A model generated the notes under the pieces. The model saw only the letters and a list, made by a program, of their open reading frames with translations. It searched no databases and was not told where the DNA came from. DNA of 35,648 bases. Origin: Phycisphaerales bacterium. GTDB lineage: Bacteria > Planctomycetota > Phycisphaerae > Phycisphaerales > UBA1924. This document shows, piece by piece, positions 1 through 35,648 of the stretch (position 1 is the first letter of the stretch; the number at the start of each line of letters is the position of its first letter). The stretch lies in NCBI GenBank assembly GCA_947476675.1, contig CANJRL010000015.1, positions 1-35,648 on the forward strand, written 5' to 3'. The translations under genes were made by a program, and so were the position numbers.

Positions 1-15
1 CATCGCCGGCGTCGA

Positions 16-180
16 TCACGCCGTTGTCCCGTTCGGCGCCGACGCCGCGTTGATGAACACGTCGCCGTTGGCCTGGATGGTCTCGTACCCGGAGGGCGAG
101 ACCTGGATGATGCGGGCGAGGGCGCCCGAGGACAGAACGAGCGCAGCAACAGCGCTCACGAACGTCGCGATGCGACTCAT
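16..180 (-). CDS. Small secreted protein reading frame, possibly frameshifted or cut at window edge
   Basis: A 54-residue frame starts at ATG 180 behind a good Shine-Dalgarno (GAGGTG, about 5 bases upstream). The first 22 residues (MSRIATFVSAVAALVLSSGALA) form a clear Sec signal peptide. The frame stops at TGA 16-18, but a one-base shift near position 37 would continue it to the window edge as ...SAERDNGVIDAGD, which resembles the acidic calcium-binding loop of dockerin/EF-hand-type repeats (DxNxDGxIDxxD). So the gene may really be a longer secreted protein running off the left edge, with either a natural frameshift or a sequencing error here. It lies 93 bases downstream of the SUMF1-type gene on the same strand. 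The function is not recognised. Confidence 0.5.
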   Translation of the reverse strand: MSRIATFVSAVAALVLSSGALARIIQVSPSGYETIQANGDVFINAASAPNGTTA

Positions 181-273
181 GGATACACCTCACTTGTGTG
201 AGAGGACAGGAATGGTCAGTGATTCACCGGAACAAATGGGACCGGAAAGTCGCGATGTAGAGCGCTCACACGC

Positions 274-1476
274 TCATCGTGAGCGGCGCCTCCTTCCCGT
301 CATCAGGCAAAGCAAGGAGGACGCCACCGGCAAGGTGGCGGGAGCAGGCACCAAGGACGCGATGCGAAAGCCGGTCAGGCTGCTGTTGGCTCCGCCCGGC
401 GCACGGAAATCATCGATGCGGTCGCTGAACACGCCACCGCCCGCCCCGCTTCCTCGGATGATGCGCGAGTTGTCGGACACCAGTCCGTACTGATTCTGCC
501 ACGAAAACATGACCGTCTCGGTCCACTCGGAATATCCGCCGGAGGCATCGAGCAGGCCCCAGGGGCTCTGCACGTCGGGGTACGAGCCGACGGGCAGGGG
601 CAGGCCGTTTGCAGCGGTTCCGCCGGTGGTTCCCTGCCCGGGGGGGCCGATCAGGGGCGCGGCATCGCTGGTTGTGGGGTATTTCCAGTACCCTTCCTGC
701 CCGGGCCCATACCTGTTGGGGTCGTAGTGTGCCGCCTTGGTCCATTCGTCGAGCGTGGGGATCCAGTAGCGCGCGCCCTCGGAGTGGCGGAGTTGGTCGT
801 TGAACGAGAGGTCGGGGTTGCGGGTGAAGGTGCGGATGTCGTAGGCGCCGCTCCGCACCGACCACTCGGCGCCCGGGCCGGTTGGACGGCCGTTGTGGAG
901 CCAGTTGCAATACATGGCGGCGGCTCGCCACTCCATATTGGTCGGCTGGGTCACGCTCGCCTCGCGAACGAGGAAGAACGTGGGATTGGTTGTCCAGTTG
1001 AGGACGCCGATGCCGCTGCCGGTGAAAGCGCCGCTGAGAATGTTCCCTCTCACCTCGTTCTGGTACACCGGCCAGGCGACGCGCACGAAGTCGAGCCATT
1101 GGCCGATCGTGGTCTCGGTTCTGGAGATCCGATAGGTGTAGTTCACCGCGCCGATTTGCTCGGTGACAGGCGAGAAGTTCAGGTTGTAGAAGCGTTCGCT
1201 CGGCAGCGCGGGGCGATTGCCCGGCGCACCGACAGTCACAAAGTCATGTCCGTACGACGGCGGGACGTTGCCCTGGGCGATGGCCGATGAAGCGATAAGC
1301 AGTCCGGCGAGGGAAGCGAGCGTCCCCTCACCCCGCCGCTTCGCGGCGACCCTCTCCCACCGGGGGAGAGGGTGCGAAGACCCCTCACCCTGTCCTCTCC
1401 CGCCCCTGGAGGGAGAGGGATTGAATGCAAAGGCATCGATCGCGCTCGCCTTGACGCCCCGTGTTGCTGCTCGCAT
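274..1476 (-). CDS. SUMF1-fold (formylglycine-generating-enzyme-like) secreted protein with PEP-CTERM-like tail
   Basis: 400 residues. From about residue 100 the protein has the SUMF1/EgtB/PvdO layout: YTYRISRTETTIGQWLDFV, AAAMYCNWLHNG, YWIPTLDEWTKAAHYDP, PWGLLDASGGYSEWTE, IIRGSG and a closing FRAPGG...TGFRIAS. Known family members are sulfatase activators or C-type-lectin-like surface proteins. I see no clear pair of active-site cysteines in the C-terminal core, so a catalytic FGE role is unlikely. The C-terminus (VPAPATLPVASSLLCLMTGRRRRSR in pieces: P-A-P motif, short hydrophobic segment, Arg cluster) looks like a PEP-CTERM sorting signal. The start at 1476 is chosen because GGGAGG lies 8 bases upstream; the open frame extends further to 1581. 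Residues 20-51 are encoded by palindromic repeats inserted ahead of the hydrophobic part of the signal peptide (residues 53-67). Confidence 0.8.
   Translation of the reverse strand: MRAATRGVKASAIDAFAFNPSPSRGGRGQGEGSSHPLPRWERVAAKRRGEGTLASLAGLLIASSAIAQGNVPPSYGHDFVTVGAPGNRPALPSERFYNLNFSPVTEQIGAVNYTYRISRTETTIGQWLDFVRVAWPVYQNEVRGNILSGAFTGSGIGVLNWTTNPTFFLVREASVTQPTNMEWRAAAMYCNWLHNGRPTGPGAEWSVRSGAYDIRTFTRNPDLSFNDQLRHSEGARYWIPTLDEWTKAAHYDPNRYGPGQEGYWKYPTTSDAAPLIGPPGQGTTGGTAANGLPLPVGSYPDVQSPWGLLDASGGYSEWTETVMFSWQNQYGLVSDNSRIIRGSGAGGGVFSDRIDDFRAPGGANSSLTGFRIASLVPAPATLPVASSLLCLMTGRRRRSR
1324..1374. repeat. 51-bp palindromic GC-rich repeat, copy A (inside a gene)
   Basis: It begins CCCCTCACCCCGCCGC and ends GGGGAGAGGGTG. 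It contains two nested hairpins, GCCGC/GCGGC and CCCTCTCCC/GGGAGAGGG. It differs from the copy at 1637-1687 at only about three positions. This copy is translated in frame within the SUMF1-type protein. Confidence 0.85.
1381..1419. repeat. Related palindromic repeat next to copy A
   Basis: It starts CCCCTCACCCTGTC and holds the inverted repeat CTCTCCC (1395-1401) / GGGAGAG (1411-1417). It shares the CCCTCACCC...CTCTCCC...GGGAGAGGG pattern with copy A but has a different centre, so the gene carries two degenerate units in tandem. Confidence 0.6.
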
Positions 1477-1550
1477 TGCTTGTGCCTCCCAGAAGAACTC
1501 GCGGCTGAACAGTCGCCCGAAACCCTTGTTCGCCCTTCCTACGCCCATGC

Positions 1551-1581
1551 AGTATGCCACAGGGAGAAGGGGGGTATGCAA
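1551..1581 (-). promoter_or_regulatory. Candidate promoter of the SUMF1-type gene
   Basis: On the minus strand TTGCAT (1581-1576) and CATACT (1556-1551) are separated by 19 bases. Transcription would begin near 1543, giving a leader of about 68 bases with the Shine-Dalgarno of the gene starting at 1476. The spacer is longer than ideal. Confidence 0.35.
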
Positions 1582-1636
1582 GGGAAATCCGGGAAGAATT
1601 CGGTCCGAGAATCGCCGGAGTTATTCGTGGGGACGG

Positions 1637-1687
1637 CCCCTCACCCCGCCGCTGCGCGGCGACCCTCTCCCACGAGGGGAGAGGGTG
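1637..1687. repeat. 51-bp palindromic GC-rich repeat, copy B (intergenic)
   Basis: Near-identical partner of the copy at 1324-1374, with the same GCCGC/GCGGC and CCCTCTCCC/GGGAGAGGG hairpins. It lies between the tlyA-like gene end (1700) and the upstream region of the SUMF1-type gene. The type resembles REP-like elements scattered in many bacterial genomes; it could also act as a transcript-end hairpin for tlyA. Confidence 0.85.
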
Positions 1688-1699
1688 GAAGGGGCACCC

Positions 1700-2356
1700 T
1701 CACCGTGCCGATGGGCCGGGATCCTCTGACTTGACGTCGGGTGTCGAGGGCGGGGAGGCGCGGGTGAGGAGGGCGAGCCATTCGGCGTTGCCCCTGGATT
1801 TGCCGCGGGTTTCGCCGCCGAGGATGGGGGAGCGGGTGAGGCCGAGGCAGGTTGCGCCGAGGGCGGGCATGGCGTCGGCGGTTGCTTGCGCGAGGCGCTC
1901 GGCGGCGGCGTCGTCGAGGACGCCCTCGCGCATCGAGGCGGTCTTGATCGCTGCGTCGGCTTCGTACTGCGGCTTGATGAGGGTGATGATGCGCGAGGCG
2001 GGGTCGCTGCGCAGCCATCGCAGGGCGGCGGGGACCGCGAGTCGCTGGGGCGTCCAGCCGAGGTCGATGACGATGAGGGCGGGCTTGTCGGCGTCCGGCG
2101 GCGGGTCGGCGTGGATGGCGTTGGTGCGCTCGCGGACGATGACGCGGGGATCGGTGCGGAGGCGGTAGTCGAGGATGCCGTAGCCGGTGTCGACGGCGGT
2201 GACGCGGGCCGCGCCGGCCTTGAGGAGGCAATCGGTGAAGCCCCCGGTGCTGGCGCCGAGGTCGGCGCAGGCGAGGCCGGAGGGGTCGATGCGGAAGGCG
2301 TCGAGGGCGTGGCGGAGCTTGATGCCGCCGCGGCTGACGAAGGGTGGGGCGTTCAC
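1700..2356 (-). CDS. tlyA: TlyA-family rRNA 2'-O-methyltransferase, lacking the S4 domain
   Basis: 218 residues. It begins FVSRGGIKLRHAL, the TlyA signature that normally follows an S4 RNA-binding domain, then shows the SAM-binding motif ADLGASTGGFTDCLL, an AVDTGYGILDYRLR segment, and ITLIKPQYEA. TlyA enzymes methylate ribose in 16S and 23S rRNA; some are annotated as haemolysin A. Typical TlyA is about 250-270 residues with an N-terminal S4 domain. Here the protein starts directly at the methyltransferase part, so RNA recognition must differ or be supplied otherwise. The GTG start at 2356 overlaps the lpxI stop by four bases (GTGA), so translation is probably coupled. Confidence 0.85.
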   Translation of the reverse strand: MNAPPFVSRGGIKLRHALDAFRIDPSGLACADLGASTGGFTDCLLKAGAARVTAVDTGYGILDYRLRTDPRVIVRERTNAIHADPPPDADKPALIVIDLGWTPQRLAVPAALRWLRSDPASRIITLIKPQYEADAAIKTASMREGVLDDAAAERLAQATADAMPALGATCLGLTRSPILGGETRGKSRGNAEWLALLTRASPPSTPDVKSEDPGPSAR

Positions 2357-3222
2357 GGCGCGGCCGGGGCAGGGCGGGGGAATCCGACGATGGGGATGCC
2401 GAGATCATCGGCGAGCCGGAGCACGGCGGGCTTGTCGAGGAGGATGACGTCTCCGGCGCGGAGGGCGATGCAGGCGCATCCGGCGGCGTGGGCCTTGCGG
2501 ACGGTGGCCTCGCCGATGGTGGGGACGTCGGCGCGGCGGTCGTGGTCGGGGCGGCAGGCCTTGAGGAGGGTCCATCCGCCGCGAGGGCAGAGGGCGCCGG
2601 CGCGCTCGATCATGCGGTCGGTGCCTTCGACGGCCTCGACGGCGACGACGTCCTTGTCGCGCACGGCGATAGCCTGGCCGATGTTGAGGGCGAGGATGGA
2701 ATCGAGGATGGGGACGGCGAAGGCGAGGTCGGAGAGTTGCGCGGCGGAGGGTGCGCGGCGGGTCATCGCGCCGGGCGAGGCGAGGTGGTCGGGGATGAAG
2801 GTGGTGGAGTCGATGAGCGGGACGCCCTGGGAGGCGAGGGTGTCGGCGACGGCCGCGAGGATGGCGGGGGAGCGGCGGTCGTGCCGCAGGCGACGGTACC
2901 AGACCAGCGCGGTGGTGAGGTCCGGCGCTTCGCGGATCATGCGGAGCAGGCGGCTGCCGGCGTGCATCGTTCGGGCCTTGTTGACGCGGCCGACCATAAC
3001 GGCCTGGCGTGCGCCCATGCGCCGCAGTCGGGCGGCCCAGCAGCCGAGGCGCAGGAGGGGCGCGGTCTCGAAGCGGGAGCAGAAGGGCTCGACGGCGGGG
3101 TCGTGGATGCCGGCGATGGAGAGGCCGACGATGGTCCGTCCGGCGGCGCGCATGCCCTGGGCGACGAGCAGGGGGAGGCTGCCTTCGCCGGCGATGAGGC
3201 CGATGGGCGGGTCGTCGGACAT
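2353..3222 (-). CDS. lpxI: UDP-2,3-diacylglucosamine diphosphatase LpxI
   Basis: 289 residues, the normal length for LpxI. LpxI hydrolyses UDP-2,3-diacylglucosamine to lipid X and UMP in lipid A synthesis, as an alternative to LpxH. Family marks: the N-terminal IGLIAGEGSLPLLVAQGMR, a central KARTMHAGSRLLRM, and the C-terminal half with IGQAIAVRDKDVVAVEAVEGTDRMIERAG followed by a LLKACRPDHDRRADVPTIG stretch (quoted in parts), typical of the DUF1009 catalytic domain. Its presence implies an outer membrane containing lipid A. The start at 3222 is preceded by TAGCAT seven bases upstream and no Shine-Dalgarno, suggesting a leaderless transcript. First gene of a two-gene unit with tlyA. Confidence 0.92.
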   Translation of the reverse strand: MSDDPPIGLIAGEGSLPLLVAQGMRAAGRTIVGLSIAGIHDPAVEPFCSRFETAPLLRLGCWAARLRRMGARQAVMVGRVNKARTMHAGSRLLRMIREAPDLTTALVWYRRLRHDRRSPAILAAVADTLASQGVPLIDSTTFIPDHLASPGAMTRRAPSAAQLSDLAFAVPILDSILALNIGQAIAVRDKDVVAVEAVEGTDRMIERAGALCPRGGWTLLKACRPDHDRRADVPTIGEATVRKAHAAGCACIALRAGDVILLDKPAVLRLADDLGIPIVGFPRPAPAAP

Positions 3223-3229
3223 GGCGGAA

Positions 3230-3235
3230 ATGCTA
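3230..3235 (-). promoter_or_regulatory. Candidate -10 box of lpxI (leaderless)
   Basis: TAGCAT on the minus strand, seven bases before the lpxI ATG, which places the expected transcription start at or next to the start codon. It is five bases away from the divergent TAGGAT box of the YkgJ-type gene. Confidence 0.5.
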
Positions 3236-3240
3236 CGGGG

Positions 3241-3246
3241 TAGGAT
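3241..3246 (+). promoter_or_regulatory. Candidate -10 box of the first YkgJ-type gene (leaderless)
   Basis: TAGGAT six bases before the ATG at 3253, with no Shine-Dalgarno in between. Same arrangement as at 23271, where TAGGAT also sits six bases before a start. Confidence 0.5.
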
Positions 3247-3252
3247 GGGCCG

Positions 3253-3717
3253 ATGGCGCGGGCGGAGTGGTACGCGGAAGGGCTTCGCTTCGAGTGCACG
3301 CTGTGCGGCAACTGCTGCTCTGGGCCCCCGGGGTACGTGCTGGTGACGGACGAGGAGGCGGCGGCGATCGCGGCGCGGCTGGGGCTGAGCGTGGCGGCGT
3401 TCCTGCGTGAGTACACGAGGCAGACGCCGCAGGGCCGGAGCCTGAACGAGCGGCAGACCGAGGCGGGGATGGACTGCGTGTTCCTGGATCGATCGACGGT
3501 GGCGGGGAAGGCGGTGTGCTCGCTGTATGAGGAAAGGCCGCTGCAGTGTCGGACGTTCCCGTGGTGGCCGGAGAACTTGCGGGACCGGAGGGGCTGGGAG
3601 CGGCTGGGGCGGATGTGCGAGGGGGTGAACCGCGGGCCGACGGTGCCGATCGTGGAGATCCGCGTGCAGCGCGACGCGCAGAGGGCGGCGACCGGGGACG
3701 GTGGGCCGAGCCGGTGA
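3253..3717 (+). CDS. YkgJ-family cysteine-cluster protein
   Basis: 154 residues. Cysteines at residues 15, 18, 21 and 22 (FECTLCGNCC) and a later CVFLD...VCSLYEERPLQCRTFPWWPE block match the YkgJ/UPF0153 family, whose clustered cysteines are thought to bind zinc or an iron-sulfur cluster. The biochemical role of the family is not settled; some members are linked to metal-dependent maturation. The stop overlaps the GTG start of the next gene (GTGA at 3714-3717), so the two are likely translated together. Confidence 0.85.
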   Translation: MARAEWYAEGLRFECTLCGNCCSGPPGYVLVTDEEAAAIAARLGLSVAAFLREYTRQTPQGRSLNERQTEAGMDCVFLDRSTVAGKAVCSLYEERPLQCRTFPWWPENLRDRRGWERLGRMCEGVNRGPTVPIVEIRVQRDAQRAATGDGGPSR

Positions 3718-4229
3718 GCGGGGATGTCGCGGCGATGGCGGGGTCGTGGGTTGCGGCGGCGCGGGAGCAGCAAGTGGCGGCGGCGCTGGAGGCGGTGTAC
3801 GCGGGCGTTGCGCGGGAGGTGGAGGCGCGGGGGCCGGTGTGCTGGGCGTCGGGCCGATGCTGCAACTTCAAGAGGGCCGGGCACAGGCTGTACGTGACGG
3901 GGCTGGAGGCCGCGTACGCGGTGTTGCGGGCGGTGCGCTCGGTGGAGCGCGAGCCGGGGCGCTGGCCGCTGACGGTGCTGGATGTCGAGCGGGCGCGGGC
4001 CGGCGGGGGTTGCCCGTACCAGGAGGGCAACCTGTGCGGCGCCCACGCGTCGAGGCCCCTGGGGTGCCGGGTGTATTTCTGCGATCGCTCGGCGCAGGCG
4101 TGGCAACACGCGCTCTCGGAGCGGGCGATGGGCGAGGTGCGGGCGCTGCACGAGGCGCACGCGATCGTGTACCGGTACGGCGAGTGGCGCGGGATGCTGG
4201 AGGCGGTGGCGCCCCTGGTCAGTGCTTGA
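3714..4229 (+). CDS. Second YkgJ-like cysteine-rich protein
   Basis: 171 residues from the coupled GTG at 3714. Cysteines 43, 49 and 50 (PVCWASGRCC) followed by CPYQEGNLCGAHASRPLGCR and VYFCD reproduce the YkgJ cysteine order with different spacing. It shares little else with the gene before it, so the pair looks like two diverged members and not a recent duplication. The last 11 bases overlap the 3' end of accC on the opposite strand. An upstream ATG at 3546 in the same frame lies deep inside the previous gene and is unlikely to be the start. Confidence 0.8.
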   Translation: MSGDVAAMAGSWVAAAREQQVAAALEAVYAGVAREVEARGPVCWASGRCCNFKRAGHRLYVTGLEAAYAVLRAVRSVEREPGRWPLTVLDVERARAGGGCPYQEGNLCGAHASRPLGCRVYFCDRSAQAWQHALSERAMGEVRALHEAHAIVYRYGEWRGMLEAVAPLVSA

Positions 4230-5562
4230 GGAGGCGCTCGAGGAAGTGGATGTCCTGCCCGCCCCTCCTGAAGGTGGCGTTGCGCATGAGTTGCAGCTGA
4301 AGGGGTATGGAGGTCTTGATGGGCTCGACGACCATCTCGGCGAGGGCGCGCTCCATGCGTCGGATGCAGGCCTCGCGGTCCTCGGCGTGGACGATGAGCT
4401 TGCCGATCATGGAGTCGTAGTTGGGGGGGACGCGGTAGCCGGCGCGGACGTGGGAATCCCAGCGGACGCCGAGGCCCCCGGCGGCGGAGAAGCGCTCGAT
4501 GAGGCCGGGCGATGGCGCGAAGTTCTTCGCGGGGTCCTCGGCGTTGATGCGGCACTCCATGGCGTGGCCGGTGACCTTGAGGTCGCGCTGGCGGAAGGGG
4601 ATGGGCTCGCCGGCGGCGACGAGGATCTGGGTCTTGACGAGGTCGACCCCGGTGATCATCTCGGTGACGGGGTGCTCGACCTGGAGGCGGGTGTTGACCT
4701 CCAGCATGTAGAAGTTCTGCTTGTCGTCGAGGAGGAACTCGACGGTGGCGGCCCCGGCGTAGCCGGCCTCCTTGATGAGGCGTGCGGCGGACTTGGCGAC
4801 GTCGTCGCGCTTGCGCGGATCGAGGTGGGGCGCCGGGCCTTCCTCGATGATCTTCTGGTGGCGGCGCTGGGTGGAGCAGTCGCGCTCGAAGAGGTGGAGG
4901 GCGTTGCCGTGCTTGTCGCCGAAGACCTGGATCTCGATGTGCCGGGCGGACTCGAGGAACTTCTCGATGTAGACCGAGCCGTCGCCGAAGGCGGACTGGG
5001 CCTCCTGGGCGGCCTGCTTGAGGCCGGACTTGAGGGCGGCCTCGTTGTGGGCGATGCGCATGCCGCGGCCCCCGCCCCCGGCGGCGGCCTTGATGATGAC
5101 GGGGTACCCGATCTTGGCGGCGATGCGGACGGCGTCGGGCTCGTTGTCGATGGCGCCTTCGGAGCCGGGGAAGATGGGGACCTTGGCGTCCTTGGCGGCC
5201 TGCTTGCAGGAGACCTTGTTGCCCAGGCGGGCCATGGCCTCGGGGGAGGGGCCGATGAACTCGACCTTGCAGTCGCGGCAGACCTCGGCGAAGTGGGCGT
5301 TCTCGGAGAGGAAGCCGTAGCCTGGGTGGATGGCGTCGACGTTGTAGACCTCGGCGGCGGAGATGATGCGCGGGATGTTGAGGTAGGAGTCGGAGGCCTT
5401 GGCCTCGCCGATGCAGACGGTCTTGTCGGCGAGGCGGAGCCAGGGGCCGTCGGCGTCGGCCTTGGAGTAGACGCAGACGGTCTCGATGCCGAGTTCGCGG
5501 CAGGCGCGGATGACGCGGAGTGCGATCTCTCCGCGGTTGGCGATGAGGATGCGTGAGAACAT
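4219..5562 (-). CDS. accC: Acetyl-CoA carboxylase, biotin carboxylase subunit AccC
   Basis: 447 residues, the standard AccC length. It carries out the ATP- and bicarbonate-dependent carboxylation of biotin on BCCP, the first half of malonyl-CoA synthesis. Visible marks: N-terminal SRILIANRGEIALRVIRACR, the glycine-rich ATP loop AAAGGGGRGMRIAH, the EFLESARHIEIQVFGD strand, and the catalytic block YMLEVNTRLQVEHPVTEMIT. It follows accB with 12 bases between them. The carboxyltransferase genes accA and accD are not in this window. Confidence 0.97.
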   Translation of the reverse strand: MFSRILIANRGEIALRVIRACRELGIETVCVYSKADADGPWLRLADKTVCIGEAKASDSYLNIPRIISAAEVYNVDAIHPGYGFLSENAHFAEVCRDCKVEFIGPSPEAMARLGNKVSCKQAAKDAKVPIFPGSEGAIDNEPDAVRIAAKIGYPVIIKAAAGGGGRGMRIAHNEAALKSGLKQAAQEAQSAFGDGSVYIEKFLESARHIEIQVFGDKHGNALHLFERDCSTQRRHQKIIEEGPAPHLDPRKRDDVAKSAARLIKEAGYAGAATVEFLLDDKQNFYMLEVNTRLQVEHPVTEMITGVDLVKTQILVAAGEPIPFRQRDLKVTGHAMECRINAEDPAKNFAPSPGLIERFSAAGGLGVRWDSHVRAGYRVPPNYDSMIGKLIVHAEDREACIRRMERALAEMVVEPIKTSIPLQLQLMRNATFRRGGQDIHFLERLLKH

Positions 5563-5574
5563 GCGCGCTGGGGG

Positions 5575-6042
5575 TCAGGCCGGCCGGACGAGGAAGAGCT
5601 TCTGCCCGAACTCGACGGGCTGGCCGCTGCTGACGAGCACCCTCTCGATGACGCCGGCGCGCTCGGCCTTGATCTCGTTGAAGACCTTCATGGCTTCGAT
5701 GAGGCAGACCACGTCGTCGGGGCCGACGGCCTTGCCGACGGAGACGAAGGGGGGGCTGTCCGGATCGGCGGCGGAATAGAAGGTGCCGACCATCGGGGAC
5801 TCGATGGCCGGGAGGTCGACGGCGGGGGGCGCGGGGGTCGCGGGGGCCGGCGCCAACGCCCCTTGCGTGGCGGCCGGGGCGGGGGCCGGCGCGTGGTGCG
5901 GGGCGGCGACGACGACCTGGGGTGCGAGTTGTCCGCCGCGCTTGATCGTGACGGTCTCTTCGGCGTCGCGGATGTCGATCTCCGCGAGTTCGTTGTCGAC
6001 CATCAGACGCACGATTTCCTTGAGCGTCTCGATGCTGATCAT
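5575..6042 (-). CDS. accB: Acetyl-CoA carboxylase biotin carboxyl carrier protein AccB
   Basis: 155 residues. An N-terminal helical region (MISIETLKEIVRLMVDNEL) is joined by an Ala/Pro-rich linker (residues about 45-75) to the biotinyl domain. The biotin-accepting lysine is K119 in EAMKVFNEIKAE. AccB shuttles carboxybiotin between AccC and the carboxyltransferase. The start at 6042 fits the family N-terminus; the open frame continues upstream without homology. There is no Shine-Dalgarno, and TATACT lies 10 bases before the start, so the mRNA leader would be only a few bases. Confidence 0.96.
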   Translation of the reverse strand: MISIETLKEIVRLMVDNELAEIDIRDAEETVTIKRGGQLAPQVVVAAPHHAPAPAPAATQGALAPAPATPAPPAVDLPAIESPMVGTFYSAADPDSPPFVSVGKAVGPDDVVCLIEAMKVFNEIKAERAGVIERVLVSSGQPVEFGQKLFLVRPA

Positions 6043-6052
6043 GAGGGGGCGG

Positions 6053-6058
6053 AGTATA
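6053..6058 (-). promoter_or_regulatory. Candidate -10 box for accBC
   Basis: TATACT (minus strand) 10 bases before the accB start, within the 43-base gap after the preceding gene. It suggests accBC has its own promoter in addition to any read-through from the long upstream gene train. Confidence 0.45.
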
Positions 6059-6085
6059 CCGGCGTTCGGGGGGAGGGCGCGGGCG

Positions 6086-6853
6086 TCACGACAGCCCGGC
6101 CGGCGCGCCCTGATGCCGGAGAGCGATCGGCGGCGCCAGGACCTCGGACAGAACGAATGCGCGGCGGATGTCGGCGGGCAGAAGACCTCGCGACGCCGAG
6201 GCCTGGAGCGCCGCCTCTTCGGACGCGGCCGCGTCGGTCGCGTGGACAAGGGAATGATCGAGCCGGGGCTTGGCGGCGCTCGGCGCGGGGCTCGCCGGGG
6301 AGTCGGCGGGCTGCGGCGTGCGGGCGAGGCCGCTGGCGCGGTTCTCGGGGAGCGAGCGCTCGACGCGCCCGGGATTCTGGCCCGCCCGTGGAGGTGCCGG
6401 TCTGGCCGGTGGCTTCCGCGCGGTCGCGGTGATTTTCGGCGACGTTCGCAGGGGAGCGGGCAGTGAAGGTTGAGGCTCGACACGCGGCCTGTCGGCGACG
6501 GGGACGCCGGCGCTGATCCGACCGGATTGCTGGGCCTGGGCCTTGCGGCGCTGGGCTTCCAGCGCCTGGCGGCGGAGTTCCCGGAGTTGCTGCTCTCGGG
6601 TGGACGCGGCGGCGATGGGCGTCGGGCGGTTCGCCGGAGACCCGGCCGGCGTGAGCGTGCGCGGCGGCGAAGGCAGGGCGTCGGAGACGCGTCCGGTGCG
6701 GAGGAGTTCCTCCTGGCGGCGGGCGGCCTCGCGCTTCCGTTGATTGATCTGCCGCTGCTCCATGGATTTTCGGTACATCCACTGGAGGAACGACATCGTA
6801 AGGAATGCGAAGACGACCCAGAGATGGGGCGGGATGCTGGAGATGGTGTTCAC
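6086..6853 (-). CDS. Single-span membrane protein with Ala/Pro/Arg-rich linker and planctomycete-type C-terminal motif
   Basis: 255 residues. Residues about 9-26 (PHLWVVFAFLTMSFLQWMY) form one membrane segment at the N-terminus, followed by a charged helix (EQRQINQRKREAARRQEELL) and a long low-complexity region rich in Ala, Pro and Arg. The C-terminus, DIRRAFVLSEVLAPPIALR, resembles an xxAxxLxEILGPPxALR-like tail I recall at the end of many short planctomycete proteins of unknown role; this is from memory. The ATG at 6853 overlaps the stop of the ABC ATPase gene by four bases (ATGA). No function is assigned. Confidence 0.75.
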   Translation of the reverse strand: MNTISSIPPHLWVVFAFLTMSFLQWMYRKSMEQRQINQRKREAARRQEELLRTGRVSDALPSPPRTLTPAGSPANRPTPIAAASTREQQLRELRRQALEAQRRKAQAQQSGRISAGVPVADRPRVEPQPSLPAPLRTSPKITATARKPPARPAPPRAGQNPGRVERSLPENRASGLARTPQPADSPASPAPSAAKPRLDHSLVHATDAAASEEAALQASASRGLLPADIRRAFVLSEVLAPPIALRHQGAPAGLS

Positions 6854-7638
6854 GGGAGATTGATTGTAGGAGCGAACGGTATGGGCGCGGCGCCGTGAGG
6901 GGTGGCGGCCTCATCGAAGGGAACATCGAAGAGGCGCGCGAGCGTCGGGGGGGAGATGACTTCGCCGGCGGGGCCATCGGCGGCGACCGTGCCTCGCGCG
7001 CCGAGCGCGACCGCGCGGTCGGCGAGGCGGCGCGCGGCGATGAGGTCGTGGGTGGCGAGAACGACCGCGATGTTGCGCGCGGCGGCGGCGCGGAGCAGGC
7101 TCATCGCGACGAGGGCGTGGGCGGGGTCGAGCGAGGCGACGGGCTCGTCGGCGAGCAGGGCGCGGGGGCGGGAAGCGTCGCTCCAAGCGTCGAGTTGGGC
7201 GAGAGCGCGGGCGAGGGCGGCGCGCTGCTGCTGGCCGGCGCTGAGGGTGGCGAAGGGTTGGTCCGCCTGGGCGGCGAGATCGGCGTCGGCGAGGGCGCGG
7301 TCGATCAGGTCGGGGCGGGAGGCAAGGGCGAGTCTTCCGAGGGCGACGACTCGGCGGGTGGTGAAGGCGCCGACGATGGAGGGGCGCTGGGGGGCGTAGG
7401 CGAGGCGCGCGGCGCGCTCGCGGGCGCGGAGGGAGAGGACGGGCGCACCGGCATGGTCGGCGGCCCCCTGTTGGGGCTCGATGAGGCCCAGCAGGGCGCG
7501 GAGCAGGGTGGTCTTGCCGGCGCCGTTGGGCCCGATGATGGCGGTGACGGCGCCGGCGGGGAACTCGGCGGAACACTCGCGGAGCACCGGGGCGCCGCGG
7601 CGGTAGGCGAAGGAGATGCGATGGGCACGGAGTGTCAT
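6850..7638 (-). CDS. FecE-type ABC transporter ATP-binding protein
   Basis: 262 residues. Walker A GPNGAGKTT, Q-loop region YAPQRPS, signature LSAGQQQRAALARAL, Walker B ALLADEPVASLD and the H-loop LATHDL are all intact. It belongs to the FecE/BtuD/HmuV group that powers uptake of siderophores, haem or cobalamin. The start overlaps the permease stop by four bases (7635-7638). The substrate cannot be told from this subunit. Confidence 0.92.
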   Translation of the reverse strand: MTLRAHRISFAYRRGAPVLRECSAEFPAGAVTAIIGPNGAGKTTLLRALLGLIEPQQGAADHAGAPVLSLRARERAARLAYAPQRPSIVGAFTTRRVVALGRLALASRPDLIDRALADADLAAQADQPFATLSAGQQQRAALARALAQLDAWSDASRPRALLADEPVASLDPAHALVAMSLLRAAAARNIAVVLATHDLIAARRLADRAVALGARGTVAADGPAGEVISPPTLARLFDVPFDEAATPHGAAPIPFAPTINLP

Positions 7639-8606
7639 CGTGCACGGACCTCGGTGCGCAGGAGGGCGAGGAAGACGGGGCCTCCGAGGATGGCGGTGAT
7701 GACGCCGATGGGCATGCGTCCGGCGCCGAGATCGACGAGTTTGACGGCGGCGTCGGCGGCGACGACGAGGGCGGCGCCGAGCATGGCGGCGGCGGGAGCG
7801 AGGGCGCGGTGGCCGGGGCCGACGAGGATCCGCGTGAGGTGGGGCGCGACGAGGCCGATGAACCCGATCGGGCCGGCGAGCATAACGGCGCCGGCGGTGA
7901 GCAGGCCGGAGCCGAGGAAGAGGCCGAGGCGCAGCGCGCCGAGCGGAACGCCGACGGACCGGGCTTCGTCCTCGCCAAGGGATGCGGCGTCGAGGGCGCT
8001 GGCAAGGGCGCTGGTAGAGGCGGCCGCGAGGGAGGCGAGCGTGAGAACGCCGAGCGCCCAGCCCCAGGAGGTTTCATCGCTCAGAGCGCCCGTGACCCAG
8101 CGCGCGCCCATGGCGACGCCGCGGTCTGGGAGCAGGTGCTGGACAAGGACGATCCCGGCGCCGCAGGTGAGGCTGACGACGACGCCGGTGAGGATGAGGG
8201 AGACGGGGTCGAGGCCGGTGCGCCTGCGGGCGAGGAGGCCGACGATGGCGAGCGCGGCGAGCGAGCCGGCGGTGGCGGCGGCGGCCGGGGAGTCGTAGCG
8301 GGCGATGGCGCCGGTGGCGAGGTAGTGGGCGTAGGTGAAGAGGGTGACGCCCAGGCCGGCGCCGGTGGTGAGGCCGAGGGTTGCGGGCTCTGCGAGGGGG
8401 TTGCGCAGGAGGCACTGGAGGAGGACCCCCGCGAGGGCGAGGGATGCGCCGACGGCTGCGCCGGACGCGGCGCGCAGGCCGCGGAGGGACCACTCGAGCG
8501 CGTCGCGGGGGGCGCCGAGTTCGCCTGGGGCGGCGGCGAAGCGGAGGGCGACGGCGGTCGCGAGGAGCGCGGCCAGGGCGGCGAGCATGAGCGCGGGGCG
8601 GCGCAC
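7635..8606 (-). CDS. FecCD-family ABC transporter permease
   Basis: 323 residues, almost all hydrophobic, with about nine to ten membrane segments. The segment GASLALAGVLLQCLLRNPLAEPATLG is the FecCD/BtuC hallmark (shown here in part), and GPIGFIGLVAPHLTR is the loop that contacts the ATPase. It starts at GTG 8606, 27 bases after the binding-protein gene, and overlaps the ATPase gene by four bases. It forms the membrane channel of the importer for an iron chelate, haem or corrinoid. Confidence 0.93.
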   Translation of the reverse strand: MRRPALMLAALAALLATAVALRFAAAPGELGAPRDALEWSLRGLRAASGAAVGASLALAGVLLQCLLRNPLAEPATLGLTTGAGLGVTLFTYAHYLATGAIARYDSPAAAATAGSLAALAIVGLLARRRTGLDPVSLILTGVVVSLTCGAGIVLVQHLLPDRGVAMGARWVTGALSDETSWGWALGVLTLASLAAASTSALASALDAASLGEDEARSVGVPLGALRLGLFLGSGLLTAGAVMLAGPIGFIGLVAPHLTRILVGPGHRALAPAAAMLGAALVVAADAAVKLVDLGAGRMPIGVITAILGGPVFLALLRTEVRAR

Positions 8607-8633
8607 CGTGCGGAAAGTATCGGAGGGCGGGGC

Positions 8634-9548
8634 CTAGCGCTCGCCCATCGGGGCGCCTGCCGGGGTGGGCCAAGCGAGCATGCCGCGGGCGAGGTCGTCG
8701 GCGAGGGCGATCATGGCGGTGCTGGGTGTCTGCCCGAGCGGGTCGTTGAGGATGAGGACGCGTCCGTCGTTGACGGCGCGCAGGTCGAGCGTGCCGAGGC
8801 GGCCGAGCCGCTCCTTGGGGGCAAGGGGCTCTGCGCCGGGGAGGATGAGCACGATGGAATCGGGGTTCATGCGCCGGATGTCCTCGGCGTCGAGGGTGAT
8901 GTAGGGGGCGCCTTCGGCGATGGCGGGCTCGCCTCCGATGGCTTCGAGCAGTTGCGCGTGGAACGAGCCGGGGCCGGCGGCGGCGGGGGGATCGATGGAA
9001 TACAGGAGGAGGGTGCGCCCGGCTCTGGCGCGGAGGCCGGGGCGGCGCTTCCAGGCCTGGTCCATCCGGGCTCGGAGTTCGTCGGCGCGGGCGGAGGCCG
9101 GGGGCGAGTTGAGGTCGCGCGGGAGGTTGCGGACGGCGGCGCGGATGTCGTCGAGGGTCAGGAGGGGGTAGTTGCGCACCTCCCAGCCGCGCTCTCTGGC
9201 GAGTTGGGTGAGGCGGGGCGGGAGGTCGCGCGATCCCCATTCGAGGAGGACGTGGGTGGGGTCGGCGCGGAGGAGCGCCTCGTAGTCGATTCCCGCCTGG
9301 TCGCCGACGACGGGCAGCGACTTGGGCAGGATCATGTCGTAGCCGTGGCGGGCGACGATCTGGGATTCGAGGCCCAGGTCGCGGAGGGTGACGGCAAGTG
9401 CGGGGCTGAGGACGGCGATGCGAGGTTGGCCGGAAGGCGCGGAGGAGGGCGGGCGCCTGCCGCAGGCGGGGAGGGCGAGGAGCAGCGCTGCGAGAAGAGA
9501 ACATGCCCAGCGGAGACAGGGCATGCCACACGGTTGGGCGATGCTCAC
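8634..9548 (-). CDS. ABC transporter substrate-binding lipoprotein (FepB/BtuF class)
   Basis: About 304 residues. The signal ends in a lipobox (LLALPACG), so the mature protein is a lipoprotein facing the periplasm. Recognisable binding-protein strings include RIAVLSPALAVTLRDLGLE, VVGDQAGIDYEALLRADPTHVLLEWG and LDAEDIRRMNPDSIVLILPG. The start is taken at GTG 9548 because it overlaps the methyltransferase stop (GTGA) as at other junctions in this train. ATG 9524 would give a shorter, also plausible signal peptide. Siderophore, haem or cobalamin are all possible ligands. No B12 riboswitch is visible upstream, but the gene is not at the head of its transcript. Confidence 0.85.
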   Translation of the reverse strand: MSIAQPCGMPCLRWACSLLAALLLALPACGRRPPSSAPSGQPRIAVLSPALAVTLRDLGLESQIVARHGYDMILPKSLPVVGDQAGIDYEALLRADPTHVLLEWGSRDLPPRLTQLARERGWEVRNYPLLTLDDIRAAVRNLPRDLNSPPASARADELRARMDQAWKRRPGLRARAGRTLLLYSIDPPAAAGPGSFHAQLLEAIGGEPAIAEGAPYITLDAEDIRRMNPDSIVLILPGAEPLAPKERLGRLGTLDLRAVNDGRVLILNDPLGQTPSTAMIALADDLARGMLAWPTPAGAPMGER

Positions 9549-10381
9549 CTCTTCACCGCGATGATGTCGAAGACGGGCGGGCAGAAGAAGAAGGAGGAGG
9601 GGCTGCGCGAGGCCGCGTCCCACTCGGCGAAGGCGTCGGTCTGGTCGCGCTCGGTGAGGTAGCCGCCCTTGACGAGTTCGGGCAGGAAGTTGCGGATGAA
9701 GGTGGTGGGCCACTGCCAGAGGGGCGAGCCGGGTCGGGCGATGCGCAGGTGGGGTGTGATCTCGCGGACGTCGAAGCCGCTCTGGTGCAGGATGCCGGGG
9801 AGTGAGCCGACGATGTCGGGGTTGCCCCCTCGGTCGCGCCAAGACTTGCCGACGGCGGCGACGAAGCGGGAGAGTGAGGGCGTGCGGGGAGCGAGGGTTA
9901 GGGTTTCGTAGTTGAAGTAGTCCTGGGCGGTGAAGACGCCTCCGGGCCTGAGCGCGCGGTGGATGCCGCGAACGACAGCGGCGGGGTCGGGCACGAAGCA
10001 GAAGACCCAGCGGGCGTAGGCGGCGTCGGCCCGGCCATCGGGGATTCCGGCCCCGGCGAGGTCCTGGACATCGCCCCGGTGGGTGGTCACGTTGCCGAGT
10101 TCGCGGCGGCGCGCCTGTTCGGCGAGGTAGTCGAGGAAGAGGCCGGCCTGGTCGACGGCGAGGATGCGGCCGTGGCGGCCGACGATCTGGCCGAGGTCGA
10201 AGGTTGCGAAGCCGGGGCCGCAGCCGACATCGAGGACGGTGCTGCCGGGCTGGATGCCGGCGCGCTCCCAGAGGGCGTGCGCGGCCTCGGACCAGAGTTG
10301 GTGCTGGAGGCCGAGGCGGTCGAGTTCGGCCTGGTTCACGCCGAGGACGTACGGCGCATCGGCGGGTTGGCGTGCGCTCAT
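9545..10381 (-). CDS. Class I SAM-dependent methyltransferase
   Basis: 278 residues. Motif I VLDVGCGPGFATFDL, an acidic ILAVDQAG after strand 2, RGDVQDL, and the post-motif ALRPGGVFTAQDYFNYETL define a Rossmann methyltransferase of the UbiE/Methyltransf_11 type. The substrate is not predictable. It is overlapped on both sides (ATGA with the secreted-protein gene at 10378-10381, GTGA with the binding-protein gene at 9545-9548), which ties its expression to the ABC importer. That could mean modification of the imported ligand, but this is speculation. Confidence 0.85.
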   Translation of the reverse strand: MSARQPADAPYVLGVNQAELDRLGLQHQLWSEAAHALWERAGIQPGSTVLDVGCGPGFATFDLGQIVGRHGRILAVDQAGLFLDYLAEQARRRELGNVTTHRGDVQDLAGAGIPDGRADAAYARWVFCFVPDPAAVVRGIHRALRPGGVFTAQDYFNYETLTLAPRTPSLSRFVAAVGKSWRDRGGNPDIVGSLPGILHQSGFDVREITPHLRIARPGSPLWQWPTTFIRNFLPELVKGGYLTERDQTDAFAEWDAASRSPSSFFFCPPVFDIIAVKR

Positions 10382-11307
10382 GGCTTGGCGGGCGCGGCGG
10401 CGGGGATGGCCTGGATGCGCTGCTTGCTGGTGTTCTTGGAGACGACGATCACGCCCTTCATCGCGGGGTTGGAGTCCTCGACCTCGGCCACGCTGCTGAA
10501 GTCGACGGCGATCGCCCGGCCGGCCTTCACGTCCCACTCGGTGGCGCCGGAGACCGTGCCCTGCTTGACGGTGAGGAACTTGGCGGCCTCCTCCGTGGTT
10601 CCTTCGAGCGTGATGGCGCCTTCGAGGCGGATCATGGCCTTCTCGGGGTTGATCTGGGCGACGGTGTAGTCCTGCTTCATCTTCATCCCCCCGCCGAAGG
10701 CAGGGAGGGTGCGGGTGCGGGTCCAGGTGTCGCCGACGCCGGACTCGGTCGGGGGGGGGCGGACGTTGAAGATGGCGTTGACGATGTCGGCGACGGCGTC
10801 CTTGGCGAGTAGCTGGCGCACGATGGAGGAGGCGGGGCCTTCGGGCGGCTTGATCGCGGCAGTGTCGATCGCGACGAGTTCGCCCGCCTGGTTGAGGGTG
10901 CACAGGACGGGCGCGCCGACGATGGCCTTGACGGCCAGGGCCATGGGCGTGCCGCGCTGTTCTTCCGGAAGGGTCTCGGCCTTGTCGCTGTCGAAATCGA
11001 CGATGCTGGTGGCGGTTTCGAGGTGGAAGGCGAGGCGTTCGTAGGTGAGCTCGAGGAGGGCGCCGGCGGCGGCGTCGGCGGGCTTTTCGGGGCGGATGCG
11101 GAGCAGGAGCCGCGATTCGGTGGCCGCGGTCGAGGATTGCTCCCGGCCGTTGACGATCCGGCTCTCCTGCTTGTTCTCGCTGATGAAGGAGTAGCGGGCG
11201 GTCGAGCCGGGAGCGAGGGTGGGGGCGAGGTCGACCTTGTCGGCGGCGGCGGGCGCGGCGAGGGCGACAAGGAGGAGCGACGCGCGGAGGATGCGGGGTA
11301 TTGGCAC
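10378..11307 (-). CDS. Secreted protein of unknown function, DUF6263-like
   Basis: 309 residues with a Sec signal peptide (PRILRASLLLVALAAPAAA, cleavage after about residue 22). The mature part is predicted beta-rich: LAPGSTARYSFISENKQES, ALLELTYERLAFHLE, GVGDTWTRTRTLPAFGG and a repeated AEVEDSNPAMKGVIVVS. The repeating theme of a scaled quantity, a 'no less than' type comparison strand and a GDTW turn resembles the DUF6263 family; that match is from memory and unverified. It starts at GTG 11307 with AAAGG five to nine bases upstream, and heads the minus-strand gene train. Confidence 0.75.
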   Translation of the reverse strand: MPIPRILRASLLLVALAAPAAADKVDLAPTLAPGSTARYSFISENKQESRIVNGREQSSTAATESRLLLRIRPEKPADAAAGALLELTYERLAFHLETATSIVDFDSDKAETLPEEQRGTPMALAVKAIVGAPVLCTLNQAGELVAIDTAAIKPPEGPASSIVRQLLAKDAVADIVNAIFNVRPPPTESGVGDTWTRTRTLPAFGGGMKMKQDYTVAQINPEKAMIRLEGAITLEGTTEEAAKFLTVKQGTVSGATEWDVKAGRAIAVDFSSVAEVEDSNPAMKGVIVVSKNTSKQRIQAIPAAAPAKP

Positions 11308-11394
11308 GGAAACCTTTCGTCAGGTCGGGGTCGGAGGGGACTGTACGCGCGAGCGGTGCGGCGATGGATCCGAGGGAGAAAACCGGCTTGGGGC

Positions 11395-11406
11395 GGGGAA
11401 TTCCCC
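11395..11406. promoter_or_regulatory. Perfect 12-bp palindrome in a divergent intergenic region
   Basis: GGGGAATTCCCC sits between the divergent genes starting at 11307 and 11571, a position suitable for a dimeric regulator controlling one or both. Nothing else supports an operator role. Confidence 0.3.
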
Positions 11407-11433
11407 TCGATCTTGGCCCAGGAGCGGTGTTTG

Positions 11434-11464
11434 TTCGGCATTCGGAACCCGGGCCCGATATAAC
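11434..11464 (+). promoter_or_regulatory. Weak candidate promoter of the DUF1579 gene
   Basis: TATAAC (11459-11464) is the best -10-like sequence in this GC-rich gap. TTCGGC 19 bases upstream or TTGTTC at 11431 could serve as a poor -35. This predicts a leader of about 100 bases. Confidence 0.35.
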
Positions 11465-11570
11465 GGGTCGGTCTGGGGAAATCTGGCGGCGTGGCCGCCG
11501 GGCCTCGGGCAAGCCCTCGCGGGACGCCTGGGTGACACAGATCGAGAATGCTTTGCAGAGGAGTATCGCG

Positions 11571-12248
11571 ATGAAGAGCTGGAAGGTGCTGAGCGCTGTG
11601 TGCGCGATGGCCGTCGCGGGGACGCTGGTGATGCCGGCGGCTGCGCAGGACAAGGCTAAGGACGCGATGAAGGAGAAGGGCAAGGAGGCGTCCGACGCCG
11701 CCAAGGGGATGGCGAAGGAGGGCCAGAAGGCGGGCGCGGGTGCGGCCGACCAGATGATGCCGATGCCGGCGGAGACGACGCCGGGCGAGCACCACGCGAG
11801 GCTGGCGAAGATGGCGGGCCGGTGGAACGTGGCGACGAAGATGTGGCCGGCGCCGGGGGCCCCTCCGATGGAGAGCAAGGGCACGGCGGAGTTGAAGATG
11901 ATCATGGACGGCCGCTTCCTGCAGGAGGACTTCAAGAGCGACATGATGGGCATGCCGTTCTCCGGCATGAACATCATCGGGTACGACGGCTTCAAGAAGC
12001 AGTACGTGAGCACCTGGATCGATTCGATGACGACCGAGACGGTCGTGAGCCGGGGCACGTGCTCGGATGACGGGAAGGTGACGACCCTGGAGGGGATGAT
12101 GACCAACCCCGAGACCAAGAAGGCGGAGAAGACCCGCATCGTGACGACCAAGGTGAGCGACGACCAGTTCACGATGGAGATGTTCGGCCCCGGCCCGGAC
12201 GGGAAGGACGTGAAGATGATGGAGCTGCAGTACACCCGCGCCAAGTGA
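11571..12248 (+). CDS. Secreted DUF1579-family protein
   Basis: 225 residues. A signal peptide (VLSAVCAMAVAGTLVMPAAAQ) is followed by a Lys/Ala-rich helical stretch (KAKDAMKEKGKEASDAAKG, then more Lys/Ala) and the DUF1579 domain: HHARLAKMAGRWNVATKMWP, GTAELKMIMDGRFLQEDFKS, IIGYDGFKKQYVSTWIDSM and a closing MMELQYTRA. DUF1579 proteins have a lipocalin-like beta barrel of unknown role. GAGGAG eight bases before the ATG is a clear ribosome site. Divergent from the secreted-protein gene at 11307. Confidence 0.85.
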   Translation: MKSWKVLSAVCAMAVAGTLVMPAAAQDKAKDAMKEKGKEASDAAKGMAKEGQKAGAGAADQMMPMPAETTPGEHHARLAKMAGRWNVATKMWPAPGAPPMESKGTAELKMIMDGRFLQEDFKSDMMGMPFSGMNIIGYDGFKKQYVSTWIDSMTTETVVSRGTCSDDGKVTTLEGMMTNPETKKAEKTRIVTTKVSDDQFTMEMFGPGPDGKDVKMMELQYTRAK

Positions 12249-12259
12249 GCCGCGGCGCC

Positions 12260-12286
12260 GCGCGGGGCCCGGAAGGGCCTCGGCGC
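12260..12286 (+). terminator. GC-rich hairpin after the DUF1579 gene
   Basis: Stem GGGGCCC/GGGCCTC (one G-T pair) around a GGAA loop, extended by GCGC/GCGC with one bulged G. It begins 12 bases after the stop codon. No T-run follows, so it may stabilise a 3' end or act with Rho and need not be an intrinsic terminator. Confidence 0.4.
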
Positions 12287-12336
12287 GGATTCTGTCCGGA
12301 AACCTCGGAGCCGCCACCGGCATCGGAGCGGGTTGC

Positions 12337-13293
12337 ATGAGCGCGGTGGGAACCGAGAGCGGCGGGGCGGCGGCCGGGGCGGCGGGCGCGGACGCGGCGC
12401 ACACGATGGTGTGCATGGAGGTCTGGGGAGGGAACCAGGCGATCGACAGCGTGGTGTCGACGCCGGGGCTGGACATCGCGGTGTTCAGCCGGCCGCACCG
12501 GGGCGATTCGGAGGGCGGTGACATCCACTACGTGTCCCGGTGCGCGAGCGGCCGGGTGTGCCGCCTGGTGGTGGCGGACGTGGCCGGGCACGGCGCGAGC
12601 GTGGGTGATGTTGCGGTCCGGCTCCGCGACCTGATGCGCCGGTATGTGAACTACCGGGACCAGCGGCGTTTCGCGCAGAAGCTCAACTCGGAGTTCGGCG
12701 GCGAGACGACGGCGGGCCGGTTCGCGACCGCGGTGCTGGCGTCGTACTGGGCGCCGGGGGACGAGCTCAGCGTGTGCAACGCGGGGCATCCGCCTCCGCT
12801 GTGGCGGCGTGTCGAGACCGGGGCGTGGACGCTGCTCACGGCGCAGACCGCCGGGATGAGCCCGGAGCAGACGGCGGAGCCCACGAACCTGCCGCTGGGG
12901 ATCCTGGGCGAGGACACCGGGTACGACGAGTTCACGGTGCGGCTGTCCCCCGGCGATCTGGTGCTGATGTACACCGATTCGCTGATCGAGGCGAGGGACA
13001 AGCAGGGGCGGATGCTGGGGGTGGAGGGGCTGCTCGGGTTCGCGCGGGCGATGAACGCGTTCTGCGGCGTTGCGGCGGCGGTGGGCGCCGGGGGGAGCGA
13101 CGCCGCGCGGGCGAGCCTCGGCGAGTTCTCGCGGCGGATCGTGGCGGCGGTGGCGGCGTACGCGGACGCGGAGGGGTTCGACGACGACGCGACGGTGCTG
13201 CTGCTGCGGCACACGGCGACCGAGCCTCCGAGGGCGACGTTCCGGGACTGGCTGACGATGGTGGCGAAGATCATCCGCGACCGGCGGCTCTGA
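12337..13293 (+). CDS. PP2C/SpoIIE-family serine/threonine phosphatase (RsbU-like)
   Basis: 318 residues. The SpoIIE phosphatase core covers about residues 45-300: DIAVFSRPHRGDSEGGDIHY, the metal-binding VVADVAGHGASVGDVA, NAGHPPPLW, LPLGIL, LSPGDLVLMYTDSLIEARD and the C-terminal FDDDATVLLLR. Such enzymes dephosphorylate anti-sigma-factor antagonists in partner-switching. No sensory domain precedes the catalytic part and no STAS or anti-sigma gene is adjacent, so its partner lies elsewhere. GGAG eight bases before the ATG serves as ribosome site. Confidence 0.9.
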   Translation: MSAVGTESGGAAAGAAGADAAHTMVCMEVWGGNQAIDSVVSTPGLDIAVFSRPHRGDSEGGDIHYVSRCASGRVCRLVVADVAGHGASVGDVAVRLRDLMRRYVNYRDQRRFAQKLNSEFGGETTAGRFATAVLASYWAPGDELSVCNAGHPPPLWRRVETGAWTLLTAQTAGMSPEQTAEPTNLPLGILGEDTGYDEFTVRLSPGDLVLMYTDSLIEARDKQGRMLGVEGLLGFARAMNAFCGVAAAVGAGGSDAARASLGEFSRRIVAAVAAYADAEGFDDDATVLLLRHTATEPPRATFRDWLTMVAKIIRDRRL

Positions 13294-13304
13294 GGCCGGT
13301 CGGT

Positions 13305-13310
13305 TACCTT
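13305..13310 (+). promoter_or_regulatory. Candidate -10 box of the MDR oxidoreductase gene (leaderless)
   Basis: TACCTT seven bases before the ATG at 13318; no Shine-Dalgarno. Confidence 0.4.
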
Positions 13311-13317
13311 CCGGGCC

Positions 13318-14361
13318 ATGAATGCCGTGGTGATCGCGAGGAAGGGCGCGCCGGTGGCGCCGAACGTGGAGGCGGTGGGTGATTGGCCCGAGCCGGGTGG
13401 GCCGAGGCGGGGCGAGGCGATGCTGCGCGTCGAGTGCTCGGCGCTGAACCACATGGACCTGTGGGTGGGGATGGGGATGCCGGGCATCGGCGAGCACTAC
13501 CCTCGGATCACCGGGTGCGACGTGTGCGCGACCGTCGAGGCGGTTGGCGAGGGGGTGGACGCGTCGTGGGTGGGCAAGCGGGTGATCATGAACGCGAAGT
13601 ACGAGGTGGAGCGGCCCCGGCGGTTCGATGAGCCGCCGGCGTCGACGTTCATGCCCGACTTTGAGCTGATCGGCGAGCACACCGACGGCGGCCACCGGGA
13701 ACGGTTCTGCGCCCCGGTGAGCAACCTGGCGTGGGTGGGCGATGCGCCGGCGGACGAGGCGGCGGCCTTCGGGCTGGTGACGCTGACGGCGTACTCGATG
13801 GTGGTGACCAAGGGGGGTTTGCGGCCCGGGCAGAGCGTGCTGATCACGGGTATCGGCGGCGGGCTGGCGACGGCGGCGCTATCGATCGCGAAGTGGATGG
13901 GGTGCCCGGTTGCGGCGACGTCGCGGCACCAGTGGAAACTGGATCGCGCCAAGGAGTTGGGCGCGGACTGGTGCATCCTCGATCAGGGGCAGGATTGGTC
14001 GAAGGAGGCGCGGGCGATCACCGGGAAGCGGGGCTTCGACCTGGCCGTCGACACCACGGGCAAGGCGACGCACCTGGCGTGCATCAAGAGCCTGGCCCGG
14101 GGAGGTGCGTACGTGACGGCGGGCGCGACCACCGGCGGCGACGCGACAACCGACCTGACGCGGATCTTCTGGAACCAGGTGCGCCTGCTGGGAAGCACGA
14201 TGGGGAGCAACGCCGAGTTCGGGGAGATCGCGGCGCTGTTCCGGGCGGGGAAGTTGCGCCCGGTCGTGGATTGGGTGTACCCGTGGCGCGAGGCGCGGGC
14301 GGCGTGGGAGCGGCTGGAGAAGGCGGAGCAGTTCGGAAAGATCGTGCTGAAGTGGGGATGA
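13318..14361 (+). CDS. Zinc-less MDR-family alcohol dehydrogenase / quinone oxidoreductase
   Basis: 347 residues. N-terminal GroES-like domain (CSALNHMDLWVGMGMPG, GCDVCATVEAVGEGVD, GKRVIMNAKY) and a C-terminal Rossmann domain with VLITGIGGGLATAALSIAKW for NAD(P) binding, then GFDLAVDTTGKAT. The usual structural-zinc cysteine quartet is not seen, so it is closer to the quinone-oxidoreductase branch, although it keeps an ALNHMDLW start typical of many ADH-like members. The physiological substrate is unknown. It lies 71 bases before fabI. Confidence 0.88.
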   Translation: MNAVVIARKGAPVAPNVEAVGDWPEPGGPRRGEAMLRVECSALNHMDLWVGMGMPGIGEHYPRITGCDVCATVEAVGEGVDASWVGKRVIMNAKYEVERPRRFDEPPASTFMPDFELIGEHTDGGHRERFCAPVSNLAWVGDAPADEAAAFGLVTLTAYSMVVTKGGLRPGQSVLITGIGGGLATAALSIAKWMGCPVAATSRHQWKLDRAKELGADWCILDQGQDWSKEARAITGKRGFDLAVDTTGKATHLACIKSLARGGAYVTAGATTGGDATTDLTRIFWNQVRLLGSTMGSNAEFGEIAALFRAGKLRPVVDWVYPWREARAAWERLEKAEQFGKIVLKWG

Positions 14362-14364
14362 GGA

Positions 14365-14397
14365 AGGCATCGAGGCATGAGGCATCGGGGCATCGAG
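14365..14397. repeat. Short degenerate direct repeat (GGCATCGAGG-like units)
   Basis: Between the MDR gene and fabI the unit GGCATCGAGG, or close variants of it (GGCATGA, GGCATCGG), recurs about four times in a row. It is too short and degenerate to class as a satellite. It may spread by slippage or act in the fabI upstream region. Confidence 0.45.
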
Positions 14398-14398
14398 G

Positions 14399-14426
14399 TT
14401 GAGCCGGCAACGAGCGCGACTACCAT
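14399..14426 (+). promoter_or_regulatory. Candidate fabI promoter (leaderless)
   Basis: TTGAGC (14399-14404) and TACCAT (14421-14426) with a 16-base spacer. TACCAT lies six bases before the fabI ATG, and no Shine-Dalgarno is present. This is one of the few sites in the window with a recognisable -35. Confidence 0.5.
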
Positions 14427-14432
14427 GGCGGC

Positions 14433-15236
14433 ATGAACCTGCTGCACGGGAAAGTCGGCCTGATCTTCGGCATCGCGAACGATCGCTCGTACGCCTGGCA
14501 CATCGCCGAGGCGCTGCTCGGGCACGGGGCGCGGTGCGCGTACACCAGCCTCCCGGGGGAGAAGAACGAGCGGCGGACGCGCAAGGCGATCGAGACCCTG
14601 CCCAACGGCGGGATGCAGGGAGGGCACGAGGTGTGGATGGCGCCCTGCGACGCGGGAAAGGATGAGGACCTGGATGCCGTGTTCGACGCGTACACGAAGA
14701 AGCACGAGCGGCTGGACTTCGTGATCCATTCGATCGCGTTCGCGGATCGGGAGTGGCTGGCGCCGGGCAAGTTCACGGACACGCCCCGGGCGGCGTACCT
14801 GAGCGCGATCGACATCAGCGCGTACACGCTGGCGGCGATGGCGAAGCGGGCCCGGGAGCCGATGAAGGCCTCGGGGGGCGGGAGCATCCTGGCGATGTCG
14901 TACTACGGCGCCGAGAAGGTGGTGCCGGGCTACAATGTGATGGGGGTGGCGAAGGCGGCGCTGGAGTGCACGGCGCGGTACCTGGCGTGGGAACTGGGCG
15001 AGCACAGGATCCGGGTGAACACGATCTCGGGCGGGCCCTTGCGCACGCTGGCGAGCAGCGCGGTTGGGGGGGTGGACAAGATGATGGAGGCGACGCCGCT
15101 CAAGGCGCCGCTGAGGAGGAACGTGGAGGGGAGCGACGTGGGGGGCGCCGCGGCGTGGCTGGTGAGCGACCTGGCGGCGGGGGTGACGGCGGAGAACATC
15201 TACGTGGATTGCGGCGTGAGCGCGGTGGGGGTGTGA
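14433..15236 (+). CDS. fabI: Enoyl-[acyl-carrier-protein] reductase [NADH] FabI
   Basis: 267 residues, the usual FabI length. It reduces trans-2-enoyl-ACP in the last step of each fatty-acid elongation cycle. The N-terminal GIANDRSYAWHIA replaces the ordinary SDR glycine motif as in FabI. The catalytic pair Y167-x6-K174 is in PGYNVMGVAKAALE, with the FabI-specific SYYGAEKVVP just before it. ISGGPLRTLASSA corresponds to the substrate-loop region that also lines the triclosan pocket. The start is leaderless in appearance. Confidence 0.95.
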   Translation: MNLLHGKVGLIFGIANDRSYAWHIAEALLGHGARCAYTSLPGEKNERRTRKAIETLPNGGMQGGHEVWMAPCDAGKDEDLDAVFDAYTKKHERLDFVIHSIAFADREWLAPGKFTDTPRAAYLSAIDISAYTLAAMAKRAREPMKASGGGSILAMSYYGAEKVVPGYNVMGVAKAALECTARYLAWELGEHRIRVNTISGGPLRTLASSAVGGVDKMMEATPLKAPLRRNVEGSDVGGAAAWLVSDLAAGVTAENIYVDCGVSAVGV

Positions 15237-15239
15237 GCT

Positions 15240-15833
15240 ATGTCGATTCGCGACCGAATCAACGAAGCGCAGTTTTTGTTTCTCAACGGGCACAAGAACG
15301 GCGCACTACTGCCACTATTAGTGGCCGTGGCAGCAACAGCGAGACTCCGGCACCCACAACCCGTGAGCGATGGCAAGGCGTTTAGGACATTCCTCGACGA
15401 AGAAACGCCCGTGGTGACACGAGGAGGCGCACAGACAATCAATGTAGTTCTAAATGATAAGCAACAATCAATATCCGATATCCTCTACAAGTATCTAAGA
15501 AATCAGCTGGTGCATGAAGCGAAAAGCTCGAAGGAAGTTGTCTTCATGCCAACGCCGGCTGGCTCATTGTTCACTATCAAGAACACCGGGGCGCGGATCG
15601 AGTTGTCTGAAAGCTTTCTTGATGGCCTAGCGAATGCGGTCGTCTACGCACCTGAGAATCGGGTGGCATTCCCTGATATAGCAAGGATGCCTGAAGAGGT
15701 GCTTCGATGGCAGATGTTTGACGAACGATGGCAGTCTGAAGGCGTCATGGAGTATTGGAAGCAACGGATCGAGCGCGTCATAAAACTGAATGCGGCAGCT
15801 CAAGCCAGCGGTTCCGACGTCGCGGCCGATTGA
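15240..15833 (+). CDS. HEPN-like protein of foreign composition, unknown function
   Basis: 197 residues. The stretch ILYKYLRNQLVHEA carries R87-N-x3-H92, the Rx4-6H motif of HEPN RNase domains, in a mostly helical protein that opens INEAQFLFLNGHKNGALLPLLVAVAATARLR. That opening and the LYKYLRNxLVHE core match a group of small bacterial proteins I recall as uncharacterised. By hand count the gene is about 53% GC, against roughly 70% around it, with AT-ending codons (GTAGTTCTAAATGATAAG), which indicates recent acquisition. It begins three bases after the fabI stop and ends four bases from the convergent nuclease-like gene. No antitoxin partner is visible on the same strand. Confidence 0.7.
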   Translation: MSIRDRINEAQFLFLNGHKNGALLPLLVAVAATARLRHPQPVSDGKAFRTFLDEETPVVTRGGAQTINVVLNDKQQSISDILYKYLRNQLVHEAKSSKEVVFMPTPAGSLFTIKNTGARIELSESFLDGLANAVVYAPENRVAFPDIARMPEEVLRWQMFDERWQSEGVMEYWKQRIERVIKLNAAAQASGSDVAAD

Positions 15834-15837
15834 AGTA

Positions 15838-16386
15838 TCATCGTGGTTCAATAAGAAGCCACCCCTGTGGCATCTCGGCCTGCCTGAGCAAGCCGCGGGG
15901 CGCCGCGATGTAGAAGAGGTCGGCCTGGCGCCAGCGTCGGAGTGACCAGAGTTTCACGTTGGCGCGCGAGCGGCGGTCGAGCGAGGCGGCGTCGCGGCGG
16001 GCTCGGCGCAGGCCTCGGAGGCGGGAGCCGTCGAGGCGCAGCGGCGCGAGTTCCGGGAACAGCCAGCCGTCGGAGTCGATCAGGTGCGGCTCGGACGCGC
16101 GGAGGAGCGGTTCGGCCCCTGCGCAGCGGGCGAGGAGGGTGTCGCGCTTGCGGCGGAGGGCGTCGCGGTCGGCGGCGTCGCGGAAGAAGTCGGCGCGGCT
16201 CTGCTTGCACTCGACGATGGCGACGAAGGGCGTCCCGTCCGTGCCGGGCGCGCGGCCTACACCTATGACGTCGGCGCGGAAGCGGGGGATGCGGGTGCGG
16301 GCCTCGGTGGCGATGTGCCAGCATCCGATCCAGCGGAGGAACTCGGCGGCGAAGATCTTGAGGCGCTGGTGGGCGAGGGATTCCAT
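15838..16386 (-). CDS. PD-(D/E)xK nuclease-like protein
   Basis: 182 residues. FRADVIGVG...FVAIVECKQSRADFF gives D39, E59 and K61, the D-x(n)-ExK arrangement of restriction-endonuclease-fold enzymes; an earlier acidic residue, E29 (ATEART), fits the first helix. The rest is rich in Arg and aromatic residues (LWSLRRWRQADLFYIAAP). It may be related to MmcB-type repair nucleases, with low certainty. The start at ATG 16386 follows the phosphotransferase stop by eight bases; the longer open frame upstream overlaps that gene. It converges on the HEPN-like gene. Confidence 0.72.
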   Translation of the reverse strand: MESLAHQRLKIFAAEFLRWIGCWHIATEARTRIPRFRADVIGVGRAPGTDGTPFVAIVECKQSRADFFRDAADRDALRRKRDTLLARCAGAEPLLRASEPHLIDSDGWLFPELAPLRLDGSRLRGLRRARRDAASLDRRSRANVKLWSLRRWRQADLFYIAAPRGLLRQAEMPQGWLLIEPR

Positions 16387-16394
16387 CGGCCGGC

Positions 16395-17405
16395 CTACTT
16401 GGCGACGACGGGGAGCAGGCGTTCGAGGGTTTCGAGCGCGGTGTGCAAGTGGGCCTTGTTGCCCTCGCGGTCGAGGAAGGCGGGGATGGAGGCGGCGGAG
16501 AGGACGCGGCGGATGTTCATGAGGGCGCCGTAGTCCCCGTCGGTCTCGAGGCCCAGGGCGCGGCGGGCCTTGGCGAGGAGTGACACCGGCTTGACGCCCT
16601 CGAGGGCGTGGAGGCGTCCCCAGTGCATGCGCTCGAGGTAGACGGCGTCCTCGGCCCAGTGTCCGGGCTGGACCTCGGCGAAGTCGAGGAGGATGCACCC
16701 GGGGGGGCCAAACGGGGAGTCCGGGGGCCGGCGCATGCAGTTGCCGCCGTGGAGGTCGCCGTGGCGCCAGCAGGCGATGGGTCTGGCGCGCCAGGCCGCG
16801 AGGAGCCGGGGGAGCGCCTTCTGCGTGTGCTTGATCGCGTCGTTCCACTTGGAGTGCTCGGGGATGTGGGAGTCCTTGACCGCGGCGCGGGCGCGGTCGA
16901 GGAGGGCGGCCCAGTCGGGGTCGGCGCGTTCGGCGGCGTCGGGCGGGAGCGGCACGAGGTCGCGGGCGTGCTTCTGGAAGCCGGCGCAGGCCTCGGCCAT
17001 GTCGGTGAAGCACTCCTTGTGGAGCGTGGAGGAGAGCGGCTCGCCCGGGAGGCGCTCCATGATGAGCCAGGCGAGGTCGTAGCCGCCGAGTTCGGCGCCG
17101 TGGGCGAGGACGCGGGGCGTGGGCGCATCGATCTCGGAGAGTGCGACGGCGAAGCGGTACTCGACGGGTCCGACCGGGAGTTTGATGACCGCGGGGAGTG
17201 CCGCGGGCAGACCGACCGGCGCCCAGGAGGGCGCGAGGCCGGCGGTCGAGAAGGAGCAGTAGCCGGTGGCGGCGCCTCCGCGCTGCCAATCGGCGCGGAA
17301 CCAGGAGATGTCGGAGAGCCGCCCGCCGCACGCCTCGACGAGGGTCGGCGCGAGCATCGAGGCGAGAGCGCCCGGGGATTGCGAGGGCTGAGCGTTGCCC
17401 GGCAT
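16395..17405 (-). CDS. APH-family phosphotransferase (protein-kinase-like fold)
   Basis: 336 residues. PAVIKLPV carries the ATP-site lysine, AWLIMERLPGEPL is the hinge region, CWRHGDLHGGNCM is the catalytic loop and ILLDFAEVQPGHWAEDAVYLE the metal-binding DF(A/E) segment. The family includes aminoglycoside, choline and homoserine kinases; the substrate here is unknown. TACCGT sits seven bases before the ATG with no Shine-Dalgarno, again leaderless in form. It is probably co-transcribed with the nuclease-like gene (eight-base gap). Confidence 0.88.
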   Translation of the reverse strand: MPGNAQPSQSPGALASMLAPTLVEACGGRLSDISWFRADWQRGGAATGYCSFSTAGLAPSWAPVGLPAALPAVIKLPVGPVEYRFAVALSEIDAPTPRVLAHGAELGGYDLAWLIMERLPGEPLSSTLHKECFTDMAEACAGFQKHARDLVPLPPDAAERADPDWAALLDRARAAVKDSHIPEHSKWNDAIKHTQKALPRLLAAWRARPIACWRHGDLHGGNCMRRPPDSPFGPPGCILLDFAEVQPGHWAEDAVYLERMHWGRLHALEGVKPVSLLAKARRALGLETDGDYGALMNIRRVLSAASIPAFLDREGNKAHLHTALETLERLLPVVAK

Positions 17406-17412
17406 CGGGGGA

Positions 17413-17418
17413 ACGGTA
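17413..17418 (-). promoter_or_regulatory. Candidate -10 box of the phosphotransferase gene (leaderless)
   Basis: TACCGT on the minus strand, seven bases before the ATG at 17405. Confidence 0.4.
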
Positions 17419-17444
17419 CCGCGAAGAATGATCGCGATGCAAGG

Positions 17445-17475
17445 TTGCGCCTTCGAGATTCCCGCGCGATAGCCT
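17445..17475 (+). promoter_or_regulatory. Candidate promoter of the HAD gene (leaderless)
   Basis: TTGCGC (17445-17450) and TAGCCT (17470-17475), spacer 19 bases; TAGCCT is six bases before the ATG at 17482. Confidence 0.4.
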
Positions 17476-17481
17476 TGCGGG

Positions 17482-18504
17482 ATGCCCGAACGCCGCTACG
17501 ACATCCTCGCGGTCGACCTCGACGGCACGCTGCTGGATCCGCGCGGGAAGGTCACCGAGCGCACCGCGTCGGCGGTGCGGAGGGCGCGCGAGCGGGGTCT
17601 GGAGGTGGTGATCTGCACCGGCCGGAGCCTGGTGGAATCACGGCACGCGATCGAGGCGATCGAGGCCAGGACGATCCCGCGCGGGTGGCACTCGGCGCCG
17701 GTGGTGGTCGCCGGCGGGGCGATGATCGCCGACGCGATGACCGGCCGCACGCTGCGCCGCTGGCCGATGGACCTGGGGCTGGTGACGCGGGTGATCGGGC
17801 GGTTCGCGGAGGCGAGGGTCGCGACGATGGTGCTCAAGGACCCGTTCGAGGCCGGGTTCGACTATCTCATTGTCGACACCGGGCCGCTCGATCCGGTGAA
17901 CCTGTGGTGGTTCGAGAAGATGGGGGTCACGCGGCGGCACGTGGCGTCGATCGCGGAGGATGGGCACCCGGAGCACACGGTGCGGGTGGGGTTCGCGGCG
18001 GCGACGACCGCGATGTACGGCGTGGGCCGCGAGATCATGGCGGAGTTCGCCCACGAGACCACGATGCACCATTTCGCGGCGGTCTCGGGCAAGGCGATGG
18101 ACCGGCGCGCGAGGGATGCGGCGCGGCCGGCGCACGGCGAGGGCATCCCCGGCGCGGGCGATCTCGGCTTCGTGCAGAACAAGCCGAGCGAGGACGTGGA
18201 CGCCATCGGGTCGGACATCGAGGCGAAGGACGACTCGATCCACATCCTCGAGGTGTTCGACAAGCGGGTGAGCAAGTGGGCGGCGATCGAGTGGCTCGCG
18301 GGCGAGCGGGGCGTGCGGTCGGATCGGGTCGCGGCGATCGGCGATGAGATCAACGATCTCGCGATGGTGAAGGGGGCGGGGCTGGGCATCGCGATGGGCA
18401 ACGCGGTGGGGAGCGTGCGAGAGGCCGCCGAGGCCGTCGCGCCGAGCAACGCGGAGGACGGGGTGGCGTTCGCGATCGACCGGATCCTCTCCGGCGAGTG
18501 GTGA
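17482..18504 (+). CDS. Cof-type HAD-superfamily phosphatase
   Basis: 340 residues. Motif I ILAVDLDGTLLDP holds the catalytic pair D12 and D14; VVICTGRS is motif II; K in the DKRVSKWAAIEWL segment is motif III; and VAAIGDEINDLAMVKGAGLGIAMGNA is motif IV with the metal-binding aspartates. It belongs to the Cof/YidA branch of sugar- or nucleotide-phosphate phosphatases. At 340 residues it is longer than the usual 270, the extra length being in the cap domain. The stop overlaps the rsmA GTG by four bases. Confidence 0.9.
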   Translation: MPERRYDILAVDLDGTLLDPRGKVTERTASAVRRARERGLEVVICTGRSLVESRHAIEAIEARTIPRGWHSAPVVVAGGAMIADAMTGRTLRRWPMDLGLVTRVIGRFAEARVATMVLKDPFEAGFDYLIVDTGPLDPVNLWWFEKMGVTRRHVASIAEDGHPEHTVRVGFAAATTAMYGVGREIMAEFAHETTMHHFAAVSGKAMDRRARDAARPAHGEGIPGAGDLGFVQNKPSEDVDAIGSDIEAKDDSIHILEVFDKRVSKWAAIEWLAGERGVRSDRVAAIGDEINDLAMVKGAGLGIAMGNAVGSVREAAEAVAPSNAEDGVAFAIDRILSGEW

Positions 18505-19400
18505 GCGTCGTGCAGACGCTGAGCGAGATGAAGGCGCTGCTCGCGGAGCGGGGGCTCGCGCCGCGGAAGGCGCTGGGGCAGAACTTCCTGATCGATCACA
18601 ACCTGCTGATGCGGCTGATCGAGGCGAGCGGCGTCGGCCCCGGGGACGTGGTGCTGGAGGTCGGGCCCGGGTCGGGGGCGCTGACCGAGCCGCTGCTCGA
18701 GCGGGGCTGCGTTGTCGTCGCCGTCGAACTGGATCGCGGGTTGGCGGACCTGATCGACGAGCGGCTCGTGCCGCGATTTCCGGGAACGCTCGCGCTGGTG
18801 CGGGGCGATTGCCTCGCCGGGAAGCGCGACATCAACCCGTTGGCCATCGCGGCGCTGCGCGAGCGTTGCGGAGAGCGGCCGTTCTCCCTGGTGGCGAACC
18901 TGCCGTACCAGGCCGGCACGGCGGTGATGATGGTCCTGCTGGAGCGGCACATGGGGGCGGCGGCGTGGCCGCGTTGCCGGGGCATGTGGGTGACGATCCA
19001 GAAGGAGGTCGCGGATCGGCTCGCTGCCGCGCCGGGGACGAGCGAGTTCGGCGGGCTGTCGGTGATGGCCCAGGCGCTGTCGGATGTCAGGCGCCTGGCG
19101 GTGCTTCCGGCCGAGTGCTTCTGGCCCAGGCCGACGGTGACGAGCGCGATGGTGGAAGTCATCCCGAGGCGGGACCCGCTCACGCGCGACGCGGCGGCGC
19201 TCTCGGCGCTGACGCACCGGCTCTTCGGGCAGCGGCGGAAGAAGATCGGGACGATTCTGGGCCGCGACGGGCCTCCCGGCGGGTGGCCGGAAGGGGTCAG
19301 CCCGGATCAGCGGGCCGAGACGCTGACGGTGCGCCAATGGTGCGAACTCGCCGAGCGGATGGAGAGAGGGAACCCGGGCTCGGATGAACGGGCCACCTAG
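18501..19400 (+). CDS. rsmA: 16S rRNA (adenine1518-N6/adenine1519-N6)-dimethyltransferase RsmA (KsgA)
   Basis: 299 residues. It dimethylates two adenines near the 3' end of 16S rRNA during 30S maturation. Marks: ALGQNFLIDHNLL at the N-terminus, SAM motif VVLEVGPGSGALTEPLLE, VVAVELDRG, the catalytic FSLVANLPYQAG (NLPY) and the C-terminal FGQRRKKIGTIL. The start is taken at GTG 18501, which overlaps the HAD stop (GTGA); GTG 18498 is an alternative. It converges with csrA, whose stop is 26 bases away. Confidence 0.95.
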   Translation: MSVVQTLSEMKALLAERGLAPRKALGQNFLIDHNLLMRLIEASGVGPGDVVLEVGPGSGALTEPLLERGCVVVAVELDRGLADLIDERLVPRFPGTLALVRGDCLAGKRDINPLAIAALRERCGERPFSLVANLPYQAGTAVMMVLLERHMGAAAWPRCRGMWVTIQKEVADRLAAAPGTSEFGGLSVMAQALSDVRRLAVLPAECFWPRPTVTSAMVEVIPRRDPLTRDAAALSALTHRLFGQRRKKIGTILGRDGPPGGWPEGVSPDQRAETLTVRQWCELAERMERGNPGSDERAT

Positions 19401-19426
19401 CGCGCCGGCGGAGTCGACGCGGGCCC

Positions 19427-19654
19427 TCAGCCGGGCTGCGCGGCGGCCGGGCCCGGGAGCTTTGCGATCACATGGGGGGGCTCGGCCGCGATGGCCTCCG
19501 CGACCTCGCGGCGGTGGACCTGGATGTCGCGCGGGAAGTCGAACGCGATGCGAACGCGATCGCCCTTGATGCCGACGATGCGCACCACGCCCATCGGGTG
19601 GTGGGGGTCGCCGATCACCACCTCTTCTCCCTCTCGCCGCGTGATCACCAGCAT
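19427..19654 (-). CDS. csrA: Carbon storage regulator CsrA
   Basis: 75 residues. The core MLVITRREGEEVVIGD...VVRIVGIKGDRVRIAFDFPRDIQVHRREVAEAI matches CsrA throughout, including the R44-type arginine region near the dimer surface (VHRREV) that binds GGA in RNA loops. CsrA is a global post-transcriptional regulator. It has an about 14-residue Ala/Pro-rich C-terminal extension. The start is fixed by AGGAGGT about seven bases upstream, the strongest Shine-Dalgarno in the window. An upstream in-frame extension to 19840 has no CsrA homology. Adjacent GGA motifs in its leader suggest autoregulation. Confidence 0.95.
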   Translation of the reverse strand: MLVITRREGEEVVIGDPHHPMGVVRIVGIKGDRVRIAFDFPRDIQVHRREVAEAIAAEPPHVIAKLPGPAAAQPG

Positions 19655-19955
19655 GCCGAGAACCTCCTGTCCCTGCGCCCGGCTCACACGGGCGCTCTCG
19701 CCGGCGCCGCGCGAGCCTCGCACGGCGTCGCGCCCCTGGCGATTGGAAGTCCGGCGTCCGATGCCGGACGCCCCTTGACCCACCAGTTCATACGGTACCA
19801 CCGAATTCTCCGCCTGGGTACCTCGGGTGACGAGGATCAACGCTGCCGGCTTGCCGCGAGGGCAGATTTCGGCGTTCGGGGCGGGTCGTGAGCGCGATTT
19901 CAGCGGTCTGGCCGAGCCCGGCTCGGGGGGCGTCCGATAGCCCCAGGGGTTCCGG
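19655..19955. other. 301-base intergenic region upstream of csrA
   Basis: No gene is recognised here. On the csrA strand it holds the ribosome site, two GGA motifs (about 19659-19672) and a perfect hairpin at 19753-19772. No convincing promoter was found; TATGAA (19792-19787, minus strand) is a possible -10 without a matching -35. The NFU gene ends at 19956 on the same strand. Confidence 0.5.
19753..19772 (-). promoter_or_regulatory. Perfect hairpin in the csrA leader
   Basis: Eight-base arms GGCGTCCG/CGGACGCC around a four-base loop, about 100 bases before the csrA start. It could be a leader structure of csrA mRNA or a terminator-like stem after the NFU gene. There is no T-run. Confidence 0.45.
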
Positions 19956-20219
19956 TCAGGCGACCGCTTCGACGCCGGTGACCTCGGGGACGTTGTCCTT
20001 GAGGGTCCGCTCGATGCCGATGCGACGGGTCATCGACGAGGAGGGGCAGCCCACGCACGCGCCGTGGAGGCGGATTCGGACAAGGCCTGCCGGGGTGACG
20101 TCGACGAGCTCGACGTCTCCGCCATCGCTCTGGATGGCGGGTCGGATGAGGTCGAGGATCGACAAAACACGGTCGCGCAGCGGCGCGGACTTGGCTCGCG
20201 TTGTCGCGGCGTCGGTCAT
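19956..20219 (-). CDS. NFU-domain iron-sulfur scaffold/carrier protein (NifU C-terminal-like)
   Basis: 87 residues, a stand-alone NFU domain. IRPAIQSDGGDVELVDV and the cluster-binding CVGCPSSSMT (CxxC) are the defining motifs. NFU proteins hold and deliver [4Fe-4S] or [2Fe-2S] clusters to client enzymes. There are no isc/suf genes next to it. TACCAT lies nine bases before the ATG with no Shine-Dalgarno. Confidence 0.93.
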   Translation of the reverse strand: MTDAATTRAKSAPLRDRVLSILDLIRPAIQSDGGDVELVDVTPAGLVRIRLHGACVGCPSSSMTRRIGIERTLKDNVPEVTGVEAVA

Positions 20220-20228
20220 ATCGGGGTC

Positions 20229-20234
20229 ATGGTA
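20229..20234 (-). promoter_or_regulatory. Candidate -10 box of the NFU gene
   Basis: TACCAT on the minus strand, nine bases before the ATG at 20219; the expected leader is only a couple of bases. Confidence 0.4.
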
Positions 20235-20279
20235 TGCGTCCGCCCGGGGGGCTGTCGGGGTTCCGGGCGGGCCGAGCCG

Positions 20280-20285
20280 TACACT
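20280..20285 (+). promoter_or_regulatory. Candidate -10 box of the large lipoprotein gene (leaderless)
   Basis: TACACT six bases before the ATG at 20292, without Shine-Dalgarno. Confidence 0.45.
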
Positions 20286-20291
20286 CGGGCG

Positions 20292-21770
20292 ATGCGATGT
20301 ACGCGATGGGCTCTGCGGGCGGCGGCGGTTGCGGCGGTGGCGTTCGCGGGCTTGGGGTGCTCGGGGAGCGGGTCTCCTTCGCGCGCCGAGCGGGACCCGC
20401 TGGCAGAGGCGGTCGACCCGACCCTTGACACCTACAGGCGGATCGACGGCATCAAGGCGTCGGCGGCGCGAGCGGCCGCGGGGGAGATCGACCGGAAACT
20501 CTGGCGCGAGGCGATCAAATCCAAGGTGCTGTGGCTCGCGGGGACTCCCGCGGTGGTGCGGCTGCCGGCGATCGACGCGCTGCTCGCCGACGACGAGGCG
20601 GACACCCGGCGCGTGCTCGCCCTGCTCATCCCGCGCGACCCCCAGAGACAGGTGGTCGACAAGGTTGCGGCCCTCGCGGCGGAGCGCGGGTGGACGGACC
20701 TGGCGCCCTCGCTGGTGCGTCGCTGGTCGATGCCGATGGCCCAGGTCCCCGACGCGGAGCGCTCGGAGGCCGCGGCCCTCCGCGCGCTGCTCCCGGGCCA
20801 GCCGGTCGAGAAGACGGTGTTCGACGTGTTCGCGACGCCGGCGAGAGGCAGCGACCTTGCCGAGCGTGCCCGCGCCGACGCGTGGACGGTGCTGTGCCGG
20901 ATCGACAAGGGGCTCGCGAAGACTCGCGAATACCTCGCGGCGGTCGACCCGGCGGCGGCCGCCGACGATCCCAAGCTCTCGGCGCTCCGGGCCGGGGCCG
21001 AGGACCTTCGGGCCGTGCCCAGCAGCGGCGACCAGTTGGAATGGCTGGAGGCGCTACGCAAGCCCGAGCGGGCGGCGTTCTGGAATGAGGCGAAGGCTGC
21101 GATCGCCTCGCTCAAGGCGGAGCAGCAGGTGGGGCTGGAGTTGCGGCACGCCGCGGGGGTGCGCTGGGCGGCGGCGAACCGGCCGGCGTGGCTCGCGAAG
21201 GGCCGCGCCGACCTCCTGGGCGAGATCGCATCGCGCCTCGAGGGGCGGAAGACGACGCAGCGCTCGGCGGAACTGGTCGAGGGGGCGAGGCCCAGGCGCG
21301 AGACGGTCAAGGAAGCCGAGCGCGACCTGGTGTGGGGGGACGCTCTGCTCATCCTCATCGCCGACGAGGCTCTGCGCGACGCCTCGGTGGTCGCGGATCT
21401 CTTCCGCCAGGCCGACGACGACCGCCGCGACCGCTCGACCGAGTACGGGGGGGTGCTGGACGCGAAGGGGGCGCGGTTCGAAGCGCTCTCCTACCCTCCC
21501 CGCGCTGCGCAGCGGCTTGGGGACAACCGCTTCGTGGCGTCGCTGGAACTGCTGGAGCGGGGCTACGTCGCGCTCTTCCACTATCACTTCCACGCTCGGG
21601 TGGAGAACGAATCGGCGTACGCGGGGCCGGGCGAGGGCGACGCGGAGTACGCCCAGCGCTTCGGCCGATCGTGCCTGGTGGTGACGTCGATCAGCCGGGA
21701 CTCGATGGACGTGGACTACTTCCAGCCCAACGGCGCGGTGGTGGACCTCGGAGAGATCCGGCGCCCGTGA
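20292..21770 (+). CDS. Large lipoprotein of unknown function
   Basis: 492 residues. The signal (WALRAAAVAAVAFAGLGCSGSG) ends in a lipobox with Cys at about residue 23. The rest is Ala/Arg/Glu-rich and predicted mainly helical (residues 30-400), ending in a more beta-like part: FVASLELLERGYVALFHYHF, SCLVVTSISRDSMDVDYFQPNGAVVDL. No known domain was recognised. The start is chosen for the lipoprotein signal and the TACACT box six bases upstream. The M48 peptidase gene follows after 21 bases, so the two may form one unit acting at the cell envelope; this is inference. Confidence 0.8.
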   Translation: MRCTRWALRAAAVAAVAFAGLGCSGSGSPSRAERDPLAEAVDPTLDTYRRIDGIKASAARAAAGEIDRKLWREAIKSKVLWLAGTPAVVRLPAIDALLADDEADTRRVLALLIPRDPQRQVVDKVAALAAERGWTDLAPSLVRRWSMPMAQVPDAERSEAAALRALLPGQPVEKTVFDVFATPARGSDLAERARADAWTVLCRIDKGLAKTREYLAAVDPAAAADDPKLSALRAGAEDLRAVPSSGDQLEWLEALRKPERAAFWNEAKAAIASLKAEQQVGLELRHAAGVRWAAANRPAWLAKGRADLLGEIASRLEGRKTTQRSAELVEGARPRRETVKEAERDLVWGDALLILIADEALRDASVVADLFRQADDDRRDRSTEYGGVLDAKGARFEALSYPPRAAQRLGDNRFVASLELLERGYVALFHYHFHARVENESAYAGPGEGDAEYAQRFGRSCLVVTSISRDSMDVDYFQPNGAVVDLGEIRRP

Positions 21771-21791
21771 GCGGGCGGAGGCTCACCCCCG

Positions 21792-23261
21792 GTGATGCAG
21801 GTCATCGTCATCCTGATACTCGCCTCGTCGGCGATGCACGACGGGCTTCCCGCCGACGGGGCGGCGCCGACGGAAGGCGCGGCGCTGCTGATGATGGCGC
21901 CCTTCGTCGTGCTCGCGATGGCGAACGACGCGTGGCAGCGCCGCTGCGCCAGGGTCCTCGACCGGACCGGGCGGTCGCGAACCGTGGCGAGCGCCGACGC
22001 GATGATGAGCGTGGTGCGGTGGGGCGCCGTCGCCGTCCACCTGATCAACGTCTTCTGGCTGGGGTGGGTCGGCGTGGTGCGTTCGGCGGTGGGGGAGATG
22101 GTGCTCGTCGACGACCTGGCGGCCTCGGCGCCGGCGCTGCTGACGATCGCGGCGGCGTGGTGGTCGCACTACCCGGTGGAGCGGCGGGTGCGCGATGCGC
22201 GTTTCTTCGGGGCGCTGGAGCGCGGAGAGACCATCTATCCGCCGCGGACGCGCTGGCAGTACGTCGGCGATCAGGCGCGGCATTCGATGCTGTTCGCGCT
22301 GGCGCCGATGTCGCTGATCCTGGGCTGGTCGGAGTGCGTGGGGCTGGCGGAGGGGGCGTGGGGCCCGGCGCTGGAGCGTCGGCTCGGCGGCGCGGACGCG
22401 GTCGCCGATGTTGCCGCCGCGGCCCGGGTCGCGGGGGCGCTCGGCGTGTTCATCCTCTCGCCCGCGCTGCTGCGGCGCGTGTGGGACACGGCCCCTCTGG
22501 GGGCGGGGCGGCTCCGCGAGGAACTGCTCCGGATGTGCGCCCGCCAGCGGGTGCGGGTGCGCGATCTGCTGGTCTGGCGCACGCACGGCACGATGATCAA
22601 CGGCGCGGTGATGGGGCTGATCCCGCGGGTGCGGTACATCCTGCTCACCGACGCCCTGCTCGATTCCCTCGGCGAGGAGCAGGTCGAGGCGGTGCTGGCG
22701 CACGAACTGGGCCACGTGCGCCGGAGGCACATCCCCTGGCTGGCCGCGGCAATGCTCGTGGCGATCGCGATGAGCGCCACGATCGGGGGCTTCCTGGCTG
22801 CGCTCGCGGAGTGGGCCTGGCCGGGCGGTTCAGCGGCGAGCGCCGGCCTGGCCGAGTACGCCGATCTTGCCCCGCTGGCGATGCTGCCGATCGCGGTGAT
22901 GGCGGTGGGAGGGGTGAGCCGGCGGTTCGAGCGGCAGGCCGACGCGTTCGCCGTCGCGCATCTCTCGGGGCTCACCGCGGAGCGGGGGTCGGCGAAGGGC
23001 AAGTCGGCGACTCGGGAGGCGGTCGCGGCGATGGCTTCGGCCCTGCGCGCGGTGGCCGTGCTCAACGGCGTGCCGCTGCGCCGGCGCTTCTGGCGGCACG
23101 GGAGCCTCCAGGGGCGCATCGACGCCATCGAGCGGCTGGAGGGGGCGCCCCTGGATCGCCTTCCGCCCGATCGGGCGGCGCGGCGCGACATGGTCGCGGG
23201 GGCTGTCGGGCTGATGGTGCTCGCCGGGGTCGCGGCGAGCGGCCTGGCGATGGTGCGCTGA
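21792..23261 (+). CDS. M48-family membrane metallopeptidase
   Basis: 489 residues. The zinc-binding HELGHVRRRHIPW (HExxH) is followed by membrane segments (MLVAIAMSATIGGFLAALAEW) and the third-ligand motif RRFERQADAFAVAH (E-x3-D). Several N-terminal hydrophobic segments make it an integral membrane protein of the HtpX/Ste24 type, expected to cleave membrane or membrane-associated proteins. RVRYILLTDALLDSLGEEQVEAVLAHELGH is the usual M48 run-in (quoted here only by its ends: RVRYILLTDALL, QVEAVLAHELGH). Starts GTG 21792 or ATG 21795 are equally possible. Confidence 0.88.
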   Translation: MMQVIVILILASSAMHDGLPADGAAPTEGAALLMMAPFVVLAMANDAWQRRCARVLDRTGRSRTVASADAMMSVVRWGAVAVHLINVFWLGWVGVVRSAVGEMVLVDDLAASAPALLTIAAAWWSHYPVERRVRDARFFGALERGETIYPPRTRWQYVGDQARHSMLFALAPMSLILGWSECVGLAEGAWGPALERRLGGADAVADVAAAARVAGALGVFILSPALLRRVWDTAPLGAGRLREELLRMCARQRVRVRDLLVWRTHGTMINGAVMGLIPRVRYILLTDALLDSLGEEQVEAVLAHELGHVRRRHIPWLAAAMLVAIAMSATIGGFLAALAEWAWPGGSAASAGLAEYADLAPLAMLPIAVMAVGGVSRRFERQADAFAVAHLSGLTAERGSAKGKSATREAVAAMASALRAVAVLNGVPLRRRFWRHGSLQGRIDAIERLEGAPLDRLPPDRAARRDMVAGAVGLMVLAGVAASGLAMVR

Positions 23262-23270
23262 CGCCGCGGG

Positions 23271-23276
23271 TAGGAT
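23271..23276 (+). promoter_or_regulatory. Candidate -10 box of the dapF-GNAT gene (leaderless)
   Basis: TAGGAT six bases before the ATG at 23283, identical in sequence and spacing to the box at 3241. Confidence 0.5.
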
Positions 23277-23282
23277 CGGGGG

Positions 23283-24767
23283 ATGCGGTTGACGAAGATG
23301 CACGGCCTCGGGAACGACTACGTGTTCCTGGACGCTATCGCTGAGCCGGCGTTGCAGGACATCGCCGACCCGGCGGGCCTGGCGCGGCGCGTGAGCGACC
23401 GGCGGTTCGGGATCGGGAGCGACGGGCTGATCATGATCGCGCCGCCCACGGAAGCGGCGCGGGAAGCGGGCGCGGGCCTGAGGATGCGCATCTGGAACGC
23501 CGACGGCTCCGAGGCCGAGATGTGCGGCAACGGGCTGCGGTGCGCTGTGAAGTTGGCGGCGGAACGGGGCGAGATCGTGCTGCGCGGGGGCTGCGTCATG
23601 GTGGAGACGGGGTCGGGCGTGCTTCGCGCGCGGGTCGGTTGGGGCCCGGGCCTGGAGTACTCGCGGGTCGATGCGGTGAGCGTGGACCTGCCGCCGCCGA
23701 GGTTCGACGTCGGGGCGGTGGGGGGCGAGGAGTCGCTCCTGCCCGCGGCGTGCCGGGGGGTTCCGGGCCCGTTCGGGGAGGTCACCCCGCGCCGCGTCGG
23801 GGAGTGGGAGTCCGTGCTTGTGTCGGTGGGCAACCCCCACATGGTCGCGTTCCTTGAGGAGCCGATCGAGTCGGTGGACCTGGGGCGCATCGGCCCGGCG
23901 ATGGAGCGGCACGCGGCGTTTCCGAAGCGGATCAACGTGCAGATCGTGAACGTGCTCGCCCGGGATCGGGCGCGGATGCGCTCCTGGGAGCGGGGCGCCG
24001 GGCTCACGATGGCCTGCGGGACCGGGGCCTGCGCCGTGCTCGCGGCCGGGTACGCGACGGGGAGGCTCGGGCCGTGCGCCGCGCTCGAATTGCCCGGCGG
24101 GCAACTCTTCGTGGAATGGGACGCGGCGGCCCGGGCGCTCCGCAAGACCGGCCCGGCGGCCTACGTCAGCGAGGGGGATTGGCTGGGCGACGAGGTGATC
24201 ACGGACCCCCCGTTTCCCGTCCTCGAGTCCGAGCGGCTCCTGCTCCGCCGCCAGGAATGGAGCGACGTTCCGGCCATCCACGCCATGATGAACCACCCCG
24301 AGGTGGGGCCGAAACTGCTGACCCCTCCGGTGCCGTACCCCGAGGGAGAGGCGGAGAAGTTCGTCGCGAGAACCAGGCGGGGTTTCCGCGAGGGCACGGC
24401 GATGGCCTGGGCGATCCAGCCCAGGGAGGGGCCGGCGTTCGTCGGGAACATCGGCCTGCGGATCGAGAAGCAGCACTCGCGCGCCGAGATCGGCTACACG
24501 CTCGACCCGGCGCACTGGGGCAAGGGGTACGCGTCCGAGGCGTCGCGTCTGGTGCTCGGCCACGCGTTCGGGGCGATGGGGCTGCAGCGCGTGTTCGCGT
24601 CGCACTTCGTGTGGAACCCGGCGTCCGGGCGCGTGCTGGAGAAGGCGGGCATGACGCTGGAGGGCATCCTCCGCCAGCATGTGAACCGGCGCGGGACGTT
24701 CGAGGATTGCCGGTGGTTCGGCATCACGAAGGACGACTGGGCGCGCGGGCGAGAGGGCGTGTCGTGA
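23283..24767 (+). CDS. dapF: Diaminopimelate epimerase fused to a RimJ/RimL-type GNAT acetyltransferase
   Basis: 494 residues in one uninterrupted frame. Residues 1-300 are DapF, which interconverts LL- and meso-diaminopimelate for lysine and peptidoglycan: KMHGLGNDYVFLD, then the two catalytic cysteines C81 (NADGSEAEMCGNGLRC) and C245 (LTMACGTGACA). Residue 241 is Leu where many DapF proteins have the substrate-contacting Glu (GET), a change I recall in some alphaproteobacterial members. Residues about 311-490 are a GNAT domain: FPVLESERLLLRRQEWSD, IGYTLDPAHWGKGYASEA (acetyl-CoA loop), ASHFVWNPASGRVLEKAGM. The linker is about ten residues. Its GTGA stop overlaps the M20 gene start. Each domain is confident; the substrate of the GNAT part is unknown. 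Confidence 0.93.
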   Translation: MRLTKMHGLGNDYVFLDAIAEPALQDIADPAGLARRVSDRRFGIGSDGLIMIAPPTEAAREAGAGLRMRIWNADGSEAEMCGNGLRCAVKLAAERGEIVLRGGCVMVETGSGVLRARVGWGPGLEYSRVDAVSVDLPPPRFDVGAVGGEESLLPAACRGVPGPFGEVTPRRVGEWESVLVSVGNPHMVAFLEEPIESVDLGRIGPAMERHAAFPKRINVQIVNVLARDRARMRSWERGAGLTMACGTGACAVLAAGYATGRLGPCAALELPGGQLFVEWDAAARALRKTGPAAYVSEGDWLGDEVITDPPFPVLESERLLLRRQEWSDVPAIHAMMNHPEVGPKLLTPPVPYPEGEAEKFVARTRRGFREGTAMAWAIQPREGPAFVGNIGLRIEKQHSRAEIGYTLDPAHWGKGYASEASRLVLGHAFGAMGLQRVFASHFVWNPASGRVLEKAGMTLEGILRQHVNRRGTFEDCRWFGITKDDWARGREGVS

Positions 24768-25999
24768 CGGCGCAGCCCCTGAGCGGCGAGGAGTCGAAGG
24801 TCTGCGCGGCGATCGAGCGGCGCGCCGAGCGGATGCTCGCCGACCTGCGCCGGTACGTGGAGATCCCGACCGGGCACAACCACTCGGCGGGGCTGGACGA
24901 GCAGCGGGGGTTGGTCGTCGAGCGGTTGGCGGCGCTGGGCGCGGGCGCAGAATCTGTGCCTGGCGAGGCGAAGCCGGATTGGCTGCTCGGCGCCGGGGAG
25001 GGCCCTATCCCCCCGACCGTGGTCTGCAGGAGCGGCGCGGCGCGGCGGGGCGAAGGCCCCCGAGTGCTGCTGGCGAGCCACCTCGACACGGTCTTCGCGC
25101 CGCCACCGGGCGGGAAGTTCCTTTCGTTGAGCGTGGCGCCGGGCGGCGCGACGGCGGTCGGCCCGGGCGTTGTCGACATGAAGGGCGGCATCGTGATCGC
25201 GCTGTCGGCGCTGGAGGCCCTCGCGGAGGCGGGTATCGAGATCCCGTGGACCTACGTCTTCAACAGCGACGAGGAGACGGGCTCCTACCACAGCGAGCGG
25301 GCCCTCCGCGCCGAGGCGCGGAGGCACGACATCGGCCTCGCGACCGAGCCGGCCCTGCCCGGCGGCGGGATCGCGATCGAGCGGCTTGGGTCGGGCCAGT
25401 TCATGCTCGAGGCGAGGGGGAGCTCGGCGCACGTGGGGCGCGACTTTGAGAAGGGCGTGAGCGCGGTGACGGCCCTGGCGCGGGCCATCGTGCGCTGCGC
25501 GGAGATCGCGGACCCGGGAGCGGGGCGGCTGGTGAACATCGGCCCGATCTCGAGCAACGACGCGACCAACGTGGTGCCCGACCTCGCGAAGGCCTGGGGG
25601 AATGTGCGGTTCCCCACCCGCGAGGTGTGCGACGACATCGCGAGGCGCATCGACGCTCTGGCCACCGCCGAGCATGCGATGCCGGGGCTGATCGTGCGGC
25701 GGTCGTTCAACCGGGCGGCCAAGCCGCTGACCCCCGGCACGCAGCGGCTGGCGGAGGAGGCGCGGGGGGCGGCGGAGAGCCTCGGCCTCTCGTTGCCGTT
25801 CCTCAAGACCGGCGGGGTGTGCGACGGGAACATCCTGCAGGAAGAAGGCCTGCCAACGATCGATACCCTGGGCGCGCGCGGGGGCGGGCTGCACACCCAC
25901 CAGGAATGGATCGAACTTCCCAGCCTCGTCGAGCGCGCGCGGCTGCTGGCCGTGCTGCTGCTGAGGCTCCGCGGGTGGCGCCCTCCGGATCGCCGCTGA
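24764..25999 (+). CDS. M20-family metallohydrolase (carboxypeptidase G2 / deacylase type)
   Basis: 411 residues from the GTG at 24764, which overlaps the preceding stop. Zinc and catalytic residues of family M20 are visible: H106 and D108 (ASHLDTVF), D138 (GVVDMKGG), E170-E171 (SDEETGS), E195 (ATEPAL), H223 (GSSAHVGRDFEKG) and a late HTHQEW. ERLGSGQFMLEARGSSAHVG is the lid-domain strand typical of carboxypeptidase G2-like enzymes. M20 includes DapE (succinyl-diaminopimelate), ArgE (acetylornithine) and peptidases, so an N-succinyl amino acid substrate is plausible. It lies between dapF-GNAT and the ast genes, 76 bases before the aminotransferase. Which pathway it serves is not decided by sequence. 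Confidence 0.88.
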   Translation: MTAQPLSGEESKVCAAIERRAERMLADLRRYVEIPTGHNHSAGLDEQRGLVVERLAALGAGAESVPGEAKPDWLLGAGEGPIPPTVVCRSGAARRGEGPRVLLASHLDTVFAPPPGGKFLSLSVAPGGATAVGPGVVDMKGGIVIALSALEALAEAGIEIPWTYVFNSDEETGSYHSERALRAEARRHDIGLATEPALPGGGIAIERLGSGQFMLEARGSSAHVGRDFEKGVSAVTALARAIVRCAEIADPGAGRLVNIGPISSNDATNVVPDLAKAWGNVRFPTREVCDDIARRIDALATAEHAMPGLIVRRSFNRAAKPLTPGTQRLAEEARGAAESLGLSLPFLKTGGVCDGNILQEEGLPTIDTLGARGGGLHTHQEWIELPSLVERARLLAVLLLRLRGWRPPDRR

Positions 26000-26025
26000 T
26001 GGCGGGCCCGCGGCGGCACGATGAA

Positions 26026-26050
26026 GGGGCGGGGCGTATCCTTCCGCCCC
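26026..26050 (+). promoter_or_regulatory. Inverted repeat straddling a candidate -10 box, ast-like operon
   Basis: GGGGCGG (26026-26032) and CCGCCCC (26044-26050) flank an 11-base centre holding TATCCT (26037-26042). Transcription would start near 26049, giving a leader of about 27 bases to the ATG at 26076. A dimeric regulator bound here would block the -10. A preceding palindrome, GCGGGCCCGC, lies at 26002-26011. Confidence 0.4.
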
Positions 26051-26075
26051 CACTTCTTCGAAAGGCGCAGCGGAG

Positions 26076-27587
26076 ATGACCACGGCAGCGACGGCTCAGG
26101 ATGTCGGTCGGGCGCAGGGCGCGCCCCGGGCGGAGACGCGGGCCGAGGCGTTGCGGGCGAGCCCCGCGGTCCGCTCGGCGATCGCCTCGATCGTGGGCGA
26201 GTTGCGCTCGCGCCAGGCGGGGATCGAGGGCGTGAGGGGGCCGACCTCGCCGGCCCACGCCGAGTCGTACGAAAAGGCGCTGGAGAGGGCCGCCGAAGTC
26301 AGGGGCCGGGCCCTGCTGTTCCCGTACATCGGCTCGGGCCTGGGCGCGGGCCCCTACGTTGAGCTGGGCGACGGCTCGGTGAAGCTCGACATGATCGGCG
26401 GGATCGGGGTGCAGTTCTTCGGGCACTCCGACGGCGACCTGGTGGCGACCGCGCTGGAGGCGGCGACCGAGGACGTGGTGATGCAGGGCCACCTGATGGC
26501 CAATGCCGGGGCGTTCGAGTTCGCGGCCGAAGCGCTGGAGTCCGCGCGGAAGGGGAGCCGCCTGAGGCACATCTTCCTGTGCAACTCGGGCGCGATGGCG
26601 AACGAGAACGCGCTGAAGGTGTGCTTCCAGAGGCACGCGCCGGCGTCGCGGGTGCTCGCCTTCGCGCACTGCTTCATGGGGCGGAGCGTCACGATGGCGC
26701 AGATCGGGGATTCGGCCGCCGGGCGCGACGGCATCCCGCTCTCGACGCTGGTCGACTACATGCCCTTCTACGACCACGCCGCGGCGCGTCGCATGAGCGC
26801 CGGCGATGCGAGCGGGCAGTCCCGGTTCATCGACATGGCGGTGTCGCACCTTCGCCAGTACATCGAGCGGTACCCGAAGCAGCACGCGTGCTTCATCTTC
26901 GAGCTGGTGCAGGGCGAGGGCGGGTTCAACACCGCGCCGCGCGAGTTCCACCTCGAGCTGATGAAGGTCTGCAAGCAGGCGGGCATCGCGGTGTGGGACG
27001 ACGAGGTGCAGACCTTCGGGCGGACCACGGAGATGTACTGCTACGACGCCTACGGCCTGGGCGAGTACGTCGACGTGTGCTGCATCGGCAAGCTGACCCA
27101 GGTCTGCGCGGCGCTCTACACCGAGGAATACAACCCCCGGGCCGGGCTGCTCTCGGCGACGTTCCTGGGGAGCACCGAGGGCCTGCGCGTCGGCCGCCGC
27201 ATCCTGCAGCGCCTGCGCGAGGGCGGGCACTACGGGCCGAGCGGGAAGCACGCGAGGCACTTCCAGCACTTCGCCGCGCAGTTGAGGGCCCTCGCGGGCA
27301 GGCATCCGGAGTGGTTCCCGGCGTCCCCGGACGTGCACGACGTGTGCGACGGCCTGGGCGGGATGATGCGGTTCACGCCCTTCGGCGGGAAGAAGGACGC
27401 GGTGATGAAGCTGGTCCGGGCGATGTTCGACGAAGGGCTGATCGTGTTCTACTGCGGCCACGGGCCGTACCACGTCCGTATGCTGCCTCCCCTCGGCGTC
27501 TTGGACGAATCGATCTGGCCGACGGTCTTCGGGCTGGTGGAGAAGGCGATGGCGAAGGTGGCCCCCGAGGTGAACGGCAAGGCGTGA
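26076..27587 (+). CDS. Class III PLP-dependent omega-aminotransferase (AstC or lysine-6-aminotransferase-like)
   Basis: 503 residues. Marks: IFLCNSGAMANENALK (cofactor phosphate loop), ACFIFELVQGEGGFN, AVWDDEVQTFGRTTEM with D309 holding the pyridine nitrogen, and the PLP lysine K339 in CIGKLTQVCAALY. The GKxTQVC form recalls L-lysine 6-aminotransferase, whereas AstC is about 406 residues; this protein is about 100 residues longer, with a variable N-terminus (residues 1-60). Its place directly before astA and astD suggests N-succinylornithine as substrate, but lysine, ornithine or another omega-amine is possible. AAAGG is present about 12 bases upstream and GGAG abuts the ATG. Confidence 0.85.
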   Translation: MTTAATAQDVGRAQGAPRAETRAEALRASPAVRSAIASIVGELRSRQAGIEGVRGPTSPAHAESYEKALERAAEVRGRALLFPYIGSGLGAGPYVELGDGSVKLDMIGGIGVQFFGHSDGDLVATALEAATEDVVMQGHLMANAGAFEFAAEALESARKGSRLRHIFLCNSGAMANENALKVCFQRHAPASRVLAFAHCFMGRSVTMAQIGDSAAGRDGIPLSTLVDYMPFYDHAAARRMSAGDASGQSRFIDMAVSHLRQYIERYPKQHACFIFELVQGEGGFNTAPREFHLELMKVCKQAGIAVWDDEVQTFGRTTEMYCYDAYGLGEYVDVCCIGKLTQVCAALYTEEYNPRAGLLSATFLGSTEGLRVGRRILQRLREGGHYGPSGKHARHFQHFAAQLRALAGRHPEWFPASPDVHDVCDGLGGMMRFTPFGGKKDAVMKLVRAMFDEGLIVFYCGHGPYHVRMLPPLGVLDESIWPTVFGLVEKAMAKVAPEVNGKA

Positions 27588-27621
27588 GCCGGGGCCCGGG
27601 CCGCGAACCACGGAGAGACGA

Positions 27622-28827
27622 GTGTTCCTGATCCGCGAAGCCAAGCCGGTCGACCTCGAGCCGCTGCTCAAGCTGGCCAAGACGGTGCACTTCACCAACC
27701 TGCCGGCGAGCCGCGAGGGCGTGTCGGAGCGCATCCAGTGGAGCCAGAAGTGCTTCCGCGAGAAGACCCCGGCGGTGGGCCTGGGCCGGGCGGACGCGAC
27801 GTGGAACGGGCTGCGCGGCGTTGTGGCCCGCGGCGTCGGGGGCGCCGGGGGCATCTCGCCCCACTACATGTTCGTGATCGAGGACACCACCATGCGCCAG
27901 GCGGTGGGCACCTCGGCGATCATCGCGGAGATGGGCAACCCCGGGAACCCGAACGTGGCGCTCCAGCTGCGCCGCCGCGAGATGTTCTCGAAGGACCTGC
28001 ACGCCGGGCAGGGGCACACCACCGCCCAGGTCGTGTTCGACGAGAACGGGCCGACCGAGTTGGGGGGGCTGATCATCGGCGGCTCGTTCCGCGGCGCGCG
28101 TCTCGGCCGGCAGATCTCCTACGTGCGCTTCCACTTCATCGGCCTGCACCGCGAGCGGTTCAAGGACCGCCTGCTGGCCGAGATGATGGGCGTCGCGCCC
28201 GACGGGCACAGCCCCTTCTGGGACGCGTTCGGCAGGCGCTTCATCAACCTGTCGTTCATCGAGGCCGACCTCTTCTGCCAGAAGTCGCGCGAGTTCATGC
28301 TCTCCCTGCTCCCGCGTGAGGAGATCTATCTCACGCTCCTCCCGCCCGAGGCGCGGGCCGTGCTGGGCAAGGTCGGCCCGGAGACCGCCCCGGCGCGGAA
28401 GATGCTCGAATCGCTGGGGTTCAAGAGCCACGACCGCATCGACCCCTTCGACGGCGGCCCCCACCTCGAGGCACAGACCGAGCAGGTGGAGATCGTCCGC
28501 AGCACCCGGTGGGGCGAGGTCGGGGGGACGATCGCCCCGGGCAAGGGCCGGCAGATGGGCTTCGTGAGCGTCGACGCCGCGGTGAACCCGGAGGAGCCTT
28601 TCCGCTGCGTGCTGACCGAGTACAGCGAGAGCCGCGACGGCTCGGCGGTGCTCCTGCCGGCAGACACCCTCGCGGTCTTGGGCGCCGACGGGGGGGCCTC
28701 GATCGGGCTGACGCCGATGCCGGACCCTCCACGGGCTGCGGAGCATCCCACGCGGAAGGCCGCGGCCGGGCGCCGGAGGGGCGCCAGCGCCGCGGCGCGC
28801 AAGGTCCGGAAGAAGGCGGCGAAGTGA
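27622..28827 (+). CDS. astA: Arginine/ornithine N-succinyltransferase AstA
   Basis: 401 residues. The match to AstA is good along residues 1-330: FLIREAKPVDLEPLLKLAK, SLPA-like NLPASREGVSERIQ, QGHTTAQVVFDENGPTELGGL in parts (TELGGLIIGGSFRGARLGR), FKDRLLAEMMGV, GHSPFWDAFGRRFINLSFIEAD, TAPARKMLESLGF and DPFDGGPHLEA. AstA transfers succinyl from succinyl-CoA to the alpha-amino group of arginine, or of ornithine in AruFG-type enzymes. The last about 30 residues are unusually rich in Arg, Lys and Ala (GRRRGASAAARKVRKKAAK). GTG start with GGAGAG six bases upstream. It overlaps astD by GTGA. Confidence 0.93.
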   Translation: MFLIREAKPVDLEPLLKLAKTVHFTNLPASREGVSERIQWSQKCFREKTPAVGLGRADATWNGLRGVVARGVGGAGGISPHYMFVIEDTTMRQAVGTSAIIAEMGNPGNPNVALQLRRREMFSKDLHAGQGHTTAQVVFDENGPTELGGLIIGGSFRGARLGRQISYVRFHFIGLHRERFKDRLLAEMMGVAPDGHSPFWDAFGRRFINLSFIEADLFCQKSREFMLSLLPREEIYLTLLPPEARAVLGKVGPETAPARKMLESLGFKSHDRIDPFDGGPHLEAQTEQVEIVRSTRWGEVGGTIAPGKGRQMGFVSVDAAVNPEEPFRCVLTEYSESRDGSAVLLPADTLAVLGADGGASIGLTPMPDPPRAAEHPTRKAAAGRRRGASAAARKVRKKAAK

Positions 28828-30413
28828 CGGATCGGACGCGGGCGTCGGACGCGGACGCGACCGGGAGCGTGCCGCTGCGCCACGGCCCCGCCGACATCAT
28901 CGGAGGCCGGCACGTGCCGATCCCGGGCGATGGCCTCCGCTCTTTCAATCCGGCGCGGCCGTCGCAGACCGTCTGGATGGGCGGGCCGGTGCTCGAGCAC
29001 GTGGACCTCGCGATCGCCGCGGCGCGGCGTGCGCAGCGGGAGTGGGCGGCGTCGCCCGCCGCCGATCGGTTCGCGCTGCTCCGCGCCTTCGCGGAGGTGG
29101 CGAAGCGGCGCGAGGCGGCGCTGGCCGGTCAGATCTGCGACGAAACAGGCAAGGCGATGTGGGAGTGCAAGGCGGAGGCGGCGCTGATCCACCAGAAGGT
29201 GGAGATCACGCTCGACGAGGCGCCGCACGGGGGCCTGGGGCGCGTCACGCCCTTCGGGTTCGCGATGTCGCCGACGCGGCGGGCGTTGTGCGAGTTCCGC
29301 CCCCACGGCGTGATGGCGGTGATCGGGCCCTACAACTTCCCGGCGCACCTGCCGAACGGGCACATCGTGCCGGCGCTCGCGGCGGGCAACACCGTGGTCT
29401 TCAAGCCCAGCGACAAGGCGCCGGCGGTGGGGCAGATGCTCGGCCAGATGCTGGTCGAGGCCGGCTTTCCCGCCGGCGTGATCAACGTGGTGCAGGGCGG
29501 CGCGGCGACCGCGAGGCGGCTGGTCGCCCACGACGGGATCGACGGCGTGCTCTTCACCGGCTCATGGCCCGTGGGCCGAGCCATCATGGAGGCCAACCTC
29601 GACCGGCCCGGGCGCATCCTCGCCCTGGAGATGGGCGGGAACAACCCCGTGGTCGTGATGCCCGACGCCGACATGAGACAGGCGGCGATCGAGGTCGTGC
29701 GTTGCGCGTTTAACACGACGGGCCAGCGCTGCACCTCGACGCGGCGGCTGATCGTGCACGAGGCGGTCTTCGACCGGTTCCTCGCGCTGGTTAGGCTCGG
29801 CGCCGAGGCGCTGGAGATCGGCGACCCCCGCTCGGCGGTGTTCATGGGGCCGATCATCCGCGCCGAGGCCCGCGACGCGGTCCTGGCGTTCCAGCGCGAC
29901 GCGGAGGCAGCCGGGGGCGAGGCGGTCCTGCGCTCGCGGGCCATGGACGACCCCGGCGGGGCGCGCGGGGCGGAGGCCGGTTTTTATCTCACGCCCGGCG
30001 TCCTCCGGGCCCCGCGGTTCAGCCTGTCGACCGATGCGGCGCGCGACTGCGGCTGCGATGTCGAGGTCTTCGGCCCTCTGCTGCGGGTCGCCGCGGCGCG
30101 CGATCTCGACGACGCGATGGAGCAGGCGAACGCCACCCGCTTCGGCCTGGCGGCGTCGATCTTCACCCGCGATCCCGCCGCGATCGAACGCTTCCGTCGC
30201 GAGGCCAGCGCCGGGTGCGTCAATGTCAACACGGGGACGGCCGGGGCGTCGAGCAGGCTGCCGTTCGGGGGGCTGGGGCATTCCGGCAACCACCGGCCGG
30301 CTGGTTCGTTCAGCCTCGATTATTGCGCGTTCCCGGTCGCGAGCATGGTGGAGGAGAGCGATGCTGCGATGTTGCCGCCGGGCATGCGCTTCGACGACTC
30401 CTGGGTTCGATAG
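28824..30413 (+). CDS. astD: N-succinylglutamate 5-semialdehyde dehydrogenase AstD
   Basis: 529 residues from the coupled GTG at 28824. Aldehyde-dehydrogenase residues are all present: N171 (GPYNFPAHLPNGH), K194 (VVFKPSDKAP), E269 (ILALEMGGNNPVVVMPDAD) and the catalytic C303 (FNTTGQRCTSTRRL). The strings LALEMGGNNP and GQRCTxxRR are characteristic of AstD within the superfamily. It oxidises succinylglutamate semialdehyde to succinylglutamate with NAD. It is about 35 residues longer than E. coli AstD, mainly at the N-terminus and near residues 375-390. Tightly coupled to astA, which strengthens both assignments. Confidence 0.92.
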   Translation: MTDRTRASDADATGSVPLRHGPADIIGGRHVPIPGDGLRSFNPARPSQTVWMGGPVLEHVDLAIAAARRAQREWAASPAADRFALLRAFAEVAKRREAALAGQICDETGKAMWECKAEAALIHQKVEITLDEAPHGGLGRVTPFGFAMSPTRRALCEFRPHGVMAVIGPYNFPAHLPNGHIVPALAAGNTVVFKPSDKAPAVGQMLGQMLVEAGFPAGVINVVQGGAATARRLVAHDGIDGVLFTGSWPVGRAIMEANLDRPGRILALEMGGNNPVVVMPDADMRQAAIEVVRCAFNTTGQRCTSTRRLIVHEAVFDRFLALVRLGAEALEIGDPRSAVFMGPIIRAEARDAVLAFQRDAEAAGGEAVLRSRAMDDPGGARGAEAGFYLTPGVLRAPRFSLSTDAARDCGCDVEVFGPLLRVAAARDLDDAMEQANATRFGLAASIFTRDPAAIERFRREASAGCVNVNTGTAGASSRLPFGGLGHSGNHRPAGSFSLDYCAFPVASMVEESDAAMLPPGMRFDDSWVR

Positions 30414-30457
30414 TCGGCCGGTCGCGTTCGCGGGGGGCGTGTGCGGCGGCGCCCCGC

Positions 30458-30463
30458 TACGAT
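30458..30463 (+). promoter_or_regulatory. Candidate -10 box of the ureohydrolase gene
   Basis: TACGAT 10 bases before the ATG at 30474 in the 60-base gap after astD; no Shine-Dalgarno. The ureohydrolase may therefore have its own start in addition to read-through. Confidence 0.4.
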
Positions 30464-30473
30464 TTCCCTCCCT

Positions 30474-31508
30474 ATGGCCGAGCCTCGCACGGTTCTCCCC
30501 AATCCCCGCGTTACCCCACGCTTCGGCGGCATCTGCACCTTCGGGCGGTACCCCCTGCTCCGCGAGGTCGACGCGAGCCGCCTGCCGGTGGACTGGGCGG
30601 TGTACGGCGTCCCGTTCGATTCGGGGACGACGTACCACCCGGGGGCGCGCTTCGGCCCCCGCGCCATCCGCGACGCGTCGCAGTACCTCAAGGTCTACCA
30701 CGTTCCGTTCGACGTGAACGTGACCGAGGTGTTCAGCCTCGCCGACGCCGGCGATGCGCAGACGGATGTGTTCTCGTGCGAGAAGAACGCCGCGTTGGTG
30801 ACGGCGTTCGCCGAGGGCATCGGCGATGCGCGGCACACCAGGTTGCTGGCGTTGGGCGGGGATCACTCGATCGCCCTGGCCAACATCCGCGCCACGTGGA
30901 AGCGTCGCGGCTCGCCCAAGGGAGGGCTGGCGCTGCTCCACTTCGATTCCCACGTTGACACGCTGGATCAGTTCCTGGGCGAGCGGTACAGCCACGCGAG
31001 CCCCTTCATCCGCGCGATCGAGGAAGGTCTGATCGATCCCCGGCGGATGCTCTCGATCGGGGTCAAGGGTCCGCTGAACGGCAAGGGCGACCTCGACTAT
31101 GCGCGCGATCACGGCGTGACGCTGGTCACCGCCGAGGAGTACCGCGCCGGGGGGGCGGCGACGGTTGCCAGGTTCCTGCAGAGGCTCGGCGACGACGAGG
31201 CGTACGTGTCGTTCGATATCGACGTGGCGGATCCGGCGTTTGCGCCGGGCACGGGGACGCCCTGCGTCGGGGGGTTCACGTCGGCGGAGATCCTCTCGAT
31301 GCTGCGCTCTCTCCGCGGGGCGAACGTGGTCGGAGGCGACGTGGTCGAGGTGCTGCCCGACCGCGACGTGTCGGGCATCACCGCGTTCCTCGCGGCGCAC
31401 GTGGCGTTCGAGATCATCGCGCTGGACGCCGCGCGCCGATCGGGCACGAAGGCCGCGAGGTCCGAGAGGCCCGCGGCGGCGGGGGCCCTCGTCTCGGACG
31501 CCCGATAG
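30474..31508 (+). CDS. Ureohydrolase (agmatinase/arginase superfamily)
   Basis: 344 residues. The binuclear manganese ligands are complete: H131 (LGGDHSI), D158, H160 and D162 (HFDSHVDT), D248 and D250 (SFDIDVADP). SHASPFIRAIEEGLI, FAPGTGTPCVGGFTSAEI and GGDVVEVLPDRDVSGITAFLAAH resemble agmatinase and guanidino-acid hydrolases more than classic arginase. The family hydrolyses arginine, agmatine, guanidinobutyrate or related guanidines to urea and an amine. Its position after astA-astD suggests arginine breakdown. The last about 30 residues are a poorly conserved Ala-rich tail. An in-frame upstream GTG exists at 30441; the start chosen agrees with the TACGAT box. Confidence 0.9.
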   Translation: MAEPRTVLPNPRVTPRFGGICTFGRYPLLREVDASRLPVDWAVYGVPFDSGTTYHPGARFGPRAIRDASQYLKVYHVPFDVNVTEVFSLADAGDAQTDVFSCEKNAALVTAFAEGIGDARHTRLLALGGDHSIALANIRATWKRRGSPKGGLALLHFDSHVDTLDQFLGERYSHASPFIRAIEEGLIDPRRMLSIGVKGPLNGKGDLDYARDHGVTLVTAEEYRAGGAATVARFLQRLGDDEAYVSFDIDVADPAFAPGTGTPCVGGFTSAEILSMLRSLRGANVVGGDVVEVLPDRDVSGITAFLAAHVAFEIIALDAARRSGTKAARSERPAAAGALVSDAR

Positions 31509-31633
31509 CGCGGCGGCGCGCAAAGCAAGGCAATCCGTGACGACGGGGGCGCGGCGGCCGGATGCGCGAGCCGGTTCGAGCCGGCGAGGCGCTCCCTCGG
31601 CGGGCGGCGTCGAGGATCTGTCCGCGGTCGCCG

Positions 31634-32692
31634 ATGGCTGCGGCGATGCCTCACCTGTCCGGGCGATCGCGTCGGGGATTGGATATCGCAACCGCCGGGG
31701 CGGCGCTGCTGATTCTCCTGGGGCTGTCTCGGGTGACGCCCGTGACGGCGGAGGCGGCAGGCGCACCGACACAGCGCGCGAAGGCCCGAGAAGCCAGGGC
31801 CGAGGCCAGAGCCGCGGAGGAGACGGCTCTGCTCGGACCCCGCTTCCGTGCCTTCGAGACGCGCTGGTTTGTCCTCGTCACCGACACCTCGGCCGATCGG
31901 GCCTCGGCGCTCGCGGCGGCGCTCGATGGCGCCGCGGACAGGTTCCTTGACATCTCCCAGCGCTGGGGAGCGCGGGTGAGCCGCCCGGAGGGGCGGATGC
32001 TGGTGGTGTTCTTCGCCCATCAGCGCGATTTTCTGGTGTACGCGGGGGCGCGCGACTCGGTGAACGCGCGGTGGATGGGGGGGTACTACTCCTCGCGGCG
32101 CAACGCGGTGGCGCTCTATGACGACGCGACCAGCGGGCAGTTTGCTCAGGCGATCGGCGACGCCGCCGACGCTCCCGACGCGGGTGCGCGCGCCGCCGCG
32201 CTCCTGCGCGAGGCGCACGAAGCGACCGAGGCCAAGGCGGTGCACGAGGCGGTGCATCTGCTGGCGTTCAACACCGGGCTGCAGCGGCCGGGCGTCGTGT
32301 ACCCCTTGTGGCTCACCGAAGGCCTCGCGGAGAGCTTCGCGCGCGGTTCGCTCAGCGGGTGCGCCCGCACGTCGGACTCGGCGCGTCGCGCAGCGCAGTC
32401 GCTGCAGGTCGATGAGGCGGGGGCCGTGCTCGGCCGCTTCACGGCTCCTTCGGGCGATGCCGAGACGATCGAGGGCTTCTACGCCGACAGCCGCAGGCTC
32501 TTCGATGCGCTGCTCGAGCGGGCCCCCGGCGACCTGGCGGCGTTCTTCGCGGATGTCGCGAGCGCGAGGCAGGGCGCGCAGCCCGATCCTCAGGCGGTTG
32601 CGGCGATGTTCGCCGCTCGCTTCGGCCGGTCGGTCGGGGGGGCCGCCGCCGCCGCGGAGATCGCCCAGGCGAACGCCGCGCAGGGCGAGTAG
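31634..32692 (+). CDS. Secreted putative metallopeptidase, DUF1570-like
   Basis: 352 residues from ATG 31634 (ATG 31646 and 31562 are alternatives). A signal peptide or anchor (IATAGAALLILLGLSRVTPVTAEA) is followed by a charged Ala/Arg/Glu helix, then RFRAFETRWFVLVTDTSAD and MLVVFFAHQRDFLVYAG. KAVHEAVHLLAFNTGL gives an HExxH zinc motif and YPLWLTEGLAESFA supplies the downstream glutamate, the pattern of DUF1570/peptidase-MA-like proteins common in planctomycetes. The protease role is inferred. No ribosome site or TANNNT box decides the start. Confidence 0.8.
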   Translation: MAAAMPHLSGRSRRGLDIATAGAALLILLGLSRVTPVTAEAAGAPTQRAKAREARAEARAAEETALLGPRFRAFETRWFVLVTDTSADRASALAAALDGAADRFLDISQRWGARVSRPEGRMLVVFFAHQRDFLVYAGARDSVNARWMGGYYSSRRNAVALYDDATSGQFAQAIGDAADAPDAGARAAALLREAHEATEAKAVHEAVHLLAFNTGLQRPGVVYPLWLTEGLAESFARGSLSGCARTSDSARRAAQSLQVDEAGAVLGRFTAPSGDAETIEGFYADSRRLFDALLERAPGDLAAFFADVASARQGAQPDPQAVAAMFAARFGRSVGGAAAAAEIAQANAAQGE

Positions 32693-32724
32693 CGGCGCGA
32701 CGGCCGCGGACCGCACCCCGCTGC

Positions 32725-32730
32725 TATCCT
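32725..32730 (+). promoter_or_regulatory. Candidate -10 box of tRNA-Thr
   Basis: TATCCT 10 bases before the mature 5' end of tRNA-Thr. It has the same sequence as the box proposed for the ast-like operon. Confidence 0.5.
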
Positions 32731-32740
32731 CAAGGCGTCC

Positions 32741-32813
32741 GCCGCCGTAGCTCAACTGGCAGAGCAGCGCTTTTGTAAAGCGCAGGTTGCAGGTTCGATT
32801 CCTGTCGGCGGCT
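32741..32813 (+). tRNA. tRNA-Thr (anticodon UGU)
   Basis: 73 bases. The seven-base-pair acceptor stem GCCGCCG/CGGCGGC is perfect, followed by discriminator T. Anticodon stem GCGCT/AGCGC closes the loop TTTGTAA, anticodon TGT. T-loop TTCGATT is canonical. CCA is not encoded. Confidence 0.96.
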
Positions 32814-32827
32814 CTGCGGGAGAGCGG

Positions 32828-32856
32828 TTGCCGCCGGATCGGCCGGCGCATATGCT
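32828..32856 (+). promoter_or_regulatory. Promoter of tRNA-Tyr
   Basis: TTGCCG (32828-32833) and TATGCT (32851-32856) with an exact 17-base spacer, 17 bases before the tRNA 5' end. This is the best sigma70-type promoter in the window and shows what the housekeeping consensus looks like here. Confidence 0.65.
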
Positions 32857-32873
32857 CCCGATCCTCTTCCGGA

Positions 32874-32957
32874 GGGGGTGTGCCTGAGCGGCCAAAAGGG
32901 ACGGACTGTAAATCCGTTGGCTTAACGCCTTCGCTGGTTCGAATCCAGCCGCCCCCA
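32874..32957 (+). tRNA. tRNA-Tyr (anticodon GUA)
   Basis: 84 bases with a long variable arm, as expected for class II tRNA-Tyr. Acceptor GGGGGTG pairs with CGCCCCC (one G-T). Anticodon stem ACGGA/TCCGT encloses CTGTAAA, anticodon GTA. T-stem GCTGG/CCAGC with loop TTCGAAT; discriminator A; CCA not encoded. Confidence 0.96.
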
Positions 32958-33024
32958 CTTTTCCCTCCCGGCGCCACCGCCGGCTCGCCGGCTCTCGACG
33001 GGCCGCCGTGTGGAAACCGATGCG

Positions 33025-33783
33025 ATGACGCGTGCGATCTTTGTGGTGGAGGGCATGCGATGCCAAGCGTGCGCCGACAGCCTCGCCGACGAGATGCGAA
33101 GGTCGCCGGGCGTCCGGAGTGCTGAGGTGACGCTCAGCCCGCCGCGGCTCACGGTAGAAGCCGACCTGGCGATTGACATCGACGAGCTCCGCCGCGCGGC
33201 GAGCGCCGCGGGCGGCTACCGGCTGTCGCTCCCTGAAGAGATGGGTGGCGGCCCGATCTGCCTGCCTGTGGCAGGACCGGCCCCGAATGGGGCGGCGCCG
33301 ACGCCGAAGGAGAGCCTCTTCCCGCTCTTCCTGATCGTCGGATTCATCGTCGGCGTCGCGGCGGTCACGACCTGGGTTCGCGGCGACGGATCTGCACGCA
33401 CGCTCATGCTCGACTTCATGGCCGGGTTCTTCCTGGTCTTCGCGTTCTTCAAGTTCCTCGACCTGCGCGGGTTCGCCGACGCCTACTCGTCCTACGACGT
33501 CATCGCGTCGAGACTCCGGGCGTGGGGATTCGTCTACCCGTTCATCGAGGCGGGCCTGGGCGTCGCGTACCTCGCGAGGTGGCGGCTTCCCATCGTCAAC
33601 GCCGCCGCGCTGGCGATGATGCTGATCGGCTCCGTCGGCGTGCTCCGCGCGGTGCTCCGGCGCGAGCGGCTCCGCTGCGCCTGCCTGGGCACGGCGCTCA
33701 ACCTGCCGATGACCAAGGTCACACTGATCGAGGACCTCGCGATGGCGGCGATGGCGGCGGCGGCGCTGTTCTGGCCGCGCTAA
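33025..33783 (+). CDS. Heavy-metal-associated (HMA) domain fused to a MauE/DoxX-like membrane domain
   Basis: 252 residues. Residues 1-65 are an HMA domain with the metal-binding GMRCQAC (C13, C16). After a Pro-rich linker come about five membrane segments: LFPLFLIVGFIVGVAAVTTW, LMLDFMAGFFLVFAFFKFL, FVYPFIEAGLGVAYLA, AALAMMLIGSVGVLRAV and IEDLAMAAMAAAALFW, with a CAC pair (RLRCACLGTALNLPMTKVTL) between the last two. MauE/DoxX-like proteins are linked to disulfide or cofactor maturation and copper/mercury handling. The combination implies metal or thiol transfer across the inner membrane, with no partner gene adjacent. ATG 33025 is preferred because the HMA domain starts at once; GTG 33010 is possible. 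Confidence 0.8.
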   Translation: MTRAIFVVEGMRCQACADSLADEMRRSPGVRSAEVTLSPPRLTVEADLAIDIDELRRAASAAGGYRLSLPEEMGGGPICLPVAGPAPNGAAPTPKESLFPLFLIVGFIVGVAAVTTWVRGDGSARTLMLDFMAGFFLVFAFFKFLDLRGFADAYSSYDVIASRLRAWGFVYPFIEAGLGVAYLARWRLPIVNAAALAMMLIGSVGVLRAVLRRERLRCACLGTALNLPMTKVTLIEDLAMAAMAAAALFWPR

Positions 33784-33818
33784 GCCGCGATCCAGCCGGG
33801 ACGCCGACCGTCCGCTCG

Positions 33819-33824
33819 TAGAAT
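33819..33824 (+). promoter_or_regulatory. Candidate -10 box of tRNA-Leu
   Basis: TAGAAT eight bases before the mature 5' end of tRNA-Leu; the -35 region is weak. Confidence 0.5.
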
Positions 33825-33832
33825 CGACCTTC

Positions 33833-33917
33833 GGCCCCGTGGCGGAACGGCAGACGCAGCGGACTTAAAATCCGCTTCCCCGAAAGGGGAGTGTGGGTTC
33901 GACTCCCACCGGGGCCA
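33833..33917 (+). tRNA. tRNA-Leu (anticodon UAA)
   Basis: 85 bases, class II. Acceptor GGCCCCG/CGGGGCC perfect; anticodon stem GCGGA/TCCGC with loop CTTAAAA, anticodon TAA; variable arm CCCC-GAAA-GGGG; T-stem GTGGG/CCCAC with loop TTCGACT; discriminator A; CCA not encoded. Confidence 0.96.
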
Positions 33918-33996
33918 CTTCCGGCTCGTCGATCGTTCGCGGCGCCCGCGAAGAATGCACGGTGTCTGGGCGCGGGGTGCGCCGGGGGCGTTCCCG

Positions 33997-34002
33997 TATA
34001 CT
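33997..34002 (+). promoter_or_regulatory. Candidate -10 box of the glycosyltransferase gene (leaderless)
   Basis: TATACT six bases before the ATG at 34009; the same hexamer precedes accB. Confidence 0.5.
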
Positions 34003-34008
34003 CCGGTG

Positions 34009-35139
34009 ATGGATGCACGCGGCACGGGGCGCCCATCGCTGCTGGTCTTCGAGCGCGGGATGCTGCGCTCGCGGCGCCGGCGGCCGATCCACGGCGTGGA
34101 ACTGTTCCGCCTCAAGTTTCTGCGCGACGCGATCTCGCTCGGCGTCGAGGTCACGCTCGTGCTCGAGCGGTCGTGGGAGGCCCACCTCCCCGCGTACCTC
34201 GGCGGGCGCACGCCGAGGCTCATCCGCGTGCCGTACGTGCTGAGCAAGGGCGTCACCGGGCTGCTCGCGGCGCTCATGTGCCGCCGGACGGAGGCCGACA
34301 CGCTGCTCATCGGCGCCCCCGACGAGAGCGTCGCGGCCTGCGTGGACCTGCTCCTGCGCACCAACCGCTCACACCGCGTGGTCATCTCGGCGGAGGGCGA
34401 GTGCGGGCCGCGGCTTCAGCGGGCCCTGCGCCGCCGGCCCGTCACGGTTGTCGCCAACAGCCGCTACATCACGGACAACTGGCGCGGCAAGTTCAGGGGC
34501 GACCTGCACGAGTCCTACGGCCTTGCGGACGCCCACCAGTTCCACCCGCCGCAGGAAGCCCCGCGCAAGCAGACCGTCGACTTCGTGTTGCTGGCGAAAC
34601 TGCCCAGCGACGCCAAAGGCGCCGACATCGCGCTGGAGGCGTTCGCGCTGCTTCCCGGCCCGATCAGGGAGCGATGCCGGCTGCACCTCGCCGGGTACGT
34701 CGATCCGCCTCCCTCGCCCGCGCCGGGGGTGGTGACGCACCGGTGGCTCGCCGCCGACGCGGTGGGCCCGTTCCTGCGGACCATGGACGTGCAACTCGTC
34801 CCCTCGCGGTGGGAGTCGTTCTGCCAGTCGGCGGTGCAGGGCATGCTGACCGGGCTTCCGCTGATCACCTCGGACATCTCGGTGCTGACCGACAAGCTCG
34901 ATACCGGCGGCGGCATCGCGTGCCGAACGGCGCCCGAGTACGCCGCGGCGATGGAGCGGCTCGCGCTGGACGCGGACCTGCGCCGGACGATGGGCGAGGC
35001 GGGGCGGGCCGCGGCGTTGGAGCGGTACGTCTATGACCCCGCCGGGTACCTGTCGCGCTTCTTCCTCCCGGGGCGCTCGTTCGGGGCCGGGGCAGGGGCA
35101 GGGGCGGAAACTCTCGGCGCCGGGGTCGGAGGCGGCTGA
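34009..35139 (+). CDS. Glycosyltransferase family 4 (GT-B fold)
   Basis: 376 residues. The N-terminal Rossmann half begins SLLVFERGMLRSRRRRPIHG with LKFLRDAISLGVEVTLVLE. The C-terminal half has VDFVLLAKLPSDAKGADIAL, RCRLHLAGYVDPP and the nucleotide-sugar site VPSRWESFCQSAVQGMLTGLPLITSD, in which the usual E-x7-E is W-E-S-F...Q, so the second glutamate is replaced. It ends in a Gly/Ala-rich tail. The donor and acceptor are unknown; a role in polysaccharide or glycoprotein synthesis is likely for the family. The start is set by the TATACT box; an upstream ATG at 33955 would overlap the promoter. Confidence 0.82.
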   Translation: MDARGTGRPSLLVFERGMLRSRRRRPIHGVELFRLKFLRDAISLGVEVTLVLERSWEAHLPAYLGGRTPRLIRVPYVLSKGVTGLLAALMCRRTEADTLLIGAPDESVAACVDLLLRTNRSHRVVISAEGECGPRLQRALRRRPVTVVANSRYITDNWRGKFRGDLHESYGLADAHQFHPPQEAPRKQTVDFVLLAKLPSDAKGADIALEAFALLPGPIRERCRLHLAGYVDPPPSPAPGVVTHRWLAADAVGPFLRTMDVQLVPSRWESFCQSAVQGMLTGLPLITSDISVLTDKLDTGGGIACRTAPEYAAAMERLALDADLRRTMGEAGRAAALERYVYDPAGYLSRFFLPGRSFGAGAGAGAETLGAGVGGG

Positions 35140-35184
35140 GCGCGAGGCCGTCGGCGGATTCCCCGAGAAAGCGCCGCCGATCAA

Positions 35185-35212
35185 TTGCGTTTCCCGCACC
35201 GCGCGGTACAGT
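35185..35212 (+). promoter_or_regulatory. Promoter of the right-edge secreted-protein gene
   Basis: TTGCGT (35185-35190) and TACAGT (35207-35212) with a 16-base spacer. The leader would be about 80 bases and carries a CTCTC/GAGAG hairpin (about 35252-35270) before the ribosome site. Confidence 0.5.
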
Positions 35213-35298
35213 AGGAATCACGCTCCCCGGCGCGACCGTGCGGGTCATGCGTGAGCAAACGCTCTCTCCCGCGCGGAGAGAATCTTGAGAGGGAAGCC

Positions 35299-35648
35299 AT
35301 GTCGAACGCTCATCGCTCGTCGATGCGCCGGGTTGCCTCATCGGCGACCCTGGCGCTGACCACCACGCTCGCGGCCAACGCGTCGCTCACGTTCAATCCG
35401 ACGCCCCCGGTGCTCAGCCACGCCGCCAACCTCGTGGTCAACGGCAGTTTCGAGAACGGCGCGCCGGCCCTGGGCAACCAGGTGCTCTGGGCGCAGGGGG
35501 CCACCGGAGGGCCGAGCGTGATCCCCGGCTGGTCCTCCTCCGGAACCCCGAGCACCTACGCGACCTGGGGCAGCGGCGGCGTCGCGGGGCAGGGCATCCG
35601 GGGTTCGGCCGCGTTTCCCGACGGGCAGAGCGGCGTGTATTTCGGCAA
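35299..35648 (+). CDS. Secreted protein, 5' part only (probable PEP-CTERM/DUF642-type)
   Basis: 116 complete codons, then the window ends. A signal peptide (MRRVASSATLALTTTLAANA, starting at residue 9) precedes LVVNGSFENG, the opening strand common to DUF642/galactose-binding-like domains of PEP-CTERM proteins, and a later VIPGWSSSG that continues the same pattern ('good part with a final G-W'). GAGAGGG seven bases before the ATG is a good ribosome site. The C-terminal sorting signal, if any, lies outside the window. Confidence 0.75.
   Translation, partial: MSNAHRSSMRRVASSATLALTTTLAANASLTFNPTPPVLSHAANLVVNGSFENGAPALGNQVLWAQGATGGPSVIPGWSSSGTPSTYATWGSGGVAGQGIRGSAAFPDGQSGVYFG

Follow-up and report, generated by a model that had tools for sequence, protein, structure and literature searches.

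According to the available part of PMC3710099, HEPN ribonucleases are metal-independent and need both a histidine and an arginine; at least 16 HEPN clades are described there as linked to restriction systems, and it is proposed that the RNase is held inactive and is released when restriction is defeated. The same part gives as marks of the superfamily an Rx4-6H motif that ends helix 3, an insert between helices 2 and 3 and, in many but not all HEPN families, a helix-2 acidic residue that typically belongs to an Ex3[KR] pattern. The position after the arginine is expected to be polar as well, mostly N, D or H.

Several described systems resemble the family that we report here. Tha, a HEPN protein of a S. 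aureus prophage, degrades RNA once phage tail proteins have activated it. Like some members of our family it is carried by a prophage, and it is a single HEPN RNase, with the motif R265NSIMH270 where the window protein has RNQLVH; compared by description, as given in the accessible part of PMC11087260, Tha has 301 aa, a C-terminal HEPN domain and a regulatory gene in phage 80alpha, whereas the HEPN-like core here is N-terminal. AbiV, an antiphage HEPN RNase of L. lactis (PDB 9bj5–9bj7), is the best structure match of both models made for the family, at about 10–12 % identity; it is part of a two-component system according to the PDB title of 9bj6, and it typically lacks the histidine of Rx4-6H (PMC3710099, available part), which our family keeps. 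The anticodon nuclease PrrC is a HEPN-type RNase within the PrrI hsd locus (same source and extent), and a relative in our set (L047) similarly lies directly upstream of hsdS; PrrC, however, has an N-terminal ABC-type NTPase domain and sits in a restriction locus, whereas members of our family are bare proteins of 160–280 aa and the copy studied here has no adjoining restriction genes. Finally, the DUF4145 and MNT-associated HEPN families (PF13643 and PF05168) are alike in having an Rx4H-type motif and restriction–modification contexts, as far as the available part of PMC3710099 describes them, but show no significant profile–profile match to ours.

The window analysed here, meaning the whole stretch of 35,648 nucleotides from a Phycisphaerales bacterium (contig CANJRL010000015.1), carries a HEPN-like gene that belongs to a sparse family without a named model, a new family of a known kind.

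Position and composition of the HEPN-like gene

The genes needed to follow the argument are given below.

14433..15236, + strand: fabI-type enoyl-ACP reductase gene, likely on a common transcript with the HEPN-like gene
15240..15833, + strand: HEPN-like gene (197 aa, low GC), a probable RNase, as judged from invariant motif and model
15838..16386, - strand: PD-(D/E)xK nuclease-like gene (by motif), resident, convergent and not a partner, as judged from GC and the loci of relatives
16395..17405, - strand: gene for an APH-type phosphotransferase, immediately 5' of the nuclease-like gene

The GC content of the HEPN-like gene is 0.524, compared with a mean of 0.716 (sd 0.026, minimum 0.635) in 674 overlapping gene-sized windows outside the gene, and the dip is barely wider than the gene itself. 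Its GC3 is 0.571, against 0.885–0.951 in six neighbouring genes. The original prediction, made from the letters alone, had estimated a gene of ∼53 % GC in a ∼70 % GC region and had raised the possibility that it was acquired; the measured values (52.4 % against 71.6 ± 2.6 %) bear out the estimate, and acquisition is supported by the GC and GC3 outlier together with a sparse distribution in relatives. A search for repeats that might mark an insertion around the gene returned only GC-rich partial repeats, none of them convincingly flanking.

The stop codon of fabI lies 3 bases before the start codon of the HEPN-like gene on the same strand, a neighbour that was overlooked when the gene was said to have no co-directional partner. 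A promoter scan of positions 15000–16100 found no promoter. The HEPN-like gene is probably read from the fabI transcript. Its position 3 bases behind fabI would imply transcription at a housekeeping level, so that the product may be either harmless until triggered or inactive. A toxin–antitoxin pair was considered and rejected, as no antitoxin candidate adjoins the HEPN-like gene and fabI is a housekeeping neighbour. Within the window, no partner gene or regulator for the HEPN-like gene was visible.

Among 29 other fabI loci of relatives, none had fabI and the nuclease-like gene side by side, and none contained either the nuclease-like or the HEPN-like gene; the ADH gene upstream of fabI was kept in six of them. 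In one relative (G031) the order ADH, fabI, APH is conserved, with neither of the two genes between fabI and APH; this stretch holds instead a different frame that appears by eye to specify a secreted PEP-CTERM-like protein. As the fabI loci of relatives are without these genes and that of G031 is filled differently, we regard the region behind fabI as variable.

Distribution and alignment of the family

With the window protein as query, the HEPN-like gene was found in four of 61 genomes of relatives (own genome counted), two of the three other matches being cut-short frames, and in two of 392 genomes sampled from the whole phylum (again with its own). Profiles extended this to 12 of 298 genomes within the class (own included; 10-row profile) and to four of 398 genomes of the phylum of a Pseudoalteromonas member (source genome counted; 22-row profile). 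Relatives were present in 11 records of Vibrio phages, in Sulfuricurvum, Burkholderiales, Pseudoalteromonas and planctomycete genomes, in IMG/VR and on one Cupriavidus plasmid. The window protein alone found nothing in a genome contig collection or among plasmids, nor did one of the relatives (an L048 protein) find anything among viral contigs.

The window protein gave no meaningful match in Pfam, NCBIfam, PADLOC or PHROGs, and the same was true of four relatives in Pfam, PHROGs and PADLOC; a search of PDB sequences with the family profile was empty. Matches of the window protein to Cas8b in PADLOC (E 0.013) and dapE in NCBIfam (E 0.11), and a match to alpha-1-antitrypsin chains (E 0.7), were taken as chance. 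Word-based literature searches did not find the family in print, and the families unnamed in Pfam within the supplementary alignment of PMC3710099, a source available in part, could include it.

We aligned 22 members, leaving out the truncated relatives from G014 and G055, in which the motif region is gone, the duplicates or near-duplicates L025, L026 and L030, and L068–L070, which were found later. The elements that this alignment and the structural model locate in the window protein are as follows.

15294..15350, + strand: predicted helix 2, codons 19–37, with K or R at residue 35 in 22/22 members and D at residue 31 in 6/22 (A here); model and alignment
15498..15515, + strand: predicted HEPN active-site motif RNQLVH, codons 87–92, at the end of helix 78–91; alignment and model

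Full invariance is limited to six positions (A32, F51, Y83, R87, L90 and H92), and the window copy is an intact, full-length frame that has all of them. By itself the Rx4H pattern is thin evidence, since shuffles of the window protein yielded it in 19 % of cases (R[NDH]x3H in 2 %); it becomes meaningful because its arginine and histidine are invariant in all 22 aligned relatives. The RNQLVH motif of the original prediction stands, at R87 and H92, and by eye Rx4H is also kept in the three later-found members. The residue after the arginine is N88 in the window protein and is C in 18 of the 22 rows and N in the other four, so that N is not typical of the family. The aspartate at residue 31 gives a Dx3[KR] pattern in one subfamily; the subfamily of the window protein lacks the helix-2 acidic residue, a point against the HEPN reading.

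Three members from the same class (L053, L054 and L055, from G552, G619 and G461) form a compact subfamily of 160–166 aa with D31-x3-K/R35 and RNPLVH or RCPLVH. Another member (L050, 600–1493, G634) has a DUF386 (YhcH) domain ahead of the family domain within a single open frame, which adjoins a class II tRNA-synthetase gene. The truncated relatives, from the same taxonomic family (L059, 441–737, G014) and the same order (L060, 9495–9767, G055), are cut short before Rx4H, and copies therefore decay in related genomes.

Predicted structure

The AlphaFold model of the window protein, made with seven relatives, has a pLDDT of 84.9 and a pTM of 0.84. It places helices at residues 3–15, 19–37, 78–91 and 125–135, an insert at 38–77 and strands at 99–123, after the motif. 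In the model R87–H92 ends the third helix and the insert between helices 2 and 3 is present, as expected of HEPN topology. The model of a 279-aa Pseudoalteromonas member is less well defined (pLDDT 79.3, pTM 0.59; residues 120–138 and 141–145 poor).

For both models AbiV was the top PDB match by VIA, with Z 5.2 (4.2 Å, 115 aligned) for the window protein and Z 6.3 (5.2 Å, 113 aligned) for the longer member, values in a range (below 8–13) that, by the tool's own warning, can reflect a common helical arrangement. Second for both was 3c18 (Z 5.1 and 5.5), which we take to contain a HEPN-type domain, and 4nqf, titled 'HEPN domain protein', reached Z 4.7 with the window model. Foldseek returned no match at E ≤ 0.001 for either model in the PDB (E > 0.4) and none in a viral library, where the best was the unnamed A0A0H4TI24 (E 2.2e-3, TM 0.49). 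Profile comparison by hhalign with 20 sequences of PF05168 and five short ones of PF13643 was not significant (probability below 1 %); for one pair the E-values were 0.066 and 0.27, against 0.55 for the unrelated alignment of the nuclease-like protein. Three things thus carry our assignment of the protein to the HEPN type, which agrees with the original prediction: the invariance of the motif, where it lies in the model, and a structural ranking that is consistent but weak.

In the longer form, that of the phage-borne subfamily (L029, 10001–10840), residues 181–279 align with MarR-type winged-helix chains (11 rows, Z 3.8–5.4).

Genomic contexts of the relatives

A mobile or defence context was seen for nine of the 22 aligned members, a raw count without a random-gene baseline; read as such, it supports a defence or mobile setting for these relatives more strongly than the original prediction could. 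Prophages provide several of the examples. In tailless Vibrio prophages the family gene has the integrase on one side and the structural genes on the other; nine records are identical over 4,044 bases, of which F7 matches 63 %, a further 20 records match on the structural side only, and the F4 prophage has two other genes in the slot. In a tailed, HP1/P2-like Vibrio prophage the family gene is the last; the tail end is common to 17 other records and no match crosses the family gene, the slot being occupied in two inspected relatives by HNH-endonuclease and DUF6236 genes or by a 987-base gene. Members from Vibrio cyclitrophicus prophages of two viral realms share 63–66 % identity with the Pseudoalteromonas member. 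For such small prophages, an accessory-gene hot spot enriched for defence is described in the accessible part of PMC11630473, which, judging by strain names, is probably the source of the Vibrio records. An IMG/VR P2-like prophage carries a family gene of 38 % GC between replication and portal genes of ∼60 % GC, and Aeromonas phage P05B has another gene in its place.

Outside phages, an island on the Cupriavidus plasmid has the family gene beside Wadjet genes, a putAbiC protein and integrases, together with a gene annotated as HEPN domain-containing (no Pfam match). In G564 the gene is part of a type I restriction–modification and Lamassu locus with the order hsdR, hsdM, a 662-aa frame that is presumably AlbA_2-like, the family gene, hsdS, LmuA, MC3 and LmuB. 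There is a 4-base overlap between the start of the family gene and the stop before it, and a second one, between its own stop and hsdS, if hsdS starts at a GTG rather than at a later ATG. A 476-aa protein of G490 (L049, 8214–9644) has the family domain as its C-terminal half; its gene lies in a type IIG restriction operon, directly behind a type IIG/DrmMI-like enzyme, with an HKD–Snf2 helicase further on. In Sulfuricurvum the family gene is upstream of a DUF1016/YhcG PD-(D/E)xK gene (PADLOC PDC-S02). L051 adjoins an IS200-type transposase and a HIRAN protein, and L033 is at the end of a viral contig.

The other 13 members are L028, L029, L048, L050, L052, L058, L056, the window member and the unscanned L022, L053, L054, L055 and L057. 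The scanned neighbours of L028, L029, L048, L050 and L052 included no defence genes and were housekeeping or signalling genes; L056 has one neighbour without a match. In L058 (8746–10796; G004, same taxonomic family as the window genome) the relative faces a convergent DUF1828/DUF1829 gene, itself preceded by a DUF6978 gene, and all of these have lower GC than their surroundings, possibly forming a small island.

The N-terminal half of the G490 protein has no Pfam match; inspected by eye, it resembles a HEPN domain, with the sequence RNPYMH.

Proposed function

The reading that we favour, with a probability of about 0.6, is that the window gene, gained by horizontal transfer and present here as a lone copy, encodes a HEPN ribonuclease that is probably catalytic and serves in defence against phages or genetic elements. 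It would be a recently acquired single copy of an HEPN-type family that has no name. Most likely the protein forms a dimer by way of its helical core, and metal-independent RNA cleavage would be the work of R87 and H92 at the dimer cleft. Its relatives may constitute the RNA-cutting arm of defence, as prophage and plasmid cargo and, beside restriction systems, as a second line for when restriction fails or is blocked, as PrrC. By analogy with Tha and with the restriction-linked HEPN RNases, the family would be a conditional RNase. As no regulator is visible in the window, the protein would be either its own sensor or an orphan: behind fabI and without a partner it may act alone, staying silent, as Tha does, until triggered by a phage product, or alternatively it may be on its way out.

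A more specific proposal, which we offer tentatively as possible, is that the family is a one-gene, phage-triggered HEPN module passed between unrelated carriers: prophages of one Vibrio species that are tailless (Varidnaviria) or tailed (Duplodnaviria), defence islands on plasmids, and restriction operons, the last in a PrrC-like place. The MarR-like domain would then be a sensor or brake in the phage-borne subfamily, the short form in the window acting without it.

Against the favoured reading of an active defence ribonuclease, the gene may instead be a passenger, inert or in decay, that arrived without a regulator or partner and persists behind fabI by chance only. The single copy with no partner gene in the window would fit this, as would the relatives in G014 and G055 that have lost the motif; the intact, full-length window frame with all six invariant positions argues against it, and we consider it rather unlikely. 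It is also unlikely that the product is HEPN-like but non-catalytic, with a role in RNA binding or regulation, or that it is a helical protein from outside the HEPN superfamily with a chance Rx4H. Such an explanation would accommodate the weak structure scores and the lack of a significant profile match, and the MarR-type winged-helix match in the phage subfamily could mean regulation; it does not sit easily, however, with an arginine and histidine that are among only six invariant positions in 22 diverse members, or with AbiV ranking first for both independent models.

The convergent nuclease-like gene

Four bases separate the stop of the HEPN-like gene from that of the nuclease-like gene, as had been noted together with a D39-E59-x-K61 motif in the latter. 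Both observations were confirmed, and the alignment adds a further acidic residue.

16204..16305, - strand: stretch of the nuclease-like protein from E28 to K61, with E28, D39 and E59-x-K61; alignment

All 13 aligned sequences have E28, D39, E59 and K61, in the order acidic residue, D, (D/E)xK. The window protein has no Pfam match, and one of its 13 relatives matches UPF0102 at E 0.071; against PHROGs it matches PHROG 631 (1.1e-4) and PHROG 5429, 'DNA repair protein' (2.8e-3). The composition of the gene is ordinary (GC 0.719, GC3 0.885), and it has matches in 16 of the 61 genomes, own counted (15/60 others). Sixteen loci fetched for these 15 genomes, some at contig ends, contained no HEPN-like gene, fabI or APH in the sequence covered, and the three other HEPN-bearing genomes of the 61-genome set had no nuclease match.

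A two-gene system of the HEPN-like and the convergent PD-(D/E)xK gene, one of the two options originally raised, could point to stops 4 bases apart and to two intact predicted catalytic motifs, but is highly improbable given opposite strands, the difference in GC (0.524 vs 0.719) and the failure of the pair to recur from either side. The other option, a lone acquired gene, was the better one. The nuclease-like gene appears to be a chance neighbour, an unrelated resident that happens to end beside the HEPN-like gene.

Significance

For the window itself the outcome is sobering, in that its striking convergent pair is a coincidence of insertion. If our reading of the HEPN-like gene holds, it would add one more unmodelled HEPN family to the RNA-cutting defence effectors. 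The family has no PADLOC match and escapes current defence-finding libraries, so that its carriers would be undercounted. Moreover, its presence in Vibrio cyclitrophicus prophages of two realms offers a chance to ask whether one gene protects from either kind of phage.
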